NCBI RefSeq assembly: GCF_024506395.1
Contig: NZ_JANIBO010000001.1
Span: 682,001-746,000, forward strand
Reading direction: 5' to 3'
Length of the DNA stretch: 64,000 nucleotides
DNA from: Cetobacterium sp. NK01
GTDB lineage: Bacteria; Fusobacteriota; Fusobacteriia; Fusobacteriales; Fusobacteriaceae
Shown here: piece by piece, positions 1 to 64,000 of the stretch
Layout: every line of letters starts with the position of its first letter
Numbering within the stretch: position 1 is the first letter of the stretch
Made by a program: the position numbers and the translations under genes
The notes under the pieces: generated by a model
What the model was told of the DNA's origin: nothing
Database searches by the model: none
Seen by the model: only the letters and a program-made list of their open reading frames with translations

Positions 1-1220
1 TCTGATAATTCTGGATTTTTCTCATTTACAATTTCATAAGCTCTTCTCTTACCTTCATCTAAAAGTTCCTCTAATCTAATTACATTTCCTTTTCTAGTAG
101 AGAACACTCCATCAGCAAATCTCATTATTCCAAACCAAACATGTTGCTTTTCAACATTCCATCCTAACATATCTGTAATTCTAAAAAATTGTCTAAAGTG
201 ATCTTGCTGTCTCTCATCTGTTACATATATTAATTTATTTACATTATAATTAGCTAATCTAAATTTAACAGTTGCTATATCTGAAGTTGCATATAAAAAT
301 GCTCCATCTTTCTTTTGAACAATACAAGGATGTAGTTTCTCTTCCTCTGGGAAAAATACAACTTTTGCTCCTTGATCTTCAACTGCTATTTTCTTATTTT
401 CTAACTCTTCAACTACTCCTGGCATTAAATCATGATAAAAAGATTCACCATAATATGTATCAAAGTTTATTCCCATTCTATTATATAACTTTGCATATTC
501 ATCTAGAGAAACTTTTATAAATTCTTGCCATAATCTATAATTTTCCTTATCACCATCTTGAAGTTTTTTTAACTCTTCTCTAGCTTGATCTTCAAGTTCT
601 GGATTTTCCTCACTTTGTCTTGTAAACTCAACATAAACTCTTTCTAATTCTTCAATAGCATTTTCTTTATAAGCCTCTTGATTAAGCCAGTTTCTGTATC
701 CTATTATTAGTTTTCCAAATTGAGTTCCCCAATCTCCAATGTGGTTATCTGCCACAACATTATAACCTAAATACTTATACATTCTTTTAATCGAATCTCC
801 GATTATAGTTGATCTTAAATGACCAATATGCATTCTTTTTGCTATATTCGGTGAAGAGTAATCTATTATTACATCTCCTTCTATATTAAGGCCTTTAAAT
901 TCATAATCTTCTTTTGAAATCTTTTTAACTAAATCTCCTAAATATGAATCTTTTAAAAATATATTTAAAAATCCTGGTCCTGCAATCTCTATTTTATCAA
1001 TTACACTATTTTCAACTATGTTATTTACAACATTCTCGGCAATAGCTCTTGGATTACCACCAATTATTTTAGAATTCATCATAGCAAAATTTGATTGAAA
1101 ATCTCCAAATTTTTCATTTGTTGCTACAGTTATCTCTATTGGTTTTAAATCTTTATCTGGATAAAGATTATTTACTGTTTCTAATAAAATTATTTCTATT
1201 TGTTTTTCAATAGTTAACAT
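1..1220 (-). CDS. argS: Arginyl-tRNA synthetase (3' end cut by window)
   Basis: Charges tRNA-Arg with arginine in the cytoplasm. I translated 406 codons from an ATG at 1220; the C-terminal part (about 150 residues in the family) lies off the left edge, so no stop is seen. The N-terminal additional domain is followed by the class I signature HIGH at residues 131-134 (context KRMHIGHLRST), and the KMSKS-equivalent loop FSTRKGNV falls near residue 375. A GGAG ribosome-binding site sits just upstream of the ATG. The gene lies downstream of the 6S-like RNA and its terminator, so it needs its own promoter or read-through; I see no clear one in the short gap. Identity is certain; only the 3' end is missing. 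Confidence 0.96.
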   Translation of the reverse strand, partial: MLTIEKQIEIILLETVNNLYPDKDLKPIEITVATNEKFGDFQSNFAMMNSKIIGGNPRAIAENVVNNIVENSVIDKIEIAGPGFLNIFLKDSYLGDLVKKISKEDYEFKGLNIEGDVIIDYSSPNIAKRMHIGHLRSTIIGDSIKRMYKYLGYNVVADNHIGDWGTQFGKLIIGYRNWLNQEAYKENAIEELERVYVEFTRQSEENPELEDQAREELKKLQDGDKENYRLWQEFIKVSLDEYAKLYNRMGINFDTYYGESFYHDLMPGVVEELENKKIAVEDQGAKVVFFPEEEKLHPCIVQKKDGAFLYATSDIATVKFRLANYNVNKLIYVTDERQQDHFRQFFRITDMLGWNVEKQHVWFGIMRFADGVFSTRKGNVIRLEELLDEGKRRAYEIVNEKNPELS

Positions 1221-1243
1221 TTATTCTCCTTTCATCGTGAAAT

Positions 1244-1267
1244 AAAAAAAAAGGACTCGAAAGTCCT
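1244..1267 (-). terminator. Terminator of the 6S-like RNA
   Basis: AGGACT-UUCG-AGUCCU hairpin (1252-1267) followed by eight U residues (1244-1251) on the minus strand. Confidence 0.9.
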
Positions 1268-1474
1268 AAAAAGAATAACTCCAGTCTACCGCCTTCCTTA
1301 CGGTTTTGGTCGCCATTTCTTATAAGTGGTAACCAGATATTATCTATACACAGGGTCCGTGAAACAAGGGTTTCCGTGACTTTTCTGAACTATAAATAAC
1401 AGCGCCAATCCCAATAGCGACCTTAGGCCCAAAACCTCCAGATAATAGCGAGTAGACCAGAAATATTTATTCTT
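1252..1474 (-). ncRNA. ssrS: 6S-like RNA
   Basis: This fills the 324-bp gap between aspS and argS. A consensus promoter predicts a start at A1474 and a UUCG-loop terminator ends the transcript, giving about 220 nt with no good reading frame. The ends pair: AAGAAUAA and GGUCUAC near the 5' end match UUAUUCUU and GUAGACU near the 3' end. Inside, GGUUUU and GGUCGCUAUU pair with AAAACC and AAUGGCGACC (one G-U), leaving a bulge. The middle ends in small hairpins. One long irregular rod with a closing stem and internal bubbles is the plan of 6S RNA, the RNA polymerase-sequestering regulator. It lacks the hallmark motifs of tmRNA, RNase P, SRP RNA and T-boxes. Presence of a structured RNA is well supported; the 6S name is inference. 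Confidence 0.68.
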
Positions 1475-1480
1475 AAGACA

Positions 1481-1509
1481 ATTATATCACTTCTATATTA
1501 TTTTTTCAA
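1481..1509 (-). promoter_or_regulatory. Promoter of the 6S-like RNA
   Basis: Minus-strand TTGAAA (1504-1509) and TATAAT (1481-1486) with a 17-bp spacer. The predicted start is A1474, exactly where the 5' strand of the RNA's closing stem begins. Confidence 0.85.
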
Positions 1510-1544
1510 TTAAAAAATCCTTATGAATAGTATATTTTTTATAA

Positions 1545-3329
1545 CTAAACTATTTCTGAATTATATGTTGAATCTAAATAAAGCTCTTCTAATTGCTTAT
1601 CATCAACTTTACTTGGTGCTTCTGTCATTAAACATTGACCTTTATTTGTTTTAGGGAATGGGATTACATCTCTTATTGATTGCTCTTTTAACATTACCAT
1701 TAACCATCTATCAATACCAAAAGCCAATCCTCCATGTGGTGGTGCTCCATATTTAAATGCATCCACAAAGAATCCAAACTTCTCTTGTGCTTCCTCTTTA
1801 GATAAACCTAACTTTTCAAATACTTTACTTTGAATTTCAGGATTAAATATTCTTATTGATCCTCCACCAATTTCAGATCCATTTAATACCAAGTCATATG
1901 AGTTGGTTCTAACTTCATCCATTTCTCCATCTAAGAATAACTGCATATCTTCAGCTTTTATTGATGTGAATGGGTGATGTTGAGCCTTATATCTTTGTTC
2001 TTCTTCATCATATTCGAACATAGGGAAATCTACTACCCATAAGAATTTAAATTCATCATTATTGATTAATCCTAATTCTTTTCCTAACTTTAATCTTACA
2101 GCACCTAAAGCTCCATACACAACTTTTGCTCTATCTGCTACAATCATTATTACATCTCCAACTTTTGCTTCAGTTCTAGCTATGATTGCATTCATCTCTT
2201 CTTCAGTAAAGAACTTAGCTATTGGGGAATTAACTCCCTCTTCTGTTAACTTTATCCAAGCCATTCCTTTTGCGCCAAAATATGTTTTTGCATAATCTTC
2301 ATATTCAGTTAAAATTTTTCTTGAGAATTGCTCTGCAACTCCTGGAGCTACAACTGCTTTAACGATTCCACCAGCTTCCACTGCACTTTTAAAACCTTTG
2401 AATCCACAAGTTGACATTATATCTGTTAAATCTTTTAATTCAACACCAAATCTTGTATCAGGTTTGTCTGAACCAAATCTTTCCATAGCTTCTGCATAAG
2501 GCATTCTTGGGAATTCATAATCAGCTGATTCTCCTGTTACATTTTTAAATACTCTTTTAGCTAATCCCTCTATCTCATTCATAATATCTTTTTGCTCTAT
2601 AAAAGACATTTCGATATCTAACTGAGTAAACTCAGGTTGTCTATCAGCTCTTAAATCTTCATCTCTAAAACATTTAGCAATTTGGAAATATTTTTCTACT
2701 CCTGAAATCATTAATAATTGCTTAAATAATTGAGGTGATTGTGGTAAAGCATAGAAATCTCCTGGATTAATTCTACTTGGAACTAAGAAGTCTCTTGCTC
2801 CCTCTGGTGTTGACTTTGTTAAAATTGGAGTATCTACATCTAGGAATCCTTTTTCATCCATATAGTTTCTTATTGACATAATCATTTTATGTCTCATTTT
2901 TAGATTTCTAGTCATTTGAGATCTTCTTAAATCTAAATATCTATATTTTAATCTTATATTTTCGCTTAAATTTTCATCTCCAGATATTTGGAATGGTAAA
3001 ACATCACAGTTATTTAAAACTTCTAAATCTGTTACAAATACTTCAATATCACCAGTAGGAATATTAGCATTTTTGCTTTGTCTTTCTTTTACAACTCCTA
3101 CAACTTTTATAACTGATTCATTTTTTAATTTTTGTGCTCTTTCTACAACTGAAACTTCTGCTACATCTGTGTGGAAAACTATTTGTGTTTTTCCTTCTCT
3201 ATCTCTTAAATCGATAAATGTTAATCCACCTAAGTCTCTTTTTGTATCAACCCATCCAGATAAAGTAACTGTTTCACCAATATTTGAAGCTCTTAATTCC
3301 CCTAAGTTATGAGTTCTATAATACGTCAT
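1545..3329 (-). CDS. aspS: Aspartyl-tRNA synthetase
   Basis: Class II synthetase that charges tRNA-Asp. It has 594 residues, the bacterial length, made of an N-terminal OB-fold anticodon domain, the class II core split by the bacterial GAD insert (about residues 280-420), and the C-terminal motif 3 region with [10 protein letters not shown]. The start ATG has a GGAG ribosome-binding site 7 nt upstream. It lies 16 bp after hisS and is probably co-transcribed with rarA and hisS. No terminator is visible before the promoter of the 6S-like RNA, so some read-through into that RNA is possible. Whether it is discriminating or non-discriminating toward tRNA-Asn cannot be settled by eye. Confidence 0.97.
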
Positions 3330-3345
3330 CGCTTTTCTCCTTCTA

Positions 3346-4587
3346 TTATTTTAATATGTTTTTTATATTTTCTATACTTACTTCTTCTTGAGTTCTATTG
3401 ATGAAATCTTTTAGCATAACAACACCTTTATTCATCTCATCCTCCCCTATTATAATAACATTTTTCGCCCCAACTTTATCAGCTTTTTTCATATGAGCTT
3501 TCATTCCTTTTGAAGCATAATCTATTACAACAGATTTTCCAAAAAGTCTTAAATCATTAGCTAACTTAAATGCAGAATCCATAGTAGCTTCTCCCAACCA
3601 AGCTATATATACATCTAACTCTCTTTTTGGGAAATCCTCACCTAAAAGCATCATGATTCTTTCAACTCCTGCTGCAAATCCAAATGCAGGTATCTCTTTA
3701 TCTCCAAGTTGCTTTAGAAGATTATCATATCTTCCTCCACCTAAAACAGTTCCTTGTGATCCTAATTTATTTGTCACAATCTCATAAACTGTACTTGAAT
3801 AATAATCCAATCCTCTAACTAGTCTTGGATCCTCTTTATACTTTACATTAAATAATGTTAAATATTTTTTCACTGTTTCATAGTGTGCTTTTTCCTCTAC
3901 TGATAAAGAGTCTGTTATAATTGGTGCATCAGCTGTTAACTCTTTACATTTATCTACTTTACAATCTAAAACTCTAAGTGGATTTTTCTCCATTCTCATT
4001 TTACAATCATCACAAAGCTCTTCTCTCATTGGTTCTAAAAAGTTTAAAAGAGTTTCTCTATATCTTTGTCTGCTTTCTTTTTCTCCCACAGAATTTATAG
4101 TTACTTCTAAATCAGTAACTCCGATTTTACTTAAAAAAGAATACCCCATTGCAATTACTTCTGCATCTAAAATCGGTGAGCTTTCACCTAAAACTTCTAC
4201 ACCTATTTGATTGAACTCTCTTTGTCTTCCTGCTTGAGGTCTTTCGTATCTAAACATAGACCCTGCATAAAAATATCTTGAAACTTCCTCTTTTGCGTAT
4301 ATCTTATTTTCTAAATAGCATCTTACAACAGCTGCTGTTCCTTCTGGTCTTAAAGTGATGCTTCTTTCTCCTCTATCTTGAAAAGTATACATCTCTTTTT
4401 CAACGATATCTGTTCCCTCTCCTACTCCTCTTTTAAAAAGATCTGTTTCTTCAAATATAGGAGTTTTTATCATTGAGTACCCATAATTTCCAAAAAACTC
4501 TTGAGCTGTCCTTGTTATGTAGTCATACTTTATTCCTTCATCTCCAAATATATCTTTAGTTCCTCTAACCGCTTTAATTAGCTTCAT
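3346..4587 (-). CDS. hisS: Histidyl-tRNA synthetase
   Basis: Class II synthetase for tRNA-His, 413 residues, normal for bacteria. The N-terminus carries the family's [10 protein letters not shown] motif, motif 2 reads [11 protein letters not shown], and GGGRYDNL marks the histidine-specific pocket near residue 280. The C-terminal third is the anticodon-binding domain. The ATG follows a GAGGTGAT ribosome-binding site. It sits 13 bp after rarA and 16 bp before aspS in one operon. The hisS-aspS pairing is common in Firmicutes and related groups. Confidence 0.97.
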
Positions 4588-4600
4588 TTTATCACCTCAA

Positions 4601-5830
4601 TTATTTTAATTTCCATAATTTATCTAATTTTTCTTCAATTAGTTTTTCATTTCTGTTATTTCCTGGAATATAGTATTTTTTTCTATTTGCTCTATATTTT
4701 TGCTCCACAAAATTATTTTCATAATTATGAGGATATTTATATCCTACCGCTCCAGTCCCTATATGTATTGGAACCGGTTCTAAGTCTCCATCCTCTATAT
4801 CTTTTAAAGCTTTATCTATTGCCATATAGCTCGAATTGCTTTTTGTTGATATTGCTAAATAAATAACTGCCTGAGATAAAATTATCCTTATTTCTGGCAT
4901 TCCTATTTTTTCACTTGCATTCATAGCACTATTTGCTATTAACATAGCTTCTGGATTAGCCATGCCAATGTCTTCACTTGCATGGATAAATATTCTTCTT
5001 GCTATATATCGTGGATCTTCTCCACCATGAAGAAGCCTTGCTAACCAATATACTGCTGAGTCTGGATCGCTTCCTCTTATACTTTTTATCATAGCTGAAA
5101 TTATATTATATTTATCCTCTTCCTTATGATAAGAGGCTTTTCTTTCTCTGAAAATATCTATTATCTCTTCTTTAGAGTATCCCATACAACTATTTTTATA
5201 TAATTCTAAGTAATTTAAAGCTACTCTACTATCTCCTTGAGAAATATCTAAAATAACATCTCTTACCTCTTCGGGAAGTTGTAAATTTAATAAATTTTCA
5301 CCTTTTATTAAAATCTCTCTTATATTATCTCTTGTTAAAGGTTTAAATTCAAAGATTAAACACCTTGATAATAGTGCATTGTTTAGACTATGATAAGGAT
5401 TTTCAGTAGTAGCTCCAACTAAAATTAATATTCCTGACTCTGTATAAGACAATAACGCATCTTGTTGAGTTTTATTAAATCTATGAATTTCATCTAAAAA
5501 TAAAATTGTTCTTTTCCCATATAACTCTAAATTTCTTTTAGCTTTTTCTACAATCTCTCTTAAATCATTTAAACTTGCTACTGTTGCATTTAAAGTCTCA
5601 AAATTATAGTTTAACTCTTTAGATATTATTTCACCCAATGAACTTTTTCCAGAGCCTGATGGTCCATATAAAATCATATTAGATAAAGATTTACCCTCTA
5701 TTATTTTTCTAAGAACACCATTTTTTCCTAGAAGTTTTTCTTGCCCTTTAAAATCTACAAACTTCTGAGGCCTTAAACGAGTAGATAGAGGTTTTGCATC
5801 TTCAAAATTTCCACCAAATATACTTTGCAT
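4601..5830 (-). CDS. rarA: Replication-associated recombination protein A (AAA+ ATPase)
   Basis: RarA/MgsA acts at stalled replication forks; it is related to clamp-loader ATPases. The 409-residue protein has a Walker A motif GPSGSGKSS near residue 57, Walker B LFLDEIHRF near residue 111, sensor GATTENPYH, and the MgsA-type C-terminal domain ending in the KKYYIPGNNRNEKL stretch. Length fits the family. The ribosome-binding site (AGGTTGTGAT) is weaker than its neighbours'. It heads the rarA-hisS-aspS operon, just after the secG terminator. Confidence 0.93.
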   Translation of the reverse strand: MQSIFGGNFEDAKPLSTRLRPQKFVDFKGQEKLLGKNGVLRKIIEGKSLSNMILYGPSGSGKSSLGEIISKELNYNFETLNATVASLNDLREIVEKAKRNLELYGKRTILFLDEIHRFNKTQQDALLSYTESGILILVGATTENPYHSLNNALLSRCLIFEFKPLTRDNIREILIKGENLLNLQLPEEVRDVILDISQGDSRVALNYLELYKNSCMGYSKEEIIDIFRERKASYHKEEDKYNIISAMIKSIRGSDPDSAVYWLARLLHGGEDPRYIARRIFIHASEDIGMANPEAMLIANSAMNASEKIGMPEIRIILSQAVIYLAISTKSNSSYMAIDKALKDIEDGDLEPVPIHIGTGAVGYKYPHNYENNFVEQKYRANRKKYYIPGNNRNEKLIEEKLDKLWKLK

Positions 5831-5861
5831 TTAATCACAACCTATTTTTTAAAATAAAAAA

Positions 5862-5884
5862 GCGTATTGTGTACCCCAACACGC
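5862..5884 (-). terminator. Terminator after secG
   Basis: Minus-strand hairpin GCGTGTTG/CAATACGC (one G-U pair) with a short loop, followed by TTTTTTATTTT. It separates secG from rarA. Confidence 0.85.
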
Positions 5885-5899
5885 CTTTAACTCTTTTAA

Positions 5900-6124
5900 C
5901 TATTTTACTAGATACAGAAGAAGTGCTGAAAGTATGAATAAAAATGCTACTACTTCAGTTGCTCTGGCTAGTGGTCCTCCATCTTTTGAAACTCCAAATA
6001 CTGTATTTGAACCTCCCATTCCCATGCTACCTGACATACCATGGCTTCTATCTGGTTGAACAAGAACTAATATTATTAAAGCTACAGCAAAAATAAATAA
6101 AAACAATGTTAAAAGTGTCTCCAT
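5900..6124 (-). CDS. secG: Preprotein translocase subunit SecG
   Basis: Small accessory subunit of the SecYEG channel in the inner membrane. The 74 residues form two membrane segments (about 3-22 and 52-72) joined by a glycine- and methionine-rich cytoplasmic loop (GMSGSMGMGGSNTVFG), the family hallmark. A GGAGGAG ribosome-binding site precedes the ATG. It is followed by its own terminator and lies 77 bp downstream of the phoH-type gene. That gap has AT-rich -10-like sequence but no convincing -35. Confidence 0.93.
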   Translation of the reverse strand: METLLTLFLFIFAVALIILVLVQPDRSHGMSGSMGMGGSNTVFGVSKDGGPLARATEVVAFLFILSALLLYLVK

Positions 6125-6201
6125 AACTTTACTCCTCCCAAATTTCGTCTTTTATCTTATACATTATTATAATATATATATTGATAAAATAAAAGAAAAA
6201 A

Positions 6202-7506
6202 TTATAGAAGTTTTGCTGCTAACTCAGCTAATGCTGAACGTTCACCTTTTTTTAAAGTAACATGTCCTACTATACTTTCATTTTTTAATTTTTCTGATAG
6301 ATATGTAAGCCCATTTGTGTCTGAATCTAAATATGGACTATCTATTTGATCTGGATCTCCTGTTAACACTATCTTTGTATTTTCTCCTGCTCTTGTTATT
6401 ATGGTTTTTACTTCGAGAGGAGTTAAGTTTTGTGCTTCATCTATTATTATATATCCGTTAGGAATACTTCTTCCTCTTATATAAGTAAGAGCTTCTATTT
6501 TTAAAAGTCCCATAGTTTGAAGCCCTAAAATTACTTTCTCTCCAGTTTTTTCACCTTTTTCCCCAGCTAAATAGTCTATATTGTCATATATGGGCTGCAT
6601 CCATGGTCTTAATTTCTCTTCTTCACTTCCAGGCAGATATCCTAAATCTTTTCCCATTGGAATTATTGGACGAGCTATAAGTAATCTTTTATATTTACCT
6701 CTTTCAACAACTTGTTCTAATCCTGCTGCTATTGCCAATAAAGTTTTTCCAGTCCCAGCTCTTCCTACTAATGTTACAACTTTTATATTTTCATCCATTA
6801 AAAGTTCCATTGCATATTCTTGTTCATCGTTTCTTGCCCTTGCACCCCAAGCTGATATTTGTCCTTCTAAATTTCTTCTAATTTTTCCACCTATATATCT
6901 TCCAAAAGTTTTTTCTTCTCCACATTTAAATTTAACAAACATATTTTCTGTAAAATGATACTCTTTTCCTAACTCCCAAACATTTATTTTTCCAGCTTTA
7001 TCAAATTTATTATAAATATCTCTTGAAACTTCAATCTCTTCATAACCATCATACAACGTCGTATAATCCGTTCTATCTGTTTCGTAATCTTGAACTTCTA
7101 ATCCTAAAGAATCTGCCTTAATTCTCATATTTATATCTTTAGTTATTAAAATTACTTTCATATCTGGATTTTTATTTTTAATTCCGAGAGTTGTTGCAAT
7201 TATCATATTATCCATTGAGTCTTTTTTTAATACCGGTGGTAATAAATTTAAATCACTTTCTATCTCTACTCTGAAAAAAATCTTTTTCTCTAGCTCTACC
7301 CCTTTTGCAATACACCCTTTTTTCCTTATGGTATCAAGCTCTCTAGCTGCTAAACGAGCCTGTATTGCTGTCGTACTATTTCTCTTTAAATTATCTATCT
7401 CCTCTATTACATATATAGGAACAACAACTTCATTATCTTCAAAACTATAAATACTACGATGATCATGTATTAAAACATTAGTGTCTAGAACATAGATTTT
7501 TCTCAT
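6202..7506 (-). CDS. PIN-PhoH (PhoH2-type) RNA-processing ATPase
   Basis: The 434 residues join an N-terminal PIN ribonuclease domain (about 1-130, acidic site starting VLDTNVLIHD) to a C-terminal PhoH ATPase domain. Walker A is GRAGTGKTLLA near residue 249, Walker B is YIIIDEAQNLT near residue 354, and TGDPDQIDSP follows. PhoH2 proteins of this architecture are RNA helicase-ribonucleases, and are found as toxin-antitoxin components in mycobacteria; here there is no antitoxin-like partner. The gene is last in the uvrA-ruvA-phoH operon (4-bp gap from ruvA), so a housekeeping role is more likely. The precise substrate is unknown. Confidence 0.9.
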   Translation of the reverse strand: MRKIYVLDTNVLIHDHRSIYSFEDNEVVVPIYVIEEIDNLKRNSTTAIQARLAARELDTIRKKGCIAKGVELEKKIFFRVEIESDLNLLPPVLKKDSMDNMIIATTLGIKNKNPDMKVILITKDINMRIKADSLGLEVQDYETDRTDYTTLYDGYEEIEVSRDIYNKFDKAGKINVWELGKEYHFTENMFVKFKCGEEKTFGRYIGGKIRRNLEGQISAWGARARNDEQEYAMELLMDENIKVVTLVGRAGTGKTLLAIAAGLEQVVERGKYKRLLIARPIIPMGKDLGYLPGSEEEKLRPWMQPIYDNIDYLAGEKGEKTGEKVILGLQTMGLLKIEALTYIRGRSIPNGYIIIDEAQNLTPLEVKTIITRAGENTKIVLTGDPDQIDSPYLDSDTNGLTYLSEKLKNESIVGHVTLKKGERSALAELAAKLL

Positions 7507-7510
7507 AAAA

Positions 7511-8110
7511 TCATCCCCTTAATTGAATTTTTTTTAAAACTCCCTTAATTGCCTCTTCTAAAGTAGAATAACTATTTAACTCATCTTTACTTATCATAGA
7601 ATCTATTTCCTTTTTACTGTATCCTAAAGAATCTAATGCCATATATAACTCTTCTTCAATCGCATTATTTAACATATCTCCTGATGGATCTTCCATAGAC
7701 ATTAAATTTAATGTTTTAATCTTATTATTTAAATCTATAATTATTTGCTTTGATTTTTTTTCTCCTAATTTTGGAACTCTTTTTAACGTCTTAAAATCTT
7801 CTGTTAAAACAATCTCTCTAATATTGTCTATTGAAAATGTTGACATTATAGAAAGGGCCAGTGATAATCCTATTCCACTGATTCCTATTAACATCTCAAA
7901 AAGAACTCTTTCTCTCTCCTGTAAAAATCCTACTAGTTTAAATGCATCTTCTTTTATTACATTATATATATATAGCTCTTTTTTCTCTCCCACCTGTACT
8001 TGATCATAAGTTTTTAAAGTTATGTAAACTCTATATCCTACTCCATTTACATCCACTGCTAAATATTCTGGTTTTTTTATTTTTATTACTCCATTTAAAT
8101 ATTCAAACAT
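7511..8110 (-). CDS. ruvA: Holliday junction DNA helicase subunit RuvA
   Basis: RuvA binds Holliday junctions as a tetramer and loads the RuvB motor. The 199-residue protein has the N-terminal OB-like domain (MFEYLNGVIKIKKPEYLAVDV), two helix-hairpin-helix motifs (GISGIGLSLALSI near 75, VPKLGEKKSKQII near 110) and a C-terminal RuvB-binding domain from about residue 145. It lies between uvrA and the PIN-PhoH gene with 4-bp gaps. ruvB is not in the window and ruvC is about 36 kb away, so the resolvasome genes are scattered. Confidence 0.96.
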   Translation of the reverse strand: MFEYLNGVIKIKKPEYLAVDVNGVGYRVYITLKTYDQVQVGEKKELYIYNVIKEDAFKLVGFLQERERVLFEMLIGISGIGLSLALSIMSTFSIDNIREIVLTEDFKTLKRVPKLGEKKSKQIIIDLNNKIKTLNLMSMEDPSGDMLNNAIEEELYMALDSLGYSKKEIDSMISKDELNSYSTLEEAIKGVLKKIQLRG

Positions 8111-8114
8111 TATT

Positions 8115-10955
8115 TTATCTCTCTCCTTTTAATGCTTTTTTTAAGTATTTACTTGTATAACCTTTTTTAGAAGAAGCTATTTTTTCTGGAGTTCCTGTTA
8201 AAATAACTTTTCCTCCACCATCTCCACCTTCAGGTCCTATATCGATTATATAATCAGCATTTTTTATTACATCTAAATTATGCTCTATAATTATAACTGT
8301 ATTTCCTTTTTCCACTAATCTATTAATTACTTCTAAAAGTTTTCTTATATCTTCAAAATGTAATCCTGTTGTTGGCTCATCTAAAATATATACAGTTTTT
8401 CCTTTTGATATTTTAGATAATTCACTTGCTAATTTTATTCTTTGAGCTTCCCCTCCAGATAGTGTTGTAGCAGGTTGGCCTAATTTTATATAATCTAAAC
8501 CTACATCCACTAATACCTTTAGTTTTCTTTCTAGTGTTGGTATTGTTTTGAAGAAATCATATGCTTCTCCCACACTCATGTCCAATACATCTGAAATATT
8601 TTTTCCTTTGTAGTAAACTTCCAATGTTTCCCTATTATATCTTTTTCCTCTACATACCTCACATTCAACATAAACATCAGGTAAAAAATTCATTTCTATT
8701 TTGATTATTCCAGCACCCTGACATGCTTCACATCGTCCGCCTTTTACATTAAAAGAAAAACGACCTTTTGAGTATCCCTTAGCTTTTGCATCTTTTGTTT
8801 GAGAGAAAATATCTCTAATATCATCAAATACTTTTGTATATGTAGCTGGATTTGATCTTGGAGTTCTTCCAATAGGACTTTGATCTATATCTATAACTTT
8901 ATCTAAATTCTCTAATCCTTCAATAGAAGAATATTCTAATGGATAAAGCTTACCCTTATTTAATTTATTAAATAAAATTGGATAAAGAGTTTGATTTATT
9001 AGTGTTGATTTTCCACTTCCACTTACTCCTGTTACAACAGTTAAAACACCTAAAGGTATATCTACATCTACATTCTTTAAATTATTCCCCTTTGCTCCTT
9101 TTAAAGTTATATACCCTTTGGGCTCTCTTCTCTTTTCTGGTACAGTTATACCTATTTCACCTTTTAAGTATCTCCCTGTCATTGAAGTCTCATTATCCAT
9201 AACTTCTTGTGGTGTTCCTGCAGCTACAATTTCACCACCAAACACTCCTGCTCCCGGTCCCATATCTAAAATATAATCAGCTTGATGCATTGTATCTTCA
9301 TCATGTTCAACAACAATAAGTGTATTTCCTAACTCTTTCAATCTATTTAAAGTGGCTAAAAGTTTATCATTATCTCTTTGATGTAATCCAATACTTGGTT
9401 CATCTAAAACATACAATACACCTGTTAGCCCTGACCCAATTTGAGTTGCCAATCTAATCCTTTGAGACTCTCCTCCAGATAATGTTTTTGTCTCTCTAGC
9501 TAAACTCAAATAATCTAATCCCACATTTATCATAAACGATATTCTTTCTTTTATCTCTTTTAAAATCTCTGCTGCTATTTGTTTCTCTTTTTCTGTTAAC
9601 TCTATATTTTCAAAAAAATTTAGAGCATCTTTTATACTTAGTTCTGTTATCTCAATTATATTTTTATTATAAACAGTTACAGCTAAAACTTCTGGCTTTA
9701 ATCTTTTTCCATGACACACCTTACATATTCTTTCTATCATAAATCTATTTTCTATCTCTTCTCTAGAACTCTCTGAAAACGATTCATTATATCTTCTTTC
9801 TAAATTCTTTACAATTCCTTCAAAATCCTTTTCTCCATGAAAACTAAACTCTTTTGATGTATAGTCCACTCTAAATTTCTCTCCATCAGTTCCATAAAAA
9901 ATTATATCCATCTCTTTTTTAGTTAAATCTTTTACTGGTTTATCTAAATCAATTTTATATTTTTTTGCCATAGATTCAAATATTGTCCATGTATAACCCT
10001 TTTTAGCTGATGCTGCTCCTGGAACATATAATCCACCTTTTAATATTGATAAATTTTCATCCTCTATTAGTCTACTTTCATCAATTTCTAATTTTTTCCC
10101 TATTCCTTTGCATTCAGGACAAGCTCCAAAAGGAGCATTAAAAGAGAATAGTCTCGGGTTTAAATCTGGAATGCTTACATTTTCATGATCTGGACATGAA
10201 AAATTTTCACTATATAATTGTTCTCCATCTCCCCAGTTTATTATTATTTTTCCTTCTGATAGTTCAATCCCTTGCTCTATACTTTGAGTTAATCTTGATT
10301 TAAACTCCTCATCTTCCTTATCTACAACAATTCTATCTACAACAACTTCAATATTATGCTTTTTGTTTTTATCTAAGTTTATCTCCTCTTCAATATAAAG
10401 AATTTCACCATTAACTCTTGCTCTTACAAATCCCTTTTTTACAAGATTTAAAAATAGATTTTTGTGTGTTCCTTTTTTATCTTTAACAACAGGACTTAAA
10501 ATCATTAGTCTGTCACCATTATTAAATTTTTCATATACATTTTCCACAATTTCATCAACACTTTGTCTCTCTACTAATTTTCCACATATTGGACAATGTG
10601 CTTTACCTATATGTGCAAATAATAACCTCATATAATCATATATCTCTGTTACTGTCCCTACTGTTGATCTTGGATTTTTATTTGTTGTTTTTTGTTCAAT
10701 TGAAATAGCCGGTGCTAACCCTTCTATGCTATCTACCTCTGGCTTTTTCATTTGTCCAATGAATTGTCTTGCATAAGCCGATAAACTTTCTACATATCTT
10801 CTTTGTCCTTCTGAATAAATAGTATCAAATGCTAGCGATGATTTTCCACTTCCACTTACTCCTGTTACAACAACAAATTTATACTTTGGAATTTCTATAT
10901 CAAAATTTTTAAGATTATGTTCTCTAGCACCTTTTATAATTATTTTGTCTAACAT
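8115..10955 (-). CDS. uvrA: Excinuclease ABC subunit A
   Basis: Damage-recognition ATPase of nucleotide excision repair. The 946-residue protein has two ABC ATPase modules: Walker [10 protein letters not shown] near residue 33 and [10 protein letters not shown] near residue 640, with signatures LSGGESQRI and LSGGEAQRI. Zinc-binding cysteine pairs of the UvrA insertions include [13 protein letters not shown] and CEACQGAG. Full family length. It opens the uvrA-ruvA-phoH operon. The radC terminator lies immediately upstream, so its promoter must overlap that short region or the radC 3' end. Confidence 0.97.
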
Positions 10956-10973
10956 TTTTCCTCCTTACTAAAA

Positions 10974-11000
10974 GACCCTCTTAATCAATGTAAGAGGGCT
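10974..11000 (-). terminator. Terminator after radC
   Basis: Minus-strand hairpin with arms CCCTCTTA and TAAGAGGG and a 7-nt loop, followed by TCTTTTAG. It separates the cob-radC operon from uvrA. Confidence 0.8.
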
Positions 11001-11007
11001 AAACTTT

Positions 11008-11700
11008 TTAATAATATTCAATTAGTCCATTTTCATAAAAACTAAAATAAGACTCATCACTAACAATAATATGGTCTAATAATTTTATATCTACCTTTTC
11101 TAGTAACTCTTGCATTTCTAATGTTAATTCAATATCTTTTTTAGATGGAGTTAAATTTCCACTTGGATGGTTATGAGCAAATATTATTCCTTTAGCTCTA
11201 TTATCAATTGCTCTTTCCATTATCTTTCTGGGATAAACTACACTTCTATCAATTGTTCCCTTAAATAAAATCTCATCACATACAATCTTATTATCACTAC
11301 TTAGGTAAATCACTTTAAACTCTTCACTTTTCAAAGTACCTACATCGTCTTTCAAATAATTTACCAAATCATTTTTGCCTTTTAAAGTTGTTAAATCAGC
11401 ATTTTTCACATTTTTAAAATAGTGATTAGACATAGTCTCACCAATTACTTTTAAATATAAAGCTGTCTCTGCACCAACACCTTCAATTTCTTTTAAATCA
11501 TTTAACTCAGCATTTATCACTTTATCTATGCTTTTAAACTTTGACAATAAATTCTTTGCAATACCTTTACAATCTTTTAATTTTATTGAATAAGTTAACA
11601 GTAGCTCTAAAATTTCATAATCCTCTAAACCCTTATATCCAACTTTTAAATACTTCTCTCGTAATCTCTTTCGGTGTCCTTGCATTTGGTTTTTTTCCAA
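11008..11700 (-). CDS. radC: RadC-family JAB-domain protein
   Basis: The 230-residue protein has an N-terminal helix-hairpin-helix region (IEGVGAETALYLKV) and a C-terminal JAB/MPN metalloprotease-like domain with the zinc motif HNHPSGNLTPSKKD near residue 180. The family was named for DNA repair, but that role has been withdrawn in E. coli and its biochemical function is unclear. A longer frame begins at GTG 11709, but that codon is inside the ribosome-binding site AAGGGGTGAT; TTG at 11700 has proper spacing and is chosen. It is the last gene of the cob operon, 20 bp after cobT, and has its own terminator. Confidence 0.88.
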   Translation of the reverse strand: MEKNQMQGHRKRLREKYLKVGYKGLEDYEILELLLTYSIKLKDCKGIAKNLLSKFKSIDKVINAELNDLKEIEGVGAETALYLKVIGETMSNHYFKNVKNADLTTLKGKNDLVNYLKDDVGTLKSEEFKVIYLSSDNKIVCDEILFKGTIDRSVVYPRKIMERAIDNRAKGIIFAHNHPSGNLTPSKKDIELTLEMQELLEKVDIKLLDHIIVSDESYFSFYENGLIEYY

Positions 11701-11720
11701 AATAATCACCCCTTATTACT

Positions 11721-12770
11721 TTATTGAAATATTTCATAAACCTCATCTTTTGTTTTCATTATTTTAGGAATTTCTACTGCTGCTTTCAAAATAGGATACG
11801 CCAAAACTGCTCCAGTTCCTTCTCCTAAACGCATCTCCATATGTAAAAATGTTTTTAAATCTAGTGCTGTCATAACGACTTTCATTCCTGGTTCTTCACT
11901 CATATGAGTTCCTATTAGGTAATTTTTTACCTTTGGTTCTATTCTAGTTGCAACTAATGCTGCTACTGCTGATATAAAACCATCTATTAGCATAGGCTTT
12001 CTCTCTAATGCTGCACCTAAGTAAAGTCCAACCATACATGCTATATCAAGTCCACCAACGCATCTTAAAACTTCTATTGGTTCTTTATTAAATAAATCAT
12101 ATTTCAGACAAGCATCTTTTATCACATCTTTTTTTCGTCTTAATCCCTCATCTGAAAGTCCTGCACCACAACCTACAACTTTTTCTATATCCTCTTTTGT
12201 TAAAGCGTATAATATAGCTGAACTTGTTGTTGTATTAGCTATTCCCATCTCTCCATTAGAGAAGAAATCATACTCTTTTTTTTCTTTTATTATTTCTACT
12301 CCAACTAAGATTGCTTTTATTACCTCATCTAAACTCATAGCAGGTTCCTTACTAAAATTTTTAGTTCCATAAGCTATTTTTTTTACGTATAAGTTTTCAT
12401 AGTTTCTTGGAATATCTCCTTTTATTCCAATATCTATCAAATTTAGAGGTATTCCTAAACTTTTACATAAAATTCCAATAGCTGCAAAAGAGCTTAACAT
12501 TGCTTCTGAGACTATTCTTGTATATTCTATTGGACAAGATGATACTCCTTCTTCTATAACTCCATTATCAGATGATGCTATAAAATGGCATCCAGCTTTT
12601 AATTCATTTAGGGGTTGGCCTGTTATTCCCGCTACTTTCATTGCTAAATCTTCTAAAACACCTAAACTTTTCTCAGGTTTCATTCTAGAATCTAATATTT
12701 TTTTACACTCTTTTATAGCTTCTGTATCAACACCAATTATATCATTTTGAATCTTTTTTATTCTGTCCAA
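11721..12770 (-). CDS. cobT: Nicotinate-nucleotide--dimethylbenzimidazole phosphoribosyltransferase
   Basis: CobT activates the lower ligand of cobalamin: nicotinate mononucleotide plus 5,6-dimethylbenzimidazole gives alpha-ribazole phosphate. The 349 residues match the family length. Characteristic stretches are MGIANTTTSSAI and VVGCGAGLSDEG in the middle, and HMSEEPGMK and MRLGEGTGAVLAYPIL near the C-terminus, which contains the catalytic glutamate. The start is TTG, preceded by AGGGGGC with a 6-nt spacer, and it begins just after the cobC stop. It is fourth in the cobU-cobS-cobC-cobT nucleotide-loop operon. Confidence 0.95.
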   Translation of the reverse strand: MDRIKKIQNDIIGVDTEAIKECKKILDSRMKPEKSLGVLEDLAMKVAGITGQPLNELKAGCHFIASSDNGVIEEGVSSCPIEYTRIVSEAMLSSFAAIGILCKSLGIPLNLIDIGIKGDIPRNYENLYVKKIAYGTKNFSKEPAMSLDEVIKAILVGVEIIKEKKEYDFFSNGEMGIANTTTSSAILYALTKEDIEKVVGCGAGLSDEGLRRKKDVIKDACLKYDLFNKEPIEVLRCVGGLDIACMVGLYLGAALERKPMLIDGFISAVAALVATRIEPKVKNYLIGTHMSEEPGMKVVMTALDLKTFLHMEMRLGEGTGAVLAYPILKAAVEIPKIMKTKDEVYEIFQ

Positions 12771-12772
12771 TT

Positions 12773-13360
12773 TTAGCCCCCTATATTTAATCCCTTTAAT
12801 ATGGGATATCCTTCAGAAAATTCAATTATAACTACACCACCATTTTCTACACTAAACTTCCAATAAGATTCTAATCCATTAGAAAAGTAATGACTTAAAA
12901 TAGTATTAATTACTCCCCAGTGAGTAACTAAAACTGTTGTTCCATCTAAATCAACTTTCTTCTCTATAAAATTAATAGCTCTTTTTTGAAGCTCTAAAAC
13001 ACTTTCGCCAGTTATATAATTATAATTTTCCCAATTACTTTGACTCTTTTTTAACTCCTCTGGATATTTGTCCAAAAGTTCTTTATAACTATGTCCTTCA
13101 AATATTCCAAAATTTAGTTCACGTAATTCTTGATCAATTAAGATTTCTAATTTTTTATAATTTACAATCTCTGCTGTGTCTATTGCTCTTCTTAAATCGC
13201 TTGCATATATCTTTTCATAATTTATATTTTTTAAAATTTCCCTAGTTTTTTCTGCCTGCTCTTTTCCTTTTTCTGTTAATTCTGGATCTAAAATTCCATA
13301 GTAAACCCCTTCAATATTTAATTTTGATTCACCATGCCTAACTAAAATAATTTTCCCCAT
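12773..13360 (-). CDS. cobC: Alpha-ribazole phosphatase-like histidine phosphatase
   Basis: Removes the 5'-phosphate of alpha-ribazole phosphate (or of adenosylcobalamin phosphate) in the nucleotide-loop branch. It has the histidine-phosphatase RHG motif (ILVRHGESKLN, near residue 8) and the second catalytic histidine in VLVTHWGVIN. The family is broad, so the cobalamin role rests on its place between cobS and cobT. A GTG at 13369 is part of the ribosome-binding site AGGTGA; ATG at 13360 has the right spacing, giving 195 residues. Confidence 0.88.
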   Translation of the reverse strand: MGKIILVRHGESKLNIEGVYYGILDPELTEKGKEQAEKTREILKNINYEKIYASDLRRAIDTAEIVNYKKLEILIDQELRELNFGIFEGHSYKELLDKYPEELKKSQSNWENYNYITGESVLELQKRAINFIEKKVDLDGTTVLVTHWGVINTILSHYFSNGLESYWKFSVENGGVVIIEFSEGYPILKGLNIGG

Positions 13361-13369
13361 CAATCTCAC

Positions 13370-14134
13370 CTATAAAGTTACATACAGTAAAACTAATGAA
13401 AGTACTGAAGATAGCTCTAACAATGCTCCTAAAGTATCTCCAGTTATACCACCTATTTTTTTTGTCATTAACTTTCCAAATAAAAACCCACAAATAATTA
13501 GTATATTTAAAACAATAAATAAACTTATAAAAGGTAACATAAAATACTGAGCTATTCCATATAATATAGCTGTAACAGTGACATAAGATATTAATAATCC
13601 CATCTTATCAGTGTTATCAACAAAAGTTTTACCCATTCCAGTGGCTCTTGCATAAGGCTCAAAAGCACAGTTGACTACACTATTTATTCTAGCTAATATA
13701 GGTACAATAAGCATTATTACACCTTGATTTATTCCAAATAATTCCGATGTTTCTACTAAGAAAGCAACTTTAAATATAAAGTAAAGTATTAAAACCAAAA
13801 CACCATTTGTTCCAACTCTAGAGTCTTTCATAATCTCTAACATTTTTTGTTTACTTCTATAACTAAATATTCCATCAAAAGTATCCGCTAGACCATCTAA
13901 ATGTAATCCACCAGTTACTATAACATCAAGAGTAACTAAGATTATTGCCATTAAAATAGGCGATGGAATAAATGTTTCTAAAACCATTGCCACAGCTAAG
14001 TTTATAATACCTATCACTAATCCTACTATTGGAAACCATTTCATTCCTTTTCCTAAAGCTTTCGAATCAAAAGTTTTTCCTCCTGGAAATGGTAATCTTG
14101 TCATAAATTTAAAAAGTAAAGCTAAACCTTTCAT
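13370..14134 (-). CDS. cobS: Adenosylcobinamide-GDP ribazoletransferase
   Basis: Integral-membrane cobalamin synthase that joins adenosylcobinamide-GDP with alpha-ribazole (or its phosphate). The N-terminal FKFMTRLPFPGG motif and the acidic GGLHLDGLADTFDG stretch near residue 80 are family hallmarks; several hydrophobic segments follow. A TTG at 14146 lies inside GGAGGAG, the ribosome-binding site for the ATG at 14134, so the shorter 254-residue form is given. It sits 15 bp after cobU. Confidence 0.95.
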   Translation of the reverse strand: MKGLALLFKFMTRLPFPGGKTFDSKALGKGMKWFPIVGLVIGIINLAVAMVLETFIPSPILMAIILVTLDVIVTGGLHLDGLADTFDGIFSYRSKQKMLEIMKDSRVGTNGVLVLILYFIFKVAFLVETSELFGINQGVIMLIVPILARINSVVNCAFEPYARATGMGKTFVDNTDKMGLLISYVTVTAILYGIAQYFMLPFISLFIVLNILIICGFLFGKLMTKKIGGITGDTLGALLELSSVLSLVLLYVTL

Positions 14135-14149
14135 TTTCTCCTCCAAACT

Positions 14150-14710
14150 CTATTTTAATTTTAACTCTAATCCAGAAACTATTAAATACGCTTCATGGCA
14201 TTCTTTTGCAACCAATTGATTTATTCTACCGCCTATATCTCTAAAATATCTTCCTAAAGCATACGGAGGAACTAATCCCATTCCAACTTCATTAGAAACT
14301 ACAACCATATCTAATGAACTATTTTTTATAAAATCTATTAATTTTTGAACTTCATTCCCAATCTCTTCCTCAATCTCTTTAACAATATCTTGAGTTATTT
14401 TATCCCAGTTGATATCTCTATCCATAATCATAATATTTGTGACTAAATTTGTTAAACAATCTAATAATACAACTCCATTTAAATCTTTATATTCTTCTAA
14501 AATTTTATAAAGATTTCTATACGCCTCTATTGTTATCCAATTTTCTCCTCTTTGAATTTTGTGTAGTCTTACTCTTTCCTTCATCTCTTCATCAAAAGAT
14601 ATCGCTGTAGCTACATAAATCTTTTCCTTATTCAATTGAAAAACTTTTTTTTCAGCAAATGAACTTTTCCCACTTCTTGCTCCACCAGTTACATAAATTA
14701 TTTTCCCCAA
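14150..14710 (-). CDS. cobU: Adenosylcobinamide kinase / guanylyltransferase
   Basis: Bifunctional CobU phosphorylates adenosylcobinamide and transfers GMP to give adenosylcobinamide-GDP. The P-loop GGARSGKSSFAEK is near the N-terminus. The histidine that carries GMP in the family is probably the one in VRLHKIQRG (near residue 48), and SNEVGMGLVPPYALGRYFRD is the family motif. The start is taken as TTG 14710, spaced 5 nt from AGGTGA; the upstream GTG at 14719 is inside that site and the ATG at 14714 is out of frame. It heads the nucleotide-loop operon. There is no cobalamin riboswitch upstream. Confidence 0.94.
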   Translation of the reverse strand: MGKIIYVTGGARSGKSSFAEKKVFQLNKEKIYVATAISFDEEMKERVRLHKIQRGENWITIEAYRNLYKILEEYKDLNGVVLLDCLTNLVTNIMIMDRDINWDKITQDIVKEIEEEIGNEVQKLIDFIKNSSLDMVVVSNEVGMGLVPPYALGRYFRDIGGRINQLVAKECHEAYLIVSGLELKLK

Positions 14711-14743
14711 GCATCTCACCTTTTATCCCTTTATAATACTTTA

Positions 14744-14772
14744 ATAGTATCACAATCTAATCAAAACTTCAA
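14744..14772 (-). promoter_or_regulatory. Promoter of the cobUSCT-radC operon
   Basis: Minus-strand TTGAAG (14767-14772) and TACTAT (14744-14749) with a 17-bp spacer, just after the rubrerythrin terminator. About 35 bp separate it from the cobU start, too short for a riboswitch. Confidence 0.65.
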
Positions 14773-14783
14773 CATAACGAAAA

Positions 14784-14810
14784 AGAGTGCTTAAATATAT
14801 TAAGCACTCT
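14784..14810 (-). terminator. Terminator after the rubrerythrin gene
   Basis: Perfect 10-bp arms AGAGTGCTTA/TAAGCACTCT with a 7-nt loop, then TTTT on the minus strand. Confidence 0.9.
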
Positions 14811-14822
14811 AACTATTTACTA

Positions 14823-15371
14823 TTATTTTTGGAAATGTCTCTCTAATAATCCTAAGAAAGCTCTTCCGTGTCTAGCTTCATCTTTAGCCATTTCATGAAC
14901 TGTATCGTGAATTGCATCGAATCCTAATTGTTTAGCTCTCTTAGCAATATCAAATTTTCCTGAAGTTGCTCCGTACTCAGCTTCTACTCTTCTCTTTAAG
15001 TTCTCTTCTGTAGAATCAGTTACAACTTCTCCTAATAACTCTGCAAATCTTGCAGCGTGACCAGCTTCTTCAAAAGCTATTCTTGTATAAGCTTCTGCTA
15101 CTTCTGGATATCCTTCTCTATCTGCTACTCTAGCCATTGCTAAGTACATTCCAACTTCCATACACTCTCCGTTGAAGTTTGCTCTTAATCCTTCGATGAT
15201 CTCTTCATCTCCGCAAGCTAATCCTTCTCCTACTTTGTGCTCAGTTGCCCAAACTCTTCCTGCTGTTTCATCATAAGCAACACATTTATCTAATCCTACC
15301 TTACATAAAGGGCAAGCTCCTAAAGCCTCTTCAAATACTTCTCCACATACTGTACATTTTACTTTTGCCAT
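14823..15371 (-). CDS. Reverse rubrerythrin
   Basis: Peroxide-reducing (and possibly O2-reducing) iron protein of anaerobes. Domain order is inverted compared with classical rubrerythrin: a rubredoxin-like Fe(Cys)4 domain comes first (C6, C9, C20, C23), followed by a four-helix di-iron domain with ligand motifs EEAGH and EARH. The 182-residue length suits the reverse type, which in clostridia takes electrons from NADH through reductase and rubredoxin partners. It is monocistronic, with a near-consensus promoter, a symmetrical leader and a terminator, as expected for a strongly induced stress gene. GGAGGA precedes the ATG. Confidence 0.92.
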
Positions 15372-15428
15372 TTTTAATCCTCCTTGATTATTTTTTCATC
15401 TATGATTTTTTTATTTTTTTATTTTTTT

Positions 15429-15462
15429 ATTGTAACAATTACTTTTTTGTAATTATTACAAT
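15429..15462 (-). promoter_or_regulatory. Inverted repeat in the rubrerythrin leader
   Basis: Two 14-bp arms, ATTGTAACAATTAC and GTAATTATTACAAT (one mismatch), separated by 6 bp, lie just downstream of the -10 box. This could be an operator for a redox or peroxide repressor or an mRNA hairpin. It is not a textbook PerR or Rex site. Confidence 0.55.
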
Positions 15463-15477
15463 CTTGTTCACAACAAT

Positions 15478-15506
15478 AATATACACCTTTTTTGTAATTA
15501 TGTCAA
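15478..15506 (-). promoter_or_regulatory. Promoter of the rubrerythrin gene
   Basis: Minus-strand TTGACA (15501-15506) and TATATT (15478-15483), 17-bp spacer. The -35 lies only 11 bp beyond the comM stop codon. The TTGTTGTGAACAA motif overlaps the predicted start. Confidence 0.85.
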
Positions 15507-15516
15507 ACTTTTTTTA

Positions 15517-17019
15517 TCAATTTTTTCTAAAATTTATCGCCTCTAAAATATGAGATTTTTCTATCTCTATTTTATTATCTAAATCGGCTATAGTTCTAGC
15601 TACTTTCAAAATTTTATGATATGTTCTCATAGAAAGATTAAGTGTTCTAATGGCTGTTCTCATAACATTTTCGCATTCATTATTTAAACTACAATATTTT
15701 TCAACGTCCTCATTAGTCATATCTCTATTTAATTTTTCATTATTAAATCTGTGATTTTGTATTTCCCGAGCTTTTATAACTCTTATTTTTATTTTTTCAG
15801 AAGAGTCTCCTCGTTCTTCATCCAAAATCTCTTTATCATTTAATCTATAAATCTCAACATATAAATCTATTCTATCTATAATTGGACCTGACAATTTTTT
15901 CATATATCGTCTTAAATCATATGGAGTACATGTACACAACTCTTCATCAAATCCATTTCCACAAAAACATGGATTACACGCTGCAATAAATATTAATTTT
16001 GCAGGAAATTCCATTTTTCCCAAACTTCTTGTTATTGATATTCTTTTCTCCTCTAATGGTTCTCTTAAACTTTCAATAACCACTCTATCAAACTCCGTAA
16101 ATTCATCTAAAAAAAGAACACCATTATTAGCAAGACTTATTTCTCCTGGTTTAGGTAATCTTCCTCCTCCAATAATAGAGCTTGTTGTTGAAGTATGGTG
16201 TGGATCTCTAAAAGGACGATTGGTTACTATCGGAACTCTTTCACTTAATTCCCCTGCTATACTATAAATTTTTGTTGTCTCTATAATCTCTTTTTCTGAC
16301 ATAGGTGGTAATATTGTAATCAATCTTTTTGCTAACATAGATTTTCCACTTCCTGGAGATCCTATCATAATTATGTTATGACCTCCTGCTGCAACTATTT
16401 CAAGAGCTCTCTTTGCCCTTATTTGTCCTTTTACATCCCACATATCTAAAGTATCTTTCAATACTATTTTGTTATCATTTAATATTCTTTTGCTTCTTAT
16501 AATTCCCTCTTCTATAAACTTAACAACATCTCTAATATTTTTAACTGGAACTATTTGTATATCTTTTATTATTGAGGCCTCTTCTAAATTTTCTTCTGGA
16601 ATTATAACACCTTTAAATCCTTTACTTTTAGCTAACAAAACACCGCTTATAATACCCTCCGCTCTTCGAACTTCTCCTGTTAACGATAACTCTCCCATCA
16701 TTATATACTCTTTTAACACTCCTCTATAATCTGATAAAAACTTCATTCCAACCATTATTCCTATAGCAATAGGTAAATCAAAGTGTGACCCTCTTTTCTT
16801 TATGTTAGCTGGTGTCAAATTTACCACAATTCTTCGTGGCTCTAATAGATACCCCATATTTTTTATACCTGACCTAATACGATCTCTACTTTCTGATATA
16901 GTTGCATCACCTAATCCAACTATATTAAATATAGGTAATCCATTAGTTACATCCACTTCTACTTCTACTAAATACGGTTCGATTCCTAAATAACTTGAGC
17001 TTAATACCTTTACTAACAT
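15517..17019 (-). CDS. comM: ComM/YifB-family Mg-chelatase-like AAA+ ATPase
   Basis: The family includes ComM, a hexameric helicase that promotes branch migration during natural transformation. The 500 residues consist of an N-terminal Lon-protease-like fold (to about residue 170), then the chelatase AAA+ domain with Walker A IGSPGSGKSMLAKR near residue 217, Walker B GVLFLDEFTEF, and a C-terminal Mg-chelatase domain. CNPCFCG and CTCTPYDLRRY are typical family motifs. A perfect terminator lies just upstream after nusB, so it is a separate unit. A comEC-like gene also occurs in this window (56.3 kb), which fits possible DNA uptake. Confidence 0.9.
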   Translation of the reverse strand: MLVKVLSSSYLGIEPYLVEVEVDVTNGLPIFNIVGLGDATISESRDRIRSGIKNMGYLLEPRRIVVNLTPANIKKRGSHFDLPIAIGIMVGMKFLSDYRGVLKEYIMMGELSLTGEVRRAEGIISGVLLAKSKGFKGVIIPEENLEEASIIKDIQIVPVKNIRDVVKFIEEGIIRSKRILNDNKIVLKDTLDMWDVKGQIRAKRALEIVAAGGHNIIMIGSPGSGKSMLAKRLITILPPMSEKEIIETTKIYSIAGELSERVPIVTNRPFRDPHHTSTTSSIIGGGRLPKPGEISLANNGVLFLDEFTEFDRVVIESLREPLEEKRISITRSLGKMEFPAKLIFIAACNPCFCGNGFDEELCTCTPYDLRRYMKKLSGPIIDRIDLYVEIYRLNDKEILDEERGDSSEKIKIRVIKAREIQNHRFNNEKLNRDMTNEDVEKYCSLNNECENVMRTAIRTLNLSMRTYHKILKVARTIADLDNKIEIEKSHILEAINFRKN

Positions 17020-17039
17020 AAATCCCTCCTTTTAATAAA

Positions 17040-17071
17040 AAAGGGAGAGCAAAATATTTTGCTCTCCCTTT
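17040..17071 (-). terminator. Terminator after nusB
   Basis: A 32-bp perfect inverted repeat centred at 17055/17056 (arm AAAGGGAGAGCAAAAT) followed by a T run on the minus strand. Confidence 0.95.
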
Positions 17072-17078
17072 AAAGTTA

Positions 17079-17486
17079 TTATCTATTTTTTTCAATTACT
17101 ACTTTTGCTAAAACACCATTAATAAACTCATGTGACTTTTCATCACCATATTTTTTGGCTAATTCTACAACTTCATTAACAACAATTTCAGCTGGTACAT
17201 CTTCAAATAAAATCTCATATGTTGCTATCTTTAATAAAGCTTTTTCCACATTTCCGATTCTCTCTAAACTCCAACCTGTAATATTATTTTTTAATGTTTC
17301 AATAACTCTTTCATCATTTAAAGCTAGTCCATTTGAATATTTTTCAATGAACTCCTTTTCATTTGTATTCAAATTAGTTTCATCTCTTAACATATAACTT
17401 GCTAAAGTTTCATCTATTTTCACTTCAGTTAACTCCGATTCAAAAACTATTTTAAATAACTCTTCTCTTGCTACTCTTCTACTCAT
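17079..17486 (-). CDS. nusB: Transcription antitermination factor NusB
   Basis: All-helical RNA-binding protein that, with S10, binds boxA in rRNA operons. The 135 residues are the normal size. The N-terminal SRRVAREELFKIVFE and the C-terminal AEIVVNEVVELAKKYGDEKSHEFINGVL are diagnostic. It is the last gene of the accB-accC-asp23-amaP-DUF2273-nusB run, 13 bp after the DUF2273 gene, and ends at a strong terminator. The same neighbourhood is widespread in Firmicutes. Confidence 0.96.
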   Translation of the reverse strand: MSRRVAREELFKIVFESELTEVKIDETLASYMLRDETNLNTNEKEFIEKYSNGLALNDERVIETLKNNITGWSLERIGNVEKALLKIATYEILFEDVPAEIVVNEVVELAKKYGDEKSHEFINGVLAKVVIEKNR

Positions 17487-17499
17487 TATTGTTTCCTTT

Positions 17500-17712
17500 C
17501 TAATCTTTTAATCTATTTAATATTTGTTTTTTTAATTTTTCTTGAAAATCTCTATCTCCTAATTTAAATCCTACACATGTCAAGCATAGTATAAAAATGG
17601 TTTTCAATACTCCATACTCAACTAAAAGAATTCCTGATATTAATCCTAGAATAGCATAAAGATATTTTTTAAAGTTAAGAATAAAACTTTCAATAATTTT
17701 TTCTAACATCAT
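17500..17712 (-). CDS. DUF2273-like small membrane protein
   Basis: The 70 residues form two hydrophobic segments (about 17-33 and 37-49) with a basic amphipathic C-terminal tail (RDFQEKLKKQILNRLKD). Small DUF2273 proteins normally accompany Asp23 and AmaP, which is the case here (10 bp after amaP, 13 bp before nusB). They are thought to help anchor Asp23 at the membrane, but the function is not established. ATG at 17712 and the next codon, also ATG, share one GGAGGT site. Confidence 0.8.
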   Translation of the reverse strand: MMLEKIIESFILNFKKYLYAILGLISGILLVEYGVLKTIFILCLTCVGFKLGDRDFQEKLKKQILNRLKD

Positions 17713-17722
17713 ACCTTACCTC

Positions 17723-18232
17723 CTATTCTATTGAATCCTTTCTTATTGATAGTTTAGAAATTTTCACTTCTATATAATCAACTTTTAAATCTAACTTCTG
17801 CTCTAAATTATTTTTTATTAAATTTTGTATATCCACAGTTTTATTTGATAAATTATTATTAGATACCATATCTAAATTTAACTTAACAAAATATTTACTT
17901 CCTCTACTTCCGCAATCAATCTTTAAACCTTTTATATCACTATCTTTTGATAAAATTTCTTTAATCAAATTTTTTACAGTATCAGTAGAAATATGTACTG
18001 ATCCGTGTTCATTTTTTATAACATAATCTTTTTCTTTGGAAAAATTAGATAATAATTTTAATATTGATATACATATATATATCAAACATATATTGAAAAC
18101 TACTGCTTTAAATATAAGTGAGCTTGTATCTATTGTTGAAAAATACTGTGGCATTGTTATATAACCTATTCCTATTACAGATATGACAATTATTCCTAAC
18201 CATGCGAAGAAAAATATTAATTTTTTTATCAA
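17723..18232 (-). CDS. amaP: Alkaline-shock response membrane anchor AmaP
   Basis: In Staphylococcus AmaP anchors Asp23 to the membrane. Here 169 residues contain two N-terminal membrane helices (roughly 5-25 and 40-60) and a soluble Asp23-like C-terminal part (about 70-165). The longer frame's GTG at 18241 falls inside the AGGGGTGA ribosome-binding site; TTG at 18232 is correctly spaced and preferred. It follows asp23 by about 57 bp, across a hairpin that may dampen transcription. Confidence 0.82.
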   Translation of the reverse strand: MIKKLIFFFAWLGIIVISVIGIGYITMPQYFSTIDTSSLIFKAVVFNICLIYICISILKLLSNFSKEKDYVIKNEHGSVHISTDTVKNLIKEILSKDSDIKGLKIDCGSRGSKYFVKLNLDMVSNNNLSNKTVDIQNLIKNNLEQKLDLKVDYIEVKISKLSIRKDSIE

Positions 18233-18259
18233 TAAACTCACCCCTGTAAAGAAAGATTA

Positions 18260-18279
18260 GAGGCGTAATTAAACGCCTC
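18260..18279 (-). other. Hairpin between asp23 and amaP
   Basis: GAGGCGT/ACGCCTC arms with a 6-nt loop. On the minus strand it is followed by TAATCTTTCTTT, an imperfect U-tract. It may be a partial terminator lowering amaP-nusB expression or an mRNA end protector. Confidence 0.45.
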
Positions 18280-18289
18280 CTTTTTATAA

Positions 18290-18667
18290 TTATACAATCT
18301 CTATATCTTCATGCTTTTCGTCATATTCTTCTGTTAAAATTTTTACATCTTGAACAAATACATTTACTTCTACAACTTTTAATCCAGTCATTGTGCTTAC
18401 AGCTGTTAAAACATTCTTTTGGACATTTTGAGCAACTTCAGAAATTTGATATCCATATTCTACGATTATATAAATCTCTACACTACACTCTTTTTCCCCT
18501 ACTTCAACCTTTACACCATTTGTAAGTCTCTTTTTTCCTAGCATTTTGCTAACTTCATCTGCTACTCCACCTGCTAATTTATAAACTCCAGAAACATCTT
18601 GTGCTGCTTTTGCTGATATTGTTTTTACAACATCGTCTGCTATTTTTATATTTCCTAATTCGTTCAT
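18290..18667 (-). CDS. Asp23/Gls24 family envelope stress protein
   Basis: The 125-residue protein has the DUF322 fold signature: IADDVVKTISAKAAQDVSGVYKLAGG at the start, GVKVEVGEKECSVEIYIIVEYGYQI in the middle, and VVEVNVFVQDV near the end, followed by an acidic tail. In Gram-positive bacteria Asp23 forms a membrane-associated layer linked to cell-envelope stress. Its presence with AmaP in a diderm is noteworthy. A possible internal promoter lies 20-50 bp upstream, so it may be induced separately from accBC. Confidence 0.9.
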   Translation of the reverse strand: MNELGNIKIADDVVKTISAKAAQDVSGVYKLAGGVADEVSKMLGKKRLTNGVKVEVGEKECSVEIYIIVEYGYQISEVAQNVQKNVLTAVSTMTGLKVVEVNVFVQDVKILTEEYDEKHEDIEIV

Positions 18668-18685
18668 AAAAACACCTCCGTAGAT

Positions 18686-18714
18686 ATTATACCTATATTA
18701 TTACATTTATTTAA
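18686..18714 (-). promoter_or_regulatory. Possible internal promoter before asp23
   Basis: Minus-strand TATAAT (18686-18691) with a weak TTAAAT (18709-18714) 17 bp upstream, in the accC-asp23 gap. Confidence 0.45.
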
Positions 18715-18734
18715 TTTTTTTCCTAGCTATTATT

Positions 18735-20081
18735 TTAATTTTTTTCAAAATTTTCTTCAATAAACTTTGTTGTAACTTTTCCCGCTCTGTATACTTTATT
18801 ATCTAAAACTTCTAAATGAAACGGTATTGTTGTATCAATCCCTTCTATAATAAACTCACTTAAAGCTCTTTTCATCTTTTCTATAGCTTCTTCTCTAGTA
18901 ATTCCATGAACAATAAGTTTACCTATCATTGAATCATAATAAGGTGAAATTTCATACCCTTGATAAGAATGTGAATCTACTCTCACTCCTGGACCTCCAG
19001 GAACTATATATGTTTCTAATTTTCCTGGTGATGGTAAAAATCCTGCTGTTGTATCTTCTGCATTTATTCTACATTCAATAGCATGTCCAAATAAAACAAC
19101 ATCCTCTTGAGAAATATTTATTCTCTCTCCTTCTGCAACTTTTATTTGTAATTTAATTATATCTATTCCTGTTACCATTTCAGTCACTGTATGTTCAACT
19201 TGAACTCTTGTATTCATTTCCATAAAATAGAAGTTATCATCTTTATCAACTAAAAACTCCAATGTTCCAGCTGAATCATAATTTATAGATTTTGCTAATT
19301 TTACAGCTGCTTCCCCCATAGCTTTTCTAACTTTTGAAGGTAACTTATATGATGGTGCTTCTTCTATTAATTTTTGATGTCTTCTCTGAATTGAACAATC
19401 TCTTTCTCCTAAATGAATAACATTCCCATGCTTATCTCCCATTATTTGAACTTCAACGTGTCTTGGGTTTTCAACAAATTTTTCAATATATACATCTGGA
19501 TTTCCAAAAGCTGACTCTGCTTCTGTTTGAGCTGCAATAATTTTACTCTCTAGCTCTTCTGGAGTTCTAGCTAATCTCATTCCTTTTCCACCACCACCGG
19601 CAGTAGCTTTTATCATTACAGGGTATCCAATTCTCTCTTCAACCTCTTTTCTAGCTTCTTCTATACTTCTAATAATTCCAGTTCCATTTGTTAATGGTAC
19701 CTCATTTTCAATGGCAGTTTTTCTTGCAGTAGCTTTATCTCCCATTCTATCTATTGCTTCTGGACTTGGTCCTATGAATGTAATATTATGTGTCTGGCAT
19801 ATTCTTGCAAATCTTGCATTTTCTGATAAAAATCCATATCCTGGATGAATAGCATTAGCTCCTGTTATCTCTGCTGCTGCCAATATATTTGGTATTTTTA
19901 AGTACGATTCTGTGCTTAAAGGCCCTCCTATACAAACTGCTTCATCCGCTAATCTTACATGTAAACTATCTTTATCTGCTTCTGAGTAAACAGCTACTGT
20001 TTTTATTCCCAATTCTCTTGCAGCTCTTATTATTCTAACAGCGATTTCACCCCTATTAGCAATCAATATCTTTTTAAACAT
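18735..20081 (-). CDS. accC: Acetyl-CoA carboxylase, biotin carboxylase subunit
   Basis: ATP-dependent carboxylation of the biotin carried on a BCCP. At 448 residues it is full length. The N-terminus is [20 protein letters not shown], the ATP-grasp glycine loop [14 protein letters not shown] is near residue 160, [10 protein letters not shown] and [18 protein letters not shown] are intact, so the enzyme looks active. It lies 13 bp after an AccB-like gene that has no acceptor lysine, which raises the question of which carrier it serves. accA and accD are not in the window. Confidence 0.96.
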
Positions 20082-20094
20082 AAAATCCTCCCAA

Positions 20095-20508
20095 TTATCT
20101 TGCTGTGGCCTTTACTTTTAATAATATCTTACCATAGTCGACAACTCCACCGTCTTCTACAGTTATCTCTAACACCTCACCACTAACAGTAGATTTTAAA
20201 GGTGTTTTTAAACCCATTACATAAATATACCCTAGATCTTGACCTACTTTGATCTTATCTCCAATTTTTACTATATCTTTATAGAAATATTTCCCAATTC
20301 CAGTCGAAACAACAGTTTTTAAATTATCCTCTTTTTTATTTATTTCTTTTGTGACCTGAGTAGTTTCTTTAGGTAAAACTACTTTTCTTTGTGGAGATTT
20401 TTTTATTTTTATTTTTAAATTTTCATTTTCCTCATAACTAATTTCAGTAAGTCCGCACTCACTTAATACATTGATCAAATCTTCAATTTGAAACTCTTCC
20501 TTCTTCAT
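20095..20508 (-). CDS. accB: AccB-like (BCCP-like) protein lacking the biotin lysine
   Basis: The 137-residue protein has the two-part BCCP plan: an N-terminal helix region ([19 protein letters not shown]), a variable lysine-rich linker, and a C-terminal biotinyl/lipoyl beta-barrel from about residue 65 ([25 protein letters not shown]). In an ungapped alignment with ordinary BCCPs the acceptor site A-M-K-M reads V-M-G-L: residue 99 is Gly (codon GGT). A lysine occurs two positions later. ATG 20508 has GGAGG 5 nt upstream; a TTG at 20565 is unusable because it lies in the -35 box. Family placement is firm; biotinylation is doubtful. Confidence 0.85.
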
Positions 20509-20536
20509 AAGTTCCTCCATCAGTTTTTTATCACTT

Positions 20537-20565
20537 ATTTTAACATAATTTAAAAAATCATTCAA
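20537..20565 (-). promoter_or_regulatory. Promoter of the accB-accC operon
   Basis: Minus-strand TTGAAT (20560-20565) and TAAAAT (20537-20542) with a 17-bp spacer and an extended-10 TGT. Its position rules out any accB start upstream of 20508. Confidence 0.8.
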
Positions 20566-20586
20566 GATAACATTACAACTGTAATT

Positions 20587-23500
20587 TTATCGTATAATTA
20601 TACTTTTTTCTCCTAATAATTCTTCTAATTTTCTTATTAATCCAGGAGTTATCTCTATATTTAATTTAGAATTTTTTAACTCTTTATTTCCATCGATATC
20701 TATAGCAAAACTTAAAGGTACTTCACCTTTATTCTCTAGAAGAATCTCTTTTAACCTACTATATTTGTCTTTAGATTTATCATTAACTAATATGTATAAT
20801 CTATTTTTTTTATTAAATTCAATAGAATTTAATGCTTTTATATTCTTTACAACTATTTTTTTATTTTCATTTCCATTAAAATAATCTATTTGAACACTTC
20901 CATCAATTAAAACAGCTTTTCCTTCAAGTTCAATATTTAAATAATCTTTATATTCTCTTGGAAAAATTATTCCGGAAATTTGATCATAGTAATCTTCTAA
21001 AACAAATGTACACATAGGTTCTTTTGTTTTTTTAGTTAGTATTTTTTTCACATCCCTTAGTATACCATAAGTTTTTATTCCGTGCAGAGAATTTTCTGTT
21101 TTTATCTCTGAAATTCCATTCATCTTATGTGTTTTTATTATCCAATCATACTTATCTAAAGGATGAGCACTATAGTAAAATCCTAAAAATTCTTTTTCTT
21201 TTTCTAATTTTTCATCAGGAGTAAAATCAGATACATCTGGAAATACAAAATTAACAACTTCTGATTTAGCTCCTCCAAAAAGGTTCATTTGTTGAATATC
21301 ATCTTCCTTTATTTTCTTATTAGCATAATCAATAACTTTTTCTATTGACTCTATCTTTTGTTTTCTATTTCCAGGCAATGAATCTAAAGCTCCTGAATAA
21401 ATAAGAGCCTCTATATTTTTTTTATTTAATCCTTGTCCTCTTAATCTATATATAAAATCTTCATATCTTAAAAAATTTCCATTTCTTTCAAACTCAACCT
21501 TTATTTTCTCAGCTAAACTTTCACCAACATTTTTTATTGCTGCTAGAGAAAACCTAATTCCACCATCTTCTACTGTAAATTTTGAAACAGGATTATTTAC
21601 ATCTGAAAGTTTTAACTTTAATTTATGTAACTTTGCATCCTCTATATAAAATGCTACATTTTCTACATTACTTTTCTCAGATGTCATAATTGATGCATAA
21701 TACTCTTCAGGATAAAAACATTTAAAATAAGCTGTCCAATATGCTATTAGTGCATATGCAGCAGAATGGGATTTATTAAAACCGTACCCTGCAAATTTAT
21801 CTATTAAATCAAATATTTCTTCTGCTTTTTCTTTTAAGTAACCATTTTTTATTGCTCTTTCTACGAATTTTTCTCTGTTTTCATCCATTATAGAAGCTTG
21901 TTTTTTCCCCATTGCTCTTCTTAATAAGTCAGCTTCTCCTAAAGAGTAATTAGCCATTATATTTGCTATTTTCATTACTTGTTCTTGATATAAAATAACA
22001 CCATATGTTTCTTTTAAAACTTTCTCTAAAGTTGGATGTGGATATTTTATTTCTTCAATTCCATTTTTACAATTTATAAAATTTTCTACCATTCCCGATC
22101 CTAAAGGACCTGGTCTATATAAAGCTAATAATGCAATTATATCTTCAAATCTATTTGGTTTTAACTGAACTAGAATCTTTCTTATCCCCAAAGATTCTAA
22201 TTGAAATACTCCTAAACTATCTCCTGTTGAAAGCATCTCATATACTTTCTTTTCATTTAAACTTATATCTTCTAATTTTATCTTTTTATTTTTACTTTCT
22301 TTTATATAATCAATTGTTCTTTGTAAATTCGTTAAGTTTCTAAGACCTAAAAAATCCATTTTTAAAAGACCTAGCTCTTCTAATTCTTTCATTTGATATT
22401 GAGTTGATATTGTATGGTCTTTGTTGTCACTGTATAGTGGTACAATTTCAATCAAAGGATCTTTTGTTATAACTACACCTGCTGCATGTATTGAAGCATG
22501 TCTAACCTTATTTTCTAATCTTTGAGACAAATTTATTAAGTTTCTAACTTCACTATCTTCTGTATATAAATCTCTTATTTCTGGATTTTCTTTTAATGCT
22601 TCTCCTAAAGTTGAAAAAGGTGGTATTAATTTAGCAATCTTATCCACTTTAACTAAACTTACATCTAAAACTCTACCAACATCTCTCAACGCAGCTCTAG
22701 CTTTCATCCTTCCAAATGTTATTATTTGAGCAACCTTATCTGAGCCGTACTTTTGAGTGACATAATCTATTACTTCTCCTCTTCTCTCTTGACAAATATC
22801 TATATCTATATCTGGCATAGATATTCTTTCTGGATTAAGAAACCTTTCAAAGATAAGATTATATTTTAATGGATCTAAATCTGTTATTTTTAGAGCATAA
22901 GCTACTAAGCTTCCTGCTGCTGATCCTCTTCCAGGACCTATTGGTATATTTTGTCCTTTGGCGTATGCTATAAAGTCCCACACAACAATAAAATATTCTT
23001 CATATCCCATTTTTAAGATAACTTCTAATTCATACTCAACCCTTTTTAGTAATTCTTCACTTAATCCAGAAGGATATCTTTGAGCTAGTCCTTGGTAAAC
23101 TATTTTTCTTAAAAACTCTCCTGGGGTTTTTACACAATTTGGTATCTGATATTTAGGAAACTTTAGCTCTCCAAATTCTAAATTTAAATTACATTTTTCT
23201 GCAATTTCTTCCGTTGTATTGACTGCATCAATAAATTCATCACCTAATGAGTTTAACACTTCTATTCTACTTTTTAAAAACAACTCCTTAGTTTCAATTT
23301 TCATTCTATTTGTATCTGAAACTTTAGCTCCAGTTTGAATACATATCACTAAATCTTGTAATACATGATCTCCTTCATAAACATAATGAGTATCATTCGT
23401 TGCAACACATTTTATCTCGTATTTTTTTGAATATCTTTGAAGCTCTCTATTTAACTCTTGCTGTCCATCTATACCATTGCCTTGTACTTCTAAATAAAAA

Positions 23501-24003
23501 TTTTCTTTTCCAAAAATATTTATATAGTTTTCTATTTTTTTTCCAACTGTCATTTCATCTTCATTTTCTAATATAGCTCTAGATATCTCTCCCTGCATAC
23601 AAGCTGAAAGAGCTATTATTCCTTCACTATGCATTTTTAGAAATTCTTTATCTACACGTGGTCTATAGTAAAATCCATTTAAAAATCCTGCTGACGATAT
23701 TTTTAAAAGATTTTTATATCCCGTTATATTTTTAGCTAAAAGTATCAAGTGAAAATTTCTTCCCTCTTTTTTATCCATCTGAAACTCTGAAATATATGCC
23801 TCTATTCCTATAATAGGTTTTATTCCTTTATTTATTGCACTTTTATAAAACTCTATAGCTCCATACATATTACCATGGTCTGTTATTGCTATAGCTTTCA
23901 TGTTTAATTCTTTTGCTCTTTCTAAATACTCATCTATCTTTCCAACTCCATCTAGAAGACTGTACTCTGTATGTAGATGTAAATGAACAAAATTTTTATT
24001 CAT
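20587..24003 (-). CDS. dnaE: DNA polymerase III subunit alpha (DnaE)
   Basis: Replicative polymerase. The 1138 residues start with a PHP domain (HLHTEYSLLDG, ITDHGNMYGA), followed by the C-family polymerase core with GPGRGSAAGSL near residue 358 and the catalytic PDIDIDI near residue 397, tandem HhH region, and a C-terminal OB-fold. This is the DnaE (not PolC) architecture. GGAGGAG precedes the ATG, and the upstream MFS gene overlaps it by 8 bp, so the two are translationally linked. Confidence 0.96.
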   Translation of the reverse strand: MNKNFVHLHLHTEYSLLDGVGKIDEYLERAKELNMKAIAITDHGNMYGAIEFYKSAINKGIKPIIGIEAYISEFQMDKKEGRNFHLILLAKNITGYKNLLKISSAGFLNGFYYRPRVDKEFLKMHSEGIIALSACMQGEISRAILENEDEMTVGKKIENYINIFGKENFYLEVQGNGIDGQQELNRELQRYSKKYEIKCVATNDTHYVYEGDHVLQDLVICIQTGAKVSDTNRMKIETKELFLKSRIEVLNSLGDEFIDAVNTTEEIAEKCNLNLEFGELKFPKYQIPNCVKTPGEFLRKIVYQGLAQRYPSGLSEELLKRVEYELEVILKMGYEEYFIVVWDFIAYAKGQNIPIGPGRGSAAGSLVAYALKITDLDPLKYNLIFERFLNPERISMPDIDIDICQERRGEVIDYVTQKYGSDKVAQIITFGRMKARAALRDVGRVLDVSLVKVDKIAKLIPPFSTLGEALKENPEIRDLYTEDSEVRNLINLSQRLENKVRHASIHAAGVVITKDPLIEIVPLYSDNKDHTISTQYQMKELEELGLLKMDFLGLRNLTNLQRTIDYIKESKNKKIKLEDISLNEKKVYEMLSTGDSLGVFQLESLGIRKILVQLKPNRFEDIIALLALYRPGPLGSGMVENFINCKNGIEEIKYPHPTLEKVLKETYGVILYQEQVMKIANIMANYSLGEADLLRRAMGKKQASIMDENREKFVERAIKNGYLKEKAEEIFDLIDKFAGYGFNKSHSAAYALIAYWTAYFKCFYPEEYYASIMTSEKSNVENVAFYIEDAKLHKLKLKLSDVNNPVSKFTVEDGGIRFSLAAIKNVGESLAEKIKVEFERNGNFLRYEDFIYRLRGQGLNKKNIEALIYSGALDSLPGNRKQKIESIEKVIDYANKKIKEDDIQQMNLFGGAKSEVVNFVFPDVSDFTPDEKLEKEKEFLGFYYSAHPLDKYDWIIKTHKMNGISEIKTENSLHGIKTYGILRDVKKILTKKTKEPMCTFVLEDYYDQISGIIFPREYKDYLNIELEGKAVLIDGSVQIDYFNGNENKKIVVKNIKALNSIEFNKKNRLYILVNDKSKDKYSRLKEILLENKGEVPLSFAIDIDGNKELKNSKLNIEITPGLIRKLEELLGEKSIIIR

Positions 24004-25189
24004 CCGCTCCTCCTCTCAATGGCTTTTCCTCTTTAAAACTTCTATAAAAAACACCAGTTCCTATTAAATATAAAACTACTGTTATATAATACGGAAAGTT
24101 GTACGAAACTTTTTCCATTAAATATCCTGCAATAATCATACTTAGAGCTCTTGTTACATTAGATGACACAGAAACAATACTACTCATCAAAGCTCTGCTT
24201 TCATACTCTACAGTTTCTAAAGATATATTTTGAATAAGTGGTTGGTTTAAATTCATCAATGTCGATCTTAAAAAAAATGAGACTCCTAAAACAAAAATTC
24301 CTTGAGGAAAAGCAATTGATATTAAAAATGGTATTGATAACAATTGACAAACAACAACTGTATTTTCTCTTCCAAGAATTTTAGATATGTAAGGAACTAA
24401 TAAACCTCCTATAACTAACCCTATTTGTGATAATCCCATAATAATACCTACCTTCTCATTATCTATGTTCAAGGAAAATTTTAAATATACACTAAAAAAT
24501 GGTATTACTAATCCTGCTCCAAATCCAATAATCGTATTATAAATAACAAATTTTAAAGCTTGCCCACTCATAACTTCTTTAAAACCCTTAAAAAAATCTT
24601 TACTTTTATTACTTTTTACCTTATCATTAATTTTTAAATTTTTTAAAGGATAGAATCCTATTAAAATTATAAATACACACAATATATATACCAATGGAAT
24701 TGATTTTTCTATTGCAAAAATTTTCCCAAAAGTTTTAATTAATTTTCCAGCACTATAACTTGCAAATACTGTTCCTAAGCTTTGACTTACAAAATTTTTG
24801 CTAAAAACTTTTACTCTTTCTTTTTCAGAAGAATTTTCAATTAAAAGAACCCCTATAGATGAAAACGGAAATCCATAGCCTATTCCCATTATACCTGTAG
24901 ATAATTTTATTAAAAATGGATTAATAAAAAAACTTACACCTAAAATGCCAATAGACATAAATACTAATCCTATAGATATTGTTTTTTTAAAGCCTATTTT
25001 TGAACTCAAGTAAGCATTTATCATTGATCCTAAGGCTATTGATACACTTCCTATTGATAAAACTTGCCCTACTATGCTTTCACCATAACCTAGATTTTTA
25101 ACATGTATTCCTGTAAAAACATTAAAAACTCCTGAAATAATAGCTGTTGTAACCACATTTATAAAAATTATTTTATCAATTTGCTTCAA
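23996..25189 (-). CDS. Major facilitator superfamily transporter
   Basis: The 397 residues form about 12 hydrophobic segments with a basic central loop (about 190-205, KINDKVKSNKSKD), the usual 6+6 MFS layout. I cannot assign the substrate. The start is TTG at 25189, set by a GGGGGAG ribosome-binding site 6 nt upstream. A TATAAT box lies at about 25216-25221, between this gene and the tandem terminators. The 3' end overlaps dnaE by 8 bp; linking a transporter to dnaE is unusual and probably accidental. Confidence 0.82.
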   Translation of the reverse strand: MKQIDKIIFINVVTTAIISGVFNVFTGIHVKNLGYGESIVGQVLSIGSVSIALGSMINAYLSSKIGFKKTISIGLVFMSIGILGVSFFINPFLIKLSTGIMGIGYGFPFSSIGVLLIENSSEKERVKVFSKNFVSQSLGTVFASYSAGKLIKTFGKIFAIEKSIPLVYILCVFIILIGFYPLKNLKINDKVKSNKSKDFFKGFKEVMSGQALKFVIYNTIIGFGAGLVIPFFSVYLKFSLNIDNEKVGIIMGLSQIGLVIGGLLVPYISKILGRENTVVVCQLLSIPFLISIAFPQGIFVLGVSFFLRSTLMNLNQPLIQNISLETVEYESRALMSSIVSVSSNVTRALSMIIAGYLMEKVSYNFPYYITVVLYLIGTGVFYRSFKEEKPLRGGADE

Positions 25190-25249
25190 CTTTATCTCCC
25201 CCTAAAATTGACCTAATATATTATACAATATAAATCTATAAAAAAAAAT

Positions 25250-25271
25250 ACTTCCAATTAGAATTAGAAGT
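25250..25271 (-). terminator. Second terminator downstream of the candidate small RNA
   Basis: Minus-strand hairpin ACTTCTAATT/AATTGGAAGT (one U-G pair, 2-nt loop) followed by A and nine Ts. It lies 11 bp beyond the first terminator hairpin, giving a tandem stop before the MFS gene. Confidence 0.75.
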
Positions 25272-25273
25272 AC

Positions 25274-25315
25274 AAAAAAATGAAACGACCTTCCGGGGGG
25301 GATAGAAGGCCGTTT
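25274..25315 (-). terminator. Terminator hairpin with C7 loop
   Basis: 11-bp stem (one G-U) around the loop UAUCCCCCCCG, then UUUCAUUUUUUU on the minus strand. Confidence 0.75.
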
Positions 25316-25395
25316 ACAGGGGGGGATTAAATAATACTTTTATAAGTATAAAGTCTTCGTTGTAACTAAAAATTATTATTAATCTTTTTAATTAC
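25274..25395 (-). ncRNA. Candidate C-rich small regulatory RNA
   Basis: A minus-strand transcript of about 120 nt fits between a sigma-E-like promoter (25401-25429) and a terminator. It carries two CCCCCCC runs: one single-stranded (25319-25325) and one (25295-25301) in the loop of the terminal hairpin AAACGGCCUUC/GAAGGUCGUUU (25283-25315), followed by CAUUUUUUUG. The stem has a G-U pair on this strand but an A-C mismatch on the other, which supports the direction. C7 loops would bind G-rich ribosome-binding sites. Fusobacterium nucleatum has a sigma-E-dependent sRNA, FoxI, that represses membrane proteins; kinship is a guess. It could alternatively be the 3' UTR of rlmA. Confidence 0.55.
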
Positions 25396-25400
25396 ACTTT

Positions 25401-25429
25401 TTTGACGCAACACTTTGTGGAAAAGTTTT
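25401..25429 (-). promoter_or_regulatory. Possible sigma-E-type promoter
   Basis: Minus-strand AAAACTT (25423-25429), 16-bp spacer, GTCAAA (25401-25406). This resembles the proteobacterial sigma-E consensus (GGAACTT and GTCAAA/TCTRA). A match to a sigma-70 promoter here is poor. Inference from pattern only. Confidence 0.4.
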
Positions 25430-25436
25430 AATCTTT

Positions 25437-26258
25437 TTAATTTTTTTCAAAAATATCTATATTTACTTCAACTATCGTTTTTAATTTATTCAAAGCAAAT
25501 AATTTTTCAACTCCTTTTTGTGGACTTCTCCATCTATAAGGTGTCATATTAAATAAGTTTTCTATACTTTCTTTTTCTAAAATTTCAGTCTCATATTTTA
25601 TGTTTATTGTTTCTAAATGATTAAATAATTTTAAGTCTTCTACTGGAGAGTAAAACTCTTTTCTTACAGAGTCATATACTACTTCTTTTAACTGTAATAA
25701 GTGATTTTCTCCTGTTGAAACTACAATTAATTTTCCACCTTTTTTTAAAGTTCTCATTTTTTCTTCAGGTATTATTTTAGCAAACATACATATTATAAAA
25801 TCTAAACTTTCATTTTCTATTGGTAATGAACTTGCACTAGCTACAATCCATTCAATACTTTTATAAGATTTTGCTGCTGAAACAATCGCCTCTTTAGAAA
25901 TATCAATTCCTATTATTTGGTTTTTTATATTTGATTCATCTAATTTTTCTTTAAGTCTATTTGTATAATATCCCTCTCCACAACCTATATCTAGTATTTT
26001 AACTTCTTTATTTTTTATGCTATTTAAAATAATTTCATTTACTCCATTTGATATCCCTTCATAATACCCTTTCTCCAAATAATTTTTTCTACTTAAAACC
26101 ATCTCTTTATTATCTCCTGGTATTTTACTATTTTTTTGATTAGATAATAATAAATTTACATGGCCATATTTAGAAATATCAAAATTATGATTTCCTTCAC
26201 ATATATATTTTCTATCAATTTTTACCATTTTTTTATTACAAACTGGACAAATTATCAT
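25437..26258 (-). CDS. rlmA: RlmA-type 23S rRNA guanine-N1 methyltransferase
   Basis: The 273 residues begin with a zinc-ribbon (CPVC near residue 4, then CEGNHNFDISKYGHVNLL) followed by a SAM-dependent methyltransferase domain with motif I ILDIGCGEGYYTNRL near residue 95. This is the RlmA layout, which methylates N1 of a guanine in helix 35 of 23S rRNA. Which of the related positions (745 or 748) is modified cannot be read from sequence. GAGGTAGAT precedes the ATG. It is transcribed toward the candidate small RNA and its terminator. Confidence 0.87.
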   Translation of the reverse strand: MIICPVCNKKMVKIDRKYICEGNHNFDISKYGHVNLLLSNQKNSKIPGDNKEMVLSRKNYLEKGYYEGISNGVNEIILNSIKNKEVKILDIGCGEGYYTNRLKEKLDESNIKNQIIGIDISKEAIVSAAKSYKSIEWIVASASSLPIENESLDFIICMFAKIIPEEKMRTLKKGGKLIVVSTGENHLLQLKEVVYDSVRKEFYSPVEDLKLFNHLETINIKYETEILEKESIENLFNMTPYRWRSPQKGVEKLFALNKLKTIVEVNIDIFEKN

Positions 26259-26313
26259 TTTATCTACCTCACTATTTTTTTATCTTCTATATATTATATC
26301 ATATATTTTATGT

Positions 26314-26319
26314 TATAAT
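26314..26319 (+). promoter_or_regulatory. -10 box upstream of the orphan gene
   Basis: TATAAT directly precedes an in-frame ATG at 26320. Because transcription would start about 7 nt downstream, that ATG cannot be the start; ATG 26350 is used instead. The -35 is weak. Confidence 0.6.
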
Positions 26320-26349
26320 ATGTTAAAAAATAATGGTGGTGATCTGTTT

Positions 26350-26958
26350 ATGAAAGAAAACTTTTTCAACGATTTTATTACAAATTTTTATGAGAAAATT
26401 GAAATAGAATTTGAAACATTAATGAAAAAAGAAAAAACAAAAAAGTTGTCTGTTGCTAATTTAGAAATTGATGTTATAGATTATTTAGATGATAGTAAGA
26501 CTCCTATTATAGAAACAATCAAAGAGAATGAAAATGGCGTTGAAATATTTTTAAAAAATAAAGAACAAGCTCCTTCAGCTTACAGCATCGAAGAAATTTA
26601 CCATCCTTTCTCATTAGCTGTTTTAGTTGACAAATTAATTAAAAAAAATAAATATGTTAATATACTTGAAAATTTTTATATTGAATCAGAAGAATTAGCT
26701 AAAGACTTTTTAAAAAAAGAGGATACTTCATCATTAAATATTGAATCAGAAGGTCTTGAAGTCTTAGCAATCTCTAAAGCAACTGGAATCTATAAATTAG
26801 GTGAAGGAATAGTTACTGAAATACTTTTATTAAATGATAGAGTTTTCTTAAACATAAAAAATGATGATAATGAAATTGTTATGGCTCACATTGTTGAATG
26901 CAATGCTGCTGATTTAGCTATGCTTTTAAATAACATTTTATTTCCTGAAAATAATTAA
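26350..26958 (+). CDS. Conserved-looking protein of unknown function
   Basis: I do not recognise this 202-residue protein. It is soluble, acidic, has no signal peptide, membrane helix or cysteine-pair motif, and no nucleotide-binding loop. The N-terminal half is lysine/glutamate-rich (FYEKIEIEFETLMKKEKTKK); the C-terminal half alternates beta-like stretches (GEGIVTEILLLNDRVFLNIKND) and ends in helix-like NAADLAMLLNNILF. The start is fixed by GGTGGTGAT before ATG 26350 and the -10 box upstream. It is a single-gene unit transcribed against its neighbours and ended by a bidirectional terminator. No function is proposed. Confidence 0.8.
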   Translation: MKENFFNDFITNFYEKIEIEFETLMKKEKTKKLSVANLEIDVIDYLDDSKTPIIETIKENENGVEIFLKNKEQAPSAYSIEEIYHPFSLAVLVDKLIKKNKYVNILENFYIESEELAKDFLKKEDTSSLNIESEGLEVLAISKATGIYKLGEGIVTEILLLNDRVFLNIKNDDNEIVMAHIVECNAADLAMLLNNILFPENN

Positions 26959-26962
26959 AGAA

Positions 26963-26987
26963 AATGGCGGTGTAGCACACCGCCATT
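26963..26987. terminator. Bidirectional terminator between the orphan gene and acyP
   Basis: 10-bp perfect arms AATGGCGGTG/CACCGCCATT with a 5-nt loop. The U-tract is better on the minus strand (TTTTCTTT). It overlaps the acyP stop codon. Confidence 0.8.
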
Positions 26988-27255
26988 AATATATTACTTC
27001 AAATGATTTAAATTCAGATTTATCTTCTTCATTTTCCTCTATCTCAACAACTTTACTTAAAGATGATCCTATCTTTAAATACTTTTTAAAATTTTCAACT
27101 ATTCTTTCTTCTCCCTGAGCAAAAACTTCTACATCACCATTTATCATATTCTTTACAGTGCCTTTAATTCCAAGTCTTGTTGCATTTAAATATGTTGTTA
27201 TTCTATATCCCACTCCTTGAACTTCACCTTTTATTATAAAATGATATGTTTTCAT
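26986..27255 (-). CDS. acyP: Acylphosphatase
   Basis: Hydrolyses acyl phosphates such as acetyl- or carbamoyl-phosphate. The 89 residues contain the signature GEVQGVGYRITTYLNATRLGIKGTVKN, with the catalytic arginine at VGYR and the asparagine at GTVKN; the second motif is GDVEVFAQGE. It lies 17 bp downstream of pepT, so the two are probably co-transcribed. The C-terminal tail after the fold is slightly longer and acidic. Confidence 0.92.
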   Translation of the reverse strand: MKTYHFIIKGEVQGVGYRITTYLNATRLGIKGTVKNMINGDVEVFAQGEERIVENFKKYLKIGSSLSKVVEIEENEEDKSEFKSFEVIY

Positions 27256-27272
27256 TTTTACCTCCTAAGAAT

Positions 27273-28496
27273 TTATCTAGATAAAATTTCAACAATTTTT
27301 AATATTACTTTTACAGATTTCTCCATTGAATCTATTGGAATAAACTCAAATTTACCATGAAAATTATGCCCACCTGTAAATATATTCGGGCAAGGTAATC
27401 CTTTAAAAGATAATCTAGCGCCATCAGTCCCACCTCTAATTGGTTTTATAATCGGTTTTACTCCTGCTTCTAACATAGCATTTTTTGCTAAATCTACAAT
27501 TTGATAAACTGGCTCAATCATCTCTCTCATATTATAATAACTATCTGTTAATGTTAGTTCTATTTCTCCATCTTTATATTTTTCTTGTAAGTATTTTACA
27601 GCACTTGTTATTAAGTTCTTTTTTTCTATAAACTTTTCCTTTGAGTGATCTCTTATTATATATTCAATTTCTGTAGTTTCTATTGTCCCTTTAAAATTAG
27701 TTAATAAGAAAAAACCTTCATATCCTTCTGTATATTCTGGTCTTTCATTGATAGGAAGCATTGAATTAAGTTCCATTGCTAATAGCATTGAATTTATCAT
27801 TTTATTTTTTGATGCTCCCGGATGAATATCTCTTCCTTTTATTAAAATATTTGCTGATGCTGCATTAAAGTTTTCAAATTCTAACTCTCCTACTTCTCCA
27901 CCATCAACTGTGTATGCAAATTTTGCTCCAAATTTTTCTACATCGAATAAATTTGCTCCTCTTCCTATCTCTTCATCAGGAGTTATTCCAATCTTAATCT
28001 CTCCATGTTCAATAGTTGGATTATCTTTTAGATATTTTAATGCTGCCATAATTTCAACTATACCAGCCTTATCATCTGCTCCTAAAAGTGTTGTTCCATC
28101 TGTTACGATTAATCTTTGATTTACATATTTTTTTAATTCTGGAAAATCTTTTACTGTCATTGATATATTTAAATCACTATTTAGTATAATATTATTACCA
28201 TCATAGTTATCTATAATTCTTGGCTTTATATCCTTACCATTAAATGATGGTGCTGTATCCATATGTGCTATAAATCCAATTGTTGGAATATCTTTTTGTG
28301 TATTTGATGGTAGTGTCCCCATAATATATCCATTTTCATCTAATGATATATCTACTAAACCAATCTCTTCTAAATCTCTAACTATAACTCTAGCTAAATT
28401 CCATTGAATCTCACTACTTGGACACGATTTGCTTTTAGCATCTGATGTCGTATCAATTTTAACGTATTGTAAAAATTTTTCTACTAAAAAACTCAT
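27273..28496 (-). CDS. pepT: Peptidase T (tripeptide aminopeptidase)
   Basis: Zinc M20 metallopeptidase that removes N-terminal residues from tripeptides. The 407-residue length is typical. The metal and catalytic motifs are present: GFIAHMDTAPSFNG near residue 75, TLLGADDKAGIVEIMAAL near residue 136, PDEEIGRGAN near residue 173, and TGGHNFHGKFEFIP near the end. GGGAGG precedes the ATG. It leads the pepT-acyP pair and is divergent from the pseudouridine synthase gene. Confidence 0.95.
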   Translation of the reverse strand: MSFLVEKFLQYVKIDTTSDAKSKSCPSSEIQWNLARVIVRDLEEIGLVDISLDENGYIMGTLPSNTQKDIPTIGFIAHMDTAPSFNGKDIKPRIIDNYDGNNIILNSDLNISMTVKDFPELKKYVNQRLIVTDGTTLLGADDKAGIVEIMAALKYLKDNPTIEHGEIKIGITPDEEIGRGANLFDVEKFGAKFAYTVDGGEVGELEFENFNAASANILIKGRDIHPGASKNKMINSMLLAMELNSMLPINERPEYTEGYEGFFLLTNFKGTIETTEIEYIIRDHSKEKFIEKKNLITSAVKYLQEKYKDGEIELTLTDSYYNMREMIEPVYQIVDLAKNAMLEAGVKPIIKPIRGGTDGARLSFKGLPCPNIFTGGHNFHGKFEFIPIDSMEKSVKVILKIVEILSR

Positions 28497-28637
28497 TTTT
28501 TTCCTCCCAAAATTTACTTAAAATTATTTAATCTACATATAAATTAGCATAATTTATCTGAAAAAAATAGTCTATTTTGCAAATTTATCAAAAATATGTT
28601 AACATCTTATGTAAAATAAATTTTGTGAGGTTAAAAT

Positions 28638-29333
28638 TTGAGATTAGAAAAATATTTAGTTCAATGTGGCGTTGCTAGCAGAAAAAAAATAAAAACAGCC
28701 ATAGCTGAAGGACGAGTAACTGTTAATGGAAAAATTGAAGTTAATGATGCTACTGATGTAGAATGGGGAGATGATATTATAACTTTTGATGGTATTATAC
28801 CTCAAAAAAAACAATTAAAATATTATATTATGTATAAAGTTTCTGGATACATAACAGCTATGGAGGATGAAAACAAAAAAACTGTTGCTGAGCTTTTGCC
28901 AGATTATGTTGATAAAAATTCCGTTTTTCCTGTAGGAAGACTAGATCGTGATACTGAAGGACTTTTACTATTTACAAGTGATGGTGATTTAAGTCATGCT
29001 ATGGCCCACCCTGATAATGATATGAAAAAAACATATTATGTTGAATTAGACAAAGAAATTTCACAAGACGATATTCTAGCTTTGGAACAAGGAGTAACTT
29101 TAGATACAAACTATAACGCTCTTCCGGGTGAAGTTGAATTTTTAGATTCTAAAAGTATTCATTTAACAATCACAGAAGGAAAATACCATCAAGTAAAAAA
29201 AATGTTAAAGGCAGTTAAAAATAAAGTTACTTATCTTAAAAGAGTAAAATTTGGTAACTTAACCTTAGAGAATATGAGTCCTGGAGAGGTTAAAGAAATT
29301 AAGAGAGAAGATATTATATTAGAGTATAAATAG
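28638..29333 (+). CDS. RsuA/RluB-family pseudouridine synthase
   Basis: Converts a uridine in rRNA to pseudouridine. The 231 residues start with an S4 RNA-binding domain (MRLEKYLVQCGVASRKKIKTAI) followed by the synthase domain with the catalytic-aspartate motif VGRLDRDTEGLLLFTSDG near residue 100. The closest E. coli relatives are RsuA (16S U516) and RluB/E/F (23S); the small size suggests RsuA-like. The start codon is TTG, set by GTGAGG upstream, since no ATG lies near. It is a single gene with a strong terminator. Confidence 0.9.
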   Translation: MRLEKYLVQCGVASRKKIKTAIAEGRVTVNGKIEVNDATDVEWGDDIITFDGIIPQKKQLKYYIMYKVSGYITAMEDENKKTVAELLPDYVDKNSVFPVGRLDRDTEGLLLFTSDGDLSHAMAHPDNDMKKTYYVELDKEISQDDILALEQGVTLDTNYNALPGEVEFLDSKSIHLTITEGKYHQVKKMLKAVKNKVTYLKRVKFGNLTLENMSPGEVKEIKREDIILEYK

Positions 29334-29365
29334 AAAAGATGCTGAAAATTTCAGCATCTTTTTTT
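29334..29365 (+). terminator. Terminator after the pseudouridine synthase gene
   Basis: Near-perfect hairpin with AAGATGCTGAA and TTCAGCATCTT arms followed by a T run. The gntP-like gene on the other strand ends at its edge, so it may act in both directions. Confidence 0.9.
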
Positions 29366-30611
29366 ATCCAATTATTAAATAAGTTACAAAAGTTGAAAGT
29401 GCTAGTATAAATCCTATTGCTGATTCATAAGGGATTAATTTTAGTCTTTCTCCTAATTTTGTATTACTAGCTCCACCTGTACTATGGAAAAATGATCCAT
29501 GAGGTAGATGATCTAAAACTGTTGCCCCTGAGTTAACCATTGCAGCACCCCAAACTGCACTTACTCCTGCAGCTAAAATAACTCCCGAAAATGTTGCTGA
29601 AGCTATTGTTGCTCCTGCTGTCGTTGATGCTGTTGCTCCTGACATTAAAGCTCCCGCTATTGGCGCTATTAATTGCTCACTGATATTTGCTTTTCCTAAA
29701 GCCGCTAATATAACATCTTTTAATGTCGAGTTTTTTATTATTCCTGCTACTGTTCCAGTACCTATAAGAAGAATTGCTACTCCTGACATCTTTTGTAATC
29801 CATATTCCATAGACTCTTTTAATTTTGATGTTTTCCCCATAGCTACTATTCCAACCAATCCTCCAACTGGAAGAGCTATTAATGGATCAATATTAATACC
29901 TGCTATCGGTCTTAAAGCTAATAATCCTATTGTTACTATTGGACCCACTATACTCCCAAAAAAACTTGGTAAATTTTCTCCACTACTCTGTTCAATTTCA
30001 CTTTCTAAAACTTTTTCACCCTTTTCAACTAAAAGTTTAGCTATTAAAATTGTTGCAAATAATCCAACTATTGCTGGAATTATATTTACCCACATTACAG
30101 ATGGAAGTGGTGCTCCAAAATTTTCCGCAGCTGCTATTGTATTTGGATTTGGTGATATTATATTTCCAGATTTTCCTCCACCTATCATTGCACATAGCAT
30201 TGCCATTTTAGATATTTTTAATCTTTTTGCTATAGCTAAAGCTATTGGTGATACAGTTATTACTGCTACATCTATAAATACTCCTATCGCTGTTAAAATA
30301 AGTGCTGATAAAGCTAATGCAAATATAGCTCTTTTTTCTCCTAAAGTATCTATTATTGTTTCAGCTATTTTTGTAGCTGCTTCTGTTTTTATAAGTATTC
30401 CTGCTAAGATACCCGCTGTTAAAATTCTAACTATTGCTGGTGTTACATCCTTCACTCCACTAACCATTAAGTTTACTGTTTCTGGAAGAGATACTCCTCC
30501 AGCTAATCCTCCTATTATAGCACCTAAAATTAAACTATAAGCCGGATTAGCTTTTCTCATTATCAATATTATAGCTATTATTAATCCCAATACTGCTCCA
30601 AATGCTGTCAT
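29364..30611 (-). CDS. GntP-family permease (likely glycerate uptake)
   Basis: The 415-residue protein is almost entirely hydrophobic with about 12 membrane segments and the GntP-family stretches GGGKSGNIISPNPNTIAAAENF and GVSAVWGAAMVNSGATVLDHLPHGSFFH. GntP permeases carry gluconate and related sugar acids by proton symport. It lies 15 bp after a glycerate kinase gene, so glycerate is the likeliest substrate (inference from context). GGAGG precedes the ATG. Confidence 0.87.
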   Translation of the reverse strand: MTAFGAVLGLIIAIILIMRKANPAYSLILGAIIGGLAGGVSLPETVNLMVSGVKDVTPAIVRILTAGILAGILIKTEAATKIAETIIDTLGEKRAIFALALSALILTAIGVFIDVAVITVSPIALAIAKRLKISKMAMLCAMIGGGKSGNIISPNPNTIAAAENFGAPLPSVMWVNIIPAIVGLFATILIAKLLVEKGEKVLESEIEQSSGENLPSFFGSIVGPIVTIGLLALRPIAGINIDPLIALPVGGLVGIVAMGKTSKLKESMEYGLQKMSGVAILLIGTGTVAGIIKNSTLKDVILAALGKANISEQLIAPIAGALMSGATASTTAGATIASATFSGVILAAGVSAVWGAAMVNSGATVLDHLPHGSFFHSTGGASNTKLGERLKLIPYESAIGFILALSTFVTYLIIG

Positions 30612-30626
30612 TTCTTGCCTCCTATT

Positions 30627-31781
30627 TTATTTTGAGTATTTTTTCTCACAAACTTTTATCAATCTAAATATTTCCTCAGTATTTCCCTTTACAAACTTTT
30701 CAGCTATCTCTTTTTTCATAGCTTCTTCTAAAGTTATCGGATAATTTATTATTGAGAAGAAACTATCTATTCCTTTTTCGTGAGTTTGTACTGCATCATC
30801 TGTTAATCCTCCTGCTAAAGCTATTACAGGAATATCAAATTTTTTAGCTATTTTTGCAACTCCCACTGGTGCTTTTCCCATAGCTGTCTGATGATCTAAT
30901 CTACCTTCTCCTGTTATAACAAAATCAGCATCTTTCAACTCTTTTTCTAAACCTACTTTTTCTAATATCATATCTATTCCTGGTAATAATTTACCATTTA
31001 AGAAAGCTACTAAACCTCCTCCTAATCCACCAGCTGCTCCAGCGCCTGAAAGATTAGAAACATCTATACTCAGCTCTTTCTTTATTACTTCCGACAAATC
31101 TTCCAATCCCTTATTTAGATCTTTAACCATATCTTCAGTGGCACCCTTTTGTCTTGAATAAATCTCTGCAGCTCCTTTTGGACCATAGAACGGATTATCA
31201 ACATCACAAGCCACTAAAAATCTACAATCTTTTAATTGAGGTAAACTCTTTGTTGAATCTATATATCTTACTTTAGATAATATCTCTCCTCCAAATCCTA
31301 ATTCTTTTTTATTTTCATCTAAAAATTTGTAACCTAAAGCTTGTAACATACCAAGTCCAGCGTCATTTGTGGCACTTCCACCTATTCCAACTATAAATTC
31401 ACGACACCCTTTTAATATTGCATCTTTTATTAACTCTCCTGTCCCATAAGTAGTTGTTTTCATTGGATTTCTTTTTTTCACTGGTATTAATGGTAATCCT
31501 GATGCTTCTGCCATCTCAATTACCGCAGTTTTTCCATCTCCCATTATTCCATATCTAGCTTCAATTTTTTCCATAAGAGGATTATTTACTGTTATTGTTA
31601 CAAATTTCCCTTTTGTTCCTTCAACTAAAGAAGCTACTGTACCCTCTCCTCCATCAGCAATTGGTACTTTTATTACTTCAGCTTCAGGATATACTCTTTT
31701 TACTCCAATTTCTATTGCTTGTCCAAGTTCAAAAGAGCTTAAACTTCCTTTAAACGAATCTATAGCTACTACTACTTTCAT
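30627..31781 (-). CDS. Glycerate kinase (GarK/GlxK family)
   Basis: Phosphorylates D-glycerate, probably to 2-phosphoglycerate as in the GarK/GlxK family, feeding glycolysis. The 384 residues are typical in length. Motifs seen: MKVVVAIDSFKGSLSSFELGQAIEIG at the start, VPIADGGEGT near residue 40, and GIGGSATNDAGLGMLQALG near residue 132. It leads the kinase-permease operon from a good promoter. I see no regulator (GarR, CdaR) in the neighbourhood. Confidence 0.93.
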   Translation of the reverse strand: MKVVVAIDSFKGSLSSFELGQAIEIGVKRVYPEAEVIKVPIADGGEGTVASLVEGTKGKFVTITVNNPLMEKIEARYGIMGDGKTAVIEMAEASGLPLIPVKKRNPMKTTTYGTGELIKDAILKGCREFIVGIGGSATNDAGLGMLQALGYKFLDENKKELGFGGEILSKVRYIDSTKSLPQLKDCRFLVACDVDNPFYGPKGAAEIYSRQKGATEDMVKDLNKGLEDLSEVIKKELSIDVSNLSGAGAAGGLGGGLVAFLNGKLLPGIDMILEKVGLEKELKDADFVITGEGRLDHQTAMGKAPVGVAKIAKKFDIPVIALAGGLTDDAVQTHEKGIDSFFSIINYPITLEEAMKKEIAEKFVKGNTEEIFRLIKVCEKKYSK

Positions 31782-31816
31782 AACTCCTCCTACAAATATT
31801 TTTAGTTATTTTACTT

Positions 31817-31845
31817 ATTTTAGTATAGATATCCTTTTTTTTCAA
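31817..31845 (-). promoter_or_regulatory. Promoter of the glycerate kinase-permease operon
   Basis: Minus-strand TTGAAA (31840-31845) and TAAAAT (31817-31822), 17-bp spacer. Confidence 0.8.
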
Positions 31846-31864
31846 TACTATTTTAAAATAAAAA

Positions 31865-31886
31865 AGTGTTGGAAACTCCCAACACT
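31865..31886 (-). terminator. Terminator after the queuosine-precursor transporter gene
   Basis: Arms AGTGTTGG/CCAACACT with a 6-nt loop and TTTTTTATTTT on the minus strand; it overlaps the stop codon. Confidence 0.88.
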
Positions 31887-32595
31887 AGATAATTATCTTC
31901 TCTGTTATACTCTTTTTTTCTTTTAAGTAACTCGCTAAATACACAAATGGTGTATCCATTGTAGCTACTATAACTTTCATAACATAAGTTACTAAAAATA
32001 TCTCTACTAAAACTTCAAATGGATAAACTCCTGCAAAAGCAATTGTTGTAAAAATAAGATTATCAATTAGTTGACTTACTAAAGTACTAAAATTATTTCT
32101 TATCCATATATGCTTTTTAGCTGGAAATCTATCTTTCCAAAATTTGTAAGCCCATACATCATGTCTTTGTGAAACACCGTATGCCACTAATCCTGCAAAA
32201 AGTATTCTAGGCATAAAATCAAATATCATCTTTAAACTTTTAAAGTTTTCTGCTCCAGCCTGTACTGTACTTGGAACAAAAGACACCGCAATTTTCATTA
32301 TTATAGCAGTTACAATCATACTAAAAAATCCAAGTTTAACTGCACTTTTAGCCTCTTCCTCTCCATAATTTTCAGATAATATATCAGTTACTAAAAATCC
32401 ACCTGCATACATTATATTCCCCAAAGTTGTTTCAAATCCAAAAAGATTTACTAAAAGTACTACTTGAATATTTGCTAATATACTACTAATTGGAACCCAA
32501 ATAAAAAGTCCTAACTTTCCAAATTTTTTATATATAAAAATTATACTAAAGAAATTTACAAAAAGCATTATTATCCATAAAATTTCATTTCTCAT
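31885..32595 (-). CDS. Queuosine precursor transporter, YhhQ/QPTR family
   Basis: Imports queuosine precursors (queuine or preQ1 depending on the member). The 236 residues have about six membrane segments and the family motifs GGFLVTDILSENYGEEEAKSAV near residue 66 and RNNFSTLVSQLIDNLIFTTIAF near residue 167. It lies 18 bp after a radical-SAM gene and downstream of a preQ1-I-like riboswitch, both supporting a queuosine role. Which precursor is transported is inferred: if the partner is a queuine lyase, imported queuosine or queuine is plausible. Confidence 0.88.
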   Translation of the reverse strand: MRNEILWIIMLFVNFFSIIFIYKKFGKLGLFIWVPISSILANIQVVLLVNLFGFETTLGNIMYAGGFLVTDILSENYGEEEAKSAVKLGFFSMIVTAIIMKIAVSFVPSTVQAGAENFKSLKMIFDFMPRILFAGLVAYGVSQRHDVWAYKFWKDRFPAKKHIWIRNNFSTLVSQLIDNLIFTTIAFAGVYPFEVLVEIFLVTYVMKVIVATMDTPFVYLASYLKEKKSITEKIII

Positions 32596-32613
32596 AACTA
32601 TCTCCTTTTAAAA

Positions 32614-33318
32614 TTATTGTTCAAAAACTCCTAAATCTTTATTATCAATTAATAACTCTACTCTTGGGTCTTCTTGTAGTTGAGTATAATTTTCTACAAA
32701 CCATTTTACAAGCTCTTCATCTCTTTCAACTTCAGTTCCATTATTTATAAATATATTTATAGTTATACTTTTAAAATACTTTAATCCAAGTTCAATATCT
32801 TTTTTTATCATCTCTTTTGTTTGACCTTTTACACAAATTAAAAGACACACTGAGTATAGTTTTTTACTTAACTCTTCTATTTCTTGTGTATCTATTTTAA
32901 AGTTTTTTCCATATGAGTTTATTCTAAAATTATTGTCAAATGTCTCCATTCCCATTCTAAATCTTATGTCTACACCTTTGAAAAATTCTCTAATTTCATC
33001 TAATCTATTTTTATATCCATAATAAATCTCAAAATATAATAATTTTATATTTTTATTGTGAACAACTTCTCTAATTCTTTCTAATGTTTTTATAGGTAAC
33101 TCAAATACTGAACCTGAATTTATTACCTCTAAAGCTCCAAATTCTCCTGTCACCTCTTGTAAAGTTTCTAAATTAACTTTATCTATTTCTAACTCATCAG
33201 TTGAATTATCCTCTATATAATTACAAAACTTACATTTTCCATATTTACATGGAAAACTTTTTAATAAGACTATCTCTCTTTTATTTTTATTTTCTATTTT
33301 ACTATACCTAATTCCCAT
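32614..33318 (-). CDS. Radical-SAM protein, candidate queuine lyase
   Basis: The 234 residues carry a cysteine cluster C24-x4-C29-x2-C32 (FPCKYGKCKFCNYIED), a spacing one residue longer than the canonical radical-SAM CxxxCxxC. Further features fit a small radical-SAM barrel: ALEVINSGSVFELP, RFRMGMETFDNNFRINSYGKN. In Clostridioides difficile a radical-SAM queuine lyase (QueL) works with a YhhQ-type transporter to recover queuine from queuosine. The operon with a YhhQ protein and a preQ1-type riboswitch suggests the same role here. Radical-SAM membership is likely; the lyase role is inference. Confidence 0.6.
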   Translation of the reverse strand: MGIRYSKIENKNKREIVLLKSFPCKYGKCKFCNYIEDNSTDELEIDKVNLETLQEVTGEFGALEVINSGSVFELPIKTLERIREVVHNKNIKLLYFEIYYGYKNRLDEIREFFKGVDIRFRMGMETFDNNFRINSYGKNFKIDTQEIEELSKKLYSVCLLICVKGQTKEMIKKDIELGLKYFKSITINIFINNGTEVERDEELVKWFVENYTQLQEDPRVELLIDNKDLGVFEQ

Positions 33319-33352
33319 TTTCTTCTCCTAATTTTATTTTTAAATAAAAAAA

Positions 33353-33371
33353 GAGCAGGAAACTCCTGCTC
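33353..33371 (-). terminator. Second leader terminator before the radical-SAM gene
   Basis: Perfect 8-bp stem GAGCAGGA/TCCTGCTC with a 3-nt loop and a T7 tract on the minus strand, about 20 bp before the radical-SAM ribosome-binding site. Confidence 0.8.
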
Positions 33372-33382
33372 AAATTTAAAAA

Positions 33383-33401
33383 AAGGGTACAACTCTCCCT
33401 T
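33383..33401 (-). terminator. First leader terminator after the preQ1 aptamer
   Basis: AAGGG/CCCTT stem with a 9-nt loop and a run of Ts on the minus strand. It is the likely switchable terminator: upstream CTTA...TAAG sequence could sequester its 5' arm. Confidence 0.6.
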
Positions 33402-33418
33402 ATATTTTAATATTTTAA

Positions 33419-33455
33419 GCCTAGTTTTTTTTAGATGGAGGTTTCCGAACATCTA
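33419..33455 (-). promoter_or_regulatory. PreQ1-I-like riboswitch aptamer
   Basis: Minus-strand sequence folds as P1 AGATG/CATCT enclosing the loop TTCGGAAACCTC, followed by an A8 stretch and the tail CTAGG. This matches the short class I preQ1 aptamer layout: small hairpin, loop beginning UUC, ACC before the 3' P1 strand, A-rich linker and a CUA(A/G)G tail that forms the pseudoknot. It lies in the leader of the radical-SAM/YhhQ operon, ahead of two terminators, so preQ1 would be expected to stop transcription. Confidence 0.75.
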
Positions 33456-33492
33456 CCATATAAATTATGGATTTATACTTATTTTACTCTTA

Positions 33493-33521
33493 ATTCTATC
33501 ATAGTTTTAAAATAAAATCAA
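33493..33521 (-). promoter_or_regulatory. Promoter of the queuosine salvage operon
   Basis: Minus-strand TTGATT (33516-33521) and TAGAAT (33493-33498), 17-bp spacer. Transcription would start about 30 nt before the preQ1 aptamer. Confidence 0.7.
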
Positions 33522-33537
33522 TTCTATAGAATAAAAA

Positions 33538-33567
33538 AGAGACTGTACTCATTAAAATACAGTCTCT
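33538..33567 (-). terminator. Terminator after thrS
   Basis: Perfect 10-bp arms AGAGACTGTA/TACAGTCTCT followed by TTTTTT on the minus strand, 7 bp beyond the thrS stop. Confidence 0.92.
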
Positions 33568-33573
33568 AAAATA

Positions 33574-35487
33574 TTAGTTGTTAAATTTTGGTGCTGCTTC
33601 CTCTTTTATCATATCTATAAAGTTTTCTAATGACATAGATTCTTGATTTTGAGAACCAAATCTTCTTACATTTACTTCTCTATTTTCTACTTCATTTTTT
33701 CCAATTATTAATTGAACTGGAACTTTATATCTTCCATTAGCTTCTCTAATTTTATATCCAATAGATTCTGCTCTTGTATCTATCTCTACTCTTATTCCTG
33801 CAGATTTTAACTCTTCTACAACTTCTTTAGCATAAGGAACAACCTCATCATTTATAGTTAATACTTTAACTTGACAAGGTGCTAACCAAGTTGGAAATGC
33901 TCCTGCATAATGCTCTATTAAGATTCCCATGAATCTTTCTAAAGATCCATAAACAACTCTATGAATCATTACTGGTCTATGCTTTTCTCCATCTTCTCCA
34001 ACATAAGAGATATCAAATCTCTCTGGTAAGTTAAAGTCTAGTTGAATAGTCCCACATTGCCAAGTTCTTCCAATAGCATCTTTAATTTTAAAGTCTAATT
34101 TTGGTCCGTAGAATGCTCCATCTCCTGGATTTAATTTATAATCTCTTCCTAATCTCTTTAAAGCTCCCTCTAATGCAGATTCAGCTTTATCCCAAATATT
34201 TTGAGATCCAATAGCTTTTTCAGGTCTTGTTGATAACTCAATTGCATACTCAAATCCAAATAATCCTCTATAGAACTTATCTATTAAGTTTACTACTCCT
34301 ATAATTTCATCTTCTATTTGCTCAGGAGTCATAAAAATATGAGCGTCATCTTGCGTAAAGTTTCTTACTCTCATTAATCCATGAAGAGCTCCTGAAAACT
34401 CATGTCTATGAACAATTCCTAACTCTCCTGCTCTTATTGGTAAATCTTTATATGAATGCATTCCATGCTTATATACTAAAACTCCACCTGGACAGTTCAT
34501 TGGTTTTATAGCAAATTCTGTCTCATCAATTTCTGATGTATACATATTTTCTCTATAATTCATCCAGTGTCCTGAAGTTTCCCATAACTCTTTATTTAGC
34601 ATTATTGGAGTTTGAATCATCTCATATCCAGCTTTTTCATGCTCTCTTCTCCATAAATCTGTTAAAACATTTCTCATCTTCATTCCATTTGGCAAGAAGA
34701 ATGGGAATCCTGGTCCAAAATCACTTGTAAAGAATAACTCTAGCTCTCTTCCTAACTTTCTGTGGTCTCTTTTTTCAGCTTCTTCTAAAAACTTTAGATG
34801 TGCTTTTAATTGAGGCTCAGTTGCAAATGCAAATCCATAGATTCTTTGTAACATTTTGTTATTAGAATCTCCTCTCCAATAAGCTCCAGCAACTGACTTT
34901 AATTTAAAAGCTTTTAAATATGATGTAGAAGGTACATGTGGTCCTCTACATAAATCAATAAAATCTCCTTGCTTATAAAACGTTAACATCTCATTAGCTG
35001 GAATGCTTTCAATAATTTCAACTTTGTAAGTTTCACCAAGATTTTTAAAATGTTCTATAGCTTCATCTCTAGTCATCTCAATTCTTTCAACTTTTATATT
35101 CTCTTTTGTAATTTTCTTCATTTCAGCTTCGATTCTTTCTAAATCTTCATCTGTAAATTGATTTTCAGGATCAAAGTCATAATAGAATCCATTCTCTATT
35201 GCTGGACCTATTGCTACTTTAGTTCCTGGGAAAAGTCTAATAACTGCTTGTGCTAATAAGTGTGCAGTTGAATGCTTTATTATCTCTTCTCCCTCTTCAG
35301 TTTCAGGAGTTATTATTTCAACATGAGCATCTCTATCTAGTACATAACTCATATCAACTTCTTTTCCATCTACTTTTGCTCCAACAGCTTTCTTAGCTAA
35401 AGAGTTACTAATTGACTTTGCAACTTCAAACATATTTACACTGTTTTCAAACTCTTTTATATCTCCACTTGGTAATATTACTTTCAT
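33574..35487 (-). CDS. thrS: Threonyl-tRNA synthetase
   Basis: Class II synthetase with proofreading, 637 residues. Domains in order: TGS (about 1-60), editing domain with HSTAHLLAQAV near residue 72 and CRGPHVPSTSYL near residue 181, catalytic core with zinc ligands in MNCPGGVLVYKH and RHEFSGALHGLMRVRNFTQDD, and the C-terminal anticodon domain (LAPCQVKVLTINDE). No T-box leader is present; only 28 bp separate it from the lptD stop, so it is probably co-transcribed with lptD. Confidence 0.97.
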   Translation of the reverse strand: MKVILPSGDIKEFENSVNMFEVAKSISNSLAKKAVGAKVDGKEVDMSYVLDRDAHVEIITPETEEGEEIIKHSTAHLLAQAVIRLFPGTKVAIGPAIENGFYYDFDPENQFTDEDLERIEAEMKKITKENIKVERIEMTRDEAIEHFKNLGETYKVEIIESIPANEMLTFYKQGDFIDLCRGPHVPSTSYLKAFKLKSVAGAYWRGDSNNKMLQRIYGFAFATEPQLKAHLKFLEEAEKRDHRKLGRELELFFTSDFGPGFPFFLPNGMKMRNVLTDLWRREHEKAGYEMIQTPIMLNKELWETSGHWMNYRENMYTSEIDETEFAIKPMNCPGGVLVYKHGMHSYKDLPIRAGELGIVHRHEFSGALHGLMRVRNFTQDDAHIFMTPEQIEDEIIGVVNLIDKFYRGLFGFEYAIELSTRPEKAIGSQNIWDKAESALEGALKRLGRDYKLNPGDGAFYGPKLDFKIKDAIGRTWQCGTIQLDFNLPERFDISYVGEDGEKHRPVMIHRVVYGSLERFMGILIEHYAGAFPTWLAPCQVKVLTINDEVVPYAKEVVEELKSAGIRVEIDTRAESIGYKIREANGRYKVPVQLIIGKNEVENREVNVRRFGSQNQESMSLENFIDMIKEEAAPKFNN

Positions 35488-35515
35488 GTTTTTCTCCTTT
35501 TCTTCTATAAATATA

Positions 35516-38500
35516 TTAATCCTCTAGATCATCTATTTTAATTCCATTAAATAGGTATGTATCTGGAGTTGTCTTTTTATCTTGATCAGTTGTTGCACCC
35601 AATCCAAATATGTTACTTGTTGGGAATGTTAATAGTTTAAATTGGATAGCCATACTCCATTCATAATCTTTAGTTCTATATGAGTAATCTCTTTCGTAAG
35701 CTACTGCCCACTCATAGTATCCAAACTCTTTTCCTATCTCAACACCAAATCCATCAAATGTACTTCTTCCATTCTCTCCTTGACCTCCAAGTTGATCATA
35801 GAATTTTACATATGCTTTAGTTCTCCAACCTTCACTTGGCTTTCCAACTTTAGCATTTAAACTGAACTCATGCTCTCTTTCTGAATCTCTCCAATCTAAT
35901 TTTTTCTCATCTGATACTCCATAATTTGTATAATTAGATTTTTGATTATAAATATAACCTAATCCTATTCTATTGTACGAATAGAATAATCTTCCTTCTA
36001 ACTCCTCCAATGACTTCAAATAATCACCAGTCATTTCATATCTCTTATCATTTCTTTGCATCATTAAAGAAGCATGAAAACCTCTTTTATAATCTCCAAA
36101 ATATGTTCTATCATCAATTATTCTATTTAAATTAAATGTTCTAGCTCTCGAGTTTTCTCTATCTTCAAGAACTTGTCTAATTCTATCTATTTCAACTTGT
36201 GATAATTGATCTGGAGTTTTATTATACTCTGAAGCTGCATATGATACTAATTCTGCATCTGTAAATCTCTTATCTTTATAAGTATAAGCTAAATAAACTA
36301 TATCTGAGTTATATCTACTCAACGTAGGATTCCATTCACCTGCATTTTTATAATCTTCATAACTAGCTCTATATAAATGCTCTACATCTCCACCTACTAA
36401 ATATGAAACTGAATAAGTTTTGTTTTTAGTATTAATTACTTTTTCTCCCAACTCATCTCTTTCATCTTTACCTTGAATATACTCTAAATTTAACTTATTT
36501 TTTCCAAAATCATAAGTATAGCCATATACATCTTCTCTAATTTTTTCTTCAGCATTATTTACATTCTCTATTTCCCAGATACTAGAATCTATTCTACGAT
36601 TTTTATAATAGAAATAGTTATTTGCGTATCTGTAATTAGCACCATAATTTTCAAAAGTTAAATCATTATGATTTTTATCTTTTTTATTATAATCTGTAAA
36701 TCTTTTATCTGAACCATATTCTAAACCAAAACTATTTTCATTATCAATTAAGAAATCTAAATTTTGATTTAAAATTTCACCTTTTTTATTGTCATTACTT
36801 GCTCTTTTTATCTCTTTATAATCAATCTTATATACAGTTTGAGTATTTCCTAAATCAAATGTAACAGTATCTGTAACCTGTTGAATATTATCCTTTTGAG
36901 CCATTCTTACATCTTTAGTAATTTTTGAATCTGAGTTATAAGAATATTCTTGGAACATATAAGTTAATCTATTTAATAAAGATAAATCTGTTTTTCTCTC
37001 TTTGTTTTCACTATTATCAAATATAGTTATATCATGAGTAAATCCAGCTCTATATCTAGTTGAACTATCATCTGTCGATATCTCTTTATCAGCTAAATTA
37101 TCATAACCTTTATCATACTGATCAAATCTTACATTTCCATACACTTCTAGATTTCCAAGTCTTGATAGCGATAGTTTTTCATCAGATAAACCTACTTCAT
37201 AGAAATTTGAGTTATTTACATATATTCTATATGCATTTCTATCCCAAGGATTATTTATATCACCATAGTGATAAATCCCTTCTCTATCCCATATCTCCTC
37301 TTTTGTATTACCTCCAGCTATTGTTAGCTTTAACGAATCATACATAAAGTCCACGTAAGCTCTATTCTCAGATGTTTTATTATAAATAATATTTTCATAT
37401 CTATTATATTGTAAATCTCTATAGTTATCAGTTTTTTTAGTTCCATCAAATAAAGCAGTTCTTCTAAATGGATCATTTTGTAGGTTTAGTTTATGTTCAA
37501 ACTCAGTATAATCATACCCAACTTTATAGAATACATCTTTATATAAATGATACTCACCTAAAGAGGTCTTTAAATCTTTGCTATCATATATACTATATTG
37601 TTCTACAGTCCATGGAGTATAATCAAACTTTATTCCATAAAAACCTTGATTATCTAATTTACTAAAATTTGGATCTCTTTCCCAAGAGTTTAACTCTCTG
37701 AATTTATTTCCTGTTTTATCATCATAAGATATATTAATCTTATTTACTTTATCATTAAAATTAAATCCAAAATTCTCAGCTCTTGACTGCAAATCTTGTT
37801 TTGTAGATCCTGGATCCATATCATAAAGATAGTTATAATATGCTCCTACTGAATATCTATCATTCTCTTTCTTTATAGATACATCACTTGTTAAATCATA
37901 GTCTGCTGATGATCCATAGTCCATATCATCCAATTGATCTGCAACTATAACTCCATAAACTTTTTTATCAGAAACAAGATTTACATCAGCTTTAATACTA
38001 ATATCTTTATCTGTTCCTAAATTTGTTAATTCAGTATTCAGTGTATAAAAACCTAAACTACCACCACGATCAGGAATTCCGTCATAATATTTCCAATTAT
38101 TTCCTAGTCGACCTTGATTTCCTGTACCATAGAAATATTTATCTATTGCATCATCTAAAGTTGGAATCATGTTATATGTTGCATTCTTATAATTTAAATT
38201 AAGGAATCCATATTCACCAGAATAGTTATGATTATAATTTAAATCCCATCTATTGAAGTTTCTTTCTACATCATTTCCATCGGCTTTTTTATCTATTAAC
38301 CAATCATTAATATTTAATTGTCCTTTTCCATAGGTTCCTAAATCATACCAATTTTCCATTCTACCTATTAAAAGTCCTATTCTATCTCCAAATTTTGGTG
38401 CTATACCACCTTTAAATTTACTATCTTTATCTCCCCATAAAACTCCTGATGTTATAAACCATCCGTAGTCATCATCATTTCCCCAACTTGGAAATAAAGG

Positions 38501-39139
38501 AACTTCTGAACCTTGTCTTATATTAAATCTATACCAAGGTAATGAAAATGGGATTACATCTGTATCTCCTATGAAAAGATTTGTATTTCTAAAGGTTACT
38601 TGTTTATCTGGTTCAATTACTATTGTGTCAGATTGTAAATGGTAACCAACTTCTTCTGGGTTTCTATTCTCAAGAATTTTAGGATCTGTTGTAAACCAAG
38701 CATCTCTTAAATAGGTTTTCCCATTTAAATACTCTGTTTTATTTCCACCAAAATAGATTCTATCATTTGGCTTTTCTGCACCAGTTACCTGGCCAACTTC
38801 AAGATATCCAAAACTTTTACCAAAACTTCCAGTTTTTCCCTCTGTATCAAACTCTCCATTTAGTGAGTCCATTCTCAATTTTCCTGTAGGCTCGTCTGCT
38901 TCTAGATAGAACTCTCCTGGAATATAAGCTCTATTTTTTTCTCTGTCAACTTTAACTTCAAAAGCTTTTAACTTTAAAGATCCATATCTTACATTTACTC
39001 CGTCTGTCGAAGTCATCGTATCTGAATTCAGGTCTATCTCAACTTCATTTTGTAAATCATCAATCTTTTCTGTTTGTGCTTTTAAACTGGTTATAGCAAC
39101 AACCATTAAAGCTAAAATTAAATAGATTTTACTTTTCAT
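35516..39139 (-). CDS. lptD: LptD/OstA-like outer-membrane LPS-assembly protein
   Basis: Inserts lipopolysaccharide into the outer leaflet. The 1207-residue protein starts with a signal peptide (MKSKIYLILALMVVAITSLKAQ), then an OstA-type periplasmic domain (about 25-150) and a long beta-barrel domain rich in alternating aromatic strands. IPFSLPWYRFNIRQGSEVPLFPSWG is the family's barrel-entry motif. It is about 1.5 times the E. coli length and I find no cysteine, so the disulfides of E. coli LptD are absent. The GGGAGGG ribosome-binding site lies after an upstream ATG (39151), so ATG 39139 is the start. Confidence 0.88.
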   Translation of the reverse strand: MKSKIYLILALMVVAITSLKAQTEKIDDLQNEVEIDLNSDTMTSTDGVNVRYGSLKLKAFEVKVDREKNRAYIPGEFYLEADEPTGKLRMDSLNGEFDTEGKTGSFGKSFGYLEVGQVTGAEKPNDRIYFGGNKTEYLNGKTYLRDAWFTTDPKILENRNPEEVGYHLQSDTIVIEPDKQVTFRNTNLFIGDTDVIPFSLPWYRFNIRQGSEVPLFPSWGNDDDYGWFITSGVLWGDKDSKFKGGIAPKFGDRIGLLIGRMENWYDLGTYGKGQLNINDWLIDKKADGNDVERNFNRWDLNYNHNYSGEYGFLNLNYKNATYNMIPTLDDAIDKYFYGTGNQGRLGNNWKYYDGIPDRGGSLGFYTLNTELTNLGTDKDISIKADVNLVSDKKVYGVIVADQLDDMDYGSSADYDLTSDVSIKKENDRYSVGAYYNYLYDMDPGSTKQDLQSRAENFGFNFNDKVNKINISYDDKTGNKFRELNSWERDPNFSKLDNQGFYGIKFDYTPWTVEQYSIYDSKDLKTSLGEYHLYKDVFYKVGYDYTEFEHKLNLQNDPFRRTALFDGTKKTDNYRDLQYNRYENIIYNKTSENRAYVDFMYDSLKLTIAGGNTKEEIWDREGIYHYGDINNPWDRNAYRIYVNNSNFYEVGLSDEKLSLSRLGNLEVYGNVRFDQYDKGYDNLADKEISTDDSSTRYRAGFTHDITIFDNSENKERKTDLSLLNRLTYMFQEYSYNSDSKITKDVRMAQKDNIQQVTDTVTFDLGNTQTVYKIDYKEIKRASNDNKKGEILNQNLDFLIDNENSFGLEYGSDKRFTDYNKKDKNHNDLTFENYGANYRYANNYFYYKNRRIDSSIWEIENVNNAEEKIREDVYGYTYDFGKNKLNLEYIQGKDERDELGEKVINTKNKTYSVSYLVGGDVEHLYRASYEDYKNAGEWNPTLSRYNSDIVYLAYTYKDKRFTDAELVSYAASEYNKTPDQLSQVEIDRIRQVLEDRENSRARTFNLNRIIDDRTYFGDYKRGFHASLMMQRNDKRYEMTGDYLKSLEELEGRLFYSYNRIGLGYIYNQKSNYTNYGVSDEKKLDWRDSEREHEFSLNAKVGKPSEGWRTKAYVKFYDQLGGQGENGRSTFDGFGVEIGKEFGYYEWAVAYERDYSYRTKDYEWSMAIQFKLLTFPTSNIFGLGATTDQDKKTTPDTYLFNGIKIDDLED

Positions 39140-39175
39140 TGGCCCTCCCATTTTCCCATTTTATGTTGATTTCAA

Positions 39176-39184
39176 TTATACCAT
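39176..39184 (-). promoter_or_regulatory. Extended -10 promoter of lptD
   Basis: Minus-strand TGG-TATAAT, an extended -10, with no convincing -35. It overlaps the edge of the trxA terminator. Confidence 0.6.
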
Positions 39185-39190
39185 AAAACA

Positions 39191-39217
39191 AAAAAGGTTG
39201 CCAGTAGCAACCTTTTT
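39191..39217 (-). terminator. Terminator after trxA
   Basis: 11-bp perfect arms AAAAAGGTTGC/GCAACCTTTTT with a 5-nt loop. Confidence 0.92.
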
Positions 39218-39227
39218 ATTTATTATT

Positions 39228-39542
39228 TTAATAAGAATTCAATTTTTCTAAAAGCTCTGACTTTTGTCTTAACCCAACGATTTGATCAACTTTAACTCCA
39301 TCTTTGAATATAATCATTGTTGGAATACTTCTAATTCCGTAATCTCCTGCTAAGTCTCCACTTTCATCTACATTTACCTTACAGATTTTTGCTTCAGTTT
39401 CTCCTGAAAGCTCTTCTAAAATTGGCGCTAACATTTTGCAAGGCCCACACCAATCAGCCCAGAAATCAACTAATACTAATCCTTTTGATTCAATAACTTC
39501 ACCTTTAAAATTTGAATTATTTAAACTTAAAACCTTTCCCAT
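39228..39542 (-). CDS. trxA: Thioredoxin
   Basis: Small dithiol oxidoreductase of 104 residues. The active site WCGPCKML lies near residues 31-38 and the cis-proline loop RSIPTMIIFKDG near residue 72. It has its own promoter and terminator, so it is expressed alone, next to the flavodiiron gene. It lacks a signal peptide and is cytoplasmic. A general reductant role is expected; a link with the neighbouring oxygen-reducing fusion is only positional. Confidence 0.96.
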   Translation of the reverse strand: MGKVLSLNNSNFKGEVIESKGLVLVDFWADWCGPCKMLAPILEELSGETEAKICKVNVDESGDLAGDYGIRSIPTMIIFKDGVKVDQIVGLRQKSELLEKLNSY

Positions 39543-39586
39543 TTTTTCCTCCTTAATATGGAAAATATTCCTTTAAATATATTTGT

Positions 39587-39615
39587 ACTTTAACATAGAC
39601 AACTATTTTTGTCAA
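39587..39615 (-). promoter_or_regulatory. Promoter of trxA
   Basis: Minus-strand TTGACA (39610-39615) and TAAAGT (39587-39592), 17-bp spacer, with an extended-10 TGT. Confidence 0.82.
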
Positions 39616-39629
39616 TTTTAATTTACTAC

Positions 39630-42218
39630 CTATTTATAGAACTTTTTTAATAGATTTCCTTTTTTTTCTTTATCTTTTAATCCTTTAATTATAACTATAC
39701 CTTTTTCTATATCTCCAATTAATATTCCAGATGATAATTCATTATTTTTAAAGTTTAATTTTTTATAGATTAAATCATCATAATCTCTTTCACAAATAGA
39801 ATCTTGAGTTTCTAAAACGCCGCCTGCTGAGAATATTTTTGTCCCCATTCCTTCAAAAGTAACCGGTTGTATTTTATCTTCATATTTTTCATCAATTCCA
39901 ATAGAATTAAGTCCAGCTACTTTTCCTTGATCTGAAGATATTTGCCACAATCCAATTACATTTCCCTTATATTCAGCCACATCTCCACAAGCATAAATAT
40001 CTTTTATAGAGGTTTCCATTTTTTCATTAACAATTATTCCTCTATTAATAGCAATACCTGCTTTTTCAGCTAACTCTTTATTAGGAATTATTCCTGAACT
40101 AATTATAACAATATCTGCTTTGATTACTTCTCCGCTATCTAAATGAATTCCCTCTACTTTTTGAGTCCCATCAAATTTTTCTGCCTTAGAGTTTTTATAA
40201 AGTTTTATATCACTTTTATTAATACATGTTTCAAATATTTTTGACCCTTCTTCATCAAGTTGTCTTGGAAGCATTCTTTGCATCATCTCAACAACAGAAA
40301 CTTCTAATCCTAATTTCTGAAGTCCACATGCTGATTCTAATCCTAAAACTCCTCCACCTATTACAACAGCTTTTTTCTTTCCAATGCAATAGTTTTTAAT
40401 TGCATCTACATCCTCATTATTTCTAACAGTAAATATTCCTTCTAAATGAGAGTTACCAATGCTTGGAACCATAGCTCTTGCTCCTGTAGCTATAACAAGT
40501 TTATCGTACGATACTTCTTGTCCATCTTCTGTTTTAATAATTTTATTTCTAGAATCTATATCTTCCACTGTTTTTTTCAAAGAGATTTCAATTTTTTTAT
40601 CTTTATACCACTCTTCTGGTTTTACTAAGAATTTTTCTCTTGAAATATTTTCTCCAATCATTTCAGATAGTAGTGTTCTATAATATGGATACTCTTTCTC
40701 TTTAGATAAAATAACTATCTTAGCTTTGTCATTTCTTTCTCTAATTACTTGAGCAGTGGATAAAGCTGCAATTCCTCCACCTATTATAACTATTTTTTCT
40801 TCAGCATCACTTTTTTCAATTTTTTTATCTAGCGGTGACGGTACAAAGAATTCTTTTCCAACTCCACATGCTGGGCAAACCTCTGGGGGATCAATTTGAA
40901 CATAAGATTCTCCACAAACACTACATGTCCATCTCATTAATTTTCTATCTGGATTTAAATTCTCCATAACTGTATCCACCACCTTTTCTGGGAGTGTTTT
41001 TAAACACATATGCTTTGCAAACTCTTTTCCAAATTCAAATGCTGTATCTAAATCTTTTCTAGATGCTCTAAAGTTAACTTTCATCCCATCTATAACACGC
41101 ATTCTAAGTTCTTTTAATCTAGAAATTATATTAGGAACAGCTTCTCCGCTCCACCCGTAGCTTCCAAATGCTGATACATATTTTCCACCATGAACAATTG
41201 GATTTAACGATGTTAAAAGATTCCAAATAACTGGTAATGTATCTCCATTTATAGTACAACTTCCAAATAGTATCCCATCTGCCCATTGAAATTCTCTTAA
41301 AATCTCACCTTCTAATTTTCCAAAGTTATCTATATTTAAATCATAACTTTTTACTTCTATAGTAGAATTGTAATCTTTTATTCCTTTTTCAATTTCTTGA
41401 GCTAGCTCTCTTGTGTATCCATAAGCTGTTGCATACGGGATTATAATGCTTTTAAATTCATTTGGATTTTTTACTGTTGACCAATTTTTATATGTTTGTA
41501 TCATTTTATCAATATCAATATCTAGAACAGGACCATGTCCAGGAAGTATTGCATCAATCTTTAAATCTTTAATTTTTTCAATTCCTTCTAGCATATATTT
41601 TCTAAAAGGTGAAAATATACACATATAATAGTATCTTAAAGCAACCATATAATCTTTATGTCTTTCAACTGGAACTTTTGATAATAATATACCATCAAAG
41701 CTAAAATGAGACCCAAAGGAATCGCATGTCACTAAATATTTGTCCTCTTCTATGTAAGTATACATTGAATCTGGCCAATGTAAAAATGGTGCTGATATAA
41801 ATTTCAACGTTTTATTTCCTAAAGATATAGTGTCATCTTGGCCTACAATTATATGAGGAAAATCTTTATTTAATATACCTCTTAAAAACTCAATTGTATT
41901 TTTTGATCCAACAACTTTAGCATTTGGTGCTAAATCTAATAATTTTCCAACAGATCCTGAATGGTCTGGTTCTGTATGGTTTAATACGATGTAATCAATT
42001 TTACTGATGTCATCTAAACATGTTTTTAATCTCTCTAAAAACTCTTGGAATTTATTTTCTTTTACAGTTTCAAAAACCGCTATTTTCTTATCTCCCTTAA
42101 CTAAATAAGAGTTATACGTTGTCCCAAATTGAGTTTCCATAATTACATCAAATACTTTCAGATCTGGATTCAATGCTCCAATCCAATAGATTCCATCTTT
42201 TAATTTAAAAGAGTTCAT
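39630..42218 (-). CDS. Flavodiiron protein fused to rubredoxin and NADH:rubredoxin oxidoreductase
   Basis: An 862-residue O2 (or NO) reductase with its whole electron chain in one chain. Domains in order: metallo-beta-lactamase-like di-iron domain (about 1-250; ligands in HTEPDH at 81-86, later LHWPD, CDSFGSH and GHGPV), FMN flavodoxin (about 255-400, PYATAYGYTRELA), a short-spaced rubredoxin (CSVC-x12-CPAC), and a FAD/NADH pyridine-nucleotide reductase (VIIGGGIAALS, VVIGGGVLGLE, YACGDVAEYKG). This matches the multidomain clostridial type (class F-like). It is 16 bp downstream of tsaB and probably in that operon. Confidence 0.92.
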   Translation of the reverse strand: MNSFKLKDGIYWIGALNPDLKVFDVIMETQFGTTYNSYLVKGDKKIAVFETVKENKFQEFLERLKTCLDDISKIDYIVLNHTEPDHSGSVGKLLDLAPNAKVVGSKNTIEFLRGILNKDFPHIIVGQDDTISLGNKTLKFISAPFLHWPDSMYTYIEEDKYLVTCDSFGSHFSFDGILLSKVPVERHKDYMVALRYYYMCIFSPFRKYMLEGIEKIKDLKIDAILPGHGPVLDIDIDKMIQTYKNWSTVKNPNEFKSIIIPYATAYGYTRELAQEIEKGIKDYNSTIEVKSYDLNIDNFGKLEGEILREFQWADGILFGSCTINGDTLPVIWNLLTSLNPIVHGGKYVSAFGSYGWSGEAVPNIISRLKELRMRVIDGMKVNFRASRKDLDTAFEFGKEFAKHMCLKTLPEKVVDTVMENLNPDRKLMRWTCSVCGESYVQIDPPEVCPACGVGKEFFVPSPLDKKIEKSDAEEKIVIIGGGIAALSTAQVIRERNDKAKIVILSKEKEYPYYRTLLSEMIGENISREKFLVKPEEWYKDKKIEISLKKTVEDIDSRNKIIKTEDGQEVSYDKLVIATGARAMVPSIGNSHLEGIFTVRNNEDVDAIKNYCIGKKKAVVIGGGVLGLESACGLQKLGLEVSVVEMMQRMLPRQLDEEGSKIFETCINKSDIKLYKNSKAEKFDGTQKVEGIHLDSGEVIKADIVIISSGIIPNKELAEKAGIAINRGIIVNEKMETSIKDIYACGDVAEYKGNVIGLWQISSDQGKVAGLNSIGIDEKYEDKIQPVTFEGMGTKIFSAGGVLETQDSICERDYDDLIYKKLNFKNNELSSGILIGDIEKGIVIIKGLKDKEKKGNLLKKFYK

Positions 42219-42234
42219 AAGCCCACCTCGATAT

Positions 42235-42906
42235 TTATTTACCTTCCTTTTCTCTTTCAGCTTGAGATTTTGTTACATAGTATGGCTCAAGAGTAAATAA
42301 ATTATCCTCTTTATTTTCAGCTAATTCAGCTAATAAAGAAGCTCTAGATATATTTAAAGATTTTTTAATAAATATACATTTATCTCCTAGTTTTTCTCTT
42401 ATTATATCTTCGTATGCAGATGCTCCATCTCCAACAAATACAGTTTGTTCATCCACAATATTTAATATATTCTCTAATTCTTCAGCCATATATTCTCCAT
42501 CTAACATAAAGGCATCATTCTTTTTCTTATATACTCCAGAGAATACTCTTTCCTTTCTTGCATCTAACATTGCTATAACTTTTTTATCACCATTATACGT
42601 ATTAGCAAGTAAATCTAATTCATTTATTCCAGCAATTGGCTTTTTTAAGGCATATGCTAATCCTTTAGCTAACCCTACTCCAATTCTTATTCCAGTAAAT
42701 GAACCTGGTCCTGTACTTACAGCAATTTTATCAATCTCTTTTTTATCTATTCCAGTTAAATTAAATAATGTATCTATTGTTGTCATTGTTATTGCTGAGT
42801 GATTTTGCTTTACATTTAAAGTTATTTCTCCAACAACACCTTTTTTATTATCATAGATAGCTACTGTTCCTATATTTGTAGATGTATCAATTGCTAAAAT
42901 CAACAT
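42235..42906 (-). CDS. tsaB: tRNA threonylcarbamoyladenosine biosynthesis protein TsaB
   Basis: Non-catalytic ASKHA-fold partner of TsaD in making t6A37 of ANN-decoding tRNAs. The 223 residues begin MLILAIDTSTNIGTVAIYD and contain VSTGPGSFTGIRIGVGLAKGLAYA near residue 65, both family hallmarks. It overlaps the 3' end of tsaE by 20 bp, so the two are translationally coupled. tsaD and tsaC are not in the window. Confidence 0.95.
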   Translation of the reverse strand: MLILAIDTSTNIGTVAIYDNKKGVVGEITLNVKQNHSAITMTTIDTLFNLTGIDKKEIDKIAVSTGPGSFTGIRIGVGLAKGLAYALKKPIAGINELDLLANTYNGDKKVIAMLDARKERVFSGVYKKKNDAFMLDGEYMAEELENILNIVDEQTVFVGDGASAYEDIIREKLGDKCIFIKKSLNISRASLLAELAENKEDNLFTLEPYYVTKSQAEREKEGK

Positions 42907-43363
42907 ATTTTAACATCTCCTCCTCTTTTTCTTTATCTCCTATATACTCTAAACTAACGCTTCTAACCTCTTGCTCTTCTATATCTAAAGCATATTCAAA
43001 CTCTATCTTTATATATTTTTTAGGCAACTCACTTTCAATTATATTTGCCCACTCTATAAGAGCTACTCCATCATTATTTATGTAATCTTCATAACCAATT
43101 TCATAAATCTCTTCTGGACTTCCTAATCTATACACATCAAAATGATAAAGAGGCAATCTTCCATCCAAATACTCTAAAACGTAGTTAAATGTCGGACTTT
43201 TCAAACTATCATCTATTCCAAAAGCTTTTGCAAAATTTTTTGTAAACGTTGTTTTCCCTGTTCCTAAATCACCTATTAGCGCCACTACTGTATTTGGTGA
43301 AACATAATCTGCTAGTTTTTTAGCTAATATATTGATTTCATCAAATGTTAATATTTTTTTCAT
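42887..43363 (-). CDS. tsaE: tRNA threonylcarbamoyladenosine biosynthesis ATPase TsaE
   Basis: P-loop ATPase of the t6A complex. The 158 residues include the Walker A GDLGTGKTTFTKNFAKAFG near residue 32, SPTFNYVLEYL, and LYHFDVYRLGSPEEIYEIGYEDY, the family's central signature, plus ALIEWANIIESELP. It overlaps tsaB and follows rfaE2 by 7 bp. Length and motifs are normal. Confidence 0.95.
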   Translation of the reverse strand: MKKILTFDEINILAKKLADYVSPNTVVALIGDLGTGKTTFTKNFAKAFGIDDSLKSPTFNYVLEYLDGRLPLYHFDVYRLGSPEEIYEIGYEDYINNDGVALIEWANIIESELPKKYIKIEFEYALDIEEQEVRSVSLEYIGDKEKEEEMLKYVDFSN

Positions 43364-43370
43364 AATTCAC

Positions 43371-43832
43371 CTATCCTTGTATCTTATTAACTATATTCGT
43401 TGTAGACTTCCCCTCTACAAACCCTAAAATTCTAACTTCTCCACCATTTTTCTCTACAATTTTTGTTTCTGGAAGATCATCCTTTGTATAATCTCCTCCT
43501 TTTACATGAATTGAAGGTTTTAATTCATCTAATAACTCACAAGGAGTATCCTCTTCAAATATAACTGTATAATCTACAGCTTTTAAACCACAAAGCATTT
43601 CAGCTCTATCTAATTCACTATTAATTGGCCTACTTTCACCTTTTAATCTTTTTACAGACGCATCTGAATTTACTCCAACAACAAGTATATCCCCTTGTCT
43701 TTTAGCCTCATTTAAATATGTTAAATGTCCTACATGTAGAATGTCAAAACATCCATTTGTAAAAACTACTTTTTTATTTTGTATCTTTAACTCTTCTATT
43801 ATTTGTGCCGCCATATCTCTTTTTAAAATCAT
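43371..43832 (-). CDS. rfaE2: D-glycero-beta-D-manno-heptose 1-phosphate adenylyltransferase
   Basis: Makes ADP-heptose for the LPS inner core. The 153-residue protein is the stand-alone cytidylyltransferase-like half of HldE: FTNGCFDILHVGHLTYLNEAK with the HxGH nucleotidyl-transfer motif, VVGVNSDASVKRLKGESRPI, and the C-terminal VEGKSTTNIVNKI. The kinase half (RfaE1) is not in this window. Its presence supports heptose-containing LPS in a diderm. It opens the rfaE2-tsaE-tsaB-flavodiiron run. Confidence 0.93.
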   Translation of the reverse strand: MILKRDMAAQIIEELKIQNKKVVFTNGCFDILHVGHLTYLNEAKRQGDILVVGVNSDASVKRLKGESRPINSELDRAEMLCGLKAVDYTVIFEEDTPCELLDELKPSIHVKGGDYTKDDLPETKIVEKNGGEVRILGFVEGKSTTNIVNKIQG

Positions 43833-43869
43833 ATATACTCTCCTATTATGCTATCTTTTTATGTTTTCT

Positions 43870-43878
43870 ATTATACCA
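43870..43878 (-). promoter_or_regulatory. Extended -10 promoter of rfaE2
   Basis: Minus-strand TGG-TATAAT about 40 bp before the start codon; no clear -35. Confidence 0.55.
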
Positions 43879-43951
43879 TAATTTTTAAACTTATATACAT
43901 CTCCTAGTTTTTTTTCTTATCTCATGTTAAACTATTTTAGAGGTGATTTTT

Positions 43952-44527
43952 TTGAGAATTTTAGGTATTGATCCTGGTACTGCAATCGTTGGGTATTCAA
44001 TTGTAGATTATAAAGAAAATAAAATTAATTTGATAAAATACGGATGTGTTTTCACTGATAAAAATCTTCCTATGGAAGATAGACTTTTACAAATTTTTAA
44101 CGAACTTGAAGAGATTATAGATTTTTATGCTCCACAATTCATGGCTGTTGAGGAACTTTTCTTTTTTAAAAATAATAAAACAGTTATTAGTGTTGGACAA
44201 GCTAGAGGTGTTATAATCCTAGCTGGTAAAAAAAATAATTTACAAATAGAAAGTTATACACCACTTCAAGTTAAAATGGGTATTACTGGTTATGGTAAAG
44301 CAGATAAAAAACAAGTACAACTTATGGTTCAAAAAATTTTAAAGTTAGAAGAAATTCCTAAACCTGACGATGCCGCTGATGCTATTGCTGTAGCTATTAC
44401 ACATATCAACTCTCTTACAAACTCTTTATACGCTCCTAAAGTAGCCGCGTCTGTAAAAGTTGAAAAAGAAATCAAAAGCAACCGAATGACCGCTAAAGAA
44501 TTTAGAGAACTTCTTTTAAAAAAATAA
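43952..44527 (+). CDS. ruvC: Holliday junction endonuclease RuvC
   Basis: Resolvase that nicks Holliday junctions. The 191 residues start MRILGIDPGTAIVGYSIVD, with the first catalytic aspartate; the second acidic residue is in AVEELFFFKNNKT, and the C-terminal pair is in KPDDAADAIAVAITH. A GTG at 43943 is inside the GAGGTGAT ribosome-binding site; TTG 43952 gives the correct spacing and the expected N-terminus. It is a single gene, divergent from rfaE2 and ended by a bidirectional terminator. Confidence 0.95.
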   Translation: MRILGIDPGTAIVGYSIVDYKENKINLIKYGCVFTDKNLPMEDRLLQIFNELEEIIDFYAPQFMAVEELFFFKNNKTVISVGQARGVIILAGKKNNLQIESYTPLQVKMGITGYGKADKKQVQLMVQKILKLEEIPKPDDAADAIAVAITHINSLTNSLYAPKVAASVKVEKEIKSNRMTAKEFRELLLKK

Positions 44528-44549
44528 AACGCTAGAAAACTAGCGTTTT
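44526..44549. terminator. Bidirectional terminator between ruvC and the aminotransferase gene
   Basis: 10-bp perfect arms AAAACGCTAG/CTAGCGTTTT with a 4-nt loop and T/A runs on both sides. Confidence 0.92.
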
Positions 44550-44550
44550 T

Positions 44551-45741
44551 TTATTTACTATTATATTTTTTTAATCCTAACTCTATTATTTTTATCGCTT
44601 TTTCTAATCTATCTAATTCTAAAGCATACGATATTCTAATTTTATTTAATCCTAACTCTTCATTTTGATAGAAACCTTTTGCCGGTGCTAACATAACTGT
44701 TGAATTTTCATATGAAAACTCACCAAGTAACCACTTAGAAAAATCTGTTGCATCTTTTACAGGAAGTTCAACGATACAATAAAATGCTCCTTCTGGTTTA
44801 TTTAATACTACTCCATCTATTTTATTTAATCCTTCATATAGGAAATCTCTTCTTTCCATATATTTTTTATTAACAGCTTCGTAGTAATCCTTCCCCATAC
44901 ATCTATATAATGCTTCTGCTCCAACCATATCAAGAGTTGATATTGATAGTCTTGATTGACATAACTTTAAAATATAAGACATAAACTCTTTATTTTTATT
45001 TAATATTGTTCCAACTCTTGCACCACATGTTGAAAATCTTTTTGAAATAGAATCTATAAGTATTATTCTATCTAAATTATCTACGAAAGTTCCACAACTA
45101 ACTGTATCCTTTCCATCATAAATAAATTCTCTGTAAACTTCATCACTTATTAAAAATAAATTTCTATCTTTTGATATTTCATTTAACATTAAAAGCTCGT
45201 CTTTCGAGTAAACTGATCCTGTAGGATTTCCCGGATTTGAAAACATTATAGCTTTTGTCTTTTCTGTAATTAAATTTTCAATTACTCTTTTTTCTGGAAG
45301 TTTAAAGTTTTCCTCAAATTTTGTAGGAATTCCCACAACTTTAATTCCTAACATAGCAAAAAAACTGTTATAATTTGCATAATATGGTTCTGGTATTAGA
45401 ACTTCTTCTCCAGCATTGAAAAGTGTCATTAGCGTAAATAATAAAGCTTCACTTCCACCTGCTGTTATTAGTATTTCATCATTTTCATAATTTATTCCTA
45501 AATTATTATAATATTTTTTTATTGAGTCTATCAACTCTTTTCTCCCTGATGAGTCCGAATAAGCTATTGTTCTCTCTCCAAAATTCTCTATTGCTTCAAA
45601 GAACTCCTTTGGAGTTTCTAAATCTGGTTGACCTATATTTAAATGTATTATATCTACACCAGCATCCTTAGCCTTTTTTGAATATGGTATTAACTCTCTC
45701 ACTGGAGATGTTTTTAAATTTTGTATATTTTTTGAAAACAT
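44551..45741 (-). CDS. Class I/II pyridoxal-phosphate aminotransferase (AspB-like)
   Basis: The 396-residue protein has the fold type I aminotransferase motifs: LNIGQPDLETPKEFF near residue 36, SNPGNPTGSVYS near residue 168, SDEVYREFIYDG near residue 199 and the PLP lysine in DSISKRFSTCGARVG near residue 233. The overall pattern is of the aspartate/aromatic subgroup. The exact amino donor cannot be fixed by eye. It is a single gene convergent with ruvC. Confidence 0.88.
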   Translation of the reverse strand: MFSKNIQNLKTSPVRELIPYSKKAKDAGVDIIHLNIGQPDLETPKEFFEAIENFGERTIAYSDSSGRKELIDSIKKYYNNLGINYENDEILITAGGSEALLFTLMTLFNAGEEVLIPEPYYANYNSFFAMLGIKVVGIPTKFEENFKLPEKRVIENLITEKTKAIMFSNPGNPTGSVYSKDELLMLNEISKDRNLFLISDEVYREFIYDGKDTVSCGTFVDNLDRIILIDSISKRFSTCGARVGTILNKNKEFMSYILKLCQSRLSISTLDMVGAEALYRCMGKDYYEAVNKKYMERRDFLYEGLNKIDGVVLNKPEGAFYCIVELPVKDATDFSKWLLGEFSYENSTVMLAPAKGFYQNEELGLNKIRISYALELDRLEKAIKIIELGLKKYNSK

Positions 45742-45809
45742 CTGTCCCTCCTAAAAAAACTTTTTTAATATTATATCAATCTATCGCATTTATGTGAAGT
45801 TTTTTTTAA

Positions 45810-45838
45810 TTGAAGTGTTTTCTAAACTCTGATATAAT
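45810..45838 (+). promoter_or_regulatory. Promoter of the DUF308-like gene
   Basis: TTGAAG (45810-45815) and TATAAT (45833-45838), 17-bp spacer. Confidence 0.82.
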
Positions 45839-45874
45839 TCAATCACTAACTATTCTTTAAGGAGATAATTTAAA

Positions 45875-46423
45875 ATGAAAGTAAAATTCAAATCTTTTTT
45901 CTTAATCTTAGGTATCTTTTATGTTTTAATTGGTGCTCTTGGTATTAGTAATATGGGATTTTTTAATCAAAATATTGAATATATCTTAAGTACTGTTTTG
46001 TTCTTAAATGGTATTTATCATATTTTCTATTCTATGACTAATCGAAAAACACCGTATTTCCACTGGGGTCTTGTATTTGGTGAAGGATTAATCGAGCTTA
46101 TATCTGTGGCTGTTATTCTTTTAAATACCTTTACTAGTCAATTATTTTTTACAAGTTACATTGGAAGTCTTCTTTGTTTAAAAGGACTAATTTTAATTTT
46201 AGGAAGGGATAATAAACTTACATCTTGGGAAAATACCAATGCTAAAATCAAAGTTTTAGTAATTGTAAAAGGTTTATTGCACTTTTTATTTGGTTCTTTA
46301 ATTATTGTATTACCATTATTGACAGACAAAGCTGTTTATGTGGTTTTTGGTTGGTATATTCTATTTTTAGGAATCCATTTTTTAACAGAAGAATATATTA
46401 CTAATAAAAAAAGTGATGTTTAA
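45875..46423 (+). CDS. DUF308/HdeD-like membrane protein
   Basis: The 182 residues form about six hydrophobic segments arranged as paired helices, with short loops and an internal repeat feel (FYVLIGALGI, LHFLFGSLIIVLP), as in the HdeD/DUF308 family. HdeD is linked with acid resistance in E. coli, but members elsewhere have no known function. GGAGATAAT precedes the ATG. It is a single gene with a strong promoter and a bidirectional terminator that overlaps its stop codon. Family assignment is tentative. Confidence 0.7.
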   Translation: MKVKFKSFFLILGIFYVLIGALGISNMGFFNQNIEYILSTVLFLNGIYHIFYSMTNRKTPYFHWGLVFGEGLIELISVAVILLNTFTSQLFFTSYIGSLLCLKGLILILGRDNKLTSWENTNAKIKVLVIVKGLLHFLFGSLIIVLPLLTDKAVYVVFGWYILFLGIHFLTEEYITNKKSDV

Positions 46424-46435
46424 GCATCACTTTTT
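46408..46435. terminator. Bidirectional terminator between the DUF308-like gene and the flippase gene
   Basis: 11-bp arms AAAAAGTGATG/CATCACTTTTT with a 6-nt loop. Both flanking stop codons lie inside it. Confidence 0.9.
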
Positions 46436-47926
46436 CTTTTTCAAAATATATATTTGAGATTTTTCATAAGTATTTAAAGCCATGAACCATAATAGTGTTG
46501 CATATAAAACAGTATAAATAGATATTTTAATTAGAAAATTAAAATAGTTCACCTCATTTAAATATTTATTCAAAACAAATCCAAAAATCATAACTAAACC
46601 AATTGGTATAGACATCTTCAAAATATTTTTCCAAAATCTAACTATATCTAATTTTACCGAAACCTTATAATATATATTCATCACCAATATTTGACCGAGT
46701 ATAAAAGATAAACCAGTTGCTACAGCACAACCAATTACTCCAATTTTTTTTACAAATATAATACTTAAAATTAAATTTAAAATAGCTATTATAAAATAAA
46801 CTATTGATCTAAATTGATGCATATTTTTAGCTTGCATTATACTTACTCCAGTACTTTGAATCAATGGCACTGTAAGAGGAATCATTATCCATAACGCTAT
46901 ATTATATGCCTCTGTATAATCTTTTCCAACCCATAAAATTATAAAATCTTTTCCAAACAATATAAACCCTGATGAGATAAGACCTAAAAGAATATACTGT
47001 AATCTTCCTACTTTTAAAAACATCTCATCAACTTCAGTTTGCTTATTTTCTGCTATTAAACGATTTATTCTTGGAAATAAAACTCCAGAAACTGCTGATG
47101 AAAATCCCATATATAAAGTATTGAAAATAGCTCCTACAGAATATATTGCAATTCCCTGAACACCAACATATTTTCCAATTATAACTCTATCAGTTCCCCA
47201 ATAAATCTGGTCAATTAAAACATTTAAAAATATAAAAAATGAATATATAAATATCTCTTTTAAAATGCTATTATCAAATCTAGAAAATTTTATTTTCATT
47301 CCTAACTTAAAAGCATAAATCATATCAAATATATAAGAAATAAATGCAAAAAAAACTGTAGAAATAGTTACAGCAATTAAGCCAAATCCATTTATCATAA
47401 GCAATGCTCCTACAATTGGATTTAATATCACTGTAGCTAACTTAACTCCTCTTTGATATATAAATTTTTCTTTAGATGTAATATTTGTTGAAAATATTCC
47501 CATTGGAAAAGATATAACTACGTTTAAAGCTAATATTAAAAATACAGCCTTTGTTTTTTCTAGCTCCTCCAAAGTAAATCTAGTTCCAAAAAAATTTCCT
47601 ATATTAAAATAAATATATCCTCCTATAGCAAAAGCTATAGTCATTAAAATTGAAAAAATTATTAAAAACATTCCATTTAAAGAATTTTCTTCTTCTAGTT
47701 TTCCTTCCGCTCGGTACCTAGTTGTATATCTCAACATAGTATTCCCTAATCCTAAATTCAAAATAGATATATATCCCATTATGGACTGAACTAAAGAGTT
47801 TATACCATAATCTGCCGGTCCTAAATATCTCATATATAGTGGAGTATAAACTATTTGAATAATTGAGCTCACTATTATTGTCATCATTGAAAGAGCTGTC
47901 CCTATTTTTAATTCATTTCTAACCAT
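46427..47926 (-). CDS. Wzx-type oligosaccharide flippase
   Basis: The 499-residue protein has about 12-14 membrane segments and opens with ELKIGTALSMMTIIVSSIIQIVYTPLYMRYLGPADYGINSLVQSI, typical of the polysaccharide-biosynthesis (MOP/Wzx) family that flips lipid-linked glycans across the inner membrane. A GTG at 47932 belongs to the AGAGGTGA site, so ATG 47926 is used. It ends the three-gene glycan module after the pyruvyltransferase (8-bp gap). No polymerase or ligase gene is beside it. Confidence 0.9.
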   Translation of the reverse strand: MVRNELKIGTALSMMTIIVSSIIQIVYTPLYMRYLGPADYGINSLVQSIMGYISILNLGLGNTMLRYTTRYRAEGKLEEENSLNGMFLIIFSILMTIAFAIGGYIYFNIGNFFGTRFTLEELEKTKAVFLILALNVVISFPMGIFSTNITSKEKFIYQRGVKLATVILNPIVGALLMINGFGLIAVTISTVFFAFISYIFDMIYAFKLGMKIKFSRFDNSILKEIFIYSFFIFLNVLIDQIYWGTDRVIIGKYVGVQGIAIYSVGAIFNTLYMGFSSAVSGVLFPRINRLIAENKQTEVDEMFLKVGRLQYILLGLISSGFILFGKDFIILWVGKDYTEAYNIALWIMIPLTVPLIQSTGVSIMQAKNMHQFRSIVYFIIAILNLILSIIFVKKIGVIGCAVATGLSFILGQILVMNIYYKVSVKLDIVRFWKNILKMSIPIGLVMIFGFVLNKYLNEVNYFNFLIKISIYTVLYATLLWFMALNTYEKSQIYILKKKK

Positions 47927-47934
47927 ATTCACCT

Positions 47935-49020
47935 CTAACTTTTTAAAAATTCATCTAATTTTAAAAAGTGTCTTTCTCCATCTTGTGCTGCTCTTGTTAT
48001 TACATTTGGAGATAAAGCTTCATTTTCTTTAAATTTTTCATAATTTAATCCTTGAAGATTATCTAATGAAACAAAATTTTGTTTAAAATCTAAGTCCTCT
48101 AAAACATTTGTCATTTTTTTGCTATAAGCTATTGGAAACACTGGTTTTTTTAGAACAAACCCTAATATCATTGCATGGAATCTTGTTGCTACAATACTAT
48201 CTGCTTTATTTAAAATATTTAAAGCTTCATTCATATCTCCTCTATAAAAATATTTAGTTATATATTTATGTTGATCATTAGGAATCATATTAAACAGTCT
48301 TTTTATAGCTTCTTCATCCTTTTCTCCTTGACAAAAAGACATAAATTTAACATTTTTACCACTTTTTATAATTTCTAAAGTTAAAGATTTTAATCTATTA
48401 AAATACTCTGACTCTATTCCATTAAAACCAGGTCTTGCAGAAGGTAAAATTATTGAAAATACAACATAATTTTCATTTTCAAGAGGTTCTTGTTTTAAAC
48501 TAAATACAATATCTTTTCCGAATCTAACATTTTCAAGATCCTTAAATAATTCATATGAATATCTTTCTCTAAAACATACATCATTACATTTTTTAAAAAA
48601 TTCATGGTACATATTTTTAAAATTTTCATTTTTATAAGGACCAAAATTAGCACCTAAAACAAAATAATTTTTTCCAAACTCTAAATTTCTTTCTCTAACT
48701 TTAAAATCTTCTTTTGAAAAATCATTTTCTATGAAAATTGATCCTCCTATATTAACAACTCCATCTAATTCTTTTGCTTTTAAGTCCTCTAATATGTTTG
48801 ATACACCAAATTTTCTTCCTAGACGAAATAATATTTTTTTAGCAAAAGTATTATTATACAATATTTTTAAGTTATTGCTTTGTATTCCTTTTAAATTTTC
48901 ATATTCAGGAGTTGCAAAAAGATAAAATTCAGTATCTTTATATCTTTCACAAAGCATTTTTATAAAAAGATCATCTCCTAAATTCAACTGTGCATAAGCT
49001 TTTATTAATATTTTTTTCAC
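47935..49020 (-). CDS. Polysaccharide pyruvyltransferase-family protein
   Basis: Members (CsaB, WcaK, PssM) add ketal-linked pyruvate to glycans. The 361 residues start MKKILIKAYAQLNLGDDLFIKML, and contain LGANFGPYKNENF, CFRERYSYELF and, near the C-terminus, ADSIVATRFHAMILGFVLKKPVFPIAYSKK, the diagnostic R-F-H region. The start is GTG, with GAGGGATA just upstream. It sits between a family 2 glycosyltransferase and a flippase. The actual sugar acceptor is unknown. Confidence 0.87.
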   Translation of the reverse strand: MKKILIKAYAQLNLGDDLFIKMLCERYKDTEFYLFATPEYENLKGIQSNNLKILYNNTFAKKILFRLGRKFGVSNILEDLKAKELDGVVNIGGSIFIENDFSKEDFKVRERNLEFGKNYFVLGANFGPYKNENFKNMYHEFFKKCNDVCFRERYSYELFKDLENVRFGKDIVFSLKQEPLENENYVVFSIILPSARPGFNGIESEYFNRLKSLTLEIIKSGKNVKFMSFCQGEKDEEAIKRLFNMIPNDQHKYITKYFYRGDMNEALNILNKADSIVATRFHAMILGFVLKKPVFPIAYSKKMTNVLEDLDFKQNFVSLDNLQGLNYEKFKENEALSPNVITRAAQDGERHFLKLDEFLKS

Positions 49021-49031
49021 TATCCCTCACC

Positions 49032-49985
49032 CTATTTTCTTGTTAACAATTTTTTCAATTGTTTAAACCTCATCATTTTTAATCTAAAAATTCTATAGTA
49101 ATAATATAGTTTTATATTTAGTGTTTCTATTTTTTTAAACCTTCTTATTTGTTCTTTTATTTCTTTATAAAACCTTTTCCAATTTTCAACTTTATTTTCA
49201 TTCAATTTTTGAAGTACATCAAAGGGATACATTATACCATGATATTTAAAGCATTCCCTAACTTTATTTAAATTTTCTTCATACACTCCTTTATCTATAT
49301 AAAATTTTATCAATTCATCTATTACTATATAAATATCTGTTCTATTTCTATAATTGTTAGATACAGAGTTTTGATTCATAAAATAATTATAATATGGAGT
49401 ATCGATAGACACTATTTTATTACTATAAAAAAAACATATAAAATTAAAAAACATATCTTCTCCAGTATAAACATTTAATAGAAATTCAATACTATTTTTC
49501 TTTAATATATCTTTTCTATAAATTTTATTACAAGGAGAAGCAAACCATTCCGTAGTACAATCCATATAATCATTTTTGGTATTTTTTTTATCAACTTTAA
49601 CTGTTGAAAGTAAATTAAAATTTTCATCTATTTTTTTAAATCCACATATAACAATATCTGCTTTATTTCTTTCTGCTTCATTAATCATATCTCCATACAT
49701 ATTTAAATCTACCCAATCATCTGAATCTAAGAAAGCTACGTATTTGCTTTGAGCTATTGAAAGGCCTATATTTCTAGCAGCACTACATCCTCCATTTTTA
49801 ACTTGTTTAAAAACTATATTTTTATTTTTTTGAGATAACTTTTGACAAATTTCAGCTGTTTTATCTTTAGAACCATCATCTATTATTATTATTTCAATGT
49901 CTTTCAAATTTTGATTTAAAACCGAAGTTACACATCTTTCAATATATTTTTCTACATTATAAGCCGGAATTATAACGCTTAACAT
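49032..49985 (-). CDS. Family 2 glycosyltransferase
   Basis: The 317-residue protein begins LSVIIPAYNVEKYIERCVTSVLNQ, followed by IEIIIIDDGSKDKT and the metal-binding FLDSDDWVDL near residue 87, the GT-A fold of GT2. It lacks membrane segments, so it acts at the cytoplasmic face. The C-terminus is lysine/arginine-rich (LKMMRFKQLKKLLTRK), suiting membrane contact. It leads the glycan module from a near-consensus promoter. Donor and acceptor sugars cannot be assigned. Confidence 0.92.
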   Translation of the reverse strand: MLSVIIPAYNVEKYIERCVTSVLNQNLKDIEIIIIDDGSKDKTAEICQKLSQKNKNIVFKQVKNGGCSAARNIGLSIAQSKYVAFLDSDDWVDLNMYGDMINEAERNKADIVICGFKKIDENFNLLSTVKVDKKNTKNDYMDCTTEWFASPCNKIYRKDILKKNSIEFLLNVYTGEDMFFNFICFFYSNKIVSIDTPYYNYFMNQNSVSNNYRNRTDIYIVIDELIKFYIDKGVYEENLNKVRECFKYHGIMYPFDVLQKLNENKVENWKRFYKEIKEQIRRFKKIETLNIKLYYYYRIFRLKMMRFKQLKKLLTRK

Positions 49986-50016
49986 TCTATTCCTCCACTA
50001 TTTAATTTTGTTTTAA

Positions 50017-50045
50017 ATTATATAATGATAAATATAATAATTCAA
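50017..50045 (-). promoter_or_regulatory. Promoter of the glycan module
   Basis: Minus-strand TTGAAT (50040-50045) and TATAAT (50017-50022), 17-bp spacer. Its -35 is only 11 bp from the -35 of the divergent export operon. Confidence 0.82.
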
Positions 50046-50056
50046 ATAAATTTATC

Positions 50057-50085
50057 TTGTATTTTTTTCTTAAAAATAGTAAAAT
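50057..50085 (+). promoter_or_regulatory. Promoter of the HlyD-DUF2955-MarR operon
   Basis: TTGTAT (50057-50062) and TAAAAT (50080-50085), 17-bp spacer; the operator palindrome begins 3 bp after the -10. Confidence 0.75.
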
Positions 50086-50087
50086 TG

Positions 50088-50113
50088 AAATTAGTTTCCT
50101 AGGAAACTAATTT
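50088..50113 (+). promoter_or_regulatory. 26-bp perfect palindrome, probable MarR operator
   Basis: Perfect inverted repeat centred at 50100/50101; each half reads AAATTAGTTTCCT on its own strand. It covers the expected transcription start of an operon whose last gene encodes a MarR repressor, so autoregulation is likely. Confidence 0.8.
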
Positions 50114-50131
50114 GTTTTTAGGAGTGATTTT

Positions 50132-51199
50132 ATGATTTATAAGAAAAAAGCTATTTTTATTTATATAGGTATCTTTTTTAGTTTTTTAGTTTTTTTATTT
50201 CTTTCGGTTACATTCCAAATGAATATTCCTTACTCTTCTAGAGCATTTTTAGAATATCAAATAGCTCCTGTTTATAGCCAAGTTTCTGGAAGTGTTGATC
50301 AAATTTTTGTTAAAAATGGAGAATTTGTAAATATAAACCAGCCTTTATTTAGCATTGATAGTAAAATTTATAAAGCTTCTTATTTATCAGCATTAGGACA
50401 TTACAATGAAGCTTTAGACTCTATTAAAACTTTAAAAAGTGACATTGAAAAAAATAAAATTATTGTAGAAAAAAATAAGAATATCTATCAACGTAATAAA
50501 AATGAACTTCTAAAATTTGAATCTCTTTATAAAAAAACTTTTATTAGTGAAATAGACTTAGATAATATGAAAACAAAAGTTTTAGAAGCTGAGAAAACTT
50601 TAAAAAATAGTGAAGGAGTTTTAGAAAATCTTTTAACTAAATATAAGATTGATGAAAATTCTACTCCCGCTCTTTTAATTGCTAAAGGAGCTCTAAAAAA
50701 AGCTTCAATTAACCTTCAAGACACTACAATTCTTTCTCCAATTAATGGGGAAGTAGTCATGGAAAATTTTTATCAAAATACATCTATTAAAGAAAATACT
50801 CCTTTATTTTATATAAAAAATGACAATATTTTAAAAATCAATGTAGATTTAAAAGAAAAGAATATAAAATCTATTGTCTCTGGCAGAAAAGCTTTAATTT
50901 TATTTGATGGAATTCCTGGAGTTATTTTTAAAGGAACCGTAGAAAATATAAGTCCTATTTTAGCTCAAGGATATAGTCCTTCAAATGCTCTTGTTAACAT
51001 TCCCAATGATAACCGTTGGATTAGAGATAACGGTAAGATTAGAGTTTCTATTATTGTGGAAAATTCAGAAACTATAAAAGATTTGTCTAGTGGTTCTATG
51101 GCTTCTGTTATTCTTCTTTCTGAAAATAATAATACTTTTTTTAATTTTTTAGCTAAATTTTGGATAAATATAATTAAGGTGTTTAACTATGTCTACTAA
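50132..51199 (+). CDS. HlyD/EmrA-type membrane fusion protein
   Basis: Periplasmic adaptor of an export system. The 355 residues have an N-terminal membrane anchor (about 7-28), a split biotinyl-lipoyl domain (APVYSQVSGSVDQIFVKNGEFV near residue 46 and TILSPINGEVVMENF near residue 200), a coiled-coil hairpin (about 85-185, rich in K/E/L) and a beta-barrel. It overlaps the DUF2955 gene by 11 bp. In the AaeAB-like logic the adaptor works with a FUSC-type pump. GGAGTGAT precedes the ATG. Confidence 0.9.
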   Translation: MIYKKKAIFIYIGIFFSFLVFLFLSVTFQMNIPYSSRAFLEYQIAPVYSQVSGSVDQIFVKNGEFVNINQPLFSIDSKIYKASYLSALGHYNEALDSIKTLKSDIEKNKIIVEKNKNIYQRNKNELLKFESLYKKTFISEIDLDNMKTKVLEAEKTLKNSEGVLENLLTKYKIDENSTPALLIAKGALKKASINLQDTTILSPINGEVVMENFYQNTSIKENTPLFYIKNDNILKINVDLKEKNIKSIVSGRKALILFDGIPGVIFKGTVENISPILAQGYSPSNALVNIPNDNRWIRDNGKIRVSIIVENSETIKDLSSGSMASVILLSENNNTFFNFLAKFWINIIKVFNYVY

Positions 51200-52196
51200 C
51201 GATAACCTTAACTTTATTCCAGATATTTTTAGAAGCCTTTTAGCTATTACTATTGGAATTTTATTGAGTAAGTATACTAATTTTTCTTTTAATTTTCAAA
51301 TTCCTATAATTGCTTTTGGCATTGTTACTACAATGAAAAAATTTTCTATTAAAACTTTTTTAAAAAATTATTGGTGGATTTCATTTTTTGCAGCCATAGG
51401 TTTATTATTTACAGAAATTTTTAGAGAAAATCTTCCCGCTTTTGCAATTTTTACATTTGCTATATTTTTCAGTTGCTTTTTTTTCTCTTATAAACATCCA
51501 ACTGGAATTAGAAGTGGTATTTTAGGCTATTCTTTTACTAGTATATATGCTACTTATAATGATAAAATAGTTGAGAATATGGTTACCGATATAATTTGGG
51601 TGACTATTTTAGGTGGACTTATTGGCTGGGCATTATTAATTATATTTCCCACAGGAAAGGAAAATCCTGAAGAAAAAAAACTACAACGAGAAGATATTCA
51701 CAAAAATATTTTTCATATTTTAAAAATAACTACTATTGTTTATTCTCTATGGTTAGCATATATGTTTTTCGACATTAGAGATACTTTTTTTGCCTATGCA
51801 ACTTTAGCTGGAATATATACTAATTTAAATTTAGAAAAAATCCATAAACTATCTTTTTTAAATATTATTATTCACAGTTTAGGATGTTTTTTAGCAATTA
51901 TATTTTCATTTTTTATAAATGGCATCAGTAACAACCCAATTATTTTTGCTTTTTCTCTTATAATTTTTATATATCCTTTAATTTTTTTAGGATATTATGG
52001 TAAAACATCTTTTCAAAGAATTTTTTTCTTTGGAATAATTAGAGCAATTATACTTCCAATATGTTTATATCTTACACCTTATGGTGATATTGTTACAAAA
52101 GCTTCAACTAGAGCCTTACAAATCACAATCATTTTGATTTTTTCGATGTTTTTAACAAAATTTCTTTTATTTATCCAAGGAGGTTATAATGAATAA
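51189..52196 (+). CDS. DUF2955/FUSC-like membrane protein
   Basis: The 335-residue protein has about ten hydrophobic segments in two similar halves (one starting FIPDIFRSLLAITIGILLSKYT, the other after about residue 175) with a polar stretch (FPTGKENPEEKKLQREDIHK) between them. This is the pattern of DUF2955/FUSC proteins, which include aromatic-acid exporters. With the HlyD-type adaptor it probably forms an efflux pump across the two membranes; the substrate is unknown. It overlaps its neighbours on both sides (11 bp and 8 bp). Confidence 0.78.
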   Translation: MSTNDNLNFIPDIFRSLLAITIGILLSKYTNFSFNFQIPIIAFGIVTTMKKFSIKTFLKNYWWISFFAAIGLLFTEIFRENLPAFAIFTFAIFFSCFFFSYKHPTGIRSGILGYSFTSIYATYNDKIVENMVTDIIWVTILGGLIGWALLIIFPTGKENPEEKKLQREDIHKNIFHILKITTIVYSLWLAYMFFDIRDTFFAYATLAGIYTNLNLEKIHKLSFLNIIIHSLGCFLAIIFSFFINGISNNPIIFAFSLIIFIYPLIFLGYYGKTSFQRIFFFGIIRAIILPICLYLTPYGDIVTKASTRALQITIILIFSMFLTKFLLFIQGGYNE

Positions 52197-52611
52197 AATT
52201 AAAATACCTATTTTAATTTCAAGAATAAATAGATTACAAAAGAAACACCTTAATGATAGCTTAAAACCTTTTAATTTAGAATCTTCTCAAGGTATTATAC
52301 TTTTAAAAATTAAAGAATTAAAAAAAATAACACCCACACAACTCGTTGATTTAGGTCTTATTGAAAAACCAGCTATTAGTAAAACTTTAAAAAAATTAGA
52401 AGGACTAGGATATATATTTAAATCACCTTCTGACAGTGATGCTAGAAGCTTTTCTGTTTCTTTGACCGATTCAGGAAAACAAATTGGAAAACACGTTGAA
52501 AAATTTATAGATGAACTTGATAAACACTTTCAATCTATTTTAGATAAAAATAATGCAAAAGAATTAACTAAAATTTTAAATTTTCTAGAAAATAAAGAAA
52601 TAAAAAAATAG
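52189..52611 (+). CDS. MarR-family transcriptional regulator
   Basis: The 140 residues form a winged helix: SSQGIILLKIKELKKITPTQLVDLGLIEKPAISKTLKKLEGLGYIFKSPSDSDARSF shows the recognition helix and the D-x-R wing. It is the third gene of the export operon and overlaps the pump gene by 8 bp. The 26-bp palindrome over the operon promoter is the likely binding site, with the exported compound as inducer. AGGAGGT precedes the ATG. Confidence 0.92.
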   Translation: MNKIKIPILISRINRLQKKHLNDSLKPFNLESSQGIILLKIKELKKITPTQLVDLGLIEKPAISKTLKKLEGLGYIFKSPSDSDARSFSVSLTDSGKQIGKHVEKFIDELDKHFQSILDKNNAKELTKILNFLENKEIKK

Positions 52612-52633
52612 CTGAAAATTTTCAGCTATTTTT
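52604..52633. terminator. Bidirectional terminator between marR and upp
   Basis: 15-bp perfect arms around 52618/52619 (AATAGCTGAAAA and TTTTCAGCTATT at the core). Confidence 0.92.
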
Positions 52634-52635
52634 AA

Positions 52636-53259
52636 TTATTTTGTACCAAATATTCTGTCTCCACAATCTCCTAATCCAGGATAAATATAACCGTTAGAAT
52701 CTAATCCTTGGTCAATTTTAGCAGTATAAATTGCTACATCTGGATGAGTTTGTAAAACCTTTGCTATTCCTTCTGGAGCTGCTACTAAACACATAAATAC
52801 TATATTTTTTACTCCAGCATTTTTTAAGTAATCAATTGCGTATATTGCTGATCCTCCTGTTGCTAACATTGGATCTACTAATATAACTTGTTTATTTTGA
52901 ACATCTACAGGAAGTTTACAATAATAATATACTGGTTCTAAAGTTTCTTCATCTCTATAAACTCCTATATGACCTATTTTAGCCGTTGGAATTAAAGATA
53001 CTATTCCATCTACCATTCCTAATCCAGCTCTTAAAATAGGTACAACTGCGATGTTTGTTCCTAAAGTATATCCAGTTGTTTTCATTAGAGGAGTTTCTAC
53101 CTCAATCTCATCTAAAACCAAATTTTTTGTTACTTCATAAGTCATCAGCTTAGATATTTCATTTAAATTTTCTCTAAATGATTTTGTATCCGTATTTTTA
53201 TTTCTTAATAATGTTAATTTATGTTGTATTAGCGGATGATTTATTTCTATTACAGCCAT
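52636..53259 (-). CDS. upp: Uracil phosphoribosyltransferase
   Basis: Salvages uracil with PRPP to UMP. The 207-residue protein starts [23 protein letters not shown], has [14 protein letters not shown] near residue 74, the PRPP loop [16 protein letters not shown] near residue 127, and ends [17 protein letters not shown], the uracil-binding flexible loop. Normal length. It follows the rpmE terminator and has its own AGGAGGT-like site; its promoter is not obvious. Confidence 0.96.
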
Positions 53260-53294
53260 TTTAACCTCCCTAGTTTATATTACTTTAAAAAAAA

Positions 53295-53311
53295 ACAGGA
53301 CATAGTCCCGT
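53295..53311 (-). terminator. Terminator after rpmE
   Basis: Minus-strand ACGGGAC/GTCCTGT stem (one G-U) with a 3-nt loop and nine Ts. Confidence 0.82.
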
Positions 53312-53315
53312 TTTC

Positions 53316-53528
53316 TTATTTCTTTAATCCAAACTTCTTGTTGAATTGCTCTACTCTTCCAGCTGCGTCTACGAACTTAGCTTTTCCAGTGTAGAATGGG
53401 TGACAGTTTGAACAAACAGCTATTTTAAGCTCGTCTCCCTTTGCTAAAGTTGATCTTGTTTCAAATTTGTTTCCACATGTACAATCAACAGTTATTACTT
53501 TGTACTCTGGATGAATTCCTTTTCTCAT
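53316..53528 (-). CDS. rpmE: Ribosomal protein L31 (zinc-binding type)
   Basis: Large-subunit protein, 70 residues. It has the zinc-coordinating cysteines of the C+ type (DCTCGNKF, then [11 protein letters not shown]), so expression of a zinc-free paralogue elsewhere could be zinc-regulated. GTG at 53537 falls in the AAGGTGA ribosome-binding site; ATG at 53528 gives the usual [10 protein letters not shown] start. It is monocistronic with a clear promoter and terminator. Confidence 0.95.
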
Positions 53529-53567
53529 TAATTTCACCTTCCTAAAATCTTTCTATTTATCGTAAAG

Positions 53568-53596
53568 ATTTTATCATAATTTTTTAACTTTTGCAA
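53568..53596 (-). promoter_or_regulatory. Promoter of rpmE
   Basis: Minus-strand TTGCAA (53591-53596) and TAAAAT (53568-53573), 17-bp spacer. Confidence 0.75.
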
Positions 53597-53701
53597 CATT
53601 TTTTTACTAAAAGAATAAAGTTTTTTACTATTTTTTTCTCCTTTCTTTTTATTTTTTTTTAATTTTATGATAAAATATTATAAAACTTTAAAAGGAGAAT
53701 T

Positions 53702-54322
53702 ATGGCTATAAAATATTATGCTTTTATCATAGATAAAGAAAATTACTCTGGAGTAGTTACATCTTGGGCTGAGTGTCAAAGTATAACTAAAGGAAAAAGT
53801 GCAAGATATAAATCGTTTAAAAATGAAATCGAGGCAAAAGAATGGTTAAAAAATGGTGGCCTTTATGAAGATAAAAAACTAAAGATACAAGAAGCTAAAG
53901 CAAATTTAGAAGATGCCATTTATTTTGATGCTGGGACAGGACGAGGGATTGGTGTTGAGGTTAGAGTAACAAATCGCTTTGGAAACTCATTACTTGATAA
54001 TATTTTGCCAGAAAAAATGATAAATGAATTTGGAAATTACTTAGCACCTTCAGAAAGTACAAATAATTATGGTGAATTAATTGGGATTTACTTAGCAATT
54101 GATATAGCTTTAAGAAAGCGAAATTTTAAAATTTTTGGAGATAGTAAATTAATTATTGATTATTGGTCTAAAGGGCATTATAATAAAGCGACGCTTAATG
54201 AAAAAACTATAAATCTTATTCAAAAAACTACAGAAAAAAGAAAACAGTTTGAAAGTTTAGGTGGAACTATTCAACACATATCTGGAGATATTAATCCTGC
54301 AGATTTAGGTTTTCATAAATAA
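53702..54322 (+). CDS. rnhA: Ribonuclease H with N-terminal viroplasmin domain
   Basis: Degrades RNA in RNA-DNA hybrids. The 206 residues combine an N-terminal hybrid-binding (viroplasmin/HBD) domain (about 1-50, KYYAFIIDKENYSGVVTSWAEC...SFKNEIEAKEWL) and an RNase HI domain with the acidic quartet D76 (YFDAGT), E125 (NYGELIG), D147 (GDSKLI) and D201 (NPADLG). Such eukaryote-like architecture is common in Firmicutes and fusobacteria. A GGAGAAT site precedes the ATG; the next gene is 15 bp downstream. Confidence 0.93.
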   Translation: MAIKYYAFIIDKENYSGVVTSWAECQSITKGKSARYKSFKNEIEAKEWLKNGGLYEDKKLKIQEAKANLEDAIYFDAGTGRGIGVEVRVTNRFGNSLLDNILPEKMINEFGNYLAPSESTNNYGELIGIYLAIDIALRKRNFKIFGDSKLIIDYWSKGHYNKATLNEKTINLIQKTTEKRKQFESLGGTIQHISGDINPADLGFHK

Positions 54323-54337
54323 TTTTAGGAGGAATAC

Positions 54338-55021
54338 ATGGAGTTTGAACTATTTGATAAGCTACATCTTTTTTACCTTTTAGGATATTCTTTACTTTTT
54401 TTATTTCTTTATATTGGGGTAGCATATAATCCACAACCAAAAAAAGTTATGAGAATTATTTCTTTTGTCATACTATTAATAAAATGTGGTGAGTTATTTA
54501 TTAGATATAAGCTTATTGGAGAAGCTTGGTATCAACTACTTCCCCTACACCTTTGTAATATTACACTTATATTTGCTGTATTTGGATCTATATTTAGATT
54601 CACCCCATTTTTATACGCAACATTTTTTTGGTCAATTGGAGCAGTCTTTGCACTATTGACTCCTGAAGTACGAGAAACTTTTCCACATTTTTTTAATATA
54701 AGTTTCTTCTCTACACATTTTTATATAATTTTTGTTGCTATAACTGAATATAAAATCTTTAATTTAAGACCATCACTTGAATCTTGGACTGGATCTTTTC
54801 TTGGATTAAATATAATTGCAGCTGGTGTTTACTTTATTAATAGCGTTCTTGGAACAAACTATCTTTATATAAATAGAAAACCCACTTTCTCATCTCCTTT
54901 AAATTACTTTGGAGATTGGCCTTATTATATAATAGTAGTTGAATTTGCATACATTACACTTACACTCTTTCTATTATTTTTATTCAAAAAAAAAGATTAT
55001 AAAATAAAAGTAAGCAGGTAG
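54338..55021 (+). CDS. YwaF/TIGR02206-like membrane protein
   Basis: The 227 residues contain about seven hydrophobic segments. The family signature LPLHLCNITLIFAVFGS is near residue 70 and the paired motif with FSTHFYIIFVAI near residue 128; FGDWPYYIIVVEFAY is near the C-terminus. Function is unknown for the family. It lies 15 bp after rnhA (GGAGGAAT site), so the two are co-transcribed, ending at a bidirectional terminator. Confidence 0.82.
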   Translation: MEFELFDKLHLFYLLGYSLLFLFLYIGVAYNPQPKKVMRIISFVILLIKCGELFIRYKLIGEAWYQLLPLHLCNITLIFAVFGSIFRFTPFLYATFFWSIGAVFALLTPEVRETFPHFFNISFFSTHFYIIFVAITEYKIFNLRPSLESWTGSFLGLNIIAAGVYFINSVLGTNYLYINRKPTFSSPLNYFGDWPYYIIVVEFAYITLTLFLLFLFKKKDYKIKVSR

Positions 55022-55037
55022 AAATTTCTACCTGCTT
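55012..55037. terminator. Bidirectional terminator between the YwaF-like gene and yigZ
   Basis: 13-bp perfect arms centred at 55024/55025 (AAGCAGGTAGAAA/TTTCTACCTGCTT), overlapping the YwaF-like stop and followed by T runs. Confidence 0.92.
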
Positions 55038-55038
55038 T

Positions 55039-55614
55039 TCACTTTATTATTAAAATATCCTTTATTTCTTGCAGCTTCTCCAAAGTTTCATTAGATACTT
55101 TCACTCTATATGTCACTCTCTCATTAAAATCTTTATTTAAAAGTTCTTCATTCCCTTCTATAAGGAGTGATTCTACTTCATTAATTTTCTCATATGAAAA
55201 ATCCAAAATACATTCATATCTTTCAATAAACTCAATTATCTCTCCTTCTAAAATTGCTAACTTTGCAGTTTTAGCATAATTACGAACTAGTCCACCAGCC
55301 CCTAATTTTATTCCTCCAAAGTATCTTGTAGCTACCACGACTACATTATTTACTTCCATATATGTTAATATTTCTCCCATAGGTTTACCCGCTGTTCCAC
55401 TTGGTTCTCCATCATCATCTGCCTTAAAATACTCTTGACCATTATCTATAACTCTATATACTGTACAATTATGAGTTGCATCTGGATGTATTTCTCTTAT
55501 CATACTTATAAAATCTTCTGCTTCTTCTTTCGTAGAAATAGGTTTAGCATAGCCTATAAACTTTGATTTTCTCTCTTCAAATTCTATTCTTACTGCTTTT
55601 TTTATACTTTTCAT
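55039..55614 (-). CDS. YigZ/IMPACT family protein
   Basis: The 191-residue protein has the UPF0029 N-terminal domain: EERKSKFIGYAKPISTKEEA, HPDATHNCTVYRV, DDDGEPSGTAGKPMGEILTYMEVNNVVVVATRYFGGIKLGAGGLVRNYAKTA, followed by the DUF1949 C-terminal domain. E. coli YigZ and eukaryotic IMPACT are relatives; the bacterial role is not established, possibly translation-related. It is the last gene of the tmcAL operon, 4 bp after the M50 protease gene. Confidence 0.92.
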   Translation of the reverse strand: MKSIKKAVRIEFEERKSKFIGYAKPISTKEEAEDFISMIREIHPDATHNCTVYRVIDNGQEYFKADDDGEPSGTAGKPMGEILTYMEVNNVVVVATRYFGGIKLGAGGLVRNYAKTAKLAILEGEIIEFIERYECILDFSYEKINEVESLLIEGNEELLNKDFNERVTYRVKVSNETLEKLQEIKDILIIK

Positions 55615-55618
55615 TTAT

Positions 55619-56218
55619 TTAACTCCTAATTATAAAATCTACAAACTCTAATAATATATTATATATAGGAGACATTATTATATTTAAAGCCCCAAAATAA
55701 CTTAAAGCCACTATAAATAAAATCCCATATGTATCTAGTGTAAATATTTTAATTCTATTTTCATCATTTAAAAATGATGCAAGCACCCTTGAACCATCTA
55801 GTGGTGGAATAGGTAATAGATTAAATGTTCCTAAAGCCATATTTATTATAATAAAGTAAATTGATAAATCATTAAAGGGTATTATAGAATATCTTATTAA
55901 TATTGCTCCTAATATCATTAATAAATAATTTGTTAATACTCCAGCTATTGAAACTAGAAATTCCCCTATTCTTCCATTTCTTAAAGCAAAGTAATTTACA
56001 GGTACTGGCTTTGCCCATCCAATTATAAATTTAGCACCACTTAAAAGCATAAATATTGGTATTAATGCTCCTATCGGATCTAAATGTTTTAATGGATTAA
56101 GAGATAATCTTCCTGAATGCTTAGCTGTTTTATCACCACAAAAAAGGGCCATATATCCATGAGCTAATTCGTGTAATACTAAAGAAAAAAGTAAAATTAT
56201 AACTTTAAAAATAATCAT
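55619..56218 (-). CDS. M50-family (site-2 protease-like) membrane metalloprotease
   Basis: The 199 residues form about five membrane segments with the zinc motif HELAH at residues 16-20 and the third ligand region NLLPIPPLDGSRV near residue 135. This compact form without a PDZ domain is the SpoIVFB/Rip-like stand-alone group; natural substrates are unknown. GGRLSLNPLKHLDPIGALIP-like sequence after the zinc motif is a family hallmark. It lies between comEC and yigZ. Confidence 0.9.
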   Translation of the reverse strand: MIIFKVIILLFSLVLHELAHGYMALFCGDKTAKHSGRLSLNPLKHLDPIGALIPIFMLLSGAKFIIGWAKPVPVNYFALRNGRIGEFLVSIAGVLTNYLLMILGAILIRYSIIPFNDLSIYFIIINMALGTFNLLPIPPLDGSRVLASFLNDENRIKIFTLDTYGILFIVALSYFGALNIIMSPIYNILLEFVDFIIRS

Positions 56219-56251
56219 TAATTATCACCTCGCTTAGATAGCTTAACATAA

Positions 56252-57370
56252 TTATAATTCTAAAGTCAAATATGGAATCTCACTAAAAAAATATATAATT
56301 TCTATTAAAAAAATATAAGTGTAGTTCACTAATGGAGTAATAAGAAATTCTAAGTAAAAATTTGATAAAAAAAGCGCTAAAAAACTTAAAATCATTAAAA
56401 ATGATGCAATAGGAATTATGAAAATATTACTAAAAAATGAAAGTAGCGGTATACTTCGAAAATATATATAAAAAATAGGAGTCATTGATATCTGAATTAC
56501 AAAAGTCATTAATATTAAATTTAATATCTTTTCTAAAAGTAATATCTTATTTTTAAATTTCGGTATTCTTTGATAAATAAAAATTATTGAAAAAACTGCC
56601 ACATAAGACATCCAAAAAGATAATGAATAAATCCATGTGGGATAAATTAAAAGTGAAATACAAAAAGCTAGAATAAAACTTTTTTTACTATCTACCTTTT
56701 CATATAAAATATTTCCAAGTAAGTAAATTATCCCCATTATATATGCTCTAAATACAGACGGTGATTTTCCAATTGAAAAAACATATAATGTTAAAATTAT
56801 AAATACTATTATATAACGATTCTGTTTCTTTAAATTTAATTTTAAAAATAAAAAAATCATTCCTGATACTATAATCCCTATATGTAGTCCAGATATTACA
56901 AGCAAATGAGCTGTTCCAGTATATCTAAACTTATCTTTCAAATATTCATCTAAAAGATACCCCTCTCCTAAAATAGTAGCTCTTAAAAAATTCTCTAAAT
57001 CTATAGAATATTTTTCAGTAATTCTTTTTATTTTTTTTATAAAAAATTCTTTAAAAAAATTTACTTCATCTTTAATATTTTCGACTTCTATTTTATATTT
57101 TACTCCCCACTTTGAATACTTAATTTTTGTTATTTTTCCATAAATATTTTTTTCTCCATCAGCAACTTTATCTACAATAAAATAGATATTTTTTATCGGG
57201 AACTGATTATTAATTTTTTCTATTTTCCCTTTTCCTGCCTCAACTCTCCCTGTAATTTCAACATAATCCCCAATCTCAATTCCCTCCTTAAAAGTTACCC
57301 AAAATAACCTAAAAAAGAAAATTGAGACAAAAATTATAATTAATGTCCCAATTTCTGTTTTTTTCAACAT
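56252..57370 (-). CDS. ComEC/Rec2-like membrane protein, channel part only
   Basis: ComEC forms the inner-membrane DNA channel in natural transformation. These 372 residues contain an N-terminal DUF4131-like OB part (about 30-105) and the competence membrane domain (about 125-370, with GTAHLLVISGLHIGIIVSGMIF, the family signature). The C-terminal metallo-beta-lactamase domain of full-length ComEC (about 700 residues) is absent; the frame ends in a genuine stop just before the next gene's start, with no remnant of that domain downstream. The start may be ATG 57370 or the following TTG, which has better spacing from GGAGG. Confidence 0.82.
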   Translation of the reverse strand: MLKKTEIGTLIIIFVSIFFFRLFWVTFKEGIEIGDYVEITGRVEAGKGKIEKINNQFPIKNIYFIVDKVADGEKNIYGKITKIKYSKWGVKYKIEVENIKDEVNFFKEFFIKKIKRITEKYSIDLENFLRATILGEGYLLDEYLKDKFRYTGTAHLLVISGLHIGIIVSGMIFLFLKLNLKKQNRYIIVFIILTLYVFSIGKSPSVFRAYIMGIIYLLGNILYEKVDSKKSFILAFCISLLIYPTWIYSLSFWMSYVAVFSIIFIYQRIPKFKNKILLLEKILNLILMTFVIQISMTPIFYIYFRSIPLLSFFSNIFIIPIASFLMILSFLALFLSNFYLEFLITPLVNYTYIFLIEIIYFFSEIPYLTLEL

Positions 57371-57376
57371 TCCCTC

Positions 57377-58669
57377 CTATTCATTATATTTAAAATAAAA
57401 TATATATGAGATTACAAAAGATACTGCTGAAAATAATGCTGATGAGTAAATTCCAAATTTTGTTACCTCTCCACTTCCTCTTAAAACCAACATTAATGGT
57501 AATATAACAATTGAAACTAAAAAAGCCATTTTAAGAAAAAAACCTTGAATTCCGAAACAAACCCCTTCAATTCTATTATTTATTCGCTTACTTATTTTTT
57601 CACTAATATCACTCATCATTGCAGGAGGAAATATAAAAGCTGCTCCTGAGATAGGTATTCCTAAAAGTGCAAATATTAAAAATCCATATTTAACTGGAAT
57701 TAATTGTCCTAGAAGAGCTAAAGCTACTGTTAACAATATCAAACCTATTAGAGATCCCAGCATTATTTTTCTATATCCAAATTTTCTAGAAAGCTTATTA
57801 ACTGGATAGAAAAATAATGCTGATGCCCCAAATAATAACGCTGATGCTATAGTTATTGTTTCTTTTCCATATCCCATTATATCTTCTACATAGTAATTCA
57901 TCATAGCTCGCAATGAATTAAATCCTACAAAGAAAAATAACAATCCAAATAAATAATTTCTAAAATCTTTGTCTTTAACTACCTCTTTTAAAATTTCTTT
58001 TATATTTCCTACATGTTCAACAGGCCTTGAATATTTCTTCTCTGGAACTAAAAAGACAGTTACATATAATCCTAAAACGCATAAAATACTTAAAGATATA
58101 ACCATTCCTCTAATACCAACTAATGTATCACCTTTGCCAAAATACTTAATTAAAACTCCAGGTAAAATCATTGCAATTGCACTATATAATAATCTAAAAA
58201 CTGACTGCCATGTAGATAAATTTAATCTCTCTTCTGAGTTTTCACCTATTTCTGGTATTAAAGCATTGTATGGAGCACCAACTATTGTATAAAAAGTAAA
58301 AAATAATGACCCTACTAAAGCTAAATATATAAATGTTCCCTGTTCACTTGTTAAAGGTGGATAAAAGAAAGCTACTGTTGTTATTGCTAAAGGTATTGCT
58401 CCAACTGCAATAAAAGGTATCCTTCTTCCCCATTTACTATTAAACTTATCTGATAAATATCCTACTACTGGATCAGAAATCATATCTACAACTCTTGAAA
58501 TAGCCAAAGCTAAGGAAATTAAAACTGGTGTTAAAAATGGCTTAAGTCCTGAGTTTTCTGGTGGAAGATAAAAGTATAGTATCCATTGTGCAAATATTTG
58601 ATCTACAATAGCATAGCTTACTCCTACTCCATAAAATATTTGTGTTGTTAAAGGTATTCTTCCTTTCAA
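57377..58669 (-). CDS. GPH-family (MelB-like) cation symporter
   Basis: The 430 residues have 12 membrane segments. SRVVDMISDPVVGYLSDKFNSKWGRRIPFIAVGAIPLA near residue 40 is the glycoside-pentoside-hexuronide family's motif with the cation-site aspartates. The sugar is unknown. The start is TTG at 58669, after GAGGAC, and overlaps the cca stop by 4 bp. It is odd inside an operon of tRNA and envelope genes with no sugar-catabolic neighbour. Confidence 0.87.
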   Translation of the reverse strand: MKGRIPLTTQIFYGVGVSYAIVDQIFAQWILYFYLPPENSGLKPFLTPVLISLALAISRVVDMISDPVVGYLSDKFNSKWGRRIPFIAVGAIPLAITTVAFFYPPLTSEQGTFIYLALVGSLFFTFYTIVGAPYNALIPEIGENSEERLNLSTWQSVFRLLYSAIAMILPGVLIKYFGKGDTLVGIRGMVISLSILCVLGLYVTVFLVPEKKYSRPVEHVGNIKEILKEVVKDKDFRNYLFGLLFFFVGFNSLRAMMNYYVEDIMGYGKETITIASALLFGASALFFYPVNKLSRKFGYRKIMLGSLIGLILLTVALALLGQLIPVKYGFLIFALLGIPISGAAFIFPPAMMSDISEKISKRINNRIEGVCFGIQGFFLKMAFLVSIVILPLMLVLRGSGEVTKFGIYSSALFSAVSFVISYIFYFKYNE

Positions 58670-59865
58670 ATTATGTCCTCCTCAATTCTTTTTAATAAGT
58701 ACTCTTTTATGTTAAATTTTGGATTTTTTAAAACTATCTCTAAACTTTCATCCAAATATTTCTTTATTTTTCTACCATCCTTTATTCCTAATCTTATTAA
58801 ATCATCTCCTGAAATTAATAAGTCTTTTAAAAAAATTGGTTCTTTATCTTTTATAATTTTTTTAAATTTTATTATTACATTTAAAAAATCTTCGTTTAAT
58901 TTCCTTATTTCTAATATACTTTTAAAATCATCAATTCCAATCTTTAAGATCAGTTTTTTTATTTCATAAGAACTAGATTCTTTATTTATATTATCTATAT
59001 TGTTTATTATATTTAAAATAGATTTTTTAGTTTTATTATCTAACTTTAAAATTTCCAATTCTTTTTGACTTTTTAGAAATATAATTGATAATTTTAAAAT
59101 TAAATCTTCATTTTTATATCCATCTATTTTTTTTAGTTTGTTTAAAATATTATTTTCGTTTATTTCTCTATTAGTTTGTGGAAACAACTCTTTTAATATG
59201 CCTAAGGACTTTAAAAGCATAATAGAATTACTTGATTTTTTGCCTTTTAATATCTTAAAAAATTCGTCTTGAACTCTTTCTATTGCAACTCTTTTTATTT
59301 CTTTTTTGCATTTTAAAATATCCTGTTTAGTTGATTCAAAAATTATCAACTCTTTCTCTCCAGCTATTCTAATACCTCTAAGTATTCTAAGTGGATCTTC
59401 TTTTATTCTCTCCTCTCCCTCTCCAACAAATCTTAATATTCTATTTTCTATATCTTTCTTTCCTAAATAAGAATTATATATAAGTTCTTTTCCATTAAAT
59501 GCGATAGCATTTATTGTAAAATCTCTTCTTTTCAAATCCTCTTTTATATCTTCTACAAACTCTATTTCCAGTATATTTCTAAAGTTAGTAAATTTTATAT
59601 CTTTTCTTAATTTAGCTATCTCGTATTTTTTACCATTAAAATCTATTTGAATTATTCCAAATGCTTTCCCTATCTCTTTTGGTGAATAATCTTTAAATAT
59701 TTCTTTTAACTTCCCATACTCTATATCTGTACAAAAATCACAGTCCTTCGGTTCTAATCCCAATAAATAATCCCTTATATAACCTCCTACTATATATCCC
59801 TTTCCAAATTTATTTAATACGTCTAGTATCATTTCTATATCTTTTGTTAATATTATTTTTTTCAT
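58666..59865 (-). CDS. CCA tRNA nucleotidyltransferase / poly(A) polymerase family
   Basis: Adds or repairs the 3' CCA of tRNA. The 399 residues begin with the class II nucleotidyltransferase head: GKGYIVGGYIRDYLLGLEPKDCDFCTDI near residue 18 (G-x-R and the DxD-like carboxylates), RRDFTINAIAFNG near residue 112 and GIRIAGE. A helical tRNA-binding region follows; no HD domain is evident. Whether it is a full CCA enzyme, an A- or CC-adding form, or a poly(A) polymerase cannot be decided by eye. It lies 7 bp after tmcAL. Confidence 0.88.
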   Translation of the reverse strand: MKKIILTKDIEMILDVLNKFGKGYIVGGYIRDYLLGLEPKDCDFCTDIEYGKLKEIFKDYSPKEIGKAFGIIQIDFNGKKYEIAKLRKDIKFTNFRNILEIEFVEDIKEDLKRRDFTINAIAFNGKELIYNSYLGKKDIENRILRFVGEGEERIKEDPLRILRGIRIAGEKELIIFESTKQDILKCKKEIKRVAIERVQDEFFKILKGKKSSNSIMLLKSLGILKELFPQTNREINENNILNKLKKIDGYKNEDLILKLSIIFLKSQKELEILKLDNKTKKSILNIINNIDNINKESSSYEIKKLILKIGIDDFKSILEIRKLNEDFLNVIIKFKKIIKDKEPIFLKDLLISGDDLIRLGIKDGRKIKKYLDESLEIVLKNPKFNIKEYLLKRIEEDII

Positions 59866-59872
59866 ATTACCT

Positions 59873-61036
59873 CTACTTTATAATTATAGGTATTTTTCTT
59901 TCTTTATAAGGATTTATTATTGAATATATTTTACTAGCAACTTCATTATGTTCTAAAAATTTTAGCGATTCTTTCTCTAAATTTTTTTGTATGTTTTTTA
60001 AGGAAGTTAAAATTTCTACATCATTTTCTTTTAACTCTTTTAAGTACTCTTGTCCAATCTTTGTAAATCCAAGTACTCTTATATATGGAATTTTCTCTTT
60101 TACATTTTTTGTTTCTTCTTTTTTTAATCCTAATAAAATGTGAATTAAAATTCTTTGTATTCTTCCTAAAGTATATCTTTTACTCTTTATTTTTTCAAAA
60201 AAATCTCCAAAATTTTGTGATGATAATGCTGCTTCATAAATTTTATTTTCATATCCTTGTTCTATATCTTGAATTAATTCTAATCTATCTTTTTCTAATA
60301 GAATTTTATATCTTATTAATTCATAAAAGTCCTCTAATTTTGCAAACTTATTCTTTTTTAATGCATCTTTTAAAACTTCATATGTTGTTAGAGGAACAAC
60401 CTCCTTTATCTCTTCTCCTAACTTAAGTTTTTTTCTAATTCCTGTAGCACTTGATATTCCATCTTCTACACCTTCAGAATAATATCCACTTTTTTCTCGT
60501 TTTATTGCTATTGGTTCTATTTGACTTTTCCAAAACTTCAAAGCCTTTATATATTCTATTCCTAAGATATCATTAGATTCAATTTCTTCCTCCTTATTCA
60601 AATATTTTAAAGTATTTGAATAAGCTGTAGGATATGAAAATCCTTCTTTTAGCTGTTTTTTTAACTCTTGCTTAAACTTATCTTCTTCTTCTAATTTAGC
60701 TCTTTTTATAAGTTTTTCAGCATCTCCAGATTCAGACCCAAAAACTATTTTTTGAACTTTCATTAAATTTAAAATTCCTACAGCTCCCCTTGCAAATATC
60801 TCTGCACTTTGAGTAGAATAAAATATTGGTAATTCAACAACTATATCTACTCCATTTTTCAAAGCTAATTCTGCTCTGCTCCATCTATCTATTAAAGCCG
60901 GTTCTCCTCTTTGAACAAAATCTCCACTCATAACAGCTACAACTACGTCTCCATATTCCTTTGCCTTTAAACAATGATATTTATGACCATTATGAAAAGG
61001 ATTATATTCTACTACGATCCCAACGGGTTTTTTCAT
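59873..61036 (-). CDS. tmcAL: tRNA(Met) cytidine acetate ligase
   Basis: Makes N4-acetylcytidine at the wobble position of elongator tRNA-Met using acetate and ATP (established in Bacillus for TmcAL). The 387 residues begin with KPVGIVVEYNPFHNGHKYHC, the HxGH nucleotidyl-transfer motif, followed by VAVMSGDFVQRGEPALIDRWSRAELAL and SESGDAEKL. GTG at 61042 lies in the GAGGTG ribosome-binding site, so ATG 61036 is used. It leads a six-gene operon through yigZ. Confidence 0.92.
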   Translation of the reverse strand: MKKPVGIVVEYNPFHNGHKYHCLKAKEYGDVVVAVMSGDFVQRGEPALIDRWSRAELALKNGVDIVVELPIFYSTQSAEIFARGAVGILNLMKVQKIVFGSESGDAEKLIKRAKLEEEDKFKQELKKQLKEGFSYPTAYSNTLKYLNKEEEIESNDILGIEYIKALKFWKSQIEPIAIKREKSGYYSEGVEDGISSATGIRKKLKLGEEIKEVVPLTTYEVLKDALKKNKFAKLEDFYELIRYKILLEKDRLELIQDIEQGYENKIYEAALSSQNFGDFFEKIKSKRYTLGRIQRILIHILLGLKKEETKNVKEKIPYIRVLGFTKIGQEYLKELKENDVEILTSLKNIQKNLEKESLKFLEHNEVASKIYSIINPYKERKIPIIIK

Positions 61037-61098
61037 ATACACACCTCATTTTCTATTTTTTATATTATAATTCATTTAAATAATTTATCCGAGAAAAA

Positions 61099-61127
61099 TT
61101 TACATTTTTTTAATTATAGTTTATAAT
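61099..61127 (+). promoter_or_regulatory. Promoter of the coaX-modAB operon
   Basis: TTTACA (61099-61104) and TATAAT (61122-61127), 17-bp spacer, about 35 bp before coaX. Confidence 0.75.
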
Positions 61128-61162
61128 ATGGATTATCTAAATTTTTATTAGGCGGTGATTAC

Positions 61163-61930
61163 ATGCTTTTAGCTGTAGATATTGGAAATACTCATATTGT
61201 TACTGGTTTACTTGATCCAAATGGTGAAGTTTTACTTAGTTTCAGAGTATCTTCAAATGAAAAATTAACAGAGGATGAATACTTTTCATATTTAAAAAAT
61301 ATATGTGATTTTAACGGTGTTGAAATTAAAAATTTAAATGGTATTGTTATATCGTCTGTTGTTCCAAATTTAATAGGAATCTTTCAATTTTTAGGAAGAA
61401 AATATTTTAAAATTGAACCTATGATTATAGATTTAAATTTAAAACTACCTTTTTCTTTTGCTGAAAATTTACAAATAAATGGTTTTGGAGCTGATAGAAT
61501 AATTGATATCGCTCAAGCTATTATTGATTATCCAAATAGAAATCTTGTAATTTTTGATTTAGGTACGGCTACTACTTATGAAGTTTTAAAGGATGGAGTT
61601 TATATTGGAGGAGGAATTCTTCCAGGGATAGAGATGTCTATAAATGCTCTATTTGGAAATACTGCAAAACTTCCAAAAGTTAAATTTAGTACTCCTGAAA
61701 GTGTTCTAGGAAGAAATACTGCTGAACAAATTCAAGCCGGTATTTTCTATGGATATGCTGGACAACTAAAAAATATTATCCATGAAATTAAAAAAATTGT
61801 TCCAGATCCATATATAATAGCTACTGGAGGTCTTGGAAAAATACTTTTTGCTGAAATCCAAGAAATCGATGAGTACTGTCCTGAACTAAGCATAAGAGGG
61901 CTTTATACTCTTTATCAAATGAATAAATAA
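61163..61930 (+). CDS. coaX: Type III pantothenate kinase
   Basis: First step of coenzyme A synthesis. The 255-residue ASKHA protein begins MLLAVDIGNTHIVTGLL, with the catalytic-aspartate DLGTATTYEVLKDGVYIGGGILPG near residue 132 and IATGGLGKILF near the end. NGFGADRIIDIAQA is the family's pantothenate-site region. AGGCGGTGAT precedes the ATG. modA starts 31 bp downstream with no terminator between. Confidence 0.95.
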   Translation: MLLAVDIGNTHIVTGLLDPNGEVLLSFRVSSNEKLTEDEYFSYLKNICDFNGVEIKNLNGIVISSVVPNLIGIFQFLGRKYFKIEPMIIDLNLKLPFSFAENLQINGFGADRIIDIAQAIIDYPNRNLVIFDLGTATTYEVLKDGVYIGGGILPGIEMSINALFGNTAKLPKVKFSTPESVLGRNTAEQIQAGIFYGYAGQLKNIIHEIKKIVPDPYIIATGGLGKILFAEIQEIDEYCPELSIRGLYTLYQMNK

Positions 61931-61961
61931 GTAAATAAAAATAAATTCAGGGGGGGTATTT

Positions 61962-62624
61962 ATGTACAAAATTATTTTTCTATTCATTATTTTAACTCAG
62001 TCAATCTTTTCAAAAGAAATTTTAATTAGTGGTGCTGCATCTTTAAAAGAGTATTTAGAAAAAAATATTGAAGAGTATAATAAGAAGATTGATCCAAATC
62101 TTACTATCTCTTTAAACTTAGGTGGCTCTGGCACTTTAAAAAGACAGCTTGAACAAGGTGGAGAGGTTGACATTATATTTCTTGCAAATAGAGATTATAT
62201 GATTGATTTAAAAAATAATAACTATTTATTCGATGAGGAAGTTATTTTAGAAAACTCTTTAGTTTTAATAAAAAATAATAAGACTTCTTCTAATGAAGGT
62301 ATTTTAGCTATAGGCGATCCTAAATATGTTCCAGCAGGTCAGTATGCTTCTGAAGTTTTAAATAACTTACCTTTAAAACAATATTCTCTAGTTTATGGAA
62401 AAGATGTTAGAAGTGTTCTTTCTTATGTTGAGTTAGGAGAAGCTGATTTTGGGATAGTCTATTTAACAGATACAAAGTTGCTAAAAAATTCTGAAGTTAT
62501 TGAAGTTTTCCCAAAAATTCTTCATAAACCAATTGAATATTCAATTGGTATTTCAAAAACTACTAAAAATAAAGAAGATTCTGAAAGATTTCTAAATTTT
62601 TTAAGAGGTAAAAATTGGGAATGA
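61962..62624 (+). CDS. modA: Molybdate (or tungstate) ABC transporter substrate-binding protein
   Basis: Periplasmic binding protein. The 220 residues start with a short signal peptide (YKIIFLFIILTQSIFSK), followed by ILISGAASLKEYLEKNI and LNLGGSGTLKRQLEQGGEVDIIFLANRDYM, matching the ModA oxyanion-binding layout; GEADFGIVYLTDTKL is the second-lobe motif. The N-terminus lacks a lipobox cysteine. Its ribosome-binding site is a G7 run (61952-61958, context CAGGGGGGGTATTTATG), far richer than its neighbours'. It overlaps modB. Confidence 0.9.
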   Translation: MYKIIFLFIILTQSIFSKEILISGAASLKEYLEKNIEEYNKKIDPNLTISLNLGGSGTLKRQLEQGGEVDIIFLANRDYMIDLKNNNYLFDEEVILENSLVLIKNNKTSSNEGILAIGDPKYVPAGQYASEVLNNLPLKQYSLVYGKDVRSVLSYVELGEADFGIVYLTDTKLLKNSEVIEVFPKILHKPIEYSIGISKTTKNKEDSERFLNFLRGKNWE

Positions 62625-63271
62625 TTAGCGCCTTAAAAATATCGTTATCTATAGTTTTTATATCTTTTGTATTTAATACATTTTTTAGTATTTTCTTTTA
62701 TTTCTCTTTAAAAAGAAGAAATAATTTAAAAAAAATAATTGAATTTTTAATAACTTTACCTATTTTTTTACCTCCATCTGTTATTGGATACATGTTAATT
62801 ATATTTCTAGGAAAAAATAGCTTTTTAGGAAAAATATTCTATAATTTCTTTAATTTTAGATTTATTTTTTCTTTTGAAGGAGCTGCAATTGCAGCAATCA
62901 TAGTTTCTTTACCTATAATTTATCAAAGTATAAAAGTAGCTTTTGATACAATTGATAAAGCGTATATTGAAACAGCTCAGTGTCTTGGCGTCTCTAAAAT
63001 TAACATGATTAAATACGTTTATCTCCCCTTGGGTTATAGAAAAGTTTTTTCTGGTATTATCTTAGGTATTGGTAGAGCTTTTGGAGAGTTTGGAGCTACT
63101 ATTTTAATTGCTGGAAATATTCCTGGTAAAACACAGACATTACCTTTAGCTCTTTATTCAGCTATTGAATCAGGAAATTATTTTTTAGCTAATAAAGTTT
63201 TAATAATTCTTTTATTTTTTAGTGGAATATTTTTAGCTTCATATATTTTACTTACAAAAAAAGAGAGCTAA
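62615..63271 (+). CDS. modB: Molybdate ABC transporter permease
   Basis: The 218 residues have about five membrane segments and the EAA coupling loop ETAQCLGVSKINMIKYVYLPLGYRKVFSGIILGIGRAFGEFGATILIAGN near residue 124, typical of ModB. The TTG at 62615 is spaced 6 nt from AGAGG, while the ATG at 62621 overlaps the modA stop as ATGA; either may be used. No modC ATPase follows; a terminator overlaps its stop. Confidence 0.9.
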   Translation: MGMISALKISLSIVFISFVFNTFFSIFFYFSLKRRNNLKKIIEFLITLPIFLPPSVIGYMLIIFLGKNSFLGKIFYNFFNFRFIFSFEGAAIAAIIVSLPIIYQSIKVAFDTIDKAYIETAQCLGVSKINMIKYVYLPLGYRKVFSGIILGIGRAFGEFGATILIAGNIPGKTQTLPLALYSAIESGNYFLANKVLIILLFFSGIFLASYILLTKKES

Positions 63272-63286
63272 ACTTAGCTCTCTTTT
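63259..63286. terminator. Bidirectional terminator between modB and frr
   Basis: Arms AAAGAGAGCTAA/TTAGCTCTCTTT with T runs on both sides. Confidence 0.9.
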
Positions 63287-63291
63287 CAATA

Positions 63292-63852
63292 TTATACAGT
63301 TGTAATCTCTTTTTCTTTTAAAGCTAGAAGTTGATCAATTGTTTTAATTGTTGCATCTGTTAACTTTTGAACATCATCTTCAAATCTCTTTAAATCGTCC
63401 TCAGTTATTTCTCCTTCTTTCTCTAACTTTCTTAAGTTATTATTCATATCTTTTCTGATATTTCTAACTGCTACTTTTCCATTTTCTGCCTCAGATTTAG
63501 CAAATTTTACGTACTCTTTTCTTCTATCAGCAGTTAACTCTGGTATCATTAATCTAATAACTTTTCCATCGTTATTTGGAGTTAATCCTAAATTCGAAGT
63601 CATTATTGCCTTTTCAATTGTAGGTATAACTGATTTATCCCAAGGATCGATTACTAATAATCTAGCTTCTGGAGCTGATACAGTTCCAACTTGATTTAAT
63701 GGCATTAATGATCCATATTGCTCTATTTTTATTCCATCTAACATTGAAACGTTAGCTCTACCTGCTCTTATTGATGCAAATTTATGTTTTGTAGATTCGA
63801 TAGCTTTTTCCATTTTATCTTTACAATCATTCATTATTACTTGTGCGCTCAT
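63292..63852 (-). CDS. frr: Ribosome recycling factor
   Basis: Splits post-termination ribosomes with EF-G. The 186 residues begin VIMNDCKDKMEKAIESTKHKFASIRAGRANVSMLDGIKIEQYGS and contain PWDKSVIPTIEKAIMTSNLGLTPNNDGKVIRLMIPELTADRRKEYVK, the family's most conserved stretch, then a C-terminal helix. Full length. GAGGGT precedes the ATG. It lies 15 bp after pyrH, the usual pyrH-frr order. Confidence 0.97.
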   Translation of the reverse strand: MSAQVIMNDCKDKMEKAIESTKHKFASIRAGRANVSMLDGIKIEQYGSLMPLNQVGTVSAPEARLLVIDPWDKSVIPTIEKAIMTSNLGLTPNNDGKVIRLMIPELTADRRKEYVKFAKSEAENGKVAVRNIRKDMNNNLRKLEKEGEITEDDLKRFEDDVQKLTDATIKTIDQLLALKEKEITTV

Positions 63853-63867
63853 TTTACCCTCCTAAAA

Positions 63868-64000
63868 TTATCCGTTTATTACAGTTGTTCCTATTTTTTC
63901 TCCAAGAACTACTCTTTTTATATTTCCCTCTGTTAATGAATCAAATACAACTATTGGTAATTTGTTTTCTCTACATAAAGAGATTGCTGTTGCATCCATA
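63868..64000 (-). CDS. pyrH: UMP kinase, C-terminal end (5' part off window)
   Basis: The last 43 codons of PyrH, which phosphorylates UMP. The visible end reads [20 protein letters not shown], then [19 protein letters not shown] and stop, matching the C-terminus of bacterial UMP kinase with the nucleotide-binding MDATA(I) segment. The rest lies beyond the right edge. It is directly upstream of frr, as in most bacteria. Confidence 0.93.

Follow-up and report, generated by a model that had tools for sequence, protein, structure and literature searches.

A phylum-wide AccB paralogue with glycine in place of the biotinyl lysine, encoded directly upstream of accC in Fusobacteriota

In a 64,000-nucleotide stretch of the Cetobacterium sp. 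NK01 genome, referred to as the window, the first gene of the accC cluster encodes a protein resembling the biotin carboxyl carrier protein AccB (BCCP). Where carriers read A-M-K-M this protein, here called AccB*, reads V-M-G-L-K. The locus raises the question what an AccB paralogue without the biotinyl lysine may do beside a biotin carboxylase gene. An initial interpretation made from the letters of the window (the sequence-only reading) had left three options: biotin for AccC might be carried by another protein, AccB* might be a regulatory or structural BCCP, or a lysine shifted by two residues might be used instead.

An intact gene for a two-domain BCCP paralogue

The glycine at the biotin site is present as described, with GGT encoding Gly99 and a lysine at residue 101 (Table 1). 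The gene was also rightly called intact: its frame is open over 137 aa, and dN/dS is about 0.15. AccB* scores 35.3 bits against PF00364 (cut-off 22.1), which makes it a biotinyl-domain protein, and 50.3 bits against the AccB equivalog TIGR00531 (cut-off 115.2), thus not reaching the BCCP family score. A good ribosome-binding site had been noted, and GGAGG is indeed located 5 nt ahead of the ATG. The reported spacing of 13 bp was likewise found, counted as 13 nt from the AccB* stop to the start of accC, which is itself intact. The supposed consensus promoter is plausible by its position, with 9/12 matches and an extended TG, and by its position only, since sigma-70-like sites of this sort are not enriched here in comparison to shuffled sequences (3 found versus a mean of 3.4). 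Elsewhere in the window, cobT/cobS/cobU-like cobalamin genes were recognised by eye from their translations at 11721-14719.

Table 1. Features of the AccB* locus, in window coordinates
Feature	Position	Strand	Basis
AccB* gene, encoding a BCCP paralogue of 137 aa that lacks the biotinyl lysine	20095..20508	(-)	translation; PF00364 and TIGR00531 scores
N-terminal helix and beta-hairpin domain, residues 1-38, counterpart of the E. coli AccB N-terminus	20395..20508	(-)	profile match and model
C-terminal biotinyl-domain barrel, residues 62-137, thumb absent	20098..20325	(-)	model and Foldseek
Gly99 codon GGT at the biotinyl-lysine column	20212..20214	(-)	sequence; Gly in 79/79 AccB*, Lys in 81/81 canonical AccB
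Lys101 codon AAA ('shifted lysine'), unconserved	20206..20208	(-)	Lys in 36/79 relatives
Asp124-Tyr125 acidic-aromatic pair, changed in fusobacterial canonical AccB	20134..20139	(-)	alignment with AccB* relatives and ordinary AccBs
Shine-Dalgarno GGAGG	20514..20518	(-)	sequence
Sigma-70-like promoter match TTGAAT-17-TAAAAT (read 20565-20537), not above chance	20537..20565	(-)	comparison with shuffles
accC, biotin carboxylase, 448 aa	18735..20081	(-)	TIGR00514, 723.8 bits, cut-off 626.5
Asp23/YqhY-family gene of the same cluster, after accC	18290..18667	(-)	PF03780, 118.3 bits
Second, weak Asp23-like gene	17723..18241	(-)	PF03780, 22.0 bits, below cut-off 28

Among PDB chains, E. coli AccB (4hr7_B) ranked first in the profile comparison, with a match over its whole length including both domains (E 4.5e-18), and in this alignment the glycine of AccB* is located opposite the biotinyl lysine of E. 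coli AccB. We modelled the window protein with AlphaFold2 as a single chain with five relatives in the input. The C-terminal barrel is confident (pLDDT about 80-91). Confidence is low for the N-terminal domain (pLDDT about 56-65), which shows a helix at residues 2-17 and strands at residues 21-25 and 31-35. Foldseek matches of the model include the BCCP domains of E. coli 4HR7, 1bdo and Arabidopsis BCCP1 9A87. AccB* thus combines the two parts of an AccB/BCCP, a homologous N-terminal domain and a biotinyl-domain barrel. An alignment to ordinary BCCPs without gaps had been claimed, which is correct around the biotin site and fails at the thumb, a 6-residue insert of the genome's own AccB that is absent from the window protein. 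Many AccB* relatives of other genera keep most of the thumb stretch.

AccB* shares the two-domain plan, the barrel fold and the place before accC with bacterial AccB/BCCP (TIGR00531; E. coli 4HR7), and differs from it by the missing biotinyl lysine, the relaxed biotin motif and a score below the equivalog cut-off.

Glycine and canonical AccB across Fusobacteriota

A search of the window's genome for a second biotinyl protein and for birA, as proposed by the sequence-only reading, was successful on both counts. Besides AccB* there are two further PF00364 matches, a canonical AccB (L001; C1:1740797-1741246, 152 aa, EAMKM, adjoining a folD-like gene) and a decarboxylase-type carrier with AMKM (L002). 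The canonical AccB reaches 122.2 bits against TIGR00531, above the cut-off of 115.2, and is identical to the window AccB* at 37/133 aligned positions (28%). Two birA matches lie over the cut-off (G000:C1:888895-889575 and G000:C2:158279-158986), and the genome also holds accD, accA and one single biotin carboxylase C-terminal domain. Since a canonical EAMKM AccB is present in the genome, another protein can carry biotin for AccC, which supports the first of the three options; EAMK was found in all 81 canonical AccBs read, each in a different genome.

Our survey comprised 98 Fusobacteriota genomes, accC being over the cut-off in 81 and absent from 17. AccB* lies directly upstream of accC in 81/81 accC-bearing genomes (established by eye for G014 and for the contig-edge G087), at a gap of about -5 to 129 nt (approximate). 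These include a genome of only 1.2 Mb (G067), and named members among the loci are Propionigenium maris, Fusobacterium mortiferum and a Fusobacterium MAG. In the 17 accC-less genomes no AccB* was found, save for a contig-edge fragment in G024 (71% complete). Three of the surveyed genomes (G015-G017) keep accD and accA and lack accC, AccB* and canonical AccB, so AccB* tracks AccC and not AccAD. AccB* and canonical AccB occur together in 79 genomes; AccB* is found without canonical AccB in G014 and G086 (both 82% complete), canonical AccB without AccB* in G051 and G060.

Alignment with these relatives, the check suggested for the glycine, showed it to be conserved. The lysine column holds Gly in 81/81 AccB* read, comprising 79 full-length alignment rows and 2 partial sequences; the 79-row alignment omits L015 and L049, both Gly by eye, and keeps the N-terminally truncated L076. 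Four codons are used for this Gly among the 78 AccB* scored (GGA 50, GGT 17, GGG 8, GGC 3; L014 unscored). When the 79 AccB* and 81 canonical AccBs were aligned jointly, the K/G column was the only one at least 90% fixed for different residues.

Median pairwise dN/dS among 11 congeneric genomes was 0.15 for AccB* (47/55 pairs), 0.18 for AccB (42/55) and 0.03 for AccC (54/55), values that are rough since many dS are near 1. Judged by these ratios, purifying selection acts on AccB* as it does on AccB. In a quick tree with 93 rows, which carries long-branch warnings chiefly for G097, one branch (SH-aLRT 99) sets all 37 AccB* apart, and another (SH-aLRT 99) does so for the 37 canonical fusobacterial AccBs. 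AccB* forms a single clade on this tree, distinct from canonical AccB.

A missing catalytic residue is what would be expected of a decaying pseudogene or of a sequencing error at the codon. The open frame, the low dN/dS, the invariance of Gly across the whole phylum and its four codons refute this, leaving such an origin with practically no probability. An active BCCP with biotin on Lys101 or another lysine could draw on Lys101 of the window protein and on the two birA matches. Residue 101 is however Lys in only 36/79 AccB* relatives and stands outside an E-x-M-K context, so use of the shifted lysine is not supported; the motif is also relaxed at E, A and M, and a normal AccB is present, which makes an active carrier scarcely credible. 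Sequencing error, pseudogene and shifted lysine are all rejected on the strength of the phylum alignment together with dN/dS.

Conserved features divided between the two paralogues

We compared both paralogues with 50 ordinary AccBs, all from one other phylum (that of G098); 30 of them are the best matches to the AccB* profile, and 20 lower-ranked ones agree. Canonical AccB retains the residues on the biotin side (E96, A97, M98, K99, P69, M70 and C93), which in AccB* are relaxed or have given way to others. The reverse is seen at four other positions. Position 124 is acidic in 50/50 ordinary AccBs and 78/79 AccB*, and Lys in 59/81 canonical fusobacterial AccBs. Position 125 is aromatic in 50/50 and 79/79, respectively, and Lys in 77/81 canonical ones. 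At helix position 14 all 50 ordinary AccBs have Leu/Ile and 76/79 AccB* have Ile/Val/Leu, where Ser (41), Asn (31), Lys (7) or Asp (1) is found among the 81 canonical fusobacterial AccBs. Helix position 12 holds Ile/Val (42/50) or Ala (8/50) in ordinary AccBs, Met/Ile/Val in 78/79 AccB*, and Ala (73), Ser (7) or Gly (1) in the 81 canonical proteins. As shown by these alignments, the paralogues divided the conserved features of ordinary AccB between them. We read the reciprocal loss as subfunctionalisation of AccB* and AccB, and the four features retained in AccB* as a candidate docking face for AccC. An E147K mutant of E. coli AccB, altered at the residue that matches position 124, has been described.

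The retained helix positions also bear on the idea that AccB* autoregulates the accC operon to which it belongs. In E. coli AccB this role falls to the N-terminal domain, and in AccB* it would have been freed from catalysis. AccB* retains N-domain features that are altered in AccB, its gene comes first in the cluster, and autoregulation of accBC by the N-terminal domain of E. coli AccB is stated in a passage of a review (PMC3896788). Autoregulation leaves the conservation of the whole barrel, of the acidic-aromatic pair and of the invariant glycine at the tip unexplained, and we regard it as quite improbable.

A profile scan with the five-sequence AccB* alignment yielded 5 loci, of which 3 belong to fusobacterial AccB* and the other 2 to ordinary AccBs of Alphaproteobacteria carrying EAMK. 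That it returned no AccB* from beyond Fusobacteriota is a weak result, as the scan recovered few of the known fusobacterial loci. Of 398 genomes in the phylum of G098, to which an alphaproteobacterial record had led, 308 showed profile matches; no lysine-less AccB was found among the 30 best and 20 lower-ranked of the matches listed for these 308 genomes, the lysine being present in 50/50. Within CC-licensed PMC papers we found no report of a bacterial lysine-less BCCP.

A proposed docking subunit resembling plant BADC

Given its residues, AccB* is unable to carry biotin at the normal site. We hold it to be rather probable that AccB* is a BCCP paralogue with no catalytic role, docking on AccC to assemble or tune acetyl-CoA carboxylase in a manner similar to plant BADC. 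The second option of the sequence-only reading, a regulatory or structural BCCP, gains indirect support from phylum-wide conservation, the invariant Gly and the retained non-carrier features. AccB* would be made together with AccC and would bind the AccC dimer via its N-terminal domain together with that face of the barrel on which the acidic-aromatic pair lies, so that a mixed AccC-AccB*-AccB sub-complex might be formed. AccB* would then be a fixed structural subunit which assembles or tunes acetyl-CoA carboxylase, and canonical AccB the mobile one, ferrying biotin between AccC and AccAD. We see about an even chance for a more far-reaching scheme: an ancient duplication of fusobacterial accB would have given rise to two obligate subunits, a biotin shuttle AccB without docking features and a Gly-tipped, biotin-less docking AccB* translated with AccC, resulting in a five-subunit acetyl-CoA carboxylase and a bacterial counterpart of BADC.

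BADC proteins are described as plant BCCP paralogues without the AMKL lysine, with 25–30% identity to BCCP, in parts of PMC11926652; the window AccB* is 28% identical to the canonical AccB of its genome. Like BADC1-3 of Arabidopsis, AccB* is a lysine-less BCCP paralogue found in the same genome as a true BCCP, in its case in 79 genomes. AccB* differs in being bacterial, in being encoded beside accC, in the loss of the thumb in the window protein and in the reciprocal feature loss shown by its partner AccB. The abstract of the same 2025 paper calls the non-catalytic BADC subunits 'unique to the plant htACCase' (PMC11926652). A section of a Brassica survey prints a motif of BCCP-like members, CYIEQLGGQFPIESDVTGEVVKI (PMC9578262). 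Set by eye against CIVEAMKLMNEIE, this single 23-residue motif shows a glycine where the lysine would align, just like AccB*. The shared Gly may reflect convergence or common descent. AccB* is probably BADC-like in its way of working, and the name is not meant to imply descent.

Plant work also offers two views of what such a subunit does. BADC was proposed first as an inhibitor competing with BCCP for BC, as stated in an excerpt of PMC7712654. In Fusobacteriota, AccB* could correspondingly be mainly a competitive inhibitor that fills AccB slots on AccC, so that fewer sites are loaded and malonyl-CoA synthesis is throttled, and it is AccB* and not the carrier that is co-encoded with AccC. One would expect some genomes to have lost a brake that is dispensable, though, and AccB* is retained in all 81 accC-bearing genomes, the one of 1.2 Mb among them; later plant work, as far as covered by the passages of PMC11926652, sees BADC rather as glue for the BC-BCCP sub-complex. 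We therefore consider inhibition as the main function unlikely. Both inhibition and transcriptional autoregulation would be compatible with these sequence data; an assembly role is likelier than pure inhibition, as none of the accC-bearing genomes lacks AccB*.

The glue subunits known from bacterial acyl-CoA carboxylases, which are not known to be related to BCCP, would resemble AccB* as non-catalytic assembly subunits if the role proposed here is right. Such glue subunits are mentioned in part of PMC11926652.

AccB* thus looks like a subunit that acts in the assembly or control of fatty-acid synthesis and takes no part in catalysis, a type described until now in plants. If true, a phylum-wide bacterial equivalent of BADC would show that a carrier is divisible into carrier and scaffold, and AccB* would give a small system for settling the dispute between glue and brake. 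For annotation, the gene named accB within the fusobacterial accBC-yqhY cluster in a passage of PMC5437119 would be corrected, as it does not encode the biotin carrier in the genomes read here.

Several genomes of the survey depart from the common arrangement. G015-G017, which belong to one genus (L212-L214, L090-L092), also have no biotin carboxylase C-terminal domain. The AccB-like matches seen there are only EAMKM carriers, that of G016 adjoining a decarboxylase-type membrane subunit, and malonyl-CoA synthesis may proceed via a transcarboxylation route in these genomes. In four Leptotrichiaceae-like genomes (L086-L089) there is a second accC with no AccB-like gene found upstream. G043 contains a second, complete accB(EAMK)-accC pair (L085), and G078 a further EAMK carrier (L173). 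In G062 (L122) and G063 (L118) canonical AccB forms the C-terminal end of a frame of roughly 611 aa, the remainder of which is, in G062, a carboxyltransferase of the oxaloacetate-decarboxylase/pyruvate-carboxylase type (PYC_OADA, HMGL-like).

What the first reader, a model, noticed from the sequence alone, without database searches (positions are those of the whole stretch)
25274..25429. Candidate small RNA with two C7 runs behind a sigma-E-like promoter
Seen on the minus strand: AAAACTT-16 bp-GTCAAA, then about 120 nt ending in a hairpin whose loop displays CCCCCCC and a U-tract; a second CCCCCCC is single-stranded just before it. The stem uses a G-U pair only on this strand. Known: C-rich loops in several bacteria bind G-rich Shine-Dalgarno sites, and Fusobacterium nucleatum has a sigma-E-driven small RNA, FoxI, that represses membrane proteins. 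Inferred: this may be a homologous or analogous stress regulator.
Basis: partly seen in the sequence, partly recalled or inferred. Interest (0 to 1): 0.75.

Follow-up and report, generated by a model that had tools for sequence, protein, structure and literature searches.

The report
Multicopy twin-C-run stress RNA family
The spot holds a very likely gene for a small regulatory RNA switched on by the cell's envelope-stress sigma factor, and it proves to be one of about 16 dispersed sister genes in this fish-gut bacterium (Cetobacterium), which together probably shut down genes whose ribosome-binding sites are runs of G.

Summary
On the minus strand a sigma-E-type box (AAACTT-N16-GTCAAA) precedes a ~120-nt RNA. 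It has a 5' hairpin, an unpaired UUUAAU-C7, and a terminator hairpin with C7 in its loop. Box, both C-runs and stems are kept in 10 of 11 other genomes of the genus (Cetobacterium), always next to rlmA; stem pairs covary.

The genome has ~16 sister genes with the same box and twin C-runs, most with shorter RNAs (73-92 nt), on chromosome and smaller replicons. In 11 genomes I collected 75 copies, 67 with both C-runs. The same box stands before the ECF sigma gene in nearly all Fusobacteriaceae examined, so sigma-E control is well supported by sequence. Public Cetobacterium plasmid records list no gene at seven copies checked. No Rfam family matches.

It is not FoxJ (different locus and fold). 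Homology with FoxI could not be tested, because its sequence is not held. It works like FoxI/FoxJ and like Listeria LhrC. The likely mechanism is pairing of C-runs with G-rich ribosome-binding sites, mostly of envelope proteins. In the window the best predicted targets are modA and the adjacent MFS gene.

No transcript or regulation has been measured.

The parts
25401..25428 (-). sigma-E (ECF)-type promoter AAACTTTTCCACAAAGTGTTGCGTCAAA (-35 AAACTT, -10 GTCAAA, 16 bp after AACTT)
   Evidence: Sequence; only such box in the window, 0.1 expected; same box before the ECF sigma gene of nearly all relatives and before 75 sister copies, spacing 16 in 69/75
25274..25397 (-). predicted small RNA, about 120 nt (start site inferred 5-10 nt after GTCAAA; end in U7 tract)
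   Evidence: Fold -26.8 kcal/mol, z -4.2; conserved in 11 loci, 98.8% of stem cells paired, 7 pairs with two-sided changes, 0/500 shuffles
25361..25396 (-). 5' hairpin of the RNA (12 bp), found only in the long class
   Evidence: two pairs with two-sided changes
25334..25349 (-). small 6-bp hairpin
   Evidence: four of six pairs never vary; no two-sided change
25319..25331 (-). seed 1: UUUAAU followed by C7, unpaired
   Evidence: UUUAAU in 61/67 twin copies; first run unpaired in 66/67
25295..25303 (-). seed 2: C7 in the terminator loop
   Evidence: C-run unpaired in the terminator loop in 67/67 twin copies
25274..25315 (-). intrinsic terminator hairpin plus U tract
   Evidence: 12 bp, 96.6% paired over 25 copies, 7 pairs with two-sided changes, 0/500 shuffles
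25240..25272 (-). second hairpin (TACTTC...GAAGTA) followed by U9: backup terminator of the locus
   Evidence: sequence; present in several but not all orthologues
25437..26258 (-). upstream neighbour, RlmA-like 23S rRNA methyltransferase; constant neighbour of this copy
   Evidence: Pfam Zn_ribbon_RlmA 50 bits; adjacency in the Cetobacterium loci
25198..25202 (-). G5 in the ribosome-binding site of the downstream MFS gene: candidate target
   Evidence: a run of G4-G7 in all 11 loci, a 13-nt perfect seed complement in L148; duplex -16.5 (own) and -26.7 kcal/mol (L148)
23996..25189 (-). downstream MFS transporter
   Evidence: Pfam MFS_1 131 bits
61950..61956 (+). G7 ribosome-binding site of modA: best predicted target in the window
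   Evidence: best of 57 genes by duplex energy, -21.3 kcal/mol; G6-G8 also in G007 and G009
61962..62624 (+). modA, periplasmic molybdate-binding protein
   Evidence: TIGR01256 132 bits, cut-off 62.5

Best explanation
The locus is a small-RNA gene transcribed from a sigma-E (ECF) promoter. It is one member of a dispersed Cetobacterium family with about 16 loci in this genome. Under envelope or oxygen stress sigma-E, which appears to control its own gene through the same box, would switch on all members together. Each RNA offers two separate C-runs, one in a single-stranded stretch (UUUAAU-C6-7) and one in the terminator loop. Either would pair with a G-rich Shine-Dalgarno site and block ribosome entry. 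Predicted targets are a minority of mRNAs with G5-G8 ribosome-binding sites, enriched for exported and envelope proteins. Shown by sequence: promoter match, structure, conservation, copy number and complementarity. Inferred: transcription, sigma-E dependence, repression, target identity.
For: Box at the ECF sigma gene across the family; 14 exact boxes in the genome against 0 for the reversed pattern; 75 box + C-run copies in 11 genomes; box + C-run pattern 0-1 hits per genome in the reversed control. Covarying terminator and 5' stems. C-runs unpaired in 66-67 of 67. G-U asymmetry favours this strand. Predicted targets: modA best of 57 genes; MFS neighbour with a G-run in 11/11 loci; 14 gene groups keep a G6+ ribosome-binding site in two or more genomes, 7 exported against 17/139 baseline, p 0.0016. 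Precedents: FoxI and FoxJ repress fomA under sigma-E and carry C-stretch seeds (PMC11005410); [quoted passage not shown] csRNAs predicted by regulator box plus terminator were all detected on the northern blots done (PMC3091779).
Against: No RNA data of any kind. In the window's own genome GGGGGG-N2-11-ATG is no more frequent than the reversed pattern (23 against 22), though it is in some relatives. The exported-protein enrichment rests on a crude signal-peptide rule and a hand-judged set of 14 groups. The putative outer-membrane protein gene beside copy C4:109859 has an ordinary AGGAGG site, so not all such genes are targets. This locus has GTCAAA where most copies have GTCTAA.
Confidence: 0.74

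Rival explanations
1. The RNA is mainly a cis-acting leader or readthrough terminator between rlmA and the MFS gene: a sigma-E-dependent 5' end with an attenuator, not a trans-acting RNA.
For: It lies between two genes on the same strand, and the MFS site is complementary to it.
Against: Here two terminator-like hairpins in series, and in the loci read a conserved TATAAT box, separate it from the MFS gene. Most sister copies lie in unrelated contexts with no common downstream gene.
Confidence: 0.1
2. The dispersed copies are a MITE/REP-like repeat that happens to carry a promoter and a terminator; the RNA has no regulatory role.
For: Copies are scattered over chromosome, plasmids and prophage regions; two identical copies sit on one contig.
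Against: The stem changes with compensation while UUUAAU-C6-7, the C-run loop, the box and its 16-bp spacing stay. The long class stays at one site in all 11 loci. The box is that of the sigma gene itself.
Confidence: 0.06
3. The family is the Cetobacterium form of FoxI itself, expanded in copy number (compatible with the best explanation on mechanism).
For: Same kind of promoter; [quoted passage not shown] A single-run group (own C1:535493, L040) has only the linear run. L189 in genus g13 shows GTTAATCCCCCC after a sigma-E box.
Against: The R1 model found nothing in genera g13 and g7. The rlmA neighbourhood carries no such RNA there. The FoxI sequence could not be obtained.
Confidence: 0.3

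Closest known systems
FoxJ (Fusobacterium nucleatum; PMC11005410)
   Same: sigma-E promoter, C6 seed, published repressor of FomA; no Hfq in that host
   Different: FoxJ lies between der and ylmH, is ~156 nt, with its C-run in a hairpin loop. In Cetobacterium der is followed by a response-regulator gene and no box; the family here has an unpaired run plus a terminator-loop run and many copies.
FoxI (Fusobacterium nucleatum; described in PMC11005410)
   Different: One gene is described in F. nucleatum; up to 16 here, with a second run in the terminator loop. Sequence relation untested.
LhrC1-5 (Listeria monocytogenes; PMC4132741)
   Different: Controlled by the LisRK two-component system, five copies, shorter UCCC motifs, Firmicutes; no Rfam match here.
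csRNAs of streptococci (PMC3091779)
   Same: 2-6 small RNAs per genome under one stress regulator (CiaR), one known on a plasmid
   Different: CiaRH-controlled, Firmicutes, fewer copies.
6C RNA (RF01066)
   Same: two C-rich loops (own knowledge)
   Different: Only 22.7 bits against a cut-off of 47, E 0.54.

Membership tests
sigma-E-dependent small RNA of Fusobacteriaceae | promoter shared with the sigma-E gene | tested here: met
   AAACTT-N16-GTCNAA before the ECF sigma gene in most relatives and before this locus
sigma-E-dependent small RNA of Fusobacteriaceae | discrete transcript lost without sigma-E | not testable with these tools
   no RNA data
sigma-E-dependent small RNA of Fusobacteriaceae | exposed C-stretch as seed | tested here: met
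   runs unpaired in 66-67 of 67 twin copies
FoxJ | located downstream of der | tested here: not met
   this copy is next to rlmA; der in 11 Cetobacterium genomes has no box within 1.5 kb; a FoxJ-like RNA is at der in G018
FoxJ | C-run in the loop of a non-terminator hairpin | tested here: not met
   first run unpaired, second in the terminator loop, against the FoxJ-like fold
FoxI | sequence similarity to FoxI | not testable with these tools
   FoxI papers not held; no FoxI sequence in PMC11005410; no Rfam match in the window
FoxI | C-stretch in a linear region | tested here: met
LhrC | matches the family's covariance model, or is LisR-controlled | tested here: not met
   no Rfam match at the gathering score and no LhrC-named hit up to E 5; the promoter is ECF-type; LisR control itself was not tested
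6C RNA (RF01066) | score at or above the Rfam gathering cut-off | tested here: not met
   22.7 bits against 47

The most novel reading that the evidence does not exclude
One ECF sigma factor drives a swarm of up to 16 nearly interchangeable twin-C-run RNA genes spread over the chromosome, megaplasmid, plasmids and prophages of Cetobacterium. This would make a dose-amplified, partly mobile anti-Shine-Dalgarno response that silences a whole class of G-run mRNAs at once, with plasmids and phages adding their own copies to the host's stress response.
Probability: 0.4. Interest if true: 0.78.

Novelty: new variant of a known kind. Interest (0 to 1): 0.63.

Why it matters
Sigma-E small RNAs are known from Proteobacteria and, since recently, as two genes in F. 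nucleatum. Here the same arm of the response seems to have expanded to 10 or more genes, unannotated where I could check, in a fish-gut genus, some on plasmids and prophages. It would be, to my knowledge, among the largest multicopy small-RNA families under one sigma factor. It gives a simple testable rule, C-run against G-run ribosome-binding site, and a natural system for asking why bacteria keep many copies of one small RNA.

Tried and rejected
Rfam at gathering score: no family in the window; at E up to 5: only sub-threshold hits. FoxJ orthology rejected by locus and fold. FoxI papers are not held, and the open FoxJ paper prints no sequence. Papers on Cetobacterium small RNAs or sigma factors: none relevant. 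Named-genome pattern scan gave Cetobacterium records plus two hits in unrelated MAGs, judged chance and not examined. Viral contigs: one true copy (L435); the other hits lack the box-RNA-terminator layout. Phage records: none. Comparing sense and antisense folding energy of terminators was uninformative (22 of 67 favour sense).

Full report
**What is there.** On the minus strand the gap between an rlmA-like methyltransferase gene (25437-26258) and an MFS gene (23996-25189) holds AAACTTTTCCACAAAGTGTTGCGTCAAA, then about 120 nt ending in a 12-bp hairpin with C7 in its loop and U7 after it. A second C7, preceded by UUUAAU, is predicted unpaired. The fold also has a 5' hairpin and a small middle hairpin (-26.8 kcal/mol, z -4.2). 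In 64 kb only three G/C runs of six or more exist, two being these; the box occurs once against 0.1 expected.

**Which organism.** The genome is 3.1 Mb in 8 contigs. A pattern scan of named genomes hits Cetobacterium records. Relative G009 has contigs of 704,842, 181,744 and 40,685 bases, the lengths of the C. somerae plasmid records CP092520, CP092521 and CP092523; the first is from strain CS2105-BJ. So genus g1 is very probably Cetobacterium.

**Conservation of this copy.** It lies directly after rlmA in 11 Cetobacterium loci counting this one, and in altered form with three C-runs in G031 of genus g10; it is absent at that place in the g13, g7 and g2 loci examined. The 11 sequences keep both C-runs. 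98.8% of stem cells pair, with 7 pairs changed on both sides and 0 of 500 shuffles as good. G-U cells exceed A-C cells 29 to 4, as expected for an RNA of this strand.

**A family.** The locus has sisters. A DNA search found five more in the genome. The pattern CCCCCC-N4-26-CCCCCC found 13 distinct places. Covariance model R1, built from 25 three-prime modules whose stem has 7 of 12 pairs changed on both sides, found 16 matches here and 2-15 in ten of the eleven other genomes of the genus, and none in the incomplete G001. I collected 75 copies with box and C-run. 67 have both runs; the spacing after AACTT is 16 in 69; UUUAAU precedes the first run in 61 of 67; the runs are unpaired in 66 and 67 of 67; RNAs are 73-92 nt, or 115-132 nt in the long class to which this locus belongs. 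Copies lie on the largest contig and on five smaller ones of the genome. The database plasmid records of C. somerae hold copies with no annotated feature under them (that gene table is incomplete), one between genes next to Fic and phage holin. A similar setting occurs in a viral contig from an isolate.

**Promoter.** The genome has 14 exact AAACTTTT-N14-18-GTCTAAA boxes and none for the reversed pattern. One stands before a 150-aa ECF sigma gene. Its orthologues, found in 52 of 61 Fusobacteriaceae genomes, mostly carry the same box among the 30 read (missing in the g7 cases seen). That the F. nucleatum sigma-E gene shares its promoter motif with foxI and foxJ is published (PMC11005410). The F. 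nucleatum sequences themselves were not available by name.

**Other sigma-E C-run RNAs.** Outside Cetobacterium, box + C-run RNAs occur in g8, g5 and g13, several next to FomA-like porin genes, named from memory of FomA. In G018 one stands after der, as published for FoxJ, with C6 in a hairpin loop ahead of the terminator; a ylmH gene downstream was not confirmed. In Cetobacterium der is followed by a response-regulator gene and no box. In G012 der is followed by a tandem array of at least four 96-bp box + C-run units. The family here is therefore not FoxJ. A single-run group in Cetobacterium (L040 and relatives) has only the linear run and might be nearer to FoxI; this could not be tested.

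**Targets.** Of 57 window genes scored, modA has the best duplex (-21.3 kcal/mol); it encodes a periplasmic protein. The MFS gene was not picked up with its correct start in that ranking; taken separately its duplex is -16.5 here and -26.7 in L148, where 13 nt of the seed pair perfectly, and its ribosome-binding site has a G-run in all 11 loci. Across six genomes, 14 gene groups keep a G6+ site in two or more genomes, among them a lipoprotein in five, a chaperone-like secreted protein in four, ModA in three, and GlgD- and GlgB-like genes. Seven of the 14 are exported, against 17 of 139 ordinary genes (p 0.0016). This is suggestive only: the classification is crude, and the pattern is not enriched over its reversed control in this genome.

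**Mechanism.** Most likely, sigma-E switches on all members; their C-runs pair with G-rich Shine-Dalgarno sites and block translation. Two seeds per RNA resemble LhrC, where loop, single-stranded and terminator motifs are redundant (PMC4132741). That regulator-box plus terminator predicts real RNAs well was shown for csRNAs (PMC3091779). Transcription, sigma-E dependence and repression are inferred here.

**Verdict.** Observation confirmed; interpretation right in kind but too narrow. I file it as a new variant of a known kind: a multicopy, twin-seed branch of the fusobacterial sigma-E small-RNA response.

Noticed in passing
L321 (G012, genus g2), from position 2832 of its reverse complement to the contig end: Downstream of der, at least four head-to-tail 96-bp units, each a sigma-E box, a C5 hairpin and a terminator: a tandem array of FoxJ-like RNA genes.
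   Followed up: partly
L181, L183, L185, L188, L190: In genera g8, g13 and g5 sigma-E C-run RNA genes lie next to FomA-like porin genes, in g13 as tandem pairs.
   Followed up: partly
L435 (viral contig), L438 (NZ_CP092520.1): A family copy sits at a prophage lysis region near Fic and holin/endolysin genes.
   Followed up: partly
L252/L253 (own contig C6, copies at 10248 and 40341): Two identical copies 30 kb apart on one 65-kb contig within a near-identical repeated stretch that carries a resolvase-like gene.
   Followed up: no
L039 (C1:248962) and L047 (C4:29338): Two near-identical sigma-E-box elements without C-runs; what they transcribe is unknown.
   Followed up: no
window 11721-12770, minus strand: A gene whose leader AGGGAUUAAAUAUAGGGGG is the second-best predicted partner of the seed.
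   Followed up: no
L206, L352, L383, L416 and L353, L382, L415, L428: Genes that look like glgD and glgB keep a G6-G7 ribosome-binding site in several Cetobacterium genomes.
   Followed up: partly
75 copies in L001, L007-L016, L235-L302: C-run lengths vary from 4 to 10 between copies, which suggests slippage and possible tuning of seed strength.
   Followed up: no
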